From positions 1 to 49,057 of the forward strand of contig CALIKQ010000010.1 of assembly GCA_938017975.1 (NCBI GenBank): a stretch of DNA of 49,057 nucleotides, in the 5' to 3' direction. The stretch is from an uncultured Pseudomonadales bacterium. Its GTDB lineage: Bacteria; Pseudomonadota; Gammaproteobacteria; Pseudomonadales; Azotimanducaceae. The position numbers were made by a program, and so were the translations under genes. Numbering within the stretch: the first letter of the stretch is position 1; each line of letters begins with the position of its first letter. Of this stretch, positions 1 to 49,057 are shown piece after piece. A model generated the notes under the pieces. It saw only the letters and a list, made by a program, of their open reading frames with translations. It did not search any database and was not told the origin of the DNA.

Positions 1-812
1 GCCTGCTGGTCGGAAGTTTTTTAAACGTGGTCATCTATCGTCTGCCAAAAATGCTCGAAAGAGATTGGCAGATTGACGCCGCGCAAGTTTTGGGCACCGC
101 ATCCGAGACCGACCGAGTTGACACACCCTTTAACCTTGCCCGACCGCGGTCTCAATGCCCCGGTTGCGGAACGCAGGTTAAAGCCATTGATAATATTCCA
201 ATCGTTAGTTTTGTTCTCCTTAGAGGACGCTGTGGCCAATGTCAGAACCCCATTTCGCTCCAATATCCGGCAATTGAGCTCGCGACGGGACTGGTAACCC
301 TCTTTTTAATCCATCACTTTGGTTTGTCGTCGGTAGCAGTGCTGGCTTGTCTACTCACATACGCGCTGATCGCCTTATCGACCATTGACTATCGAACCAC
401 GCTATTGCCGGATTCGATTACCTTGCCTTTTTTATGGCTCGGCCTGCTGGTCAACATCAATGGAACGTTCACTGACTTAACCAGTGCGGTTGTTGGTGCC
501 ATGGCAGGGTATTTATCACTTTGGAGCGTTTACTGGGGTTTTAAGCTCTTAACCGGAAAAGACGGTATGGGCTTTGGAGATTTTAAGCTTTTAGGACTTC
601 TCGGAGCCTGGTTGGGTTGGCAAATGCTGCCCGTCATTATTATTTTATCGTCCCTTGCGGGCGCCATTATTGGGCTTAGTCTCATTGCGCTTGGCCGTGA
701 TAAAGATCATCCGATTCCTTTCGGCCCCTATCTCGCCATCGCTGGCTGGACCGCCTTGATCTGGGGCGAGTCACTGACAGCACACTACTTTGAACTTTTA
801 GGCGGCTCATGA
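1..812 (+). CDS. pilD: Prepilin peptidase / N-methyltransferase PilD (5' end missing)
   Basis: Inner-membrane A24-family aspartic protease that cleaves and N-methylates type IV pilin and type II secretion pseudopilin precursors. The reading frame is already open at base 3 and shows the family's N-terminal segment GSFLNVVIYRLPKMLE, so the true start lies before the window. A zinc-type pair CPGC (about nt 156) and CGQC (about nt 231) frames the cytoplasmic methyltransferase domain. Several membrane segments follow, with the two catalytic aspartates in DYRTTLLPD and in GFGDFK (the family GxGD motif). The TGA stop overlaps the coaE ATG as ATGA, so the two are probably translationally coupled; pilD-coaE-yacG is a common gammaproteobacterial order. 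The pilin substrates are not in the window. Confidence 0.93.
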   Translation, partial: LLVGSFLNVVIYRLPKMLERDWQIDAAQVLGTASETDRVDTPFNLARPRSQCPGCGTQVKAIDNIPIVSFVLLRGRCGQCQNPISLQYPAIELATGLVTLFLIHHFGLSSVAVLACLLTYALIALSTIDYRTTLLPDSITLPFLWLGLLVNINGTFTDLTSAVVGAMAGYLSLWSVYWGFKLLTGKDGMGFGDFKLLGLLGAWLGWQMLPVIIILSSLAGAIIGLSLIALGRDKDHPIPFGPYLAIAGWTALIWGESLTAHYFELLGGS

Positions 813-1408
813 AACGTCTGGTTGTTGGTTTAACAGGCGGCATCGGTACGGGAAAGTCTGCGGTATCCGATAGATTCGCAGCGCTGGGAATCGTTATCGC
901 CGATGCGGACGTTGCAGCCCGACAAGTTGTTGCCAAGGGCACTCCACAACTTGCAAGCATAGCGCAATATTTTGGCGAGGAGATTCTGCTGGCTTCTGGA
1001 GATCTTAACCGCGCCAAACTTCGTCAGCGGGTTTTCAGCGATCCAGCTGCAAGACACTGGCTCGAGGACTTAACGCATCGCCCGATCATGGAAAGGTTGA
1101 GAGAAGAACTCGAATCCGCCGAAAGCCCCTACGCCATGCTTGTGCTCTCGGCAGGGACGGGGCAATCGCCCCTCACCCACAGGTCTCTGGTGGTTGATGC
1201 CTCCAAGGCAGTGCAACGAAAACGGGTGCAATTACGAGATGGTAGCAGTCTCGAAATCATTGATAAGATCATCGCAGCCCAACCCGATCGAGAAACGAGA
1301 ATTGCTCTCGCTGATGACATCATCGAGAACAATTCTACGCCAGAAGCCCTCGATGCTAGGGTCCTCGATTTGCACCAATCCTATCTGGAGCTTGCAAGCC
1401 ATGGCTAA
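809..1408 (+). CDS. coaE: Dephospho-CoA kinase CoaE (divergent central segment)
   Basis: Cytosolic P-loop kinase for the last step of coenzyme A synthesis: ATP phosphorylates the 3'-hydroxyl of dephospho-CoA. The Walker A sequence [11 protein letters not shown] is at residues 7-17, followed by [10 protein letters not shown] and [13 protein letters not shown]. The C-terminal half has the family's [11 protein letters not shown] and ADDIIENN blocks. The protein is 199 residues, the usual length. One oddity is that the conserved PLLxE strand expected near residues 113-118 reads SAGTGQS instead. The gene overlaps pilD by 4 bases (ATGA) and yacG by 8 bases. The identity is secure from both ends of the protein; full activity is less certain because of the altered segment. 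Confidence 0.92.
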
Positions 1409-1592
1409 CGCAATTGTCAAATGTCCGACTTGTCAGAAAACAGTGGCATGGATCGCGGCTAACGCCTACAAACCTTTTTGTAGTGAACGCTGTCAACTCA
1501 TTGATCTCGGTGAATGGGCAAGCGGCAACCGCAGCATTCCATCCGATGCCGACCATGATGATGTAACAGCTGAAGACATTGACAACGATTGA
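1401..1592 (+). CDS. yacG: DNA gyrase inhibitor YacG (small zinc protein)
   Basis: Small zinc-binding protein; the E. coli homologue binds GyrB and inhibits gyrase. Residues 8-11 are CPTC and residues 27-31 are CSERC, which together give the four-cysteine zinc site in the CxxC-X15-CxxxC arrangement typical of Yac[10 protein letters not shown] is the family's conserved following block. The tail is rich in Asp, as is common in this family. The protein has 63 residues and its ATG overlaps the end of coaE by 8 bases. Its stop is only 5 bases from the end of the convergent argJ. Confidence 0.93.
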
Positions 1593-1597
1593 TAACG

Positions 1598-2806
1598 CTA
1601 GGTTCGATACTCCGCGTTAATTCGGATGTATTCGTGAGAAAGATCGCTGGTCCATACGGTTTCTGAGCATTCACCCAGATTAAGATTCACGCGCAGTAAA
1701 ACCTCTGCGCCAGCGACCGCGCGCGCGCCGTCTGCCTCACGATATTGCCGGTCTCTGACACCAGAGCGCATCAAGCAAACGTCACCGATGTAGAGATCGA
1801 CCCGCCCCGGATCAATCGGCACCTTGACTTTACCCACAGCCATAGCGAGTCTCCCCCAATTGGCATCGCTTGCAAACAAAGCAGTTTTCATCAACGGCGA
1901 ATTGGCAATAGAAAACGCGACTTCAAGCGCTTGTGCTTCGCTGGCAGCACCCTCCACTTGAACTGTGACGAACTTAGTCGCACCCTCGCCATCACGAACA
2001 AGTCCCTGGGCCAACTCGAGCATTAAGTCAGTCAGAGCATCCTGCAGCAGCGTTTGCGCCTCTGAGTTACTTTCGATATCGAGGTCAACTTTTCCTGTCG
2101 CAATCAGCATACAAGCGTCGTTCGTCGACGTATCGCTGTCCACCGTAATCCGGTTAAAGGAATGCTCCGCACTCTCCGACAACATTGCTTGAAGCAAATC
2201 CCTTTCGATCTTCGCATCTAGGGCGACAAAACACAGCATGGTTGCCATGTTGGGCTGGATCATCCCGGCACCCTTTGCGATACCCGTTAGTTGCACCGAC
2301 TGTCGACCAACGTCCACCCTTCGGCAAGCGATTTTTGGGCGGGTGTCTGTGGTCATAATCGCAGTCGCAGCGTCGAGCCAATTTTGATGACCCAGTTGCG
2401 CGATCAGTTTAGGCATAGCCAAACTAAAAGGCTCAAGCGATAGCCGTTCCCCTATCACTCCGGTCGAAAAAGGCAACACGGTCGTTGCAGGCTGTTTCTC
2501 CGCTTCGGCGACGAGGGCGCAGCACGCCAAGGCATCCTCAATACCTTCATCACCGGTTGCAGCGTTTGCGTTTCCCGTATTGATCAAGAGATAACGCGGT
2601 CGACCTTGCGCTAAGTGCGCCTTGGCGACCGTTACAGGCGCCGCTGGAAAGAAGTTCTGAGTAAAAATCCCGGCGATTTCAGCGCTCTCCGCGACACGAA
2701 AAAGCACCAAATCCTTTTGGTCCTGATAGCGAATACCACTGGCTAGCGTACTGATCTCCACACCAGCAATTGGCAACCAATCAAATTTGGCTTCACCAAC
2801 TGACAT
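1598..2806 (-). CDS. argJ: Glutamate N-acetyltransferase / amino-acid acetyltransferase ArgJ
   Basis: Transfers the acetyl group from N-acetylornithine to glutamate, recycling acetyl in arginine synthesis; some members also make N-acetylglutamate from acetyl-CoA. The self-cleavage site is visible as PNMATMLCFVALDA, where the chain is cut before the Thr, which becomes the nucleophile of the beta subunit. Downstream DSDTSTNDACML and DANWGRLAMAVGK are family blocks. I chose the ATG at 2806, which shares one base with the secA stop (TAATG), giving 402 residues, the normal length. The frame is open a little further upstream inside secA, but that adds sequence unlike the family. The argJ-secA pairing is common in Pseudomonas-like genomes. 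Confidence 0.95.
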   Translation of the reverse strand: MSVGEAKFDWLPIAGVEISTLASGIRYQDQKDLVLFRVAESAEIAGIFTQNFFPAAPVTVAKAHLAQGRPRYLLINTGNANAATGDEGIEDALACCALVAEAEKQPATTVLPFSTGVIGERLSLEPFSLAMPKLIAQLGHQNWLDAATAIMTTDTRPKIACRRVDVGRQSVQLTGIAKGAGMIQPNMATMLCFVALDAKIERDLLQAMLSESAEHSFNRITVDSDTSTNDACMLIATGKVDLDIESNSEAQTLLQDALTDLMLELAQGLVRDGEGATKFVTVQVEGAASEAQALEVAFSIANSPLMKTALFASDANWGRLAMAVGKVKVPIDPGRVDLYIGDVCLMRSGVRDRQYREADGARAVAGAEVLLRVNLNLGECSETVWTSDLSHEYIRINAEYRT

Positions 2807-5532
2807 TAAGAAAGCTGACCATGACACGCTTTATATTTTTTACCAGAACCGCAAGGGCAAGGTTCATTGCGACCCACCTTTTTACCTGGCCTTACAAACG
2901 GCGCCGCCTGAGCAGGGGGCGCCTCCCCTGACTGGGCTGACTCCCCCGGGGCATCTGATTTTTGAAACACCATCGTGCTTCGCGCGGCCTCTGCGCGCCG
3001 TCGATCTTCCAATGCTTGCGCATTTTCATCCGCCTGAAACTGAACCTTCGATAAAAACCGAACAACGTCGACCTTGACGTTGTAGAGCAACGACTCGAAG
3101 AGCTCAAAGGCTTCACGCTTGTATTCTTGCTTCGGCTGCTTTTGCGCATAGGCTCTTAAATGAATGCCCTGCCTCAAGTAATCCATCGCCGCAAGATGCT
3201 CTTTCCAGAGATTATCTAGGATATCGAGCATGATGCGCTTCTCAAAGAGCCGCAATTCCTGACCCAGTAACGCTTCTTTCTCAGCGTACTGTCCCTTAAC
3301 CCGCTCAAGAATCAGAGCCCGTAGCTCCTCTTCGCCGAGTTGCTCATCATCATCGAGCACATTCTGAACCGATAGATCCAATCCAAAGTCTGATGACAGG
3401 GTCTGACTTAAACCGGCAACATCCCACTGTTCGATCAGGCTCTGCGGCGGAATGAAACCATTGATAGTGTCCGTTAAGACATCATCCCAGAGCGCATCGA
3501 TGGTCTCAGAAACATCCGAAGTTTCCATCAAATCATTGCGCTGCCGGTAGATCATTTGACGCTGGTCGTTGGCAACATCGTCGTATTCGAGCAATTGTTT
3601 GCGAATATCAAAATTTCTTGCTTCAACCTTCTTCTGAGCGCGCTCGATCGAATTAGTGACGATTTTGGCTTCAATCGGGACACCCGGCTCACTCACTCCT
3701 TGCATCAGTCCACGCATTCTGTCGGAGGCAAAAATACGCATCAGGTTGTCTTCGAGAGACAAATAGAACCTTGAGTAACCGGGATCGCCCTGCCGTCCTG
3801 CCCGGCCGCGCAGCTGATTGTCTATCCGTCGACTCTCATGTCGCTCTGTGCCGATCACATGCAAGCCTCCTGCCGCAAGCACTGCATCGTGGCGCACTTG
3901 CCAAGCTGCTTTAATATCTGCAACCACGCGATCGCTGGGCGCATCTAGAGCCGCAGCTTCAGCTTCCCAATTTCCTCCTAAAATGATGTCCGTTCCGCGC
4001 CCAGCCATGTTTGTGGCAATCGTGACTCTGCCCGGCTGGCCGGCCTGAGCAATGATTTCAGCCTCGCGCTCATGGAATTTCGCGTTCAAAACTTCATGTT
4101 CGATCTTTTTCTTTTTAAGCAAAGCCGAGAGCAATTCAGACGATTCAATCGACGCGGTACCCACCAGCACAGGCGCACCCGATGCTTTTATCTCAAGAAT
4201 ATTTTCAACAATTGCCTCGAATTTTTCCTGCTGACTCATGTAAATGAGATCGTTGAGGTCGCGCCGAATCATTGGCAAATTGGTGGGGATGACCACCACA
4301 TCCAGTCCGTAGATTTGCCTAAATTCGAAGGCCTCCGTATCGGCGGTGCCCGTCATTCCAGCAAGCTTTGGATATAAGCGAAAGTAGTTCTGAAACGTGG
4401 TCGAAGCCAGTGTCTGGCTCTCGTTGGTAATGGTCACATTTTCCTTTGCTTCGATCGCCTGATGAATTCCCCCAGACCAGCGCCGACCGGGCATCGTTCG
4501 GCCTGTATGCTCATCGACAATGACGATTTCATCGTCCTGTACGATGTAATCCACGTCTTTTTGAAACAACGAATGTGCTTTGATCGCTGATTGGACGTGA
4601 TGGAGCAAACTCAGATTGGTTGTTCCATAAAGGCTCTCACCTTCTGCAAGCAGTCCATTTTTGGCTAATAAATTTTCAACTTTTTGATGGCCTGCCTCGG
4701 TGAGCTCAATATCCCGCTGCTTTTCATCCACGTAAAAATCACCCGGCGGGGTCACTTCATCGTCAATATCTTCCTGCGTTTTAAACTGCTGTTCGAGTTG
4801 CGCCATCAGCCGATTGATTCGGCGATAAAGCTCTGAGCTGTTTTCGACACCCCCAGAGATAATCAACGGCGTTCGAGCTTCATCGATCAAAATCGAGTCC
4901 ACCTCATCTACGATGGCATAGTGCAGGCCTCGCTGAACTCGATCATCGGCGCTGAACGCCATGTTGTCGCGCAGATAATCAAAACCGAACTCATTATTCG
5001 TGCCATAGGTAATGTCAGCCGCATAAGCAGATTTTTTGTCCTCAAGACTCTGGCCCGCAAAAACCACACCCACCGACATCCCTAAGCGGCCAAACAACGG
5101 CCCCATCCATTCTGCGCCCCACTTAGCGAGGTAGTCGTTCACAGTGACCAGATGGACACCTCGATTTTCTAACGCGTTCAAATAAAGGGCGAGTGTCGCG
5201 ACCAACGTTTTACCTTCACCCGTTCGCATTTCGGAGATCCGACCCTCGTGCAGCGCTATTGCACCAATCATCTGCACGTCAAAAATGCGCATGTTAAGGG
5301 CGCGCTTGCCTGCTTCACGAACCGCCGCGAAAGCTTCCGGCAGAAGCGATTTGAGTGTCTCTCCTGCCTTCAGGCGTTCAGAAAAGCGATGCCTTAAATC
5401 GCGCAATGCCTCATCCGAGAGGATGGCGTATTCATCTTCTAATTTGAGGATCTGGTCACTGACCTTCCTCATTCGATTAATTTCCCGGCTGTTTTTTGTG
5501 CCGAATAACCGTCCCAATATTTGCATTACCAT
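2806..5532 (-). CDS. secA: Preprotein translocase ATPase SecA
   Basis: Motor ATPase that pushes unfolded preproteins through SecYEG. It is about 908 residues, the usual length. The N-terminus ([27 protein letters not shown]) carries the Walker A site; [16 protein letters not shown] is the DEAD-type Walker B region; [11 protein letters not shown] and [10 protein letters not shown] belong to the second motor domain. The C-terminus ends in a complete zinc finger, [16 protein letters not shown], used for SecB and ribosome contact. Two start codons lie close together (5532 and 5526); the second gives an N-terminus closer to the family. argJ follows with a 1-base overlap, and the M23 peptidase gene lies 53 bases upstream. 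Confidence 0.98.
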
Positions 5533-5585
5533 GCTGTTTTATCCGCTATCGTTCGCAGCTGATTGCCATCAGCTATATTAACTGT

Positions 5586-6545
5586 TCATCCTGATTTTGT
5601 GGGCCGCACTCTGTGGATATAAATAGAGGGATCAACCGAGCGCTCATTCTTGAAAATTTCGTAGTGCACATGAGGCCCTGTTGAGCGCCCGCTACTACCC
5701 ATTTCACCAATCTTCTGACCACGCTTCACCAGATCTCCAACCTCAACTGAGAGTGCTTGATGATGTCCATAGCGGGTTACCGTGCCCCCACCATGATTAA
5801 TCTCAACCATCTTTCCGTAACCCGACTTCGTGCCAGCAAAAGTAACAATACCCGCAGCGATGGCGCGAACATCAACTCCCTTGACGCCGGCAATGTCGAC
5901 CCCATTGTGCCAGGCCCGCTTACCAGTGATCGGATCTGTTCTCATGCCGTAATTGGAGGAGACCCAGCCCTTGGCCACAGGCTTGCCAAAAAGCGATGCC
6001 TCCTCGATTCGCTGTTGCCTCAAAAGCACGCGCTCGATGACGGCCAGTTGATCGGATCGATTCAGCACCTCCTGGGACATTCTATAGAGCCGTTCCCTAA
6101 GTATGGGCTCAGTCGGGCGCTCCTCATCCAGATTTTCGTTGAAGTCGGCCATGCCGTCAGACAGTGGTCCACCAACCCCTGCCTGTTCTGAAAAATCAAA
6201 CTCTACTTGGTCCAAGGCAGCATATTCCGTCAACCTCTGTCCAAGCGCGTCTAGGCGCAAAAGACGGGATTCCAAGCGGGCTATCCGTGCCGCGCTGACC
6301 TCAAGGTTTAATGAGAGGTTTTGCTCCAATTCGGCGATACCATCACGCTGCTGCAAGATATCCGACTCTAGCTGAGCCAGTAGGATGGAAGCCAAGCGTG
6401 CTTGCTTGCTCAGTACTCTCTCAAGGGCCACAGAAAGACCAATCAGCAAAAGTAAACCTGCGAGAGCAACAAACGCTGCCGTTTTTTTATTCACGGGAAT
6501 CACGGTTTGATCGCCGGAATGCTCGCTCAATAAAATCAGTTTCAT
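5586..6545 (-). CDS. M23 family metallopeptidase with N-terminal anchor and coiled coil
   Basis: Envelope protein with a short cytoplasmic head, one membrane segment (AAFVALAGLLLLIGLSVAL, about residues 23-42), a Leu/Glu/Arg-rich coiled coil (about 45-110) and a C-terminal LytM/peptidase M23 domain. All zinc ligands of the active form are present: HNGVD (H and D) and GPHVHYE (the HxH). It is therefore likely a cell wall endopeptidase and not an inactive EnvC-type activator. The ATG at 6545 was preferred to a TTG one codon earlier. An M23 protein in this place, between secA and the dciA/lpxC region, is a known Pseudomonas-type arrangement. The exact substrate bond cannot be told from sequence. 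Confidence 0.88.
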   Translation of the reverse strand: MKLILLSEHSGDQTVIPVNKKTAAFVALAGLLLLIGLSVALERVLSKQARLASILLAQLESDILQQRDGIAELEQNLSLNLEVSAARIARLESRLLRLDALGQRLTEYAALDQVEFDFSEQAGVGGPLSDGMADFNENLDEERPTEPILRERLYRMSQEVLNRSDQLAVIERVLLRQQRIEEASLFGKPVAKGWVSSNYGMRTDPITGKRAWHNGVDIAGVKGVDVRAIAAGIVTFAGTKSGYGKMVEINHGGGTVTRYGHHQALSVEVGDLVKRGQKIGEMGSSGRSTGPHVHYEIFKNERSVDPSIYIHRVRPTKSG

Positions 6546-6605
6546 CAATCTTCTCGTTTCAGGTCATAATGGTAACAGAATGTGAAATCCACGACCGGTC
6601 ATACC

Positions 6606-7025
6606 ATGCAGTTCTTGAATAACATCATAGATTCTTTTCAAGGCCCGCCAAAGACAATGCTCAAACAAGCAAAGCACTACCAGGCTCTCGAGAAACGCAT
6701 TCAACACCTGCTTCAGGTCGAGCTAAAAGTGATGCGCTTAATTGACCAGAAGCTGGTTTTGCAAGTTTCGGATGCCGCACTGGCGACGCGCATCAAGTAT
6801 CGTTCTGCGCAATTTCTAGGTCGCCTCCACCAAGAGGGGCTTGTTCTGGATGTGAGGCAGATCGTCATTCATGTCCGACCAATCCCAGCACCTCCCGAGC
6901 CAAAACGCCGCGCGCCCACCAAAATTTCTGAAGAAAACCAAGCCCTGCTCGCAGCTCATGCCGAAGCGATTCAACCTTCAGCGCTTCGAGACGCCTTGTT
7001 TAATCTCAGCAAGCGTTCAGAATAA
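6606..7025 (+). CDS. dciA: DUF721 / DciA-like replicative helicase loader
   Basis: DciA proteins load the DnaB helicase in bacteria without DnaC or DnaI. The match is to the N-terminal DUF721 domain: LKQAKHYQALEKRIQHLL followed by the KLVLQVSDAALATRIKY block, which corresponds to the family's 'W/AxxRLRY' core. The C-terminal part (about residues 90-139) is basic and low in order. The ATG at 6606 gives 139 residues; a GTG at 6582 in frame would add eight residues, and the ribosome site does not decide between them. It stands alone on the plus strand between the divergent M23 gene and the convergent lpxC, whose stop is 7 bases away. Confidence 0.78.
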   Translation: MQFLNNIIDSFQGPPKTMLKQAKHYQALEKRIQHLLQVELKVMRLIDQKLVLQVSDAALATRIKYRSAQFLGRLHQEGLVLDVRQIVIHVRPIPAPPEPKRRAPTKISEENQALLAAHAEAIQPSALRDALFNLSKRSE

Positions 7026-7032
7026 GGACGTT

Positions 7033-7965
7033 CTAGGAGGCGTATTCGACAGCACCAAGATGTGCATAAGCACTTGGCGTTCGTTCGTGATTATCAAAGG
7101 TGATAATGTCCCAGCTTTCTGGTTGGGCGATCAGTGCCGTTCGCAGCGCATGATTCTCAGAGTGTCCTGATTTAAAGCCGATAAATTCCCCTAAGACACT
7201 GTGTCCCAGGAGATAAAGATCACCAATGGCATCCAAAATCTTGTGCCGGACGAACTCGTCATCATGCCGAAGCCCATCGGCATTGAGTATCCTGTAATCG
7301 TCAACGACGATTGCATTATCAAGACTGCCACCTTGGGCTAGATTGAGCTCTCTGAGTTGCTCGAACTCCTGCATCAGCCCGAAGGTTCTTGCTCGACTGA
7401 CCGCCTTTACGAAATCCGTATTGGCAAAATCGATACAGGCGTGCTGCTCTCTGATCACAGCGTTATCATAGATAATGGTGTGGCTCACTTTAAATCCGGG
7501 GTGCGGGAGAAGCGCGACAGACTGGCCATAATCCTGTGCGCTACCTGCCCCTGAAACCCGGATCGGCTTTTTGATTCTTATAAACTTCTTGGGTGCGGAC
7601 TGAGACTCTATACCCGCGGACTGGACGAGAAATACAAACGTCGCGGCGCTGCCATCCATGATCGGCATCTCGGGCCCGCTGACCTCAACATAAACGTTAT
7701 CAATGCCCAGACCCGAGAAAGCCGCAAGCACGTGCTCGACCGTCGAGATCTTTGCATCACCGTTTCCAATGGTGGTGGCGAGCTTTGTGTCGACCACGGC
7801 TGCATTGGAGGCTTTAATTTCCACAACAGGGTCAAGATCTGACCGGATAAAGACAACTCCGGTATCGATGGGCGCAGGCCGCAGGATCAGGTACACCTTC
7901 TCGCCGGTGTGCAAACCAATGCCAGTCGCTCGAATCACATTCTTAAGAGTCTTTTGCTTGATCAT
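7033..7965 (-). CDS. lpxC: UDP-3-O-acyl-N-acetylglucosamine deacetylase LpxC
   Basis: Zinc deacetylase for the committed step of lipid A synthesis. The zinc ligands are seen in [12 protein letters not shown] (first His) and [15 protein letters not shown] (second His and Asp), and the catalytic His in [16 protein letters not shown]. The ATG at 7965 starts the classic [21 protein letters not shown]; a TTG two codons upstream is less likely. It has 310 residues. A GGTGGA ribosome site lies about 9 bases upstream. The gene closes the dcw cluster, but 530 bases separate it from ftsZ, so it probably has its own promoter. Confidence 0.97.
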
Positions 7966-8495
7966 GTCCAATATTCCACCGATTAAAGAACAGCATTGCC
8001 TGTTGCATATCTCCCCAGCGGCGCAGATCTTAGCAAAACACCGGGTCGATAACTACGAAATTGCTCCAATATTGACCCTAATAATGGAGAAAAGTTGCAT
8101 TTATTTTGTAAAATTTCCGATATTAGTCGGTTTGAAAGAAATTTATCGAGAAAACGTGCCAAAAAGCACAGATTGAGGTGGATGCCCCAGCAAAAAGGTG
8201 AACCGCAAATCCTCCGTTGTTTACGATCGGATCTCCAATAGTATTTACCGAACCTTTTTCGAAAACCAAGTTGATTTTCAAACGCCGATCTGCGAACTGA
8301 GACCAAGAAGATCTTTAAAACTTAAGCGCTCAGCGAGCAGATAACCCCAACAAGGATATGGCACCAGCCAAAGGTTTAGGGCAATCGAGAGGTCATCCCG
8401 TCCTACACAAGGCAAGCGCGTCGACCTCGCTCCACTGTAGAACTATTTGGTCTTCCGAGTCTACTCCCAAGAATAGACCCGAACCAGCGCCCCTC
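7966..8495. other. Noncoding gap between ftsZ and lpxC (530 bp)
   Basis: No protein with family resemblance is seen on either strand. The centre (about 8080-8160) is AT-rich. On the minus strand TTTACA (8121-8116) could be a -35 element for lpxC, but no well-spaced -10 follows, so no promoter is called. A short inverted repeat (GTCTA / TAGAC, about 8450-8475) lies just after ftsZ without a U-run. The gap probably holds the lpxC promoter and a leader. Confidence 0.5.
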
Positions 8496-9650
8496 TTAAT
8501 CGGCTTGCCGTCGCAGGAACGCTGGGATATCCAAATACTCAAGATCTCGCCCGCCTTCGCTGCTAGGACTCGCACCATCAAGCATTGCTTTGTTGCGTAT
8601 TACCGTGGGCTTGTCCAGCTGCTGATAATCTGGCATACCGTCACCAGCGAGTCGCCTGCGCAGCGCCGCGGGAAGTTCCGTCTTTGGATCCAAATCAAGC
8701 CCTAGGCCAGTGGCAACAACCGTCACGCGCATTTCCTCACCCATTTCAGGATCAATGACCGTACCGATCACAACCGTCGCATTATCTGATGCAAATTCCT
8801 CAATCGTCGCCCCGACCTGAGAAAACTCGGTCAATGTGATGTCGACGCCGGCGGCTATATTAACCAAAATACCCCGAGCTCCAGAAAAATCGATATCTTC
8901 GAGCAGAGGACTGCGTACAGCTGCTTCGGCCGCATCTAGAGCCCGATGCTCACCCGAGGCGGCGCCGGTTCCCATCATTGCCATGCCCATCTCAGACATC
9001 ACGGTTCGAACATCGGCGAAGTCCACGTTGATCATTCCTGGACGGATAATCAAGTCAGCAATTCCTTGCACGGCGCCCAAAAGCACATCATCAACCGCCC
9101 CAAAAGCTTCTAACAGTGGGGTATCTTGCCCCATAATCGATAAAAGCTTCTCGTTCGGTACCGTGATTAACGAATCAACATATTCGGATAACTCAGCAAT
9201 ACCCGCTTCCGCAATTTGCATGCGCTTGCGCCCCTCAAAAGGAAACGGCTTGGTTACAACAGCGACAGTCAGAATGCCCAAATCTCGCGCAATCTGCGCG
9301 ACAATCGGAGCAGCACCTGTCCCAGTGCCGCCTCCCATCCCAGCGGTGATAAAGACCATATCGGCGCCTTCGAGAACTTCCTCGATGCGCTCTTTATCTT
9401 CTAAAGCGGCACTTTTACCCATGGTTGGATTCGCGCCAGCACCCAATCCCTTGGTGATGTCGGAACCTAGCTGCAATAACGTTCGCGCGGTTAATCTCTG
9501 CAATGCTTGAGCATCAGTGTTGGCGCAGACGAAATCGACACCCTCAATCTGATGATCGACCATGTGCTGCACGGCATTACCCCCACCGCCACCCACACCG
9601 ATGACTTTTATGACCGCGTGTTGCGGCTGGTTATCAACTAATTCGAACAT
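8496..9650 (-). CDS. ftsZ: Cell division GTPase FtsZ
   Basis: Tubulin homologue that forms the Z ring. The ATG at 9650 gives 384 residues and the normal start MFELVDNQPQHAVIKVIGVGG; the frame stays open far upstream, but that part overlaps ftsA and is not FtsZ-like. The tubulin signature GGGTGTGAAP and the T7 loop NVDFADVRTVM are present. The C-terminus has the conserved peptide EYLDIPAFLRRQAD, which binds FtsA and ZipA. ftsA ends 35 bases upstream, so the genes are co-transcribed. Length and motifs are normal. Confidence 0.98.
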   Translation of the reverse strand: MFELVDNQPQHAVIKVIGVGGGGGNAVQHMVDHQIEGVDFVCANTDAQALQRLTARTLLQLGSDITKGLGAGANPTMGKSAALEDKERIEEVLEGADMVFITAGMGGGTGTGAAPIVAQIARDLGILTVAVVTKPFPFEGRKRMQIAEAGIAELSEYVDSLITVPNEKLLSIMGQDTPLLEAFGAVDDVLLGAVQGIADLIIRPGMINVDFADVRTVMSEMGMAMMGTGAASGEHRALDAAEAAVRSPLLEDIDFSGARGILVNIAAGVDITLTEFSQVGATIEEFASDNATVVIGTVIDPEMGEEMRVTVVATGLGLDLDPKTELPAALRRRLAGDGMPDYQQLDKPTVIRNKAMLDGASPSSEGGRDLEYLDIPAFLRRQAD

Positions 9651-9684
9651 AAGATCATCTCCAGATTTATGATTTTCATCGATT

Positions 9685-10923
9685 TTAAGACTCCGTCCCC
9701 AGTAACCACTGTTTTGCTTTGGTCCAGATCGAGTCGCCCGCAACCACGGTCGCGCGCGAGTTCCCAGAACCGACACCCTGCGAAGCGCCATACTGCAATA
9801 AACCAACAGCAGTGGCGTAGATCGGGTTTCTGACAATGTCAGACAACCCGGATACATTTTTGGGTTTCCCAATGCTGACGGGCATGTGGAATATTTCCTC
9901 GGCAAGCTCGACCACCCCCTCCATCTTTGAGGTCCCACCCGTTAAAACGATGCCCGCAGCAATCAACTCTTCAAATCCGCTTCTCCGCAATTCGGTTTGA
10001 ATCAATGTGAAGAGTTCTTCATAGCGAGGCTCCACAACTTCAGCCAATGCTTGCCGCGATAAACTCCGATCCTCCCGTTCTCCCACGCTAGGGACTTTGA
10101 TCGTTTCGTTTTCTCCAGCCATTGAGGCCAGCGCACAGGCATATTTAATTTTTATTTCTTCAGCATTTTGCGTCGGGGTACGCAGCGCCATTGCGATATC
10201 GTTGGTCACTTGATCGCCAGCGATCGGAATGACCGCCGTATGTTTGATCGCGCCTTCTGTGAAAATCGCGATATCTGAGGTGCCGCCTCCGATATCAACT
10301 AAGCAGACTCCTAGGTCTTTCTCGTCATCAGTTAAGACGGAATAGCTCGATGCCAATTGTTCGAGAATGATGTCGTCGACGCCGAGCCCACATTGCTTAA
10401 TGCACTTTTCAATATTCTGAGCAGCATTGACAGCGCAGGTTACGAGGTGCACCTTCGCCTCGAGACGCACACCCGACATGCCCAGCGGCTCCTTGACGCC
10501 CTCTTGCGAGTCAATGATGAATTCCTGCGGAAGAATATGAAGAATTTTTTGGTCCGCTGGAATTGCAACCGCCTGGGCCGCGTCAATCACGCGGTCAATG
10601 TCTGGCTGAAAAACCTCTCGGTCGCGTATCGCAACGATTCCATGAGAGCCCATACTCCGGATATGATTTCCAGCGATCCCAGCATAAACAGACTGAATTT
10701 GGCATCCTGCCATCAGCTCTGCCTCTTCAATCGCTCTCTGAATGGATTGAACAGTCGAATCAATATTGACCACCACACCCTTTTTTAATCCCTTGGATGC
10801 ATGGCTACCCAACCCAATAATCTCTAATCTGCCCTCAGGGTTGATCTCTCCAACAATAGCCACCACTTTCGATGTACCAATATCTAGGCCCACTATCATT
10901 CGATTCTGGCTGTTATTGCTCAT
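9685..10923 (-). CDS. ftsA: Cell division actin-like protein FtsA
   Basis: Actin-family ATPase that tethers FtsZ to the inner membrane. It begins IVGLDIGTSKVVAIVGE (phosphate 1 motif), with LVDIGGGTSDIAIF (phosphate 2) and VLTGGTSKMEGV (adenosine motif). The last residues, SIWTKAKQWLLG, form the expected amphipathic membrane-targeting helix. It has 412 residues. Its ATG overlaps the ftsQ TGA as ATGA. No unusual feature was seen. Confidence 0.97.
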   Translation of the reverse strand: MSNNSQNRMIVGLDIGTSKVVAIVGEINPEGRLEIIGLGSHASKGLKKGVVVNIDSTVQSIQRAIEEAELMAGCQIQSVYAGIAGNHIRSMGSHGIVAIRDREVFQPDIDRVIDAAQAVAIPADQKILHILPQEFIIDSQEGVKEPLGMSGVRLEAKVHLVTCAVNAAQNIEKCIKQCGLGVDDIILEQLASSYSVLTDDEKDLGVCLVDIGGGTSDIAIFTEGAIKHTAVIPIAGDQVTNDIAMALRTPTQNAEEIKIKYACALASMAGENETIKVPSVGEREDRSLSRQALAEVVEPRYEELFTLIQTELRRSGFEELIAAGIVLTGGTSKMEGVVELAEEIFHMPVSIGKPKNVSGLSDIVRNPIYATAVGLLQYGASQGVGSGNSRATVVAGDSIWTKAKQWLLGTES

Positions 10924-11654
10924 AGCTCTTCACCTTCTATCGTATTCTCACGCAGGGTTAACAACTGATCTGTTGTAGGAATCGGTCCGTTGATTGCAAC
11001 GCCATCGGTATAGCGCGCATCGATCTTGGCGTTTTTAGCGGTAATGCCCATTTGCTCGAGACGATTAATCACAATCACGGCTCGCTTTAAACGCTGGCTG
11101 ATCTCGTCACTGCCCAACAAAACCTGCCAGCCAGCTTCGAGCTCAAAGGCCACAGCACCACGCGCTCTGACCTCGACTTCCGCAAGTGCTCGACCAGGCA
11201 TCGCCTTTCGAATCTCAAGATAGCGACGCATTACTTCGTCAATGTCATCCTCCGGACCAGATAAATGCGGCAAATCTGAGCCACTATGAAAATCAGAATG
11301 GAAAACATCGCCCTCCTGATTGATGTAGCCCGAATCATTCCAATAAGCGATCGCTAGTTCTGGCTGGACCTGAACAATCAATTCATCTGGCCAGTTGAAG
11401 GTGACTTCGGCAGCGGCAACCCAATTCAGCGACGCAATGGTTTCACGCACGCGATCAATGTCAGTTGCGGCCGCACCCAAGCTGAGCAGTTTCGAACGAA
11501 CGTCTGCACTTTGGCCCTCATTCACTTCGCCGCGAATCACCCAATACCGAACATCAGAGTCTCCAACTGAATTATCTCCAAATGTGGGATTACACAAGGC
11601 GCCGATAGCCAACAGCACGCCGTAGCAAAAACAATGGGTCAACTTTGAGGTCAC
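10920..11654 (-). CDS. ftsQ: Cell division protein FtsQ (very short cytoplasmic N-terminus)
   Basis: Bitopic divisome protein that recruits FtsB and FtsL through its periplasmic domains. The POTRA region (VRYWVIRGEVN, then SLNWVAAAEVTFNWPDELIVQV) and the beta domain (WQVLLGSDEISQRLKR, AKIDARYTDGVAI) are recognisable. I chose the GTG at 11654: it overlaps the murC TGA as GTGA and has AAGGAGA just upstream; a TTG at 11675 lies inside murC. The result is 244 residues with a cytoplasmic tail of only about 6-8 residues and one short hydrophobic stretch (CYGVLLAIGALC), where most FtsQ have a longer basic tail. ddlB, usually just upstream, is absent. Confidence 0.88.
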   Translation of the reverse strand: MTSKLTHCFCYGVLLAIGALCNPTFGDNSVGDSDVRYWVIRGEVNEGQSADVRSKLLSLGAAATDIDRVRETIASLNWVAAAEVTFNWPDELIVQVQPELAIAYWNDSGYINQEGDVFHSDFHSGSDLPHLSGPEDDIDEVMRRYLEIRKAMPGRALAEVEVRARGAVAFELEAGWQVLLGSDEISQRLKRAVIVINRLEQMGITAKNAKIDARYTDGVAINGPIPTTDQLLTLRENTIEGEEL

Positions 11655-13096
11655 GCCGCATCTCCTTGTTGCCAAAGGTCAGCCAACGAACGAGCAAGCT
11701 TTGCGGTGTCCCCTGCGCCCTGAGTCAAAATAATGTCTCCATCTTGCAACAAGGTATCTAGGGTCGCCGCCGCCTCATTCAGCTCGGGTAGCCAAATCAG
11801 CGATTCAAGCGATGTTGACTGAAGCGCTCGGTAGAGATCTTGTCCTTCAGCCCCTGCGATCACGTCCTCCCCTGCCGGATACACATTAGAAATAAGCAGA
11901 ACGTCCACCTTTGATAGCGCGACTACAAACTGTTCGAACAACGCCGCGGTCCGCGAGTACCGATGAGGTTGATAAACCATGACCAACCTGCGGTCGGGCC
12001 ATCCATCCCGAACAGCATCTATTGTGGCTAGGACTTCGGTTGGGTGATGACCGTAATCATCGATCAGCAACGTTTTACGCTCACCGACCCAGCAGTCACC
12101 AAGTACTTCAAAGCGACGACCCACACCACTAAACTTGATGAGTCCCTGACGAATGACCTCATCCTCTAGGCCCTCCTCGCTAGCCACCGCTATCGCCGCA
12201 AGCGCATTGAGTACGTTGTGCCGACCGGGCATCAATAGATCAATCAACAAATTCGATTCACGGTCAGGGCGAACGACTTCAAATTGACTGAGCTGCTCTT
12301 TTTGCTGCCAGTTTACGATTCGATAGTCCGCCTCATCGGAGAACCCATAAGTTTTCACGGGTCGCATAACCGCAGGCAGCATCGAGGCCACAACCGGATC
12401 ATCCTCGCAAGCCACTAATAATCCATAAAATGGTAGGTTATGAACGAAGGCCAAGAAGGCCTCTTGGAGCTTGGAAAAACTCCCCTCAAAATTAGAAAGG
12501 TGATCTCGGTCAACATTGGTCAATATGACTGACATCGGCTGGAGGTGTAAAAATGAGGCATCGCTTTCGTCAGCTTCAGCGATCATATACTGGCCCTGGC
12601 CCAACTGAGCATTACTTGCTGCTCGATTTAAGATACCGCCTATAATGAACGTCGGATCGAGCCCCGCTTCATAAAAAATAGAAGCCACCAAACTGGTAGT
12701 CGTTGTTTTGCCGTGGGTTCCTGCAACCGCAATTCCATGGCGATAGCGCATCAATTCCGCCAACATTTCAGCGCGACGGATAATCGGGATTCGGGTTGAA
12801 CGCGCAGCATCGACTTCAGCATTGTCTAAAGCAATAGCGCTCGATACCACCACCACATCTGCGCCTTCAACATGGTCTGCTTGATGCCCTTCAAAAACCC
12901 GAATCCCCAGACCCGATAATCTCCGGGTTGCTTCGCTGCTCTTTAAATCTGATCCCGAGATCCGATAGCCTTGATGCAATAGAACTTCCGCAATACCAGA
13001 CATTCCAGAGCCGCCAATACCAACAAAATGGACGTGCTCGATGCGCCGCATTTCCTTTCTTGCGGGCGACTGAAGTTGATTAGAAATCAAGCTCAT
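11651..13096 (-). CDS. murC: UDP-N-acetylmuramate-L-alanine ligase MurC
   Basis: Adds L-Ala to UDP-MurNAc, the first peptide step of peptidoglycan precursor synthesis. It has an N-terminal Rossmann motif (FVGIGGSGMSGIAEVL, about residues 24-39), ATP site AGTHGKTTTTSLVA (about 124-137) and the C-terminal ligase block DDYGHHPTEV. The length of 481 residues is normal. Its ATG overlaps the ftsW TGA (ATGA). In most gammaproteobacteria murG lies between ftsW and murC; there is no room for it here. Confidence 0.97.
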   Translation of the reverse strand: MSLISNQLQSPARKEMRRIEHVHFVGIGGSGMSGIAEVLLHQGYRISGSDLKSSEATRRLSGLGIRVFEGHQADHVEGADVVVVSSAIALDNAEVDAARSTRIPIIRRAEMLAELMRYRHGIAVAGTHGKTTTTSLVASIFYEAGLDPTFIIGGILNRAASNAQLGQGQYMIAEADESDASFLHLQPMSVILTNVDRDHLSNFEGSFSKLQEAFLAFVHNLPFYGLLVACEDDPVVASMLPAVMRPVKTYGFSDEADYRIVNWQQKEQLSQFEVVRPDRESNLLIDLLMPGRHNVLNALAAIAVASEEGLEDEVIRQGLIKFSGVGRRFEVLGDCWVGERKTLLIDDYGHHPTEVLATIDAVRDGWPDRRLVMVYQPHRYSRTAALFEQFVVALSKVDVLLISNVYPAGEDVIAGAEGQDLYRALQSTSLESLIWLPELNEAAATLDTLLQDGDIILTQGAGDTAKLARSLADLWQQGDAA

Positions 13097-14259
13097 ACCG
13101 CCTTTCCTTTTTTCGGCGCCGCAGGCGCATTACGGCGCTCCCAGTCAAGTCGGAGTAGCAGCCCCACGAGGAGCAAGGACACCAAAAGGCTGTTACCGCC
13201 AAAGCTCATCAGTGGCAACGTCAAGCCCTTCGTGGGGAGCAATCCGAGATTGACGCCCAGATTAATCAGTGCCTGTACGCCGATCAAAAGAGAGATACCA
13301 GCAGCAAGATGCGCGTGGAAACTAAATCCAGCTTGCGCGCAGCGCTTGGAGATCATCAAGCCTTGCACCACGAGCAGGGTGAACCCGAGTAAGACCAAAC
13401 ACGCGCCGAAAATACCTAGTTCCTCGACCATAATGGAAAAAAGAAAATCCGTATGAGCTTCCGGCAAGAAAAACAGCTTCTGTACGCTGTTACCCAGACC
13501 TAAACCAAACCACTCTCCTCGACCAATTGCGATCAACGCTTGAGTGAGCTGATACCCGCCCTCGAACTGGTGGGCCCAGGGGTCTGTGAAAGACACCAGC
13601 CTTGCTAATCGATAGGGTTGTATCAGTACCAATAAGCCCACAAGCAGCCCGCCTGCAATCACAGTAGGGCCAAAATATTTCATCGGCGTTCCCGCAAAAA
13701 ACAGCATGCCGAGCATTGCAGTCATAATAACAACGCAAGCACCAAAATCGGGTTGCGCCAATAGTAAGCCCACCAGTATCCCGATCAAGGCCAGGGGCAA
13801 AAGATAGGCACGCAACTGTTCTTTGTACCTGACCGTTGGACTGGCTAGGTAGGACGCTAAAAATACAACCGAGAACACCTTCACAAATTCAGAGCCTTGG
13901 AGCGTAAAAAAACCAAGGGGAATCCATCGCGTTGCGCCGTTGACAGTCTTTCCAAGGCCGGGAATCAGCACCACCATTAAAAGCAATAACGACACGCCGT
14001 AAAAAACGATGCCGAGACGCTGCCAGACCCGAATTGGAATCGCTAACGTGCTGATTAAGACTAAAAGCCCAAGCGCCAAGAATGCAGTGTGCTTTCCAGC
14101 CAAGAAAAGCGGATGGCCATAACTTCGAGCGGCAACTTCGGAGGAGGCCGAGGTCACCATGACAAGTCCAACCAGTAGCAAAACTGTTGCGGAGAGCAGC
14201 ACCGTAACATCGACAGGACACCGATCAATCGGGGCGACTTGAAGTCGAACCGCGCTCAT
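13093..14259 (-). CDS. ftsW: Peptidoglycan glycosyltransferase FtsW
   Basis: SEDS-family polytopic membrane protein that polymerises lipid II at the septum together with FtsI. About ten hydrophobic segments are seen in 388 residues. Family blocks include GATRWIPLGFFTLQGSEFVKV, LAQPDFGACVVI (with the conserved catalytic-region Asp), FLPEAHTDFLFSIMVEELG and LTLPLMSFGGNSLL. The ATG overlaps the murD TGA (ATGA), with GGAGG a few bases upstream. murC follows directly. Confidence 0.97.
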   Translation of the reverse strand: MSAVRLQVAPIDRCPVDVTVLLSATVLLLVGLVMVTSASSEVAARSYGHPLFLAGKHTAFLALGLLVLISTLAIPIRVWQRLGIVFYGVSLLLLMVVLIPGLGKTVNGATRWIPLGFFTLQGSEFVKVFSVVFLASYLASPTVRYKEQLRAYLLPLALIGILVGLLLAQPDFGACVVIMTAMLGMLFFAGTPMKYFGPTVIAGGLLVGLLVLIQPYRLARLVSFTDPWAHQFEGGYQLTQALIAIGRGEWFGLGLGNSVQKLFFLPEAHTDFLFSIMVEELGIFGACLVLLGFTLLVVQGLMISKRCAQAGFSFHAHLAAGISLLIGVQALINLGVNLGLLPTKGLTLPLMSFGGNSLLVSLLLVGLLLRLDWERRNAPAAPKKGKAV

Positions 14260-15578
14260 GAGGATCCTCCCTCAAGCATCGCCATAAAACGATCACCCCG
14301 TGCTTCATAACCTGAGAACTGATCAAAACTCGAGCAGGCAGGAGACAACAAAATGACGTCACCGGCATTCGCCAATGCCATCGCATGCGCTACCATTTCC
14401 TCAAATGGCAAGAAGCACCTTACATTTAGTTGGGCGTCCAAGGCTTGCCTGATTTCTTCAGCCGCCTCCCCATAGACCAAAACCGCTTTGAGGGCTTTTT
14501 GCTCCAGCAGTACAGAGTTAAGCATTGAGAAATCGGCTGATTTACCTTGCCCTCCCAAAAGTAAAATCAAAGCACCCGAGGCTTTATAACTGCGGATAGC
14601 GGCGACTGTTGCCCCAACATTGGTTGCCTTCGAATCATTGATCCAGCAACAACCATCATTGCGATCAATACGCTGGCAGCGATGCGGAAGCCCTTCAAAA
14701 GAACGCAGGTCTGCTGTCATGCGGTCCATATCAAGTCCAAGGCAGTTGCCAATAGCCAGCGCAGCTAAAGCATTGAGCCAATTGCTAAGCCCTTCAACAC
14801 CAAGCTTCCGCACGTCAAGCAACGGCTCCAAGCCTTGAGCCAAGTAAATTTGGCCGTCCTGCTCCAGGAGTCCAAAACCAGAACAAGCAGACTCGCCAAA
14901 AACAGAAACGGATGAGCAAGTGCCCGTCTGCACATAGGATCGGCAAGCTTCGCCAACAACACCTCGCTGTGCGCGATTAAAAATATTACTTTTAACCGCA
15001 TAGTAGTCCTCAGCCGACGCGTACCGATCCAAGTGATCAGGACTGAGATTTAATAAAGCACCTACTTCTAATGGGAGTGTCTGAGCCAATTCGAGGTGAT
15101 AACTCGAAAGTTCTAGCACGTAGCAATCCGCGGCCTCGTCGAGAAGGTCCAAACAGGGCGTGCCAATATTGCCGCCCACACGAACCGAAGACATCTGGCT
15201 CTGAGCCAGATGTCCCACAAGCGACGTCACCGTCGTTTTACCATTTGATCCTGTGATTCCCACCAGCGGTGCTTTTGCGCGCTCGGCAAATAACGCCACA
15301 TCGTTGGTCAGCGTCACGCCATATTTAGGCGCCTGCCGCAGTTGCGGAAGGGACAGGGGAACTCCTGGGCTGACAATCCATTGGGCACCCGGGTGCATGG
15401 GTATTTCAGAGATAGGAGCGACGCTCGGTGGGTTATGAAGTTGCGACATTTCATGGAGCGCAGCTGGTGACGGGTGATCCTCACCTACCATAAAGGGAAT
15501 ATTTTCGGCCGCCAAATGTCGAGCCACAGATCGGCCTGATTCACCCAGTCCGATCACAACCTGCGGTTGCCCAGCCAT
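14256..15578 (-). CDS. murD: UDP-N-acetylmuramoyl-L-alanine-D-glutamate ligase MurD
   Basis: Adds D-Glu to UDP-MurNAc-L-Ala. ATP site GITGSNGKTTVTSLVGHL, the central block LNLSPDHLDRY, and WINDSKATNVGAT mark MurD. I chose the ATG at 15578, which shares its first base with the murE TGA (TGATG) and gives 440 residues starting MAGQPQVVIGLGESGRSVA. A longer reading from 15605 would run into murE. In typical clusters murF and mraY stand between murE and murD; here the two genes touch. Confidence 0.96.
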   Translation of the reverse strand: MAGQPQVVIGLGESGRSVARHLAAENIPFMVGEDHPSPAALHEMSQLHNPPSVAPISEIPMHPGAQWIVSPGVPLSLPQLRQAPKYGVTLTNDVALFAERAKAPLVGITGSNGKTTVTSLVGHLAQSQMSSVRVGGNIGTPCLDLLDEAADCYVLELSSYHLELAQTLPLEVGALLNLSPDHLDRYASAEDYYAVKSNIFNRAQRGVVGEACRSYVQTGTCSSVSVFGESACSGFGLLEQDGQIYLAQGLEPLLDVRKLGVEGLSNWLNALAALAIGNCLGLDMDRMTADLRSFEGLPHRCQRIDRNDGCCWINDSKATNVGATVAAIRSYKASGALILLLGGQGKSADFSMLNSVLLEQKALKAVLVYGEAAEEIRQALDAQLNVRCFLPFEEMVAHAMALANAGDVILLSPACSSFDQFSGYEARGDRFMAMLEGGSS

Positions 15579-17035
15579 CACGACCCGATCCTCATCTCGG
15601 ACCAAGCACGCTCAATCATCGCGCAATCATTAAACGGATGACGGATTCCATTGATCTCTTGATACTGCTCATGACCCTTGCCGAGTACAACACCAACGTC
15701 TCCGGCACCGACAGCACGAACCGCAGCAAAAATCGCTTCGTAACGATTTACTAGGCAACGTTCAGCGGGCATCGCTTCAGGTAAATCAGCGCACATCGCA
15801 CGAATGATCTCGGCCGGGTCCTCAGACCTCGGATTATCACTGGTAAAAAAACAGAGATCGCTGTGAAGGGCGGCGATATGGCCCATTTCGGAGCGTTTAC
15901 CGGGATCTCTATCCCCGCCGCAACCGACGACCGTAATAAGGCGACCGCTAAAGTGCTGGCGCAAGGTCCTAAGCACCTGAGCTACGGCATCAGGGGTATG
16001 CGCGAAGTCCACCCAGAGCGTTCGATCAGCGCGAATCACACACTCCAGACGCCCCGGCGGAGGCTGACAATGGCTTAACGCCGCTCCGATATCCTTTATG
16101 CCAACGCCATACCAATGAAGTAGGCTCGCAACCGCTGCAAGATTACTCAGGTTATAGTGACCGAGCAGACAACTTTGCACCTCGACAGAACCTGCTGGCG
16201 TTTTCAGCGTAAACTGGCTTCCAGACTCATTAAATTGTGGGCGCTCAATTACGACATCGGCGCCCGGCTGAGAGACACTATAAGTAATAACCTCTGCAGC
16301 AGACGTTTCTCGCGACAGCTCAAGTGCCCAAGGGTCATCAAAATTGAGTATCGCAACCTCAAGTCCAGGCCATTCAAAAAGGCGGGCCTTCGCTTGACGG
16401 TAGGCCGATAGCGAACCGTGATAATCAAGATGATCCCGCGTCAAGTTGGTGAGCACAGCTGCACCGATTCGAGTACCCTCAAGCCGAAACTGACTGAGGC
16501 CGTGGCTTGATGCTTCTACAAACGCGACCTCTACATCCGCTTTGGCAAGATTTGACAGTGACGCTTGGAAAGTAACCGCATCAGGCGTTGTTAACCCGGT
16601 AGCCTCCAATTCGCCAATAACGCCCGCGCCAAGCGTACCAATGATGCCAGCCTGATGAGACAAATAGGACATCGCGTTGGCGGCCAAAAAGGTCACTGAT
16701 GTTTTGCCGTTCGTCCCAGTGACCGCAGCCACACGCAATTGCTCTGATGGCATGCCATAAAAAATACCGGCAATTCTTCCAAGAGAAGACTTGATTTCTG
16801 GGATAACAATGAGCGGAACTTCTGGGGCGATCGAATCTAAGGGGGTCGGAGAAACAATTGCGCAGGCACCATTGTCTAGCGCATCTTGAATAAACCATCG
16901 ACCATCAGATGTTTCGCCTGGCAATGCAACAAACAATTCTCCTGGCTGAGTCTGACGGCTGTCTAGCGAAATACCAGAGACGAGAACATCCGGCACTGTG
17001 TGATCAGGGAACAAATGAGGCAAAGCGACAGTCAC
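15578..17035 (-). CDS. murE: UDP-MurNAc-tripeptide synthetase MurE (meso-DAP type)
   Basis: Adds meso-diaminopimelate to UDP-MurNAc-L-Ala-D-Glu. ATP site AVTGTNGKTSVTFLAA, substrate-binding NLTRDHLDYHGS, and the meso-DAP selectivity motif DNPR in FFTSDNPRSEDPAEI. The last point predicts the usual DAP-type wall. The protein has 485 residues, a normal single MurE, so it is not a MurE-MurF fusion. The start is GTG at 17035, sharing one base with the ftsI TAG (TAGTG). The next gene is murD instead of murF. Confidence 0.97.
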   Translation of the reverse strand: MTVALPHLFPDHTVPDVLVSGISLDSRQTQPGELFVALPGETSDGRWFIQDALDNGACAIVSPTPLDSIAPEVPLIVIPEIKSSLGRIAGIFYGMPSEQLRVAAVTGTNGKTSVTFLAANAMSYLSHQAGIIGTLGAGVIGELEATGLTTPDAVTFQASLSNLAKADVEVAFVEASSHGLSQFRLEGTRIGAAVLTNLTRDHLDYHGSLSAYRQAKARLFEWPGLEVAILNFDDPWALELSRETSAAEVITYSVSQPGADVVIERPQFNESGSQFTLKTPAGSVEVQSCLLGHYNLSNLAAVASLLHWYGVGIKDIGAALSHCQPPPGRLECVIRADRTLWVDFAHTPDAVAQVLRTLRQHFSGRLITVVGCGGDRDPGKRSEMGHIAALHSDLCFFTSDNPRSEDPAEIIRAMCADLPEAMPAERCLVNRYEAIFAAVRAVGAGDVGVVLGKGHEQYQEINGIRHPFNDCAMIERAWSEMRIGS

Positions 17036-18687
17036 TAGACTGCCTCCCTTGTGTCTGTCGGCGGGACACTCAGCAATCTCAAAACGTTTGACATAACTCT
17101 GGAAAAAATAGGCGCAGCAATGCTGCCACCACCGACCTGTTCAGTTTGCGGCTCATTGATCAGCACCACCCCTACGTACCGGGGAGCGTACTGAGGTGCA
17201 AACCCAGCAAAAAAAGCAATATGCCGGGTGTCGTCATAGCCATTTTCCCCGATTTTTCGAGCGGTGCCCGTCTTGCCCCCGACGTCATAGGCTTCGATCG
17301 CGGCTTTACGGCCTGTACCCTCAGTGACCACACGTCCAAGCATCGACTGTAATTGAAAGGCGATGCGGGCATCCATCACCCGTTCACCCTGCACGGCTTG
17401 TCCGGCAATAAGCGTGACATCTCTTTTGATGCCTCCTGATGCGATGGTGCTATAGGCGGCAGCCAATTGCAGAGGTGTCACCGTCAAACCATAGCCGTAC
17501 GCAAAGGTCACTCGCTCGATGTCCTTCCAGCGCCTTCTGTTAGGAAGAAACCCGCTGCTCTCTCCTGGGAAACCTACCCCAGTCGCCTGACCGAATCCGA
17601 AGGTTTGAAACAGGTTCCAAACATCGTATTCATTAAGGCTGAGAGCTAGGCGACTGATTCCGACTTGACTCGATTGGGCAAGAATTCCGCCCAAATCCAG
17701 TGTGCCGCGGTCACGGGGGTCTTTAATGATGGCGCTCCCAACTTTCAAAAACCCTGGACTGGTATCAATCTCAAAATCATTAGCAAGCCCCGACTGAAGA
17801 GCCACTGCAACGGTCAGAGGCTTGACCGTTGAACCTGGCTCAAACACATCGGTCACGGCACGATTACGCACCGAGCTCAAATCAAGTTGGATGCGGTTAT
17901 TGGGGTTGTAACTCGGCTGATTAGCCATGGCCAAGACTTCACCTGTCGCGACATCTAGCAGCACAAACGAACCCGACAACGCACGGTACTGCTGAACTGC
18001 TGATTTCAGCTCTCGATAAGCCAAAAACTGCAACCGTTGGTCGATCGATATTTTTAGGTCGCGGCCGGGAACAGCTTCCGCAATCGGCATAATATCCCGG
18101 ACGATCTCGCCATAGAGGTTTTTGAGTACTTTCTTTTTGCCTGGCTGTCCCTTCAACCAATCATCAAAAGATAGCTCCAATCCTTCCTGACCAACATCGT
18201 CAATATTGGTGAATCCGACCACATGGGCTGTGACCTCTCCTCCTGGGTAGAATCGGTGATATTCTTTTTCGCCGTAAATGCCGGTAATTCCCAAGCTTAG
18301 AATCGCGTCGGCAGCTTGAGGTTTTGCATGCCGCCTTAGGTAAACAAAATTGCGATCTTCAGCACGCGCCATTTTGCGCTTAAATTCTTCAAGGGACACA
18401 CCTAGACCAGTGGCGAGTTCGCTGAGTCTTTGTGAATCAACAGGCAACTGGGCAGGGTTTGCCCATAGAGATACAACCGGCGAACTAACCGCCAGAGGGT
18501 TATCCCTGCGATCAAGAATCATTCCTCGATGCGCGTTGATTCGCTCCATTCGAATGGTTCGAGCATCGCCTTGGTCTTGCAAGAAATCCTTTTCAGACAT
18601 CTCGATATAGACCAATCTCGCCGCGCCTGCGCCCATCAATAAAACAAAGCAAAGCGCCGCGACATGCAGTCTAAAAATTACATTCAT
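17035..18687 (-). CDS. ftsI: Septal transpeptidase FtsI (PBP3), with SSQ as second motif
   Basis: Class B penicillin-binding protein that cross-links septal peptidoglycan with FtsW. It has a short N-terminal anchor (about residues 8-28), a pedestal domain starting NAHRGMILDRRDNPLAV, and the transpeptidase domain. Active-site motif 1 is S286-T-V-K289 and motif 3 is K472-T-G474. Motif 2, normally SxN, reads S339-S-Q341 (codon CAA at 17667-17665 on the minus strand). It has 550 residues. The ATG overlaps the ftsL TGA (ATGA). Confidence 0.96.
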   Translation of the reverse strand: MNVIFRLHVAALCFVLLMGAGAARLVYIEMSEKDFLQDQGDARTIRMERINAHRGMILDRRDNPLAVSSPVVSLWANPAQLPVDSQRLSELATGLGVSLEEFKRKMARAEDRNFVYLRRHAKPQAADAILSLGITGIYGEKEYHRFYPGGEVTAHVVGFTNIDDVGQEGLELSFDDWLKGQPGKKKVLKNLYGEIVRDIMPIAEAVPGRDLKISIDQRLQFLAYRELKSAVQQYRALSGSFVLLDVATGEVLAMANQPSYNPNNRIQLDLSSVRNRAVTDVFEPGSTVKPLTVAVALQSGLANDFEIDTSPGFLKVGSAIIKDPRDRGTLDLGGILAQSSQVGISRLALSLNEYDVWNLFQTFGFGQATGVGFPGESSGFLPNRRRWKDIERVTFAYGYGLTVTPLQLAAAYSTIASGGIKRDVTLIAGQAVQGERVMDARIAFQLQSMLGRVVTEGTGRKAAIEAYDVGGKTGTARKIGENGYDDTRHIAFFAGFAPQYAPRYVGVVLINEPQTEQVGGGSIAAPIFSRVMSNVLRLLSVPPTDTREAV

Positions 18688-19040
18688 TCCTGGAGCCCCT
18701 CAGCAGCAGCTGTCGAGACCATTCGCGCCGAACGCCGCATCAGGACAAAATTGGCCTGCCCGGGAGAGCGCATCTGCAGCTCTTCACGCGCCAATTGATC
18801 GACTCTGTGATAGCCAGCCCAAGCGCTTTGCTCGAGCAACAAACGCTCATACTCGCTGTCGAGGTTGTCGCTAACATGCTCCTCGACTTGTAATCGACTA
18901 TAGAGGGCACGTGTTTCGTAGGAAGCCAAAATCACGCCCACACTCGAGGCCAGCACGAGGCACAGCAGCGCATTTGTGCGACCAGGCCAGCCCGATGAGG
19001 ACCACCTGATCAATTGTCTGACTAAGCTAGCGGAATTCAT
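18684..19040 (-). CDS. ftsL: Cell division protein FtsL
   Basis: Small bitopic divisome protein that forms a coiled coil with FtsB and activates FtsWI. It has 118 residues with a short cytoplasmic part, one membrane segment (ALLCLVLASSVGVILASY, about residues 24-41) and a periplasmic helix with the family pattern (LYSRLQVEEH...LDSEYERLLLEQSAW...VDQLAREELQMRSP). Sequence identity in this family is low; the call rests on shape, end motif and position between rsmH and ftsI. Both ends overlap the neighbours by ATGA. Confidence 0.93.
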   Translation of the reverse strand: MNSASLVRQLIRWSSSGWPGRTNALLCLVLASSVGVILASYETRALYSRLQVEEHVSDNLDSEYERLLLEQSAWAGYHRVDQLAREELQMRSPGQANFVLMRRSARMVSTAAAEGLQE

Positions 19041-19954
19041 GCGATTTTTTCCATGGCACGCATAACGGCGCTGCGAGCTCGAGGATTTGAGTCCACCTCT
19101 TCAGCATCAGCGCGCCATTTACCCAACGAACGTGCTGGACGACGGATCTGATCATCTAAAATCGGGAGTTTCGATGGATAGGGGTCGTCACGTTCTTGTT
19201 GCTTCACAAAGCGTTTCACCCGGCGATCTTCAAGTGAGTGAAAACTGATAACGACCAACCGACCCAAAATTTTCAGAAGTTCAGGGACCGCCGCAAGGCA
19301 CTGGTCTAGATCGTCGAGCTCACGGTTAACCTGAATTCTAATGGCCTGGAACGTGCGAGTGGCTGGATGTTTGTAATGATCCCGAGTCGGTGCAATCCGA
19401 GCAATCAAGTCGGCGAGCGCTTGGGTTGTCTCTAACGGCGCCTCTTTCCTTGCCGCCACAAGCGCGCGGGCGATTCGCTTGGCGTAGCGCTCTTCGCCAT
19501 ATTCTTTGAGCACCTTTGAAATTTCCGACTCTGCTGCCACCTTCAGCCACTCAGCCGCCGACTGACCCTGGCTATTATCCATCCGCATGTCCAAAGGCCC
19601 AGAACGCATAAAACTAAAACCCCGCTCTGCCGTATCCAGCTGATTTGAGGAAACGCCAAGGTCCAGAAAAACGCCGTCGACCTGCCCAACACCGATCCCA
19701 AGGAGATGCTGGTCAATCGCAGCAAAAGATCCATGCACCACAGTCACCCTGGACTCAGTCTCAAACCGCATCCGCGCACAATTGATTGCTTCGGGATCTT
19801 TGTCCATCACTATCAACCGCCCATTTACAGAGAGCCTTTCTAAAATCGCTGCAGCGTGACCACCGCGGCCAAACGTACAATCGATGTAAATACCATCCGA
19901 TCGATGAACAAGCACATCGACCGCTTTCTCGAGCATCACCGGAATGTGGGTCAT
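19037..19954 (-). CDS. rsmH: 16S rRNA m4C1402 methyltransferase RsmH
   Basis: SAM-dependent enzyme (MraW) that methylates N4 of C1402 in 16S rRNA. Begins THIPVMLEKAVDVL, then DCTFGRGGHAAAIL (SAM site), FLDLGVSSNQLD and FSFMRSGPLDMRMD, all family hallmarks, and near the end VISFHSLEDRRVKRF. It has 305 residues. The ATG is 11 bases after the mraZ stop. The next gene, ftsL, starts inside the stop codon. Confidence 0.98.
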   Translation of the reverse strand: MTHIPVMLEKAVDVLVHRSDGIYIDCTFGRGGHAAAILERLSVNGRLIVMDKDPEAINCARMRFETESRVTVVHGSFAAIDQHLLGIGVGQVDGVFLDLGVSSNQLDTAERGFSFMRSGPLDMRMDNSQGQSAAEWLKVAAESEISKVLKEYGEERYAKRIARALVAARKEAPLETTQALADLIARIAPTRDHYKHPATRTFQAIRIQVNRELDDLDQCLAAVPELLKILGRLVVISFHSLEDRRVKRFVKQQERDDPYPSKLPILDDQIRRPARSLGKWRADAEEVDSNPRARSAVMRAMEKIA

Positions 19955-19965
19955 CTGGTGCCGCC

Positions 19966-20418
19966 CTACAGAGATAATGACTGCAATTCTTCAGGCACAC
20001 CGTCTTCAGACTGCACTTCCAACCACTGATCCCGACGCGCCGTCCACGTCGACTCATCCCAAAGCTCTAGTTTATTACCTTGCCCCAACAGCACCGTTTG
20101 TTTGCCCAGCATTGCGTACTCCCGCAAGGGCGGCGTAATCAGTATTCGGCCGTTGCGATCCATGGGAATATCAGTCGCATGGCCAATCAGTAGGCGCTGA
20201 ACCCTTCTCGCCGCCGAATTAAAACTAGGTAGGGATTCGACTTTACGCTGTATGTCTTCCCAGGCGGTCTGAGGATAAATGAGCAGGCATCGCTCCTCTG
20301 TATCTATGGTCACAACCATCGAGCCTCGACACGTTTCGAGAATCTCATCGCGATAACGCGTTGGGACGGTGAGCCGCCCTTTTGCGTCCATATTGACTTG
20401 ATTGACACCTCTAAACAC
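19966..20418 (-). CDS. mraZ: Transcriptional regulator MraZ
   Basis: AbrB-like ring-forming DNA-binding protein that represses its own cluster. It carries two repeats of the MraZ domain, with DAKGRLTVPTRYRDEI in the first and DRNGRILITPPLREYA in the second. I chose GTG at 20418 over GTG at 20424: it gives the family's MFRG start (150 residues) and puts the AGGGA ribosome site about 9 bases away instead of 3. The upstream region holds a promoter and three MraZ-type boxes. Confidence 0.96.
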   Translation of the reverse strand: MFRGVNQVNMDAKGRLTVPTRYRDEILETCRGSMVVTIDTEERCLLIYPQTAWEDIQRKVESLPSFNSAARRVQRLLIGHATDIPMDRNGRILITPPLREYAMLGKQTVLLGQGNKLELWDESTWTARRDQWLEVQSEDGVPEELQSLSL

Positions 20419-20487
20419 AGTCACAGTTCCCTAAGATCCATACAATCCGAACAAAATGGACGTTTGCTTTTATCTAAACGCACTATG

Positions 20488-20512
20488 CCCACAAAATTCC
20501 ACTAATACCCAC
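20488..20512 (-). promoter_or_regulatory. MraZ operator: three GTGGG-type boxes with 10-bp period
   Basis: On the minus strand the sequence is GTGGG-N5-GTGGA-N5-GTGGG (boxes at 20512-20508, 20502-20498, 20492-20488). This matches the known MraZ target of direct GTGGG repeats one helical turn apart. It lies about 10-35 bases after the predicted transcription start and about 70 bases before mraZ, a fitting place for autorepression. Confidence 0.85.
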
Positions 20513-20527
20513 ATTTCTGCACTTCGA

Positions 20528-20556
20528 ACATTAAAAATACCACCCATTAATGTCAA
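20528..20556 (-). promoter_or_regulatory. Predicted sigma-70 promoter of the dcw cluster
   Basis: A perfect -35, TTGACA (20556-20551), a 17-base spacer, then TAATGT (20533-20528), which keeps the most conserved T, A and final T of the -10 element. Transcription would start near 20521, directly before the MraZ boxes, leaving a leader of about 100 bases. No other promoter is needed for the tightly overlapping genes down to ftsA. Confidence 0.72.
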
Positions 20557-20665
20557 GTCAGGAAAAATAGAATTTCTCTAGGTTTCACAATAGCTTAGGA
20601 AATTAAACAGACGATCAATCGAGATCAGACAAGTATCATGAGGAAGGACAGCTAGATGAGGTTGC

Positions 20666-20704
20666 AACTTAATGTGAATTATTAAGTTAAGGTATTTTTA
20701 TACC
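20666..20704. repeat. Two AT-rich inverted repeats between rnpB and mraZ
   Basis: AACTTAAT (20666-20673) pairs with ATTAAGTT (20681-20688) around a 7-base loop; directly next, GGTAT (20691-20695) pairs with ATACC (20700-20704). They follow rnpB in its direction of transcription. They lack GC-rich stems and a U-run in that direction, so a role as rnpB end or as a protein site is only a guess. Confidence 0.4.
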
Positions 20705-20732
20705 GTTTTGTTATATAGAGAAAGAAATTGTT

Positions 20733-21070
20733 GGGGAGTTAGCAATAAGCCGGGTTCTGTCGAAGATAATCATTCATCTGTGATGCCTGTCGCCAGACAC
20801 CTATAGCGACCTACCCGAACTCAATTGCGGGCCGCAATCTGCGAGTTCCTATTTGGTCTTGCTCCGAGTGGGGTTTACCTTGCCACAATTGTTGCCAATT
20901 GCGCGGTGCGCTCTTACCGCACCATTTCACCCTTACCAAGTCGAAACTTGGCGGTTTCCTTTCTGTTGCACTGGCCGTAGACTCGCGCCTCCCAGGTGTT
21001 ACCTGGCACCCTGCCCTATGGAGCCCGGACTTTCCTCTGCTCAAAGCAGCGATTACCTAGCTAACTCCCC
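20733..21070 (-). ncRNA. rnpB: RNase P RNA (bacterial type A)
   Basis: Catalytic RNA that removes 5' leaders from pre-tRNAs. On the minus strand the 5' part carries the conserved GAGGAAAGTCCGGGCTCC block near 21030, later the ACAGAAA segment, AGGGTGAAA with the GGTGCGGTAAGAGCGCACC hairpin near 20925, and the 3' block ending in CCCGGCTTATTGC. The first and last bases pair perfectly (GGGGAGTTAGC at 21070 with GCTAACTCCCC ending at 20733), forming helix P1 and setting the ends. The length of about 338 nt is normal. rnpB between rsmI and mraZ is the usual Pseudomonas-like place. Confidence 0.96.
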
Positions 21071-21077
21071 AATATAG

Positions 21078-21106
21078 AGCTTAGCGCCCGAACCGGGAGT
21101 TCACAA
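21078..21106 (-). promoter_or_regulatory. Possible rnpB promoter
   Basis: TTGTGA (21106-21101), 17 bases, TAAGCT (21083-21078) on the minus strand; a start near 21071 agrees with the P1 helix end at 21070. The -35 lies across the rsmI stop codon. Both boxes are imperfect. Confidence 0.42.
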
Positions 21107-21940
21107 CTGATCATCCACTTGTTGGTGGTCTAAAGCCCGCTTATAAGCCTCATTCCGCTTCACCCCTAAAATCCGGCTGGCTAATGAAGCTGCAGCCGAT
21201 ACCGGTAACTCCGCGCACAACACATTCAAGCAATGGTCCAGAGTCACGATTGCCGAGTCGCTCACCGATTGACGCCCCGCCACCAAAACAACCATTTCTC
21301 CGCGCGCTGGGATAATACCCTCTGCAAGCTTCGACAATAAGGCCTCTGCCGGGCCATCAATCACCTGCTCATAGACTTTGGTGAGCTCCCTACAGATCAC
21401 AACATCCCGACTCGGCCCAAAATGTTTAACGATCAGAGTCAGCAGGTTTTCAATACGATGAGGTGCTTCATACAGCACAAGCGTACCCGCATAATCAACG
21501 AATGCTCTAATCCGTGCCTCCCGGCCTTTGGACGGCAGAAACCCAAGAAATTGAAACTGATCCGTTGGCAGGCCTGAGACCGATAAAGCCGCCGTTAGGG
21601 CTGAAGGCCCGGGGATCGGCTCGACAACGATACCGGCCGCACGGGCCTGCTGAACCAACACATAACCCGGATCAGAGATCAAAGGCGTGCCGGCATCTGA
21701 AACAAGCGCAACTGCTTCACCAGCAAGAATCCGATCCACCACCAAATGACTTTGTCTGCGTTCGTTGTGATCATGCAGAGCAACAATATTTTGCTTGATT
21801 TCATAATGATCCAATAGTCGCCGAGTGTGCCGCGTGTCTTCAGCGGCGATAAGGTCTGACTCAGCCAACACACTCAAGGCGCGCGCCGAAATGTCATTGA
21901 GGTTGCCGATCGGGGTAGCCACTATATACAATTTACTCAC
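21101..21940 (-). CDS. rsmI: 16S rRNA 2'-O-methyltransferase RsmI
   Basis: SAM-dependent enzyme that 2'-O-methylates C1402 of 16S rRNA, the same base that RsmH methylates on N4. Typical blocks: LYIVATPIGNLNDISARAL at the start, AAEDTRHTRRLLDHYEI, ALVSDAGTPLISDPGY, and IPGPSALTAALSVSGLPTDQF. It has 279 residues with a GTG start. It is divergent from lpoA across a 599-bp gap; rsmI-lpoA divergence is a conserved gammaproteobacterial layout. Confidence 0.97.
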   Translation of the reverse strand: MSKLYIVATPIGNLNDISARALSVLAESDLIAAEDTRHTRRLLDHYEIKQNIVALHDHNERRQSHLVVDRILAGEAVALVSDAGTPLISDPGYVLVQQARAAGIVVEPIPGPSALTAALSVSGLPTDQFQFLGFLPSKGREARIRAFVDYAGTLVLYEAPHRIENLLTLIVKHFGPSRDVVICRELTKVYEQVIDGPAEALLSKLAEGIIPARGEMVVLVAGRQSVSDSAIVTLDHCLNVLCAELPVSAAASLASRILGVKRNEAYKRALDHQQVDDQL

Positions 21941-22539
21941 TCGGTCTGCCTAGTAAACTCTGATCGTAAAGAGTAATAGATTACGCACGCTGCAACCATC
22001 GGCTACTGGTCATTTAAACGCGTCTGGCCAAAATTTGTTATGCCTATTGAGGCGTCAAACCCTCGATCCTAGGCTCTGGGATAGCGCGTTCGTGACGCTT
22101 TCTCTTCGCTCATATCGAACTGGGACTTTAACCCAACGTTTCCAAGCAGCGAGGATGAGCAAGAAGAAGCGTAAAATCAAATTGTAAGGCGTCTTTGGAG
22201 TATCTCGTACTAGAGCTATGCTTAAAGTTCTAGGGTATTGTTAGACTGTAAGTCACACAAACAGTAAGGACAAATGATCGAAAGTAAGCGTAACTGCGAG
22301 TACCGTAAACCCCGACTGTCACGAGTACTGGGGGCTGTGAAACTGGGGGCTGTAGCACCCGGGTCAATAATACTGAGCGTCAACAACGATACAAACTGAC
22401 AACAATTGACACCCACCGAGCGGGAGAAAGAAGCCAGAGCAAAACCCCGAGAAAATCCGAGATTCTTTACGCGCTAACTTTCCTTGAGACTCGCAAGCAA
22501 AGATAGCCAACCATTACAATTTTGAGAGGCATTACGCCA
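21941..22539. other. Long noncoding gap between rsmI and lpoA (599 bp)
   Basis: No convincing protein or known RNA is seen. A reading frame of 64 residues on the minus strand (22222-22416) has no family resemblance and no good ribosome site. The gap must hold the two divergent promoters. A lone TTGACA at 22406-22411 has no matching -10. It contains a short tandem duplication near 22327-22353. It is by far the loosest stretch of the window. Confidence 0.5.
22327..22353 (+). repeat. Short tandem direct repeat
   Basis: ACTGGGGGCTGT occurs at 22327-22338 and again at 22342-22353, a 15-base period. It could be a replication slip or a pair of protein sites; nothing nearby decides. Confidence 0.6.
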
Positions 22540-24387
22540 TTGAAATCTATCCAGCACATCGCTTATCTGACCATTCTTTTTTTCATCGTTAGCTGCGCTG
22601 CGCCCACCGCAAACCAATCAAATCGCGCTGCGGTCAGCACCAAAACACCTGCACTTCCTGCGATTAGAGCGATACGCTCGGTCAAAGAGGGCCTTCGCCT
22701 CGCGAACCTGGCCAGCGAACCAAACGCGACCACCTACCGGGTTCAAGCAGCAAAAATTGCTTTTGAGCAAAACGATTTTGAACAGGCTCGTCGGATCATC
22801 ACGAGCATTAATGAGAGTCAAATCCCAGCGTTTGCAATGCTTGATTACCTACTCACAAACGCTCGACTTCAATTACGTGAGGGAGATCCAATTGCTGCTC
22901 TGGCAAGCCTTAACCAACAGGACCTGTCGCGATACTCTCCGAATCCCCAAGAGCAAATCACCATCGGCCTGACTAAGGCCACCGCTTATCAGCAAACCGG
23001 TCGTGTGATTGCTGCAGCAAGAGAGCGAACGCTCAGCGCACCACTTTTAACCGGCCAACCGAGCATTGAAAACCAAGAAACCCTTTTCAACAACTTGTTA
23101 ACCTTGCCCACTTCAATGCTCAAGAGTTACGCAACAAAGGCGGTGGATAATGATCTGAGAGGCTGGCTGTCTTTGGCTGCAATGAGCAAACAGTATCAGA
23201 ACAGGCCCAGCCAACATCTCAGAGCGCTGTCCAATTGGAAAAAATTATGGGCAGGACATCCGGCCGCTGAACAACTCCCCAGAAGACTGGCTTTCCTTGA
23301 CAGCATTGTCGCAGGTCAACCCGGTAAAATTGCCGTCTTACTCCCACAAACTGGGCCACTGGCCGCAGCCGGGCAAGCCATCTTAAAGGGCATCATCTCG
23401 GCTCATTTTGATCAAGGTCAAGAATCCGAACTCCTGTTTTACGATACGGCGCTCTGGACCTCCACCGTCGACCTCGTCAATGTTGCGGTAAACGATGGGG
23501 CTGACTTTATCCTCGGCCCTTTAGATAAGCGCCGAGTTGAAGCCCTCGCAGCAGCCCGGCTTAAGATACCCGTTCTAGCCCTGAATCGACTAAATCAGTC
23601 GGAATCCGTCAAAAATAAAAATGGGAACCTGTTTTTCTTCTCCTTAGCACCTGAGGATGAGGCGAAACAGCTCGCTAACCGAGGGCGCGAGGCAGGCCAT
23701 AAAAACATCTTGCTCATTGCACCGGATGACGACTGGGGCGATCGGACGGCCAATGCCTTTCGAAGCGAGTTCACGGATTTAGATTCGGTAAATATTTTTG
23801 AAAATCGCTTCGGCGAAGATGAGTCTTACGCGGAGTTCGTGAAAGATATGCTCGCTGTAGACGAAAGCGAAAAACGTGCCGACGAACTCAGACGCATTAC
23901 GGGCCAGTCCTTCGAGTTCAAGCCCAGACGGAGACAGGATATTGACATGATTGCTCTGCTGGCGGATGCGGACAAATCCCGCCAAATCAACCCTGCTTTG
24001 GCCTTTTACTATGCGGATAACCTACCGGTCTATGCAACATCGCTCGTTCACACCCAGCGCCAAAACAAAATTAACAATCTAGACCTCAATGGTATTCGAT
24101 TCTGTGATATGCCCTGGAAGCTCTTCCCAGCTGGAGTCCTTGTGTCTGGTGTTCAAGCAACATGGCCAGAATCTCGCGGTGATCTGGGCCCCCTTTACGC
24201 CCTAGGTCTCGATGCTTTCAATATCATGCCTAGGCTAAGGCAACTCAGAGAAATGCCCGACACCCAATTTTATGGCCTGACTGGGACCCTGATTATGGAA
24301 CAGCAAACTCTCATTAGGGAGTTGGCCTGGGGCTATTTTGAACAGGGTGAAGTTGTGAGTATGCCAATGGTTGTTGAAGCGATCTGA
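22540..24387 (+). CDS. lpoA: Penicillin-binding protein activator LpoA (outer-membrane lipoprotein)
   Basis: Outer-membrane lipoprotein that reaches through the wall to stimulate PBP1A. The lipoprotein signal is clear: a hydrophobic stretch ending in FFIVSC, with Cys19 as the acylated residue. Residues about 30-240 form a helical TPR-like domain, and about 250-600 a periplasmic-binding-protein-like domain (KIAVLLPQTGPLAAAGQAI, ADFILGPLDKRRVEAL). The start is TTG at 22540, chosen because GAGAGG lies 9 bases upstream; a TTG at 22522 would precede that site. It has 615 residues. yraN and dolP follow, as in other gammaproteobacteria. Confidence 0.93.
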   Translation: MKSIQHIAYLTILFFIVSCAAPTANQSNRAAVSTKTPALPAIRAIRSVKEGLRLANLASEPNATTYRVQAAKIAFEQNDFEQARRIITSINESQIPAFAMLDYLLTNARLQLREGDPIAALASLNQQDLSRYSPNPQEQITIGLTKATAYQQTGRVIAAARERTLSAPLLTGQPSIENQETLFNNLLTLPTSMLKSYATKAVDNDLRGWLSLAAMSKQYQNRPSQHLRALSNWKKLWAGHPAAEQLPRRLAFLDSIVAGQPGKIAVLLPQTGPLAAAGQAILKGIISAHFDQGQESELLFYDTALWTSTVDLVNVAVNDGADFILGPLDKRRVEALAAARLKIPVLALNRLNQSESVKNKNGNLFFFSLAPEDEAKQLANRGREAGHKNILLIAPDDDWGDRTANAFRSEFTDLDSVNIFENRFGEDESYAEFVKDMLAVDESEKRADELRRITGQSFEFKPRRRQDIDMIALLADADKSRQINPALAFYYADNLPVYATSLVHTQRQNKINNLDLNGIRFCDMPWKLFPAGVLVSGVQATWPESRGDLGPLYALGLDAFNIMPRLRQLREMPDTQFYGLTGTLIMEQQTLIRELAWGYFEQGEVVSMPMVVEAI

Positions 24388-24764
24388 GCCTTGGAATAAA
24401 CCAAGGAAGAGCGGCAGAATTAAGAGCTCAACACTTGCTTTGGCTATTCGGCGTCCAAATAATAGGTCTCAACTACCAATCGAGATATGGTGAAATCGAC
24501 ATTATAGGTGTTGATCAATCGGCCTTAATCTTTTTCGAAGTTAAGTGGCGAAGCGGTGTCCGTTTTGGTACGCCTGCCGCTCAGGTAGATTGGAGGAAGC
24601 AACAGAGGCTCCTTAAAACAGCTGAGCATTTTCTCCAAGCCAAGCCATTCATCACTTACCAGGACCTGCGCTTCGACGTCTTAGCGCTGGGTCATGAAAA
24701 CCGCTGGATCAAAAGCGCGTTTTATAAAGAAGACTTGATTCCTGAACCCGGACTGGCAAGATAG
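24384..24764 (+). CDS. yraN: YraN / UPF0102 nuclease-fold protein, non-standard start
   Basis: Small protein of the UPF0102 family with a restriction-endonuclease-like fold; function not settled. The core is clear: GRAAELRAQHLLWLFGV, LNYQSRYGEIDIIGVD (catalytic-type Glu and Asp), and FFEVKWRSG. The conserved GxAAE helix lies upstream of the first usual start (TTG, 24435). Upstream in that frame there is no ATG, GTG or TTG before a stop at 24375-24377. The best candidate is CTG at 24384, overlapping the lpoA TGA as CTGA, with an ATA at 24396 as alternative. I list the CTG start with low certainty; the protein family is certain. Confidence 0.85.
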   Translation: MSLGINQGRAAELRAQHLLWLFGVQIIGLNYQSRYGEIDIIGVDQSALIFFEVKWRSGVRFGTPAAQVDWRKQQRLLKTAEHFLQAKPFITYQDLRFDVLALGHENRWIKSAFYKEDLIPEPGLAR

Positions 24765-24787
24765 CGCCCAGACTATGGGAATCTGTT

Positions 24788-25345
24788 ATGAACTGGATAC
24801 GTCGTGCAAGCCTCGGAGCACTTATCATCTTTGGAATCAGCGCTTGTAGCCTTGTTGGCCCCAAAGACGACAATCTTGGAAAAAGGACTTTTGGTACTCA
24901 ACTCGATGACCGCCGATCAGCAAAACTGATCATGAGAAATCTAAAGGCCGCAAACCCAGAGGTCGAATCCATGAACCTAGCCGTGACTGTTTTCAACGGC
25001 GTCGCGCTGATCACAGGACAAGCCAATACCGAGGCGGTTAAAGTCCAAGCAGGTAAAATTGCCGGGCAAATTAGAAACGTTGCTAAGGTGCACAACGAGA
25101 TCGAGGTTGCTGGCCCGACCGCAATGCTCGTGCGCAGCAACGATGGACTTCTTAAGACGAAGATTCGTGTCAAGATGATAGCGGCGACCGATGTCGATGC
25201 GGGTCGTATTAAAGTTGTTGTCGAGAATGGGGTTGTTTATCTAATGGGACTTCTAACCCGCGATGAGGCCAAAGCAGCCGTAGCCCTGACCAGAGAAGTC
25301 TACGGTGTTCAAAAGATCATCCAAGCTTTCGAATTTTTAAATTAA
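24788..25345 (+). CDS. dolP: BON-domain outer-membrane lipoprotein DolP
   Basis: Outer-membrane lipoprotein (YraP) that binds anionic phospholipids and supports envelope integrity and the BAM complex. The signal peptide ends in the lipobox ISAC with Cys20. Two BON domains follow (about residues 40-110 and 118-185): each has the pattern of a beta-hairpin, a helix and a Gly-containing turn (NGVALITGQ, NGVVYLMGL). It has 185 residues, as in the family. In many relatives diaA stands between yraN and dolP; here they are 23 bases apart and diaA is missing. Confidence 0.93.
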   Translation: MNWIRRASLGALIIFGISACSLVGPKDDNLGKRTFGTQLDDRRSAKLIMRNLKAANPEVESMNLAVTVFNGVALITGQANTEAVKVQAGKIAGQIRNVAKVHNEIEVAGPTAMLVRSNDGLLKTKIRVKMIAATDVDAGRIKVVVENGVVYLMGLLTRDEAKAAVALTREVYGVQKIIQAFEFLN

Positions 25346-25348
25346 CGC

Positions 25349-25810
25349 CTACTCAACCACGCTGAGATGAGAAGCCTTAGTGGGCTTAGGCTTGCTCCCG
25401 AATTGATTCCCGGGTAATTCGGATCCGGACGCCTCATGGCCGTCACGAGGATGTTCATCGACTAAGGGTGTTTCTGCGGCGGGGCCTGGCGCATTTTCAG
25501 GGAACCAAAGCCCGTCGCCAGTTTCTCGACTCACCAATCCTAGTACCGCTTGGATCGGCGCACTGATGCTGACAGGGAGCCCCTTAAATCGACTATCGAA
25601 AAAGACACCGTCTGCAGAAATGTTCAAATTACGAACTGCCGTTCCACTGATATTGAGCGTAATACTCCCATCGGGTTGAACGAATTCCCCTGGAACACTC
25701 ACCCCTTCCATGCGAGCGTTGAGAATCAGATAGGGCGTTGAACCGGAATCAACCATCCAATCCAATAGACCCTGCATCAGGTATGGCACTTTGGAGATAG
25801 GTGTTCCCAT
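25349..25810 (-). CDS. sspB: ClpXP adaptor SspB
   Basis: Adaptor that delivers ssrA-tagged proteins to the ClpXP protease. The N-terminal substrate-binding domain shows PYLMQGLLDWMVDSGSTPYL, ISADGVFFDSRFKGLP and the following PIQAVLGLVSRETGDGLWFP. A disordered linker ends in SHLSVVE, matching the family's C-terminal ClpX-binding tail. The ATG at 25810 gives 153 residues; a TTG just upstream is less likely. sspA follows upstream in the same direction (25-base gap), as usual. Its stop is 3 bases from that of dolP. Confidence 0.95.
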   Translation of the reverse strand: MGTPISKVPYLMQGLLDWMVDSGSTPYLILNARMEGVSVPGEFVQPDGSITLNISGTAVRNLNISADGVFFDSRFKGLPVSISAPIQAVLGLVSRETGDGLWFPENAPGPAAETPLVDEHPRDGHEASGSELPGNQFGSKPKPTKASHLSVVE

Positions 25811-25835
25811 CAAAGTATCCTACGAGAGGGCTGAA

Positions 25836-26468
25836 TCAATCGCGCATATCCATTTCTGCTTCCGAAAGGCTGGCTTGAAAAGCCTCACGCCGAAACATGC
25901 GATTCATATAGTCGGTTAGTGGCTTACCTGTTTTTGGGGGTAACTGAATACCCAAAACCGGAAGACGCCACAAAATAGGGACAAAGCAGCAATCCACCAA
26001 GGTGAACTCATCACTCATAAAAAACTCTTTCTCAGTGAATATCGGAGCGATCGTCAAAAGTCCTTCTCGAAGCTCCTTTCGTGCACGATCGATCACGGTG
26101 TCCTTGGAACGACCAGCAACGATGGTATCAACCAATCCACACCAGTCACGCTGGATACGATACACAAAGAGTCGACTCTGAGCCCTTGCTACAGGGTAAA
26201 CGGGTAGCAGCGGTGGATGCGGAAAGCGTTCGTCTAAATATTCCATCATCACCATGGATTCGTAGAGCACAAGGTCTCTGTCAACCAGCGTCGGAAGCGA
26301 GTTGTACGGATTTAGGTCAGCCAGATCCTCTGGCAAACTTCCTTTTTCGACATTGATAATGTCTACAGCGACACCCTTTTCCGCGAGCACCATTCTCACA
26401 CGCTGGCTGTAGTGATCTGCACCATCTGAGTAAAATACCATCGATGAATGCTTTGAAATAACGCCCAT
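25836..26468 (-). CDS. sspA: Stringent starvation protein A (SspA)
   Basis: GST-fold protein that binds RNA polymerase with sigma-70 and changes promoter choice under stress. It has an N-terminal thioredoxin-like part ([24 protein letters not shown]), and [17 protein letters not shown] holds the surface PHP motif needed by E. coli SspA. It has 210 residues. An AGGGGA ribosome site precedes the ATG. It follows petC in the same direction with a 27-base gap, so the petABC-sspAB group may be co-transcribed. Confidence 0.96.
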
Positions 26469-26495
26469 TTTTTTCCCCTAATTCTGCTCTAGCGA

Positions 26496-27311
26496 CTAAT
26501 GAATTTCTTTCTTGTATTCCCTGGCCAACAGATACGCCGGCACGAAGAAAAACGCCAGGAAGATCAAAACAAACACGCCGGTTCGCTCACGATCGAGTCG
26601 GGAAGGGTCGCCCACGTAATAAATAAAATTGGTCAAATCGTACACTACCTGTTCATAGGCCTCAGGCGATAAGCGGCCGGTATTCTCAACCAGCTGCAAA
26701 GGAGAGTATCCTCGCTCTACCAGTTCCATACCGCACACTTCTTCAGTGATATAGGACTGCGACAATGCATCCATCATCTGGCCGCCATTTGCAGCAAGCT
26801 TTGGAATCTCTTTGCACACTTTCTGCTGCACGCCCTGAAGCTCCATGAGCGCGTGCGGCATACCAACATTTTCATAAACCAGGTTGTTCGCACCCAAGGG
26901 CCTACTAGCATCTTCATAAAACGTAAGGAGATAGGTGTACAGATACTCTGGTCCACCCTTCAACTGGCTGTATAACGTTAAATCGGGAGGAACAGCGCCG
27001 AACCAGTTTTTTGAGTTTTCATCGCTGATTGAGTTCTCAATAAGGTCACCGATTTTCGTATTAGGGTCAAAAACCAAATACTCAAGCATAAGACTCTCTG
27101 GGATCCCAATGTCATCGGCCGTCCGCTTGTAACGCTGATACTGCAGCGAGTGACAACCCAAGCAATAATTCATATATGTTTGGGCACCGCGCTGAAGAGA
27201 ACTTTGATCCGTTAAATCAGGCGTCATGTCATACAGAGGAAAACCAGAGTCAGCGGCCTGCGAAGAGTGCGTGATAAAAGAGACTAAAATCAATAATCCG
27301 AGGCGCTTCAT
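26496..27311 (-). CDS. petC: Cytochrome c1 subunit of the bc1 complex
   Basis: Membrane-anchored cytochrome c1 that passes electrons from the Rieske protein to soluble cytochrome c. It has an N-terminal signal peptide (cleavage near SSQAAD), the haem site CLGCH at about residues 51-55, the axial Met in NVGMPHALMELQG, and a C-terminal membrane anchor (VFVLIFLAFFFVPAYLLAREYKKE). It has 271 residues. Its ATG overlaps the petB TGA (ATGA). Confidence 0.97.
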   Translation of the reverse strand: MKRLGLLILVSFITHSSQAADSGFPLYDMTPDLTDQSSLQRGAQTYMNYCLGCHSLQYQRYKRTADDIGIPESLMLEYLVFDPNTKIGDLIENSISDENSKNWFGAVPPDLTLYSQLKGGPEYLYTYLLTFYEDASRPLGANNLVYENVGMPHALMELQGVQQKVCKEIPKLAANGGQMMDALSQSYITEEVCGMELVERGYSPLQLVENTGRLSPEAYEQVVYDLTNFIYYVGDPSRLDRERTGVFVLIFLAFFFVPAYLLAREYKKEIH

Positions 27312-28561
27312 AGGACCACTCGCTCAGGCACAGGTTTGGTCTTTTCTACACTGGTGTACCAAGGCATCAGCAGGAAATATGCAAAGTAAATTGCAGTACA
27401 CACTTGGGCGAGTAGTGTTCGTAACGGCGTTGGATGGACTGTTCCAAGATAGCCCAAAATGAAAAACGAGATCACGAACAGGCCCAACATTATTTTACTG
27501 GCGAGCCCTTTATATCGCATGGATTTGACCGGCGACTTGTCAAGCCATGGCAAGACAAACGGGATCACAATGGCTCCGGCCATCACGACGAGACCCCAAA
27601 ACTTTGCATCGAGCCCCAAAAGCGGAAACGTCGCCGCGCGTAGCATGGAGTAAAACGGGGTGTAGTACCAAACTGGCGCGATGAGCTCCGGTGTCTTCAA
27701 CGGATCAGCGGGCTCGTAGTTGGGGTGTTCTATCAAATAACCACCACCATCTGGATAGAAGAACATCACGGCGCAGAACAGAAATAGAAACACGATAATG
27801 CCAGGCAACTTACCGAGGGTAAAATAAGGATGGAACGGCACACCATCAAGCGGCTTACCCGTCTCATCAGTCGTCTTTTTGATATCAACGCCATCAGGGT
27901 TATTAGAGCCCACCTCATGCAAAGCTAGAACATGAAGAACGACCAAGACCAGCAAAAACAACGGAACCAAAACCACATGTAATGCAAAGAATCGGTTCAG
28001 GGTAACGCCTGACATATTGAAATCACCCCTAACCCAAATCGCCAGATCCTCTCCTACGAGAGGAATCGCGCTCGCCAAAGAGACGATCACCTGCGCTCCC
28101 CAGAACGACATATTGCCCCAAGGCAGCAGATACCCAAAAAAACCTTCGGCCATTAACGCGACATAAACCAACATCCCTAGAATCCAAATCAGTTCTCGAG
28201 GTTTTTGATAAGAGCCGTACAGCAGTCCCCGGAACATATGGAGATAAACCACGACAAAAAACGCAGAGGCGCCGGTTGAATGCATGTATCGAAGCATCCA
28301 GCCATATTCGACGTCTCGCATGATGTACTCAACTGAGGCAAATGCTCCCTCGCCTGTGGGTACGTAGCTCATCGTCAGCCAAATGCCTGTCAGTAATTGA
28401 TTCGCGAGCACCACAAAAGAAAAAATGCCGAAGTAATACCAAATATTTAGGTTTTTGGGTGCATAGTACTTGGCGAGGTGTTTTTCATAAGCCTCCGTGA
28501 CCGGCAGCCTATCGTCGATCCAAGACATGAAATTTTTAAAAGATTGTTCAACCGCCGACAT
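27308..28561 (-). CDS. petB: Cytochrome b subunit of the bc1 complex
   Basis: Polytopic subunit with two b haems and the quinone sites. Haem-ligand His pairs are in MLRYMHSTGASAFFVVVYLH and FFALHVVLVPLFLLVLVVLH. The quinol-site motif reads PVWY (PVWYYTPFYSMLR), the variant common in beta- and gammaproteobacteria instead of PEWY. About eight membrane helices, 417 residues: one full-length cytochrome b, not a split b6/IV form. It overlaps petA by one base (TAATG) and petC by four. Confidence 0.97.
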   Translation of the reverse strand: MSAVEQSFKNFMSWIDDRLPVTEAYEKHLAKYYAPKNLNIWYYFGIFSFVVLANQLLTGIWLTMSYVPTGEGAFASVEYIMRDVEYGWMLRYMHSTGASAFFVVVYLHMFRGLLYGSYQKPRELIWILGMLVYVALMAEGFFGYLLPWGNMSFWGAQVIVSLASAIPLVGEDLAIWVRGDFNMSGVTLNRFFALHVVLVPLFLLVLVVLHVLALHEVGSNNPDGVDIKKTTDETGKPLDGVPFHPYFTLGKLPGIIVFLFLFCAVMFFYPDGGGYLIEHPNYEPADPLKTPELIAPVWYYTPFYSMLRAATFPLLGLDAKFWGLVVMAGAIVIPFVLPWLDKSPVKSMRYKGLASKIMLGLFVISFFILGYLGTVHPTPLRTLLAQVCTAIYFAYFLLMPWYTSVEKTKPVPERVVL

Positions 28562-29160
28562 TAAGCCACTCCCTCATCTTCTCCAATCACCACGACATTT
28601 TCTGATTCATAGAAATGCGGCGGAACTTCCAAATTAGAGGGTGCTGGCACGCCCTCATAGACTCTGCCGGCCAGATCGAATTTCGAACCATGGCAGGGAC
28701 AGTAAAAGCCTCCTACCCACTCCGCATCAAAAGTCTGCGGCTCAATGGCAGGACGATATTTCGGAGAACAGCTCAAGTGCGTACAAAGACCTACCAAGAC
28801 AACAATTTCGGGCCGAATCGATCGCGTTTCATTTTTAGCATATGCGGGCTGCTGTTCTCGGTCAGACATCGGATCTGCAAGTCGCTCAGGTTTTTCACTC
28901 AGCCTCGCCAACATTTCCTCTGAGCGACGAATAACGAAAATGGGTTTATCCCGCCACGCAGGAATTGGCCCCAATATTTGTCCTGGCAGCAAACGGCTGA
29001 CATCTACCTTTATCGGCGCCCCGGCGGCGAGTGCTTTTGCACTGGGCGTCCAAGAGCCCACAAATGGAACCGCTAGGCCTGCAACACCACCGGCTCCGAC
29101 CGCAGCGGTCGCGCCTAAAAGAAAATTTCGCCGCCCAGGATTAACGCTGTTATCAGTCAC
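28561..29160 (-). CDS. petA: Rieske iron-sulfur subunit of the bc1 complex
   Basis: 2Fe-2S protein that takes electrons from quinol. Both cluster motifs are complete: CTHLSC and CPCHGS. The N-terminus has a Tat-type signal anchor, RRNFLLGATAAVGAGG, so the folded protein is exported by the twin-arginine route. It has 199 residues with a GTG start preceded by TTGGAGA. It is first in the petABC operon; an extended -10 promoter is predicted 85-90 bases upstream. Confidence 0.97.
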   Translation of the reverse strand: MTDNSVNPGRRNFLLGATAAVGAGGVAGLAVPFVGSWTPSAKALAAGAPIKVDVSRLLPGQILGPIPAWRDKPIFVIRRSEEMLARLSEKPERLADPMSDREQQPAYAKNETRSIRPEIVVLVGLCTHLSCSPKYRPAIEPQTFDAEWVGGFYCPCHGSKFDLAGRVYEGVPAPSNLEVPPHFYESENVVVIGEDEGVA

Positions 29161-29243
29161 AACTTATCTCCAATCTTTTAACGCTCACGCCGGTCATCAC
29201 GCGCAACCTTAACGTCCTTAAAAGGCTCTTCCCCGGCGCGCCG

Positions 29244-29252
29244 ATTCTACCA
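29244..29252 (-). promoter_or_regulatory. Possible extended -10 promoter of petABC
   Basis: On the minus strand TGGTAGAAT (29252-29244) fits an extended -10 (TGnTAnAAT). No good -35 lies 16-18 bases upstream. Position between the rpsI terminator and petA supports it. Confidence 0.45.
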
Positions 29253-29302
29253 TACTCGACCCAAAAAATGGGCTTGAGAGCCCCAGATTTTTTAAATCCA
29301 GC

Positions 29303-29332
29303 AAAAAAAAACGGAGCCAATGCTCCGTTTCT
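29303..29332 (-). terminator. Intrinsic terminator after rpsI
   Basis: On the minus strand AACGGAGC, loop ATTG, GCTCCGTT is followed by a run of T (about 9). It begins about 18 bases after the rpsI stop. It is the only strong hairpin-plus-U-run terminator seen in the window and separates rplM-rpsI from petABC. Confidence 0.9.
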
Positions 29333-29347
29333 CGAACCCCGCAGGAT

Positions 29348-29740
29348 TTAACGTTTTGAAAATTGCGGCTTCTTTCTCGCTTTTCGAAGCCCCACTTTTT
29401 TACGCTCTACGCTTCTAGCATCTCGCGTGACATATCCAGCTTGACGTAAGGTAGGGCGGAGACTCTCATCGTACTCCATCAAGGCACGTGTAATACCATG
29501 CCGGATTGCGCCGGCTTGTCCAAAACCGCCGCCGCCTTTCACGGTGACTCGAACCCTGAACCGCTCAGTAAGGTCCACCAACTCTAAAGGCTGCCTGACC
29601 ACCATTCGTGCGGTTTCTCTCCCAAAATATTCGTCAAGGGGTTGATTATTGACCTCGATACTGCCGTCGCCTAGGCTCAAAAATACCCGCGCCTTAGCAG
29701 TTTTCCGCCGTCCTGTTCCGTAATACTGATTCATAGCCAC
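29348..29740 (-). CDS. rpsI: 30S ribosomal protein S9
   Basis: S9 of the small subunit; its C-terminal tail reaches the P-site tRNA. Begins [16 protein letters not shown], with [20 protein letters not shown] in the middle and the typical basic end [17 protein letters not shown]. It has 130 residues. It lies 5 bases after rplM, as in nearly all bacteria, and is followed by a strong terminator. Confidence 0.99.
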
Positions 29741-29745
29741 CCTTT

Positions 29746-30174
29746 CTATAACTCCAACACTTCTGGCTGTTGCGCCGAGTGTGGATGATTACTGCCAGCG
29801 TAGACCTTAAGTTTGGTCAACATTGCTCGGCTCAATTTATTTTTTGGCATCATTCCTTTGACTGCCGTTTCGATAACACGCTCTGGCGCTTTATCGATCA
29901 GCTTATCAAACGTAATTGATTTGATCCCGCCCGGAAAGCCGGTGTGATGATAGTAGGTCTTGTCTGTCGTTTTACGACCTGTTACCCGAACCTTTTCCGC
30001 ATTCACGACGATGATATAATCGCCTGTATCCACGTGCGGAGTAAAAGACGCCTTATGCTTACCCCTCAGGCGATTGGCAATCTCTGTGCTCAATCGACCA
30101 AGGGTTTTTTCAGAAGCATCTACCACATACCATTTGCGGCTGACTTCTTCTTTTTTTGCGCTGACCGTTTTCAT
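29746..30174 (-). CDS. rplM: 50S ribosomal protein L13
   Basis: L13, an early assembly protein of the large subunit. [47 protein letters not shown] and VKGMMPKN are hallmark blocks. It has 142 residues and a GGGTGA ribosome site. In E. coli the L13 leader takes part in autogenous control; a leader of about 93 bases is predicted here too, but I see no clear shared structure. Confidence 0.99.
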
Positions 30175-30273
30175 TATTTCACCCTAATATAGAAGGAGGG
30201 ACCTTCACATCTTTGTTCTGCCCGCTCTAAGACGCTTCGCCCGCAGCAGCCAACACCCAATTTAAGACCGCGA

Positions 30274-30302
30274 ATCTTACCCAAGCACCGGGCCATAAGC
30301 AA
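30274..30302 (-). promoter_or_regulatory. Predicted promoter of rplM-rpsI
   Basis: On the minus strand TTGCTT (30302-30297), a 17-base spacer, then TAAGAT (30279-30274). Start near 30267, in the zapE-rplM gap. Confidence 0.55.
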
Positions 30303-30376
30303 TACTTTCCGAGCGCTCTGCGAATTCGAGCATCGCGAGACTGCCTTCTCCGATTTAGTGGCAGAAGACGATCAAA

Positions 30377-31471
30377 CTACCCCATATGCTGCATGCCCAA
30401 GTATGCATCACTTTGCATTTCGAGCAGACGGCTCTCTGTCCGTTCAAATTCGAACCGAACCCTCCGACCCCGGTAGAGTTCTGAGATGCCCACTTGCCCA
30501 GAAAGAATGAGTTTGACCTTTCGGTCATAGAACTCATCGACCAAACTGATAAACCTTCTCGCCTGGTCTTCCGTTGCAGTTGAGAACTGAGGAACACCGC
30601 TGATCAGTACAGTGCCGAACTGTTCGGCAATCTCAATATAATCATTTTGACTTCTGGGACCATCACATAGCTTTAAAAAGTCGAACCAGATCACCCCGCC
30701 ATGTTGCCCCCGAACATCAATTAGCCGCCCCGAAATCAAAATCCGATCATCAAGCGGATTAAAAGTCTCTTGCATCGTTAATTGACGAAAGGTCGCAAGC
30801 AAAGCCGCTTCGCTCTCCTGGTTCAAACCCTCGTGAAACAGCGGCGCCTGACTGAGTGACCGCATCCGATAGTCAAGCCCACCGTCAACGTTCATCACTT
30901 CGGTATACGTTTCAAGCAGCGCAATTGCGGGTAGAAATTTTTGTCGTTGCAAACCCTCTTTGTACAGTTCGGAAGGCGGCACATTAGATGTCGCGACCAG
31001 CGTTACCCCTCTTGAAAAAAGACCTTCTAGCAGGCCCGACAACAGCATCGCATCAGTGATATCCGATACAAAAAACTCATCAAAGCATAGAACTCGCGAC
31101 TCAGCAGCCAAAATTTCGGCGACCCCATCCAGCGGGTTAGCCTGGCCTTGGAGCCTTCCGAGTTCTTCATGGACGCGTTTCATAAATCTGTAGAAATGAA
31201 CCCGCTGCTTTTTGGGCTCCATCAAAGCTTCATAGAAAAGATCCATAAGAAACGTTTTACCGCGCCCCACACCGCCCCACAAATAAAGTCCCCTGACCGG
31301 CCTGACGATAGGGGCCCGCCAAAACTTCAGCCTCCAGCCAGACTTTGCTTGCCTCTTCAGCGCAGTTGCCAGTGAAGAGAGCGCGACTATCGCTTCCCTC
31401 TGGGAGGGGTCATCCACAAACTCTTGTGTTTGGAGTACCGCATCAAATGCAGCGCTGAGATCTTTTACCAT
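30377..31471 (-). CDS. zapE: Cell division ATPase ZapE (AFG1-like)
   Basis: P-loop ATPase of the AFG1 family; E. coli ZapE acts at the Z ring during late division. It has Walker A GGVGRGKTFLMDLFYEAL (about residues 66-83), Walker B VLCFDEFFVSDI, and sensor-type VTLVATSNVPPSELY. It has 364 residues. Its ATG shares one base with the hisD TGA (TGATG). zapE upstream of rplM is common in gammaproteobacteria, although hisD before it is not the usual partner. Confidence 0.95.
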   Translation of the reverse strand: MVKDLSAAFDAVLQTQEFVDDPSQREAIVALSSLATALKRQAKSGWRLKFWRAPIVRPVRGLYLWGGVGRGKTFLMDLFYEALMEPKKQRVHFYRFMKRVHEELGRLQGQANPLDGVAEILAAESRVLCFDEFFVSDITDAMLLSGLLEGLFSRGVTLVATSNVPPSELYKEGLQRQKFLPAIALLETYTEVMNVDGGLDYRMRSLSQAPLFHEGLNQESEAALLATFRQLTMQETFNPLDDRILISGRLIDVRGQHGGVIWFDFLKLCDGPRSQNDYIEIAEQFGTVLISGVPQFSTATEDQARRFISLVDEFYDRKVKLILSGQVGISELYRGRRVRFEFERTESRLLEMQSDAYLGMQHMG

Positions 31472-32778
31472 CAGTCTAATTCGAGGCGCTTGCGCGCTGA
31501 TTGCGCATGAGCGAAAAGCCCTTCCTGTTCTGCAAGCGTCGCAGCCGCACCGGCAATTGCTCGAACGCCGCTTGCTTTACATTCGATTAACGATTGTCTC
31601 ACCTGAAAATCATAGACACCCAGCGCCGACGCAAAACGCGCTGTGCCGCCGGTCGGCAGAACATGACTAGGACCTGCAGAATAATCACCAACGACTTCGG
31701 GGCTATATTGACCCACAAAGATTGCACCCGCAGCACGAACCTCAGACAAAAGCCCATCGGGGTCATTAACCGCTAGCTCTAAATGCTCTGCGGCGACCTG
31801 GTTGATTACACCGAGCAGCGCAGCCTTCGAGTCTGCGTAGATCAGCATCCCGCGGCTGGACAACGATGATTCGATAATCTCTCGACGAGGCTGTTCCGCG
31901 ACGGCCTCTTCTAATCCGGCTTGGACCGCACGCAAAAACGACTCACTCTGAGAAACAACAATCGCCTGCGCTTGCTCGTCGTGCTCGGCTTGAGCCATTA
32001 GATCCGCAATCACCCATGAAACCGGCGTTGTTTCATCGGCAACCACCAGTACTTCTGAAGGTCCCGCCAACATGTCTATGCCAACATCTCCAAAGACTTG
32101 TTTTTTTGCTGCAGTGACATACTGATTACCCGGCCCACAAATTTTGTCGACCCGTTCTATCGACTGTGTGCCATAGGCCAGTGCGGCAATCGCCTGAGCG
32201 CCGCCCATCATCCAAATCTCATCGACGCCTGCATAAAAAGCCGCCGCTAGGAGCACCGGATTAATAACCCCATCTCGAACCGGTACCGCAAGCGCGATTG
32301 AATCAACACCTGCAACCCGAGCAGGAATCGCGGTCATCAAAACCGTAGACGGATAACAAGCCTTACCACCTGGCGCGTAGACACCGACGCGATGCATCGG
32401 CTGGACCCGCTGACCCAGCGTGTTACCAAAGTCATCCGTAAACTGCCAGCTCCTACCAAGCGCAGTCAACTGTCGCTCGTGATAATCCCTGATTCGCTCA
32501 GAACACAACGCCAGCGCTTCATTCGTCTCTGAATCAATCCGCTCAGGCGCAGCCTTGATTTCGGACACAGGCACCCGCAGAGAGGAAACCGAAGCGGCCT
32601 CCAAACCATCAATTTGTGCCGAGTAAGCCAACAAAGATGCATCACCTGAACTTCGAACATCTTGAATGATCGAGTTAACCGTCTGGAAGGTGGCGCCGGC
32701 AATGGGCTGATCATGCTCAAGCCGCTGGGCCAGCGCCTCAGAAAACCTGAGATCTGACGTCCTTAAAAAGTGCATCAT
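31471..32778 (-). CDS. hisD: Histidinol dehydrogenase HisD
   Basis: Zinc enzyme that oxidises histidinol to histidine in two NAD-linked steps. Blocks include GVYAPGGKACYPSTVLM (NAD site region), GGAQAIAALAYGTQSI, DMLAGPSEVLVVAD, the catalytic EHDEQAQA (Glu and His), and AEHLELAV. It has 435 residues. The ATG overlaps the hisG TGA (ATGA), and zapE starts in its stop codon. Confidence 0.98.
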   Translation of the reverse strand: MMHFLRTSDLRFSEALAQRLEHDQPIAGATFQTVNSIIQDVRSSGDASLLAYSAQIDGLEAASVSSLRVPVSEIKAAPERIDSETNEALALCSERIRDYHERQLTALGRSWQFTDDFGNTLGQRVQPMHRVGVYAPGGKACYPSTVLMTAIPARVAGVDSIALAVPVRDGVINPVLLAAAFYAGVDEIWMMGGAQAIAALAYGTQSIERVDKICGPGNQYVTAAKKQVFGDVGIDMLAGPSEVLVVADETTPVSWVIADLMAQAEHDEQAQAIVVSQSESFLRAVQAGLEEAVAEQPRREIIESSLSSRGMLIYADSKAALLGVINQVAAEHLELAVNDPDGLLSEVRAAGAIFVGQYSPEVVGDYSAGPSHVLPTGGTARFASALGVYDFQVRQSLIECKASGVRAIAGAAATLAEQEGLFAHAQSARKRLELD

Positions 32779-33416
32779 TCGGCCTCTGAACCCAAAGCTT
32801 CAATGACGGCCTCAATCGCGATCTGCTTGGTCTTAAAAGCGACTTTATTCACGATCAATCTTGATGAGATCGAGCAAACCTGCGCTTTTGGCTCCAACCC
32901 ATTCGCCCTAAGGGTGCTGCCTGTCTCAACAATGTCAATAATCCGATGCGCCAAACCCATAACAGGAGCCAGCTCCATCGCACCAGTCAATTTGATCATG
33001 TCAATCTGAATCCCCTTTTGGGCGTAGTATTTTTTTGCGGTTTGCACAAACTTGGTAGCGACGCGCAAACGTCGAGGCAAGGCTGGCTCATCGATCATCC
33101 CTGCCTCCATCATCTCGCATTGAGCGATTTTCAGATCCAAGGGCTCGTAGAACCCATCACCCTCGAATTCAAGCAAAACATCTTTGCCCACCATTCCTAG
33201 GTCCGCAATCCCATGATCAACGTAGGTCGCGACATCCAGCCCTCTCAACACCATCAGTTTAATGTTCGAATGTTGGGTATCAAAAACCAATTTTCTAGAC
33301 ACCAACATATCCTCGATAGGCCGAATCTCGAGTCGAGCGAGACGCTCTAAAAGCTGTTTGAGTGGGCGGCCCTTACTCAGAGCGATCACTAAAGGGGTAT
33401 TTGCGTACAAAGCCAC
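32775..33416 (-). CDS. hisG: ATP phosphoribosyltransferase HisG, short form
   Basis: First enzyme of histidine synthesis, joining ATP and PRPP. At 213 residues it is the short form without the C-terminal regulatory domain; short-form HisG works with HisZ, so a hisZ gene is expected elsewhere. Conserved blocks: IALSKGRPLKQL, GIADLGMVGKDVLLE, RVATKFVQTAKKYY and GAMELAPVMGLAHRIIDIVETGSTL (PRPP site within it). The GTG start directly follows the murA stop without a gap. Confidence 0.96.
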   Translation of the reverse strand: MALYANTPLVIALSKGRPLKQLLERLARLEIRPIEDMLVSRKLVFDTQHSNIKLMVLRGLDVATYVDHGIADLGMVGKDVLLEFEGDGFYEPLDLKIAQCEMMEAGMIDEPALPRRLRVATKFVQTAKKYYAQKGIQIDMIKLTGAMELAPVMGLAHRIIDIVETGSTLRANGLEPKAQVCSISSRLIVNKVAFKTKQIAIEAVIEALGSEAE

Positions 33417-34685
33417 TCAGCTTGCCTCCCTTGTAATATCGACACCCAGGCGTTGCAATCGCTCCTCGATCTGCTGATAACCTCGGTCGATGTGATACAC
33501 CCGATCAACGGTGGTTTCTCCCGACGCCGCGATGCCTGCTATCACAAGACTCGCAGAGGCCCTAAGATCGGTTGCCATCACCTGCGCACCAACCAATTCG
33601 CCAACACCCTGCACGAGCGCAACAGAATTATTGTTCTGCAGCCGAATCTCTGCTCCCATTCTGGCCAACTCAGGTACGTGCATGAACCGATTTTCGAAGA
33701 TTGTTTCCTGGATCGAGCATGCTCCTTCCGCCAAGCAGTTCAGCGTCATCATTTGAGCTTGAAGATCCGTTGGAAAAGCCGGGTAGGGACCCGTCACAAT
33801 ATTGACAGCCCTTGGGCGTCTTCCCTGCATATCGAGCGAAATTTGATCAGCATCGGTCGTGACTTCGGCACCCGCCTCTCGAAGTTTTTCCAACAATGCC
33901 GAATTGTGCTCAGCCACAGCGTTGCACACCTTTAAACGACCGCCCGTCGCTGCCGCCGCTATCAGATACGTACCCACCTCAATTCGATCTGAAACTGCCT
34001 CAAATACGCCGCCATCTAGGCGTTCTACGCCCTCGATTTTGATTTGACTGGTTCCCGCACCTTGAATGTTCGCGCCTAGGCGATTCAAGAAATTGGCCAG
34101 ATCAATAATTTCTGGCTCCTTAGCGCAGTTTTCTAAGAGGGTCACACCTTCCGCCAGCGCAGCGGCCATCAGAATATGTTCAGTCCCACCGACAGTCGAG
34201 AAATCAAACACGACATGCGCCCCCTTAAGTCGACCCTGCACACTCCCTTTGACGTAACCTTCGTGCATAACGATTTCGGCGCCCAGCGCCCGCAATCCTT
34301 TCAGGTGTTGATCAACAGGACGGGTTCCAATCGCACAACCTCCAGGCAAAGAGACCTCAGCCTCACCATAGCGAGCGATGAGTGGACCAAGCACATTAAA
34401 GGAAGCGCGCATCGTTTTGACCAGTTCGTATGGCGCCTTCAGCGATGAGATAGTATTCGAGTGAATTTCGAGCTCCATTCGCTCGTTGATTACGACTACG
34501 ACGCCCATGTTGCTCAGCAATTCGATCATCGTTGAGACATCACGCAAATGAGGCACGTTCGACAAGGTCACGACTCCGTCCGCTAGCAGCGCTGCAGCGA
34601 TTAAGTTAATGACCGAATTTTTAGCGCTGGATGCTGTAATCTGACCCTCGATCACGGACCCACCCTGAATTCTCAGAAGGGCCAC
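33417..34685 (-). CDS. murA: UDP-N-acetylglucosamine 1-carboxyvinyltransferase MurA
   Basis: First committed step of peptidoglycan synthesis, moving enolpyruvate from PEP to UDP-GlcNAc. The catalytic Cys is in LPGGCAIGTRPVDQHL, the form that fosfomycin alkylates. The active-site Lys-Asn is in SSAKNSVINL near the start. It has 422 residues with a GTG start 2 bases after ibaG. The ibaG-murA-hisG-hisD order is typical of gammaproteobacteria. Confidence 0.98.
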   Translation of the reverse strand: MALLRIQGGSVIEGQITASSAKNSVINLIAAALLADGVVTLSNVPHLRDVSTMIELLSNMGVVVVINERMELEIHSNTISSLKAPYELVKTMRASFNVLGPLIARYGEAEVSLPGGCAIGTRPVDQHLKGLRALGAEIVMHEGYVKGSVQGRLKGAHVVFDFSTVGGTEHILMAAALAEGVTLLENCAKEPEIIDLANFLNRLGANIQGAGTSQIKIEGVERLDGGVFEAVSDRIEVGTYLIAAAATGGRLKVCNAVAEHNSALLEKLREAGAEVTTDADQISLDMQGRRPRAVNIVTGPYPAFPTDLQAQMMTLNCLAEGACSIQETIFENRFMHVPELARMGAEIRLQNNNSVALVQGVGELVGAQVMATDLRASASLVIAGIAASGETTVDRVYHIDRGYQQIEERLQRLGVDITREAS

Positions 34686-34687
34686 TA

Positions 34688-34918
34688 TCAGTCTCTTTCG
34701 TCTGGAGCAAGCGCCCTGATTGAGACGGCGTGTAGCGCTCCTGAGGCAATATCCTCTTTGAGGAAAGCGTAAACTTTCTGCTGTCTTTTCACACGACTGA
34801 GTTCAGCAAAACAGGCCGCGACTACCGTCCCCGTCATTCTATTACCATCTAATTGCAGAACAACGGACTCAGCATCTAAAGCCTCACGCAATTGTGACTG
34901 GAGTGCAACGATATCCAT
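34688..34918 (-). CDS. ibaG: BolA family protein IbaG
   Basis: Small BolA-fold protein (YrbA type) that partners monothiol glutaredoxins in Fe-S handling and acid stress. SRVKRQQKVYAFLKEDIASG followed by LHAVSIRALAP is the IbaG form of the BolA core. It has 76 residues. It is directly upstream of murA, its regular partner, and is the first gene of the murA-his-zapE run. Confidence 0.93.
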   Translation of the reverse strand: MDIVALQSQLREALDAESVVLQLDGNRMTGTVVAACFAELSRVKRQQKVYAFLKEDIASGALHAVSIRALAPDERD

Positions 34919-34941
34919 AACATCACCGATAAAAAGTGCGC

Positions 34942-34950
34942 ATCATAGCA
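34942..34950 (-). promoter_or_regulatory. Possible extended -10 promoter of ibaG-murA
   Basis: TGCTATGAT on the minus strand (34950-34942) is a good extended -10. The -35 region is weak. Start would be near 34935, 17 bases before the ibaG ATG. Confidence 0.45.
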
Positions 34951-35117
34951 TGCCATCGACCCTGCGATCACTCGGCTGTGGCCGAGCTTAACCGGGACAA
35001 CATTCAACCAACCCTCGAGCTAGCTTTTACCCAATTCAAAAGATCGATCATCTCTGCCAAATGCTTTAATCTAATGGCTCAGCTGCCGGAACACGGCATC
35101 TCCTGCAGGTCATTACG

Positions 35118-35729
35118 ATGATTGAAACTTTGCTCAAAAACACCAGTCTTCGATACCGAGCAATCAGCGTTTTACTTACCCTTTATTTCGGTGCCTTAGC
35201 GCTGAACTACAGCGTCGATGTCGATAAGCAAATTACTGAACCACAATTATCAATTAACGAGCCTGACCTTTACATGGAAGATGCCTCAATCAGTCAGATC
35301 AACAAGGCCGGTCGAAGAACATCAATTATCAGTGCGAAAAAATTTACGCATTACCCCCTCACAGACGTGACAACCTTACAGTTACCCTCAGTCCAACTTT
35401 TGGATGTTGGCACGCAATCACCTTGGAGCATCTCTTCTCTTGAGGGCCGCCTTCTGGGGGTCTCGGAGTATCGCGAGGAAGCGGTGGAGCTTTGGAAAGC
35501 AGTCACAGCAGAGAGAATCAGTCGTGATGGGACGACAAGACTCCTCACCGAGACGCTCAGTGTTTTTCCAAATCAGAATTTGGCTGAAAGTAATTCAGCC
35601 GTCACAATCCTGACCCGAGACACAAAAACTACCGCTGCTGGGGTTCGCGCTTTTTTCGATAAAGATCTGTTTATTTTCCGCTCAAATGGTGAACGCAGGG
35701 TTGTCACGACCGTTACCATGAGACGCTAG
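35118..35729 (+). CDS. lptC: LPS export protein LptC
   Basis: Bitopic inner-membrane protein that accepts LPS from LptB2FG and passes it to LptA. It has one membrane segment near residues 15-32 (AISVLLTLYFGALALNYSV) and a periplasmic beta-jellyroll (about 45-200): EPDLYMEDASISQINKAG, then the LptC-type repeats to the end. It has 203 residues. Low identity is normal in this family; the lptA and lptB neighbours make the call firm. kdsD and kdsC, usual upstream partners, are absent. Confidence 0.9.
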   Translation: MIETLLKNTSLRYRAISVLLTLYFGALALNYSVDVDKQITEPQLSINEPDLYMEDASISQINKAGRRTSIISAKKFTHYPLTDVTTLQLPSVQLLDVGTQSPWSISSLEGRLLGVSEYREEAVELWKAVTAERISRDGTTRLLTETLSVFPNQNLAESNSAVTILTRDTKTTAAGVRAFFDKDLFIFRSNGERRVVTTVTMRR

Positions 35730-35828
35730 TATTTTGATGCGGATGGCCCTAAGATTTTCAAGTTCCCTGAACTACTCACTGCCGGGACGTAGCTAAACTC
35801 AAAGAATTTTGATCGAAAGGCCCTTTTG

Positions 35829-36341
35829 ATGCGATTTGCCGGTTTCATTTTTGGAATATTTCTTACTTACCCCGCCGTGCCCTGGTCAGCTGAAGTGACA
35901 CAAACCCAGGGCTTACCGATTACCATTGAAGCCGACAGTGCGACTGTCAGCGAGTCCCTGGGCCGGTCTGAATATTTAGGGAATGTCGTCATCGAACAAG
36001 GCCCTCTGAAAATTACGGCCGATCAAGTCGTTCTGACGAGTCTTGAGGGCGATTTAGAATCGATCACGGCATCAGTCAATGAGGGATCAAGCCCTGCACA
36101 GTTTGAGCAAACTCGAACCGACGAATATCCCGCAATCAGCGCGTCAGCGCATTCCATTGAATATAAAATTGCAGCAGAAACCCTCGTGCTCACGGGAAAT
36201 GCTGTTTTAATGCAGGGCGCCGATCGGTACGAGGGCAACCGATTAAGCTACGATCTTGGAAGCGGACTTTTCAAAGTTGAAAGTGATGGTTCAGAGCAAG
36301 ATCGCATTAATCTCATTATTAACCCCAGAGCCAAGCCTTAA
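35829..36341 (+). CDS. lptA: LPS transport periplasmic protein LptA
   Basis: Periplasmic OstA-fold protein that forms the bridge carrying LPS to LptDE. The signal peptide (FAGFIFGIFLTYPAVPWSA) is cut before EVTQTQ. The core has PITIEADSATVSE, YLGNVVIEQGPLKITADQVVL and LTGNAVLMQGADRYEGNRLSYDL, the family's beta repeats. It has 170 residues with an ATG at 35829. The 99-base gap after lptC shows no terminator. lptB begins directly after the stop. Confidence 0.94.
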   Translation: MRFAGFIFGIFLTYPAVPWSAEVTQTQGLPITIEADSATVSESLGRSEYLGNVVIEQGPLKITADQVVLTSLEGDLESITASVNEGSSPAQFEQTRTDEYPAISASAHSIEYKIAAETLVLTGNAVLMQGADRYEGNRLSYDLGSGLFKVESDGSEQDRINLIINPRAKP

Positions 36342-37076
36342 ATGAGTGCGGGCTCGACGCTTTCAGCGCAGCAGCTCCAAAAGGCGTTTGGAAGTAGACG
36401 TGTGGTTGATGATGTTTCGTTTCATGTCGACGCCGGTGAGGTTGTTGGGCTTCTGGGCCCCAACGGTGCAGGTAAAACAACTTGCTTTTACATGGTTGCG
36501 GGCTTGGTGGCGGTCGATTGCGGTAGTATTTTATTGAAAGGCAACCCGATCACGATGCGACCCATGCATGAGCGAGCACAACTCGGTCTCGGTTATTTAC
36601 CCCAAGAGGCGAGCATCTTTCGCAAACTATCTGTACAAGACAACCTTCTTGCGATTCTTGAGTCTGTAACCTCCTTAACACCCAGGCAACGAGAGGATCG
36701 AACAACAGCATTAATTAACGAATTTAATTTAGAGCACGTCCGACACAGTCTTGGCGTTTCGTTGAGTGGCGGTGAGCGGCGGCGAGCCGAGATCGCTCGT
36801 GCCTTGGCTACGAGCCCGCAATTTTTGCTGCTCGACGAACCTTTTGCAGGGGTCGATCCCATCTCCGTCGGCGATATCAAAAAGATTATCAACTACTTGG
36901 CTAAACGCGGTATCGGCGTGCTCATCACGGACCACAACGTTCGCGAAACACTCGACATCTGCCATCGCGCTTACATCATGAATGAGGGTCGTATCATCGC
37001 TGAAGGAAGCAGCAATGACATTCTGAGCAACGAGCTGGTTCAATCTGTTTATCTCGGGAAAGATTTCAGACTCTAG
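36342..37076 (+). CDS. lptB: LPS export ATPase LptB
   Basis: Cytoplasmic ABC ATPase that drives LPS extraction by LptFG. Walker [22 protein letters not shown]-loop [13 protein letters not shown], signature [16 protein letters not shown], Walker [14 protein letters not shown] and switch His in [12 protein letters not shown] are all intact. It has 244 residues. The ATG follows the lptA stop with no gap. The C-terminus VYLGKDFRL is family-typical. LptF and LptG are outside the window. Confidence 0.98.
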
Positions 37077-37234
37077 CACCGCGTAAAGCTCCATCCTCAA
37101 CGTCACCAAAATGATCTACGGTCGTCGCACCACCTTGATCGATGTCTTTAAAAAGAGCGCACAAGCCGCTAGAGGCCTTGCAACGTCTTACCAAGCAAGT
37201 TTCATTCCAGTTCCATCAGCAGTATCATTCCGCT

Positions 37235-38827
37235 ATGAGTATGAAACCCGCACTTACACTCAAAATCGGTCAGCAACTGAGGATGACGCCCCAGCTTCAG
37301 CAAGCGATTAAATTGCTGCAGCTGTCCACATTAGACCTGCAGCAAGAAATTCAAGAAGCGCTTGATTCCAACCTGATGCTCGAAGAATTTGATGAAGAGC
37401 GCGAAAATACCAGCGCCGAGGAGACGCCTCAGGAAACGGTGGAGCCCTTAGCCGACGATACCTTTGAAAGCACGGATGCCGATCATCTTAACGAGCCTAC
37501 AGCATCCGATTTAGACCCTAACAGCGCGGAAGACTTTATCGACACAGAGGTCCACGACACCGAAATCGATGGCGATGTCGTTTCAGACAGCTCGGAGCTC
37601 ATGGATAGTGAAACGCTCAGCGACGAATTACCGGTCGATAGCGTTTGGGAAGATGTTTATGACGCGCTACCTTCAGGTTCAGCCAGCGGCTCTGGTTTTG
37701 ATGAGGATGGCGAAAGTTTCGATGCTCGCAATAGCCCTCAGATTACAGTCCAAAGCCATCTTTTGGAGCAAATCAATTTACTCAACCTGTCGGAACACGA
37801 TGAGGTGATTGCCTTGCACCTCATCGATGGCTTGGATCACGAAGGCATGTTGAGATTGGATTTGACGGAAATCCTCGAGGCCATGCCGCTAGAATGGGAC
37901 ATCGAAATCGATGAAATCGAAGCTGTCCTTCATCTCTTACAGCACCTTGATCCCCTAGGCATTGCCGCCAGAGATCTGCAAGAATGTTTGATGATTCAAC
38001 TCAAGGCGATAAGGGAGCCATCGGAAACAAAATCGATCGCCATGACTTTGGTTGAGAGTCACCTTCCAAGTTTAGGTAACCGCGATTTTGCGTTTTTGCT
38101 CAAAAACCTCCGAATCACAGAAACCCAGCTGCAGGCGGCCATCACTCTGATTCAAGGTCTTAATCCCAAACCCGGCGCAGATTTAATCAACATTGAGTCA
38201 CACTATGTGGTTCCAGATGTCATTGTCACAAAAAGAAACAATCGTTGGACGGTAGAACTCAATCCCAGCATCAATCCTAAAATTCGAGTCAATCCAGAGT
38301 ACGCCTCCCTCGTCAAACGAAGCGACACCAGCCCCGATCAAACCTATTTACGTGACCAAATGCAGGAAGCTCGGTGGTTTATCAAAAGTCTTCAGCAGAG
38401 AAATGATACGCTGCTCCGCGTTGCTACTAAAATTATGGAGGTTCAAGTAGGATTTCTTGATCACGGCGATGGTGCGATGAAGCCACTGGTTCTGCACGAT
38501 ATTGCAGAAGACGTTGGCCTCCACGAGTCAACGATTTCGAGAGTGACTACCCAAAAGTACATTGACACGCCGTTGGGCGTTTATGAGCTCAAGTACTTTT
38601 TTTCCTCCCACGTTGGCACCCATTCTGGGGGAGAGGTCTCATCAACGGCAATCCGGGCAAAAATTAAGGCGCTGATCCAACAGGAAAATACCCGTAAGCC
38701 CCTCTCCGATAGTAAATTAGCCGCACTCCTTGCCGAAGACAATATCGACGTTGCACGCCGAACGGTTGCAAAATACAGAGAAGCTTTAATGATCCCGCCC
38801 TCCAATGAGCGCAAGCAGCTCACTTAG
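37235..38827 (+). CDS. rpoN: RNA polymerase sigma-54 factor RpoN
   Basis: Alternative sigma factor for -24/-12 promoters, active only with enhancer-binding ATPases. Region I (LKIGQQLRMTPQLQQAIKLL), an acidic region II (about residues 55-140, very rich in Asp and Glu), the core-binding domain, a helix-turn-helix (LHESTISRVTTQKYI) and the C-terminal RpoN box ARRTVAKYRE are present. I chose the ATG at 37235 (530 residues), though a second ATG at 37241 fits as well; the frame runs open upstream but with unlike sequence. lptB-rpoN-hpf-ptsN-rapZ is the normal order. Confidence 0.97.
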   Translation: MSMKPALTLKIGQQLRMTPQLQQAIKLLQLSTLDLQQEIQEALDSNLMLEEFDEERENTSAEETPQETVEPLADDTFESTDADHLNEPTASDLDPNSAEDFIDTEVHDTEIDGDVVSDSSELMDSETLSDELPVDSVWEDVYDALPSGSASGSGFDEDGESFDARNSPQITVQSHLLEQINLLNLSEHDEVIALHLIDGLDHEGMLRLDLTEILEAMPLEWDIEIDEIEAVLHLLQHLDPLGIAARDLQECLMIQLKAIREPSETKSIAMTLVESHLPSLGNRDFAFLLKNLRITETQLQAAITLIQGLNPKPGADLINIESHYVVPDVIVTKRNNRWTVELNPSINPKIRVNPEYASLVKRSDTSPDQTYLRDQMQEARWFIKSLQQRNDTLLRVATKIMEVQVGFLDHGDGAMKPLVLHDIAEDVGLHESTISRVTTQKYIDTPLGVYELKYFFSSHVGTHSGGEVSSTAIRAKIKALIQQENTRKPLSDSKLAALLAEDNIDVARRTVAKYREALMIPPSNERKQLT

Positions 38828-38964
38828 TACATTCACTTTTTGTTCATCAAACTTCAGTTTTACAGGAACCCGCAGGTCTTGTTACGGTCATAAATATTGA
38901 GGACTAGCGCTTGCCCTGGCTGCTGCCCTTGGCTACCAGACCAATCGACGAAGGAGACCCTACT

Positions 38965-39297
38965 ATGCAGATCAGCGTAAGCGGACACCACATCCAGATC
39001 ACACAATCTATCGAAGCTTATATCCATAAAAAGCTAGGTCGCCTAGAGCGACATTTCCAGCCCATCTTAAGTAGCCAGGTTATTCTCACAGTCGACAAAA
39101 ATACTCAAAAAGCGGAAAGTCGAGTTCATATTTCCGGCACCGAAGTTTTTGCTGAGGCCGAGTCAGACAACCTTTACACCTCAATCGATCAGATGGCCAA
39201 AAAGCTTGATCGCAAAATTGTTGAGATCAAAAGAAAACTCGTTTCTAGGCGGCAGACGCAAACAGCCATCACAGAGCCAACCACAGCAACGGACTGA
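38965..39297 (+). CDS. hpf: Ribosome hibernation promoting factor (short HPF)
   Basis: Small protein that binds the 30S decoding region and helps form inactive 100S ribosomes in stationary phase. MQISVSGHHIQITQSIEAYI at the start, KLGRLERHF and YTSIDQMAKKLDRKIVEIKRKL are family blocks. It has 110 residues, the short form. The ATG at 38965 has an AAGGAGA site 8 bases upstream; an open frame from 38911 is not used. Confidence 0.96.
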   Translation: MQISVSGHHIQITQSIEAYIHKKLGRLERHFQPILSSQVILTVDKNTQKAESRVHISGTEVFAEAESDNLYTSIDQMAKKLDRKIVEIKRKLVSRRQTQTAITEPTTATD

Positions 39298-39354
39298 CAG
39301 TCTCGGATCAAGTGTTATACTACCGACTCCGTCCTTCGGTGATCTCTGTTCGCC

Positions 39355-39807
39355 ATGAAAATCGCTTCCATTCTCTCGCCTGCGAGAACGATGTGCCGGT
39401 TACCGGCCAGTTCTAAGAAACGCGCCATTGAATTGGCAGCAGCATTTATTGCAGAGAATGACGATCGCATTGAGGAAAACGAACTCTACCGACTGTTAAT
39501 TGCTCGAGAGAAAATAAGCCCGACAGGGCTCGGCTTTGGAATTGCCATTCCCCATTGTCGTATGGCGAACTGTACCGGAATCATGGGTACACTGATCACC
39601 CTCGAGCAACCTATTGACTTTGAGGCAATGGATGACCAGTTGGTCACCACATTATTTGTTTTGATCGTCCCAGAAAAAGAAATGAATGCCCACTTAGAAG
39701 TCCTCGCCATGTTGGTTGAGAAATTTCAAACGTCGGTCTTTAGGGACAAGCTCCTTGCCGCCGAATCTGCTAATGAACTGTATCTCGCTGCTATCGCCGA
39801 AACTTAG
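39355..39807 (+). CDS. ptsN: Nitrogen PTS EIIA component PtsN
   Basis: Terminal phosphoacceptor of the nitrogen-related PTS; regulates potassium transport and other targets through its phosphorylation state. The phosphorylated His is in GIAIPHCRM, within the family GxGIAxPH motif (GLGFGIAIPH). It has 150 residues. It lies between hpf and rapZ as usual. A short variable N-terminus (LSPARTMCRLPASSKKRAIE) precedes the fold. Confidence 0.96.
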   Translation: MKIASILSPARTMCRLPASSKKRAIELAAAFIAENDDRIEENELYRLLIAREKISPTGLGFGIAIPHCRMANCTGIMGTLITLEQPIDFEAMDDQLVTTLFVLIVPEKEMNAHLEVLAMLVEKFQTSVFRDKLLAAESANELYLAAIAET

Positions 39808-39855
39808 GATTTCACCGTATCACAGACTCACTCACTCGAAAAAAATCGCCCTGTT

Positions 39856-40746
39856 ATGAATACAACGCCACAGCAACTCATCGTTATCAGCGGCCGCTCT
39901 GGTTCAGGAAAGAGTACCGCCCTGCACGTGCTCGAAGATTTGGGCTACTACTGCATCGATAATCTCCCTGCGTCACTCATTCCCAATCTTGTTGAGAGGA
40001 CGAAAGAGCAGGGCTTGTCCAACAAAATAGCCGTAAGTATTGATGCAAGAAACTCAAGCGTCGACCTCGAACGCTTCCCCGAAGCTGTAGCGACCATCGA
40101 GCATGTCGATATTCGCGTTATTTTCCTAGATGCCAGTGGGCCAACCTTGATCAAACGATTCAGCGAGACGAGGCGAAAACACCCGCTGAGCGACCGCCTA
40201 TTAGGTTTAAAAGAAGCGCTCGAGGTCGAAAGCCACTTACTCGACGGCCTTGCAATGATGGCCTCGCTTAAAATAGACACCACTCAGATGACGCTGCATG
40301 AATTGCGCGATGTGGTGAGAGACCGGGTGGCGAATTCCAGCCAAGAAAACACGTTGATGTTCCAGTCCTTCGCGTTCAAACACGGTGTACCGGTTGATGC
40401 GGATTTTGTTTTCGACGCACGTTTTTTACCGAACCCGCACTGGGTTCCTCATCTTCGCCCTCAAAACGGACTCGACACCGAGGTCCAGGAATTTCTTGCC
40501 GCAGAGCAAGAGGTTCAAGATTTCCAAACAGAACTCTCCGCCTTTTTAGAGCGCTGGCTGGTCAAGTTGGTTGAAAGTAATAGAGCCTACATCACGGTCT
40601 GCATTGGGTGCACGGGTGGACAGCATCGGTCGGTCTATCTGGTCGATCAGTTGGCCGCGCACTTTGTACAATTAGGTCACGTCGTACAAACCCGGCACAA
40701 AGAACTCTCTCAACAGCGGACTCAATCACCTTCACCACACTCATGA
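39856..40746 (+). CDS. rapZ: RNase adaptor protein RapZ
   Basis: In E. coli RapZ guides RNase E to the small RNA GlmZ and so controls GlcN6P synthase. N-terminal P-loop ISGRSGSGKSTALHVLEDLG and YYCIDNLPASL; C-terminal CIGCTGGQHRSVYLVDQLA, the most conserved block. It has 296 residues. The TGA overlaps the npr ATG (ATGA). An RNase E/G relative is encoded at the end of this window, but whether it serves as partner is unknown. Confidence 0.97.
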   Translation: MNTTPQQLIVISGRSGSGKSTALHVLEDLGYYCIDNLPASLIPNLVERTKEQGLSNKIAVSIDARNSSVDLERFPEAVATIEHVDIRVIFLDASGPTLIKRFSETRRKHPLSDRLLGLKEALEVESHLLDGLAMMASLKIDTTQMTLHELRDVVRDRVANSSQENTLMFQSFAFKHGVPVDADFVFDARFLPNPHWVPHLRPQNGLDTEVQEFLAAEQEVQDFQTELSAFLERWLVKLVESNRAYITVCIGCTGGQHRSVYLVDQLAAHFVQLGHVVQTRHKELSQQRTQSPSPHS

Positions 40747-41030
40747 GGTCAGAGACTACAACAGTCAATAACCCTGCCGGACTTCACGCCCGATCAGCAG
40801 CCACCGTCGTAAAACTCGCTGCAAAGTTTCGCTGCAGCATCACCTTTGAAAATGCAGGCAAAACTGCGAGTGCAAACAACATCATGGCGCTCCTTATGCT
40901 CGAAGCGACCAAAGGTTCTCAGCTCAAAATATCCGTTGAGGGACCCGATGAGGACAAAGCACTTGCCGCGATGACCCATCTGATCAACATTAATTTCGGT
41001 GAATCGGGTGATTTTCGTGAACGACCTTGA
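40743..41030 (+). CDS. npr: Nitrogen PTS phosphocarrier NPr (HPr family)
   Basis: HPr-fold carrier that passes phosphate from PtsP to PtsN. The active His is in NPAGLHARSAATVVKLAAKF. The region of the regulatory Ser46 of HPr reads ASANNIMALLML, where Asn stands in place of Ser, consistent with no HPr-kinase control. It has 95 residues. Its ATG lies in the rapZ stop (ATGA). Confidence 0.95.
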   Translation: MRSETTTVNNPAGLHARSAATVVKLAAKFRCSITFENAGKTASANNIMALLMLEATKGSQLKISVEGPDEDKALAAMTHLININFGESGDFRERP

Positions 41031-42363
41031 GCGAAAAATATCAGCACTTCTAACCGAGCCTATCAGCAACGCTGACCTGCAAGATACCGCCTCTGAGCTC
41101 AGAGCTATGCCGCCAAATGACGCTGGCGCACTTTTAACCCAGACACCCTCGAATGCAAGACAACTCGTTTGGGATCTGCTTGACGAAAATTTCCAGGGTG
41201 AACTGATAGCCCATATCGACCAGGAACTTGTTGGCGACCTCTTTGCCAGCCGGTCTGCAGGGGAAATTGCGAACGTCATTGAGAAAGTCACCGCTGATGA
41301 CGACCTTACTGACATTATTCAGCAGTTACCGGACGGACTCACCGATGAAGTGCTCGACGAACTTGGAGCCCAAGATCGTGCTCGCATCAAAAAATTACTT
41401 ATCTATCCGCCGGACACGGCGGGTGGCCTAATGGATACACACATCATTTCGGTAAGGCCTGAGACCAACATCGATGCGGTTTTGCGCTACCTTAGACGCC
41501 ACCAAAAATTGCCCGACAACACCGACCAAATATTTGTCGTGGGCCCAGCAGGCCACTACCTTGGAAGTTTAGCCCTACAGACACTTCTTGTATCGGACCC
41601 TCAAACCCCGGTCGCCGAATGCATGGAAATCCCGGTTAAACCTCTGTCATCAGCGTTGTCTACCCACGATGTTGCACAGATCTTTGAGCGATACGATCTA
41701 ATTTCCATGCCTGTCTTAGATACAGCTGGCGTCCTGCTGGGCCGCATCACGATCGACGATATTGTTGATGTCATCATCGATGAGGCCGATCATTCAATGT
41801 TGGGCATGGCTGGCCTCAATGAAGAGTTCGACACTTTCGCGCCCATTTTTAAGACCGCCCGACATCGCGCGCTTTGGCTTGGCGCAAACCTGGTCACGGC
41901 TCTAGTCGCTTCTTTTGTCATCAACCTGTTCGAGGACACAATCGCGAAAGTCGTCGCGCTAGCGATTCTCATGCCGATCGTTGCGAGCATGGGCGGCGTT
42001 GCAGGGAGCCAGTCGCTGACTCTGATCATTCGAAGTCTTGCTCAGGGGAATCTGTCTCCGGGAAACGCCAGGTATCTGCTGAAGCGAGAAGTCGCCGTTT
42101 CGCTCTTAAATGGTCTACTGTGGGCATTACTCATTGCAATCGGCGTGTCCCTCATCTTTCAAGACCATATATTAGGGATCATCATCGCACTGGCCCTCAT
42201 CATCAATATGGCGATTGCGGCTATTGCCGGAACACTACTACCACAGCTGTTAAAAAGCCTCAGCATCGATCCTGCGATCGCAGGCACTGTGGTTCTCACG
42301 ACCATTACTGACGTGGTTGGATTTATCACGTTTTTAGGCATGGCCACTTATTTTTACGGCTAG
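40999..42363 (+). CDS. mgtE: Magnesium transporter MgtE
   Basis: Mg2+ channel of the inner membrane with a gating cytoplasmic part. N domain (about residues 10-130), two CBS domains (PPDTAGGLMDTHIISVRPE; PVKPLSSALSTHDVAQIF), a plug helix and five membrane helices, including GGVAGSQSLTLIIRSLAQGNL and the C-terminal AGTVVLTTITDVVGFITFLG with the pore-type Asp. It has 454 residues from the GTG at 40999; GTG at 41008 and 41017 are also possible and reduce the overlap with npr from 32 to 14 bases. Confidence 0.94.
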   Translation: MNRVIFVNDLERKISALLTEPISNADLQDTASELRAMPPNDAGALLTQTPSNARQLVWDLLDENFQGELIAHIDQELVGDLFASRSAGEIANVIEKVTADDDLTDIIQQLPDGLTDEVLDELGAQDRARIKKLLIYPPDTAGGLMDTHIISVRPETNIDAVLRYLRRHQKLPDNTDQIFVVGPAGHYLGSLALQTLLVSDPQTPVAECMEIPVKPLSSALSTHDVAQIFERYDLISMPVLDTAGVLLGRITIDDIVDVIIDEADHSMLGMAGLNEEFDTFAPIFKTARHRALWLGANLVTALVASFVINLFEDTIAKVVALAILMPIVASMGGVAGSQSLTLIIRSLAQGNLSPGNARYLLKREVAVSLLNGLLWALLIAIGVSLIFQDHILGIIIALALIINMAIAAIAGTLLPQLLKSLSIDPAIAGTVVLTTITDVVGFITFLGMATYFYG

Positions 42364-42392
42364 CATCGACGCCGAGGAAGGAAGACGCGCAA

Positions 42393-42965
42393 ATGACAAC
42401 AGCAGAACCTAAAAGCAAGAACCAGCAAAAGCAGCAAGCGAAAGAGACAACCAGACTAGGAGAATTACTGACTCAACTGTCTGAAGCACAACTTGAAGCC
42501 CTTCCATACCCCGAAATTCGAGCCGGTATTGCAGAGTACAAAAAAATCACCAAGGGTAACGCGCGAAAACGCCAAATGCTTTATATCGGCAAACTGCTGC
42601 GCCGGGTCGACCTAAGCGTCATCGAACAGCTGCTCGCACGATACGATAGTGCCAGTGAGTATCACAGACTGCATATTCATCAAATCGAGCAGTGGAGAAC
42701 ACAGCTCCTCAATGAGAACCCTCTGGTGATATCGCAGATCGGCGAAGCTTGCCCTGAGCTTGATCGCCAACACCTAAAGAACCTGGTTCGCGAAGCAAAG
42801 GCCGAGATGCTCCTACTCTCAGAGGAAAGCAAAGGCTCTGGGCCCAGCTTTAAAAAACTTTTTCAATATCTGAAGCGTTTGAATGATCAGCGGCTGGCCC
42901 TTGCTGCCAAGAAGGAATCTGAGCCCGAAATCGACGCAAAGCTTCAAAATCCAGAGCCGTTTTAA
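42393..42965 (+). CDS. darP: Ribosome biogenesis factor DarP (YjgA)
   Basis: DUF615 protein that associates with late 50S intermediates. The core LGELLTQLSEAQLEALPYPE, then ITKGNARKRQMLYIGKLLRRVD is the family signature, and RLHIHQIEQWRTQLL follows. It has 190 residues. Its final 38 codons or so lie opposite the end of the nitrilase gene on the other strand (116 bp shared), and the family's conserved KLFQYLK block falls inside that overlap. Confidence 0.94.
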   Translation: MTTAEPKSKNQQKQQAKETTRLGELLTQLSEAQLEALPYPEIRAGIAEYKKITKGNARKRQMLYIGKLLRRVDLSVIEQLLARYDSASEYHRLHIHQIEQWRTQLLNENPLVISQIGEACPELDRQHLKNLVREAKAEMLLLSEESKGSGPSFKKLFQYLKRLNDQRLALAAKKESEPEIDAKLQNPEPF

Positions 42966-43731
42966 GCACGCCTTCTCCGTCCGCAAGCACTGCAACAATC
43001 TTGCCCCATGGACTAACCACCATGCTGTGGCCGAACGTTTCACGACCGCTATCGTGTGTTCCTGTCTGGCAGGCGGCAACAACAAAGCCACCGTTCTCGA
43101 TGGCTCGTGCTCTCAATAGAACTTCAAAATGCGCTGCCCCCGTAACGCGAGTGAAGGCCGAAGGCACGCTAAAAATTTCTGCCCCCATCGCCGTCAAAGA
43201 TCGGTAAAGTTCGGGAAACCGCAGGTCATAGCATACCGACAAGCCGACGCTACCAAAGACCGTTTCCAAAACACACAAATCCTCACCAGCCTCAAAAGCT
43301 GCCGACTCCAAATACTGACCTTGACCATCTTCAACAAAAACATCGAAAAGATGTTTTTTATCATAACGCGCGACCTCTTGCCCTTCCGGATCAAGCACCA
43401 GCGAGGCAGCACGGACTCTCCCACTGGAAACAGGCGCTCCATCGGGCCTGGCAGACAACGGCAGCGTGCCAGCGAAGATATACGAACTGAGGGACTTAGC
43501 CTTCTGTTTTAAGTAATTTCTGATGGGGTGATCATCCCTCGACTCTCTTTGACCGATCTCCAACGGCGAAGAGGCTGCAAGTGCGGCAAAGTTCTCTGGC
43601 AGGAAAACCGCTGCCACCTCACCTGGTGCAATTTTCTGCAGCTGGACGTCCAGTGCCTGCAGACTGCGCGAAACATCAAAGCTGCTCGTTAATTGAATGA
43701 GCGCTATTGGGATCGGCTCATTGTTCTGCAT
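42850..43731 (-). CDS. Carbon-nitrogen hydrolase (nitrilase family)
   Basis: Cytosolic amidase of the Nit1/Nit2-like group. The catalytic Glu-Lys-Cys triad is complete: FLPENFAAL (Glu), RYDKKHLFDV (Lys) and SVCYDLRFPELYRSL (Cys). Related proteins act on deaminated glutathione or omega-amides; the exact substrate is not readable. The ATG at 43731 overlaps yhdP by 14 bases and has AGGAAGAG upstream; an in-frame start at 43776 lacks support. It has 293 residues, with about 20 residues beyond the usual end. rng-yhdP-nit is the normal order, but tldD, which usually follows, is not here. Confidence 0.92.
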   Translation of the reverse strand: MQNNEPIPIALIQLTSSFDVSRSLQALDVQLQKIAPGEVAAVFLPENFAALAASSPLEIGQRESRDDHPIRNYLKQKAKSLSSYIFAGTLPLSARPDGAPVSSGRVRAASLVLDPEGQEVARYDKKHLFDVFVEDGQGQYLESAAFEAGEDLCVLETVFGSVGLSVCYDLRFPELYRSLTAMGAEIFSVPSAFTRVTGAAHFEVLLRARAIENGGFVVAACQTGTHDSGRETFGHSMVVSPWGKIVAVLADGEGVLKTALDFEALRRFRAQIPSWQQGPAADHSNASDIEKVF

Positions 43732-46700
43732 TCGTCTCTTCCTGGAATGTTTTTTGGCTTCGAATTGAATCATCAAAAATAGCGACGAGCTTGACCTCAG
43801 GTTTCTCGAGGGTGCCAGAAATTTCGTATTTAAGACTGGTCAGCTCATCGATTTGATTTTTGAATACTTGTTGGGCCAGGAGCACCCCCGCACCCATCAA
43901 GGGTCCGGTCACAATTGCGCTATAAGCTGCATACCATGGCAGATTCTTGTTAAGGGGTAAGGTGAAAATCAGGTCGTTATCCAAGCTCTCAGTGATCAGA
44001 TCCACTTCACCAGCGAGCGTCAACTGGCTGCCAGCACCTGCAATAATGACTGGATCCAGAATCTCGACGCGTCCCGATGCCACAGCAAACGAACCCGTCA
44101 CACTATTGAAGGCATGCCCTTCACCAAGTATTTTGGACAGATCGAAACTAAGTCGCTGAGCGATCTCGGCAAAATCAAATATTCCCAGCAGTTTTAAGGC
44201 ACCCGCATCTGCCTGGGCCTGTACAATCCGACCTTGCCCACCTTCGACCTCAGCAACACCTGTAATGCCCTCGATGCTAATGTTCAGCGGAGAGCCCGGC
44301 CATTGAATCTCCGTCTGAAATTCAAAATCCTGCCCTTCTAGACCCGAAGCAAAGCCCCACGCCTCCAAACTCTTTCGCATGTCTGCAACAGAGATTACGC
44401 CTTCAAACACCGAATGTGGGGTGTCGGCATCTGGATACCAGGTCAGACCTGCAGGCACATCGACTTGCATCCCCTTTGATCGTGCTTTGAGATTCTCAAT
44501 GCGGATAACTTCCTCCGACGGACGCACTCTAAATTGCCAAGCACCAAATTCTTCCCCATCAAGCGTCACCGAATCAATCATGACATCGGCCAGCAATAAA
44601 TCATTCGAGGACAAAACCGAAAGAGGATCGCCCCCTGCTGGATCCGACTGAAAATTAACATCAGCAAGCTCGATTTCTAGTGGCGCTTCGGCATCATCAT
44701 TAATTCGAACCAATCCTTCAATTTCGTCATTTTTAAGGGTGACCTGCCAATGATCCACCTTAGGATATAACCCCAACGCTACGTCATTGAGCTCATAACC
44801 AAAGAGATCGAACTGCCGAGCCTGGACCTTGACCGATTCAAGGCTGCTCCGAAACTGCGACTCAACCGAACGATCACTAAAATCATCAAACCGTTGTAGA
44901 AATAAATTCCAAGCTTCAAGCGAGGCATAGGGCAATTCACCAATGATTCTCAACGCGTCAAAAGCACTGGCTTTTGGCTGATAACCTCCGATCTCAATTA
45001 CACCGCCGATCACTTCATCGTCGATCAATCTAAGAATGCCGCCGGCACTCGCATCAAAATTAAAAGCCAGTTCGGAGCCCTTGGATTGAAAGCGTTGGCT
45101 CAGTTGAAAGGCTCGACGATTTTCTGCTGATTGTTTACCAAGAGGTGGAGGAATATCGATTGTCAAACCCTCCAGAAAGCTCTGAATCTCGAGTTCGGGT
45201 TGGTCGTCCCGACCACCAAAGGGAATCGATAGTCGACCGATGAAGTCTGTCTCACCCTCCACAAAATTTAACAGCGTTAATGCCAACCAATCGTTTAGAC
45301 GGCGCATTTCTATTCGACCGTCTAAGTCAATCAATGTGGTTCCACCACTACCCGACAATTCCGTTGAAATTTGTGCAATCCCGGGCGCTCCGAGCATATT
45401 GAACCTAAGACCAGTAGCAGATAATCCGGTACTCGACTTAAAATTCAATGCGCCGTTTACATCAGACAAGCTTAATCCAATTTCAGCCAATTCCAGACCC
45501 ACACGATCCAGCGATAAGTCAGTCTCAACCATTGGCTTTTCTGCATTCAATCCAATCGGCACTGCAATCTTCAGCGACCCCCTCACTGTGCCTTCACCCC
45601 TCCATTGATCAGCCGCATTCTTAATCTCACTTTGGAGCGGCGTTTCTTTAAAGAGACGCACAAGATCTGCTGCAGGACCATCAACATCTGCGAGCACGCT
45701 TACCACCGACAAGCTGCCATCTTTCGAAAAAGGCACCATGAGATCGACATTTTCAGCCCGAGTCTCGTAGACCCTTGACCCTAAATTCCTTGCAGCGAGA
45801 CCTTCATTAGTAATTCCGACACGCCCCACAATGTTGGTGGCAGGCGGCCAAGCAGGATTAAAAAGCACTTCGCCATCAGTCATTTCAATCTGGATCTCGT
45901 AGCGTTTTTCTACATTGGGGCTCACCCTATCCAAAGATCCATGAACAAAAATGGCAGCTTTCCCCGCCGAACCCGCGAGCAGGCTCTCCTCGAGCCAGCG
46001 CGCCGAAGCATCTGGAACAGTGTTGGGGATGAAAGGCAGTGCATCCCTTAATTGAAAATTTTTCGCTCCGATCACGAGTCCCCATGTTCGATCCCTTCGC
46101 TCCGGGGCCATATTGATGTGCAGTTTTCCTTCCGCATCGAGCCCTGGTGTCTTGGCAATGAGCTTGCCTGAGGTCAACGCGAACCCTTGATCTGACACCC
46201 GATAAGTTAAGCGCCCAAGGCCCTTTTGAAGCGACCAAGGAGACTCGTATAAATGACCAAACTCAAGCGCCATCGCTTCGGCATTCAAATCCAAATAGCC
46301 GAAATCAAGACCAAGTTTGATAAAACCTGCTAGACCATCAACTCCTGGACTGGGCCCATCCTTTAGGGCCCTGAGATCTTGGATATCCGTTACAAGCGAG
46401 AATGTCTCCTTAAACTGACCACCGACACCAGACCATTGCAGGCGGCCAAGGCGAAACGTTGGGGCAACACGCTTTAGTTTGGCTTTGAACGTCTCAGGCA
46501 TCGTGACCTTAGCCCCTAACTCAACCAGAGCTTGACTCGCGGACGAATCAATCGACAGATAGTCCAACCAACCCGCCCATTCCGAGATTGACCCAACATC
46601 ATCCGCGCTGCCGGTAAAGCCAATATCTCCCAAATCAATGACCTGATCCATAATCCGCAACTCGGGTGCATTAAGCGCCAAAGTTAAAGATCGGTCCGTC

Positions 46701-47623
46701 AGCGAAAACGCCCCACTCAGATCAGAGTCCAGCATGACCTCAGCGCTTTGAGATGCCATCGACTCAATAAATCGACTCATCCACACCCCGTTTCCACTTA
46801 GGACGCCTTCTCCTTGCATCGAGCGCGCCCATATTTCCGCGTCAAGTCCGTGACGTCCCAAGTCCGATATTTTGGAATCCGCGGCGTGCTCGGCAGTCGT
46901 TGAATTAGCGGTAACGCGCAGATAAGCCTCAAAGTCAGAACTGAACAACGAGCCCTGCGGAGTATCAAATCGAACAACAATCGATATATCCTGATCAAAG
47001 GACAACCGATGAGCATCCCTCGTGATCAAACGAAGACCGCCGGAGAGTACCCGTAGCTGGTTTGCCGCCATCAACCGCAGGCCCTGACCATTGCCCCGAG
47101 TTGTGATACTAAAAGGCTGAGCGCCCAACACTTGCAGATTAAGCGATTCAATTTCAATTTGTTCCGCCTGTTCAAGTAGCCGGACAAAGTCAAACCTTCC
47201 AGGCGCTTCAAGCGTTTTGAGACCACTCAACCGCCATCCTCCACTCGAAACAGAGCGGAGCTCGCCCACCAGACCGATCAGGGCCAGGTCGCGTAACACA
47301 GGCCCGCCTGAAAGCAGACTTTTGAGCGTATTTAGTCGTAGAGAAACTTCTTCAATGCGTAATTGATCGCCCTCGGTCAAGCCCAACTCAAGGTTGCGGA
47401 CGGTCAAACGCGGATCAAGGTACACCAAGTCAGCTGACAAAGTCCCCAAGGACACAGACGTACCGAATCGCTGAGAGAGCGTCGCTTCAAGTTCGTCTTG
47501 ATACAGCGGTAACCCCGCAATGAGCCCTCTTAGCAGGCTCAAAAACAATGCTGAAAAGATCACACATCCGATCAGCGTCACCCGCAACCATAGGAGACCG
47601 CGAGACTTACGCAACGGGTTCAC
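43718..47623 (-). CDS. yhdP: AsmA-like envelope protein YhdP
   Basis: Very large inner-membrane-anchored protein of the AsmA/TIGR02099 group; E. coli YhdP carries phospholipid toward the outer membrane along a beta-rich groove. It has one N-terminal membrane segment (VTLIGCVIFSALFLSLLRGL, about residues 15-34), then about 1230 residues of repeating beta structure and the C-terminal AsmA-type block (LNISIEGITGVAEVEGGQGR; ILDPVIIAGAGSQLTLAGEV; LIFTLPLNKNLPWYAAY). It has 1301 residues, normal for the family. The GTG start lies 17 bases inside the rng end. Confidence 0.94.
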   Translation of the reverse strand: MNPLRKSRGLLWLRVTLIGCVIFSALFLSLLRGLIAGLPLYQDELEATLSQRFGTSVSLGTLSADLVYLDPRLTVRNLELGLTEGDQLRIEEVSLRLNTLKSLLSGGPVLRDLALIGLVGELRSVSSGGWRLSGLKTLEAPGRFDFVRLLEQAEQIEIESLNLQVLGAQPFSITTRGNGQGLRLMAANQLRVLSGGLRLITRDAHRLSFDQDISIVVRFDTPQGSLFSSDFEAYLRVTANSTTAEHAADSKISDLGRHGLDAEIWARSMQGEGVLSGNGVWMSRFIESMASQSAEVMLDSDLSGAFSLTDRSLTLALNAPELRIMDQVIDLGDIGFTGSADDVGSISEWAGWLDYLSIDSSASQALVELGAKVTMPETFKAKLKRVAPTFRLGRLQWSGVGGQFKETFSLVTDIQDLRALKDGPSPGVDGLAGFIKLGLDFGYLDLNAEAMALEFGHLYESPWSLQKGLGRLTYRVSDQGFALTSGKLIAKTPGLDAEGKLHINMAPERRDRTWGLVIGAKNFQLRDALPFIPNTVPDASARWLEESLLAGSAGKAAIFVHGSLDRVSPNVEKRYEIQIEMTDGEVLFNPAWPPATNIVGRVGITNEGLAARNLGSRVYETRAENVDLMVPFSKDGSLSVVSVLADVDGPAADLVRLFKETPLQSEIKNAADQWRGEGTVRGSLKIAVPIGLNAEKPMVETDLSLDRVGLELAEIGLSLSDVNGALNFKSSTGLSATGLRFNMLGAPGIAQISTELSGSGGTTLIDLDGRIEMRRLNDWLALTLLNFVEGETDFIGRLSIPFGGRDDQPELEIQSFLEGLTIDIPPPLGKQSAENRRAFQLSQRFQSKGSELAFNFDASAGGILRLIDDEVIGGVIEIGGYQPKASAFDALRIIGELPYASLEAWNLFLQRFDDFSDRSVESQFRSSLESVKVQARQFDLFGYELNDVALGLYPKVDHWQVTLKNDEIEGLVRINDDAEAPLEIELADVNFQSDPAGGDPLSVLSSNDLLLADVMIDSVTLDGEEFGAWQFRVRPSEEVIRIENLKARSKGMQVDVPAGLTWYPDADTPHSVFEGVISVADMRKSLEAWGFASGLEGQDFEFQTEIQWPGSPLNISIEGITGVAEVEGGQGRIVQAQADAGALKLLGIFDFAEIAQRLSFDLSKILGEGHAFNSVTGSFAVASGRVEILDPVIIAGAGSQLTLAGEVDLITESLDNDLIFTLPLNKNLPWYAAYSAIVTGPLMGAGVLLAQQVFKNQIDELTSLKYEISGTLEKPEVKLVAIFDDSIRSQKTFQEETNAEQ

Positions 47624-49057
47624 CCAGGCAATCCAGACTCATTGCTTGATCGTCGACTCGCAGCTCACAAATACCCCAATCTGTTACCGCTTCAATTTGA
47701 ATTCCATTCATCCTTGCTTCTAATAAGGAGACAAAATCGGATCTAACAAAAAGCGCAATCAAGACTTGGCTGCTTGCTCGAATTTCAATTTTAGAGGATG
47801 GCCTTAAAATCAGGACTTTTTGCACTTGTTCTACAATTTGGCTGGCCCAGAGGTGCGCCGAGTAAGGATTTGAGCCCTCTGAACGCGCTGGTCTACCCCC
47901 TGAGCGAATCTGCTTGCCCAAACTTAGCCCCCGCTGGGTTTTTGAAATTTGAACAATGCCAAAATCTGAAAATTCAGAAACCCGGCAGGGAACCTCGCGG
48001 TCCTGACAAGCTTTTAGTAATTGATTCCGAACCTGCTGCTGGTGCTCCGGATCAACCATGTCAATGAAATCGATCGCAACAAGTCCCGCAAGATTGCGTA
48101 ACTTTAACTCGCGAGGAATCCGCTGTGCCGCCTCAAGATTCGTTCGAAGCGCGGTGGCAGCCAAATCAGCGCCGGCCACATCAGCGCCCGTATTGACATC
48201 GATTGTCGACATCGCCTCCGTTTCCTCAACGACAAGATATCCTCCGGAAGGCAGTTCCACGCGGAAACACAGTAATTCGTCCAGAATATGAGTAAAACGC
48301 TGGCGAAACTGCCGTTTCGCTGACTCAGCAACTGGTTTCACAGTACCTCTCCACTCCGGCATCATCTCCGACAAATAGTCTGTAATTTTCGGAACGATCT
48401 TTTCATCATCAACTAAAATTTCAGAAAGATCTCTTGATAACCACTGTTGAATCCAACCGACCGGGTTCGGTTGCCCTCGATGTAAGCAACGCATAACCTG
48501 CGGCTGAAGCAACTCAGAGCGCACAAACTCCCACTGGGCCATTACTCGCTGGATATCAGCGATTAACAGCGCCTCAGTTACATTTTGCGACAGCGTTCGA
48601 AACATGAGGCCTCCGGCCGCCGCTTTTCGTAACGCGTTTTCCAATCCCGCTCGGTTCAGCGCCTCTCGACCCAAATGTTCAAGCCGGACCAATTCTCCAC
48701 GGTCCGAGATTTTTTTTGAGACAGCAATGCCCGTTCGATGCGGGTAAAAAACCACGTAAAGTGATGGAAAAGAGAGTTGTTGGGTCAATCGCGCACTTTT
48801 ATCGCCACACTCCGGTCGAACAACCTGAACGGGCAACCAAGTTCCCTGCTTCAACTTTGGCTGGGACTGATTTGGGCGAACCCTGCGCTCTAGAGAGGAG
48901 CTTCCCGCATTCGCCAACCGATGATCAACAATCGGGAGAAATCCATTTCGATTCCGGTCAATTGTGACAAAGGCTCCGTCGATACCATCGACTACGCGCT
49001 GGACTTGTCCTAAGTAAATGTGACCCACGTCATTCGCGCCGCTATCGGGTTCGATCA
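47607..49057 (-). CDS. rng: RNase E/G family endoribonuclease, RNase G-like (5' end missing, no zinc link)
   Basis: Single-strand endoribonuclease family for 16S 5'-end maturation and mRNA decay. The frame is open to the window edge (IEPDSGANDVGHIYLGQV), so the start lies beyond. An S1 domain opens the visible part (GAFVTIDRNRNGFLPI). Both catalytic aspartates are present in STIDVNTGAD and LAGLVAIDFIDM (about 277 and 320 from the GTG at 49028). The expected zinc-link CPxCxGxG after GIVQISKTQRGLSL is missing; the region reads GKQIRSGGRPARSEG with no Cys. No RNase E-type C-terminal scaffold is present. yhdP follows, as usual for rng. Confidence 0.88.
   Translation of the reverse strand, partial: IEPDSGANDVGHIYLGQVQRVVDGIDGAFVTIDRNRNGFLPIVDHRLANAGSSSLERRVRPNQSQPKLKQGTWLPVQVVRPECGDKSARLTQQLSFPSLYVVFYPHRTGIAVSKKISDRGELVRLEHLGREALNRAGLENALRKAAAGGLMFRTLSQNVTEALLIADIQRVMAQWEFVRSELLQPQVMRCLHRGQPNPVGWIQQWLSRDLSEILVDDEKIVPKITDYLSEMMPEWRGTVKPVAESAKRQFRQRFTHILDELLCFRVELPSGGYLVVEETEAMSTIDVNTGADVAGADLAATALRTNLEAAQRIPRELKLRNLAGLVAIDFIDMVDPEHQQQVRNQLLKACQDREVPCRVSEFSDFGIVQISKTQRGLSLGKQIRSGGRPARSEGSNPYSAHLWASQIVEQVQKVLILRPSSKIEIRASSQVLIALFVRSDFVSLLEARMNGIQIEAVTDWGICELRVDDQAMSLDCLGEPVA

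Follow-up and report, generated by a model that had tools for sequence, protein, structure and literature searches.

Core enzymes that interact with many partners are generally considered hard to replace. Displacement of a native core gene by a foreign homologue (xenologous displacement) is described for instance for ribosomal protein S14 in a passage of PMC9425974, and a passage of PMC10632474 gives two mraY genes for Planctopirus limnophila, both kept and both dispensable. The latter (mraY1 and mraY2) were compared by description only, and the name mraY2 that is shared with the divergent MraY discussed below (MraY2) is meaningless. For MraY itself, a passage of PMC5039524 presents the HHH motif (PXHHHXEXXG) as specific to the enzyme and tied to the UDP-muropeptide substrate, and a passage of PMC6606608 lists K70, T75, F262 and H325 as nucleoside inhibitor contacts in Aquifex MraY. 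Unlike in the described xenologous displacement, the case presented here seems to concern two consecutive steps of an essential pathway, of which one was swapped several times in one family.

The dcw cluster of the window and its relatives

The window is a stretch of 49,057 nt from an uncultured Pseudomonadales bacterium of the Azotimanducaceae. The dcw cluster lies on its minus strand in the order mraZ-rsmH-ftsL-ftsI-murE-murD-ftsW-murC-ftsQ-ftsA-ftsZ, where rsmH was assigned from its ORF and BLAST against relatives and the other ten genes from ORFs and NCBIfam models. This is the canonical gammaproteobacterial order (as in E. coli) of the remaining genes and confirms what the sequence-only reading had stated. 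Matches over the family cut-off were found for mraZ (19966..20424; TIGR00242, 149.8 bits), ftsL (18684..19040; TIGR02209, 54.3 bits), murE (15578..17035; TIGR01085, 449.9 bits), murD (14256..15605, with the real start probably near 15582; TIGR01087, 355.5 bits), ftsW (13093..14259; TIGR02614, 384.5 bits), murC (11651..13096; TIGR01082, 552.6 bits), ftsA (9685..10923; TIGR01174, 530 bits) and ftsZ (8496..9650; TIGR00065, 427.7 bits). The start of ftsZ is an inferred one: the listed ORF runs from 9938 and the match begins at ORF residue 103. With this gene (about 8496-9650) the cluster extends past the range 9685..20418 that was considered earlier. The rsmH (mraW) gene (19037..19954) is an ORF of 305 aa found at the same place in relatives, the best NCBIfam match of ftsI (PBP3; 17035..18687) was PRK15105 FtsI with 505.6 bits, below the model's cut-off of 737, and ftsQ (10920..11675) matched NF008043 FtsQ below the cut-off of that model (76.6 bits, E 1.7e-21).

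Neither ORFs nor NCBIfam matches revealed murF, mraY, murG or ddl within the cluster from mraZ to ftsZ, and the tight junctions at their usual sites bear out the claim that these four genes are gone from it. At the usual site of murF and mraY, the stop of murE and the start of murD overlap in TGATG (15578..15605), at that of murG the genes ftsW and murC share 4 nt (13093..13096), and at that of ddlB murC and ftsQ abut (11651..11675), all on the minus strand.

In 13 of 13 genomes of the same order outside the window's family, mraY, murF and murG were found in a single run on one contig, which in 12 of them also included ddl. Within the family, best BLAST hits served to annotate another 49 dcw loci, not counting G362 (poorly resolved) and G408 (no dcw on the retrieved locus, and its dcw was not found). 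None of the 49 contained murF, murG or ddl (0 of 50 when the window is included). In 29 of them mraY follows murE (murD being unassigned in one, G377), in 18 murE adjoins murD without mraY (the two being fused in G347), and in the remaining two (G334 and G350) the junction lies off the contig; 29 versus 18 is not a frequency, because many of the 29 loci were chosen for the presence of mraY. No remnant of standard mraY was detected in the mraY-less loci at E<=0.01, and the murE-murD junctions gave nothing better than matches at E>=0.03, none of them beyond chance. The 295-nt gap between murE and murD in G393 was considered as a remnant and turned out, by eye, to be the remainder of murE, read in a different frame. 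The absence of the four genes had been read as a functionally coherent loss, yet it took more than one event: no annotated family locus has murF, murG or ddl, and mraY is missing from some of them only, on several separate occasions. It appears that mraY was lost from dcw separately in several lineages, with a divergent MraY2 at another locus wherever any was found. The family is one of marine gammaproteobacteria, and some of its named members carry OM182 or K189A clade labels.

Candidates for the four functions and their descent

A search of the window's genome yielded one candidate each for MraY, MurF, MurG and Ddl, spread over three contigs (C9, C48 and C4). The candidates for MurF and Ddl scored over the family cut-offs (TIGR01143, 307.9 bits against 288.6; TIGR01205, 293.9 bits against 245.65). 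That for MurG, the sole MurG match in the genome at E<=1e-3, scored under its cut-off (TIGR01133, 236.1 bits against 250.25); among 23 family genomes with a match, only G013 exceeds it (253.7). MraY2, 15 kb from MurF, likewise scored under the curated cut-off (TIGR00445, 115.6-115.9 bits against 192.05). With candidates for these functions present at other loci, lipid II synthesis is still possible, in agreement with the earlier argument that it is still needed. Ddl looks like a D-Ala-D-Ala ligase, perhaps with D-Ala rather than D-Lac specificity: its stretch YDYE.RY, which we take to be a mark of these ligases, aligns with YDYEAKY of E. coli DdlB. The proposal that the four genes had been relocated together, to be checked by looking for one separate operon, did not hold, given the three contigs and the rejection of gammaproteobacterial dcw descent for MraY2 and MurG.

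In the trees, MraY2 grouped with clostridial proteins and MurG with Bacillota and Legionella proteins, and for both a union with the gammaproteobacterial homologues was rejected, the MurG test being borderline (p=0.049) when the dcw MurG of Listeria was kept on the gammaproteobacterial side. The first MurG tree contained 19 family MurGs (from 23 family genomes with one), the second omitted four family and five gammaproteobacterial rows of the first, the second MraY tree kept five gammaproteobacterial MraY rows out of 13 in the first, and sequences from other phyla came solely via plasmid and phage collections. Judged by these placements, MraY2 and MurG are foreign homologues and not the old dcw genes at a new place. 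The family's MurG forms one supported group, at 41-45% identity, with non-dcw MurG proteins of Bacillota (plasmid records of S. aureus, Anoxybacillus and Cytobacillus) and the MurG of Legionella adelaidensis, which lie in different gene neighbourhoods. Legionella is itself gammaproteobacterial. The idea that a murG-M20 pairing points to a source shared with Legionella was discarded, the M20 peptidases beside MurG there and here having no significant similarity.

Native descent of MurF was not rejected (p=0.42; p=0.068 in the first test) and its listing as foreign was dropped, although MurF scores highest against other classes of the phylum (230 bits, versus at most 186 in its own class). Similarly, Ddl as a foreign gene was dropped (p=0.27). 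A p of 0.0015 for Ddl was obtained with two own-class rows outside the group, a faulty grouping, and the tree without the Anoxybacillus row did not decide between native and foreign. For MurF and Ddl, these trees are compatible with a foreign origin as well as with relocation of the native genes.

MraY2 and its distribution

MraY2 keeps the MraY fold and, in 22 of 22 sequences, the catalytic aspartates (equivalents of D117, D118 and D265, with numbering carried over by motif). It differs from standard MraY (TIGR00445; E. coli and Aquifex structures) in its score under the family cut-off, its location outside dcw, its HDH in place of HHH (22 of 22; PLHDH in 18 of 18), the deletion of K70, L or M at F262, V at L195 and two shorter loops, and it shares 25-26% identity with four MraYs from within the order. 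At the inhibitor contacts K70, T75, F262 and H325, respectively, 22, 21, 22 and 22 of the 22 sequences lack the residue or have another one. The closest outside relatives are MraY-like proteins of gut Clostridia (MT836336 and MT839863; 37-41% identity), which share with MraY2 the HD pair, the V195 and L262 equivalents and the K70 deletion, but have a shorter middle loop and, in one of the two, HDF. Both are filed as phage, yet sit among ordinary bacterial genes, and the clostridial label is our reading of those neighbours. Viral carriage of MraY2 was discarded on account of this location and because no relative turned up among the candidate stretches from two scans of viral contigs.

Among 120 family genomes, 41 have MraY2, 70 a standard-type MraY, none both and nine neither. 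In the order, MraY2 was found in three of 293 genomes (E<=1e-45), each of them a member of the window's family, and elsewhere in Pseudomonadota in none of 397 other genomes (E<=1e-40). On the tree of dcw proteins the state changed between MraY and MraY2 at least 4-5 times. MraY2 was not found in six genomes with a mraY-less dcw (G003, G014, G016, G339, G365 and G406), and the contig ends and some inner stretches of G003 contained none of its neighbour genes.

Probable replacement and other explanations

We hold it quite probable that in this family the lipid I and lipid II steps are carried out by unlinked foreign homologues, with MurF and Ddl encoded outside dcw. From the protein sequences, the most likely form of this is an enzyme-for-enzyme replacement with unchanged chemistry. 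Native MurC, MurD and MurE would act before the foreign steps, MraY2 would convert UDP-MurNAc-pentapeptide to lipid I, the foreign MurG would turn this into lipid II, and FtsW and FtsI would act thereafter. Each swap would have started with the gain of a foreign gene elsewhere, passed through a brief two-gene phase and ended in scarless loss of the dcw copy.

An assembly or binning artefact, raised earlier as a possible refutation, is hardly credible: all 42 named relatives are MAGs, but the same form of the cluster occurs in 18 other assemblies with a visible murE-murD junction, and the junctions in the window are tight and coupled. It is also very unlikely that a simple rearrangement moved all four originals, which then diverged fast. 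Such a history would fit the presence of four mostly unlinked candidates, the native descent allowed for MurF and Ddl, and the fast evolution that MurF and MurG show within the genus (G000 and G007 share 48% and 60% identity, respectively). However, it is rejected for MraY2 and, apart from the one borderline variant, for MurG, family kin still hold a standard mraY in dcw, and MraY2 is slow-evolving in the genus (82% for the same pair), so that its distance from MraY does not come from fast divergence. Unlikely, though with an appreciable chance, is a family ancestor that had both MraY and MraY2 and whose lineages lost either. This would explain the patchy distribution without repeated transfer, and the MraY2 tree partly resembles the dcw tree, but both genes are kept in none of the 111 genomes with a match and MraY2 lies in at least six different gene neighbourhoods. 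Moreover, a double set needs a single MraY2 clade, which the scattered MraY2s do not form when the tree is rooted on the gut sequences (p=0.0093, at a point where long branches meet).

The changed precursor route suggested earlier is scarcely borne out: two enzymes have changed and the loss of HHH leaves it a slight chance, but there is no sign of changed chemistry, with a D-Ala-D-Ala-like Ddl and the catalytic residues of MraY2 kept. There is a slim chance that MraY2 uses another nucleotide-linked muropeptide and that lipid I differs, in line with HDH, the K70 deletion and the L or M at F262; against this stand the presence of MurC, MurD, MurE, MurF and Ddl, the aligned Ddl stretch, an FtsW over its family cut-off and a recognised FtsI. 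As to why the replacement recurred, escape from an MraY-directed inhibitor is a guess. MraY2, perhaps with the foreign MurG, might have spread by withstanding an antibiotic or lysis protein at sea, a doubtful reading that is consistent with altered inhibitor contacts alongside kept catalytic residues, with the recurrence of the swaps and the mutual exclusivity of MraY and MraY2, and with a Bacillota plasmid on which a bacteriocin gene lies near murF, a VanG-like ligase and a MurG of the family's type. However, the same residue changes are found in the gut-clostridial relatives and are therefore a mark of lineage, not of selection here. Escape from phiX174 E was discarded: the equivalent of E. 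coli F288, related to sensitivity, is F in 22 of 22 MraY2 and I or L in nine of nine native family MraYs, which is the wrong direction. Only tentatively could MraY2 be seen as an essential, inhibitor-insensitive enzyme for lipid I synthesis whose nucleotide site has been rebuilt, and which passes between lineages and on each occasion takes the place of a susceptible native MraY.

No description of these replacements was found in the literature, covered through open-licence papers only, which is weak evidence of novelty. Annotation based on cut-offs would call MraY missing in these genomes. If replacement is the right reading, one family has foreign enzymes at both lipid-linked steps, with MraY repeatedly replaced by the same distant type and no overlap left. 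If inhibitor escape were true as well, the swap of an essential target would itself serve marine bacteria as a defence. Sister genomes whose divisomes are related but whose lipid I synthases differ form a natural experiment, which could test the dependence of MraY and MurG on specific partners and the effect of a changed nucleotide site on inhibitor binding.

The dcw gap and the location of the missing functions

Open reading frames and NCBIfam matches confirmed the mraZ-to-ftsZ order of the cluster in the window and, together with the tight junctions, the absence of murF, mraY, murG and ddlB noted in the sequence-only reading: the murE stop and the murD start share a TGATG, and ftsW overlaps murC by 4 nt. 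In 13 of 13 genomes from other families of the same order, mraY, murF and murG lie in a single run, which in 12 of them includes ddl as well. Given the confirmed order, the tight junctions and these intact runs, the gap is real and, in the sampled genomes, peculiar to the window's family.

The assembly containing the window (3.19 Mb, 79 contigs, 96.5% complete; the window is contig C10) holds a single match for each function: a MraY-type match at C9:2945-3994 (MraY2; 115.6 bits, below the cut-off), MurG at C48:44831-45907, MurF at C9:18158-19507 and Ddl at C4:11970-12917 (the latter two over the cut-off). It had been supposed that the four genes moved together. This was not borne out, the candidates being scattered over C9, C48 and C4, and a search of the rest of the genome found no separate operon of mraY, murG, murF and ddl, since even on C9 MraY2 and MurF are separated by 15 kb with many unrelated genes. 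Profile searches of 25 family genomes found MurG in 23 and MurF with at least 212 bits in 20 (not in G003, G004, G006, G008 and G019); Ddl scored above its cut-off in 24 (all except G009). The family search gave no MurF-sized match in genomes G019 (20 contigs, 98% complete) and G003, which may reflect a divergent MurF or an assembly gap.

Distribution of gene loss and of MraY2

Across 49 more dcw loci from the family, the loss has two layers: murF, murG and ddl are found in none of them, and mraY is missing from some. It follows murE in 29, murE adjoins murD in 18 and the junction lies beyond the contig in 2 (G408 and G362 were excluded from the count). In one locus (L206, G347:C11, 5889-8633) murE and murD are fused in one reading frame of 914 aa, of which the N-terminal half resembles MurE (43%) and the C-terminal half MurD (40%).

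When 120 family genomes were searched with the MraY2 profile and the two kinds of MraY were split by score, MraY2 (325-707 bits; G324 is included on a C-terminal piece of 106 bits) was found in 41 and a standard-type match (58-109 bits) in 70, the latter seen in place only where the dcw locus was read and otherwise classed by score, with G335 (58 bits) an uncertain member. Both kinds together occurred in none of the 120 genomes and neither kind was found in 9; the search did not find MraY2 in six family genomes whose dcw cluster lacks mraY. In one of these six, G003, the stretches that were read, contig ends among them, did not reveal the genes that neighbour MraY2 elsewhere. Contigs encoding close relatives of MraY2 (67-89% identical) bear titles such as OM182 clade, OM182 bacterium, K189A clade or Pseudomonadales/Gammaproteobacteria bacterium, and all 42 titled contigs are from MAGs. 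Between G000 and G007, of one genus, identity is 48% for MurF, 60% for MurG and 82% for MraY2; FtsA and FtsZ are 92% identical between G000 and G003.

MraY2 fails both the MraY-equivalog cut-off and the HHH motif, and is not classed as a MraY equivalog. The predicted model of a relative (87% identical to MraY2) has the MraY fold, with a mean pLDDT of 74.6 and a weak stretch at 282-311. In the numbering of Aquifex MraY, transferred by motif (PMC6606608, PMC5039524), equivalents of the catalytic aspartates D117, D118 and D265 and of N190, D193, D196, H324 and H326 are kept in 22 of 22 MraY2 sequences. In all 22, K70 is deleted, H325 is replaced by D, L195 by V and F262 by L or M; T75 is changed in 21. 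The window's own genome has no further match to the MraY family at E<=1e-3, so MraY2 most likely acts as MraY does.

Origin of the four genes

In the trees, the family's MurG clusters with Bacillota MurG from outside dcw and with the MurG of Legionella adelaidensis, Aureispira and gut contigs. Its union with gammaproteobacterial MurG in one group was rejected (p=3.8e-5), also with three added outside rows (p=5.7e-4); the test was borderline (p=0.049) when the Listeria dcw MurG was kept on the gammaproteobacterial side. It had no match at E<=1e-40 in 397 other Pseudomonadota genomes, and matches at 41-45% identity in plasmid-collection and gut records. Legionella is, however, a gammaproteobacterium too, so this MurG type is not wholly exclusive to other groups. 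MraY2 clusters with gut-clostridial proteins, and its union with gammaproteobacterial MraY was rejected (p=6.4e-7), far more strongly so with five outside standard MraYs instead of one. The gene-by-gene tree tests thus indicate a foreign MurG and MraY2, and are compatible with either a foreign or a native MurF and Ddl. The best MurF matches are from other classes of the phylum; native descent of MurF gave p=0.068, or p=0.42 once the Anoxybacillus row was grouped with the gammaproteobacteria, and that of Ddl p=0.27, with all own-class rows inside the tested group.

MurG of the family's type was also seen in two plasmid records. In L. adelaidensis NZ_LR134431 (L241, 7992-13345) it lies upstream of genes with the annotations rod shape-determining protein, mreC and mreD; this record is labelled a plasmid, yet is packed with housekeeping genes. 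On the Anoxybacillus amylolyticus plasmid NZ_CP015440 (L242, 752-8752) it accompanies murF, a VanG-like D-Ala ligase, a glycosyltransferase, DedA and a deacetylase, near a circular bacteriocin gene.

Probable repeated replacement of MraY

A dcw tree of eight concatenated proteins (51 rows, 49 with known mraY state, that of G350 taken from the MraY2 profile search; a quick method and plain model, with warnings on letter make-up) needs five state changes, at least four of them forced by starred branches. A single clade of 15 genomes, including the window's genus, is without mraY, and G326, G393, G350 with G381, and G323 are placed separately among mraY-keeping genomes. G408, for which the dcw cluster was not found, has a MraY2 (53% identical to that of the window's genome) while its congeners retain mraY. 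MraY2 is downstream of hemF, ybdL or yafV in 38 of the 42 named loci; among the remaining four, L114, L151 and L153 start at MraY2 and L136 is different. The six scattered genomes have it elsewhere, in five different neighbourhoods as judged by eye. A gene of 268-295 aa immediately precedes MraY2 in the same orientation in 10 of the 42 named loci (L117, L126, L129, L130, L132, L134, L136, L137, L140 and L148).

Inheritance of MraY2 from the family's ancestor would predict that the scattered copies form one clade versus the main clade; such a clade was rejected (p=0.0093, with gut sequences as root and a long-branch warning). We found no earlier description of these replacements in the open-licence papers searched. 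Taken singly, each event has a plain alternative explanation, chance gain of a second gene followed by loss of the redundant one, but this does not account for the same MraY2 type arriving several times. Escape from an inhibitor may have driven the replacement by MraY2: both the residue pattern of MraY2 and the recurrence of the swaps are consistent with it, but the clostridial relatives bear identical residue changes and the phiX174 E marker points in the opposite direction.
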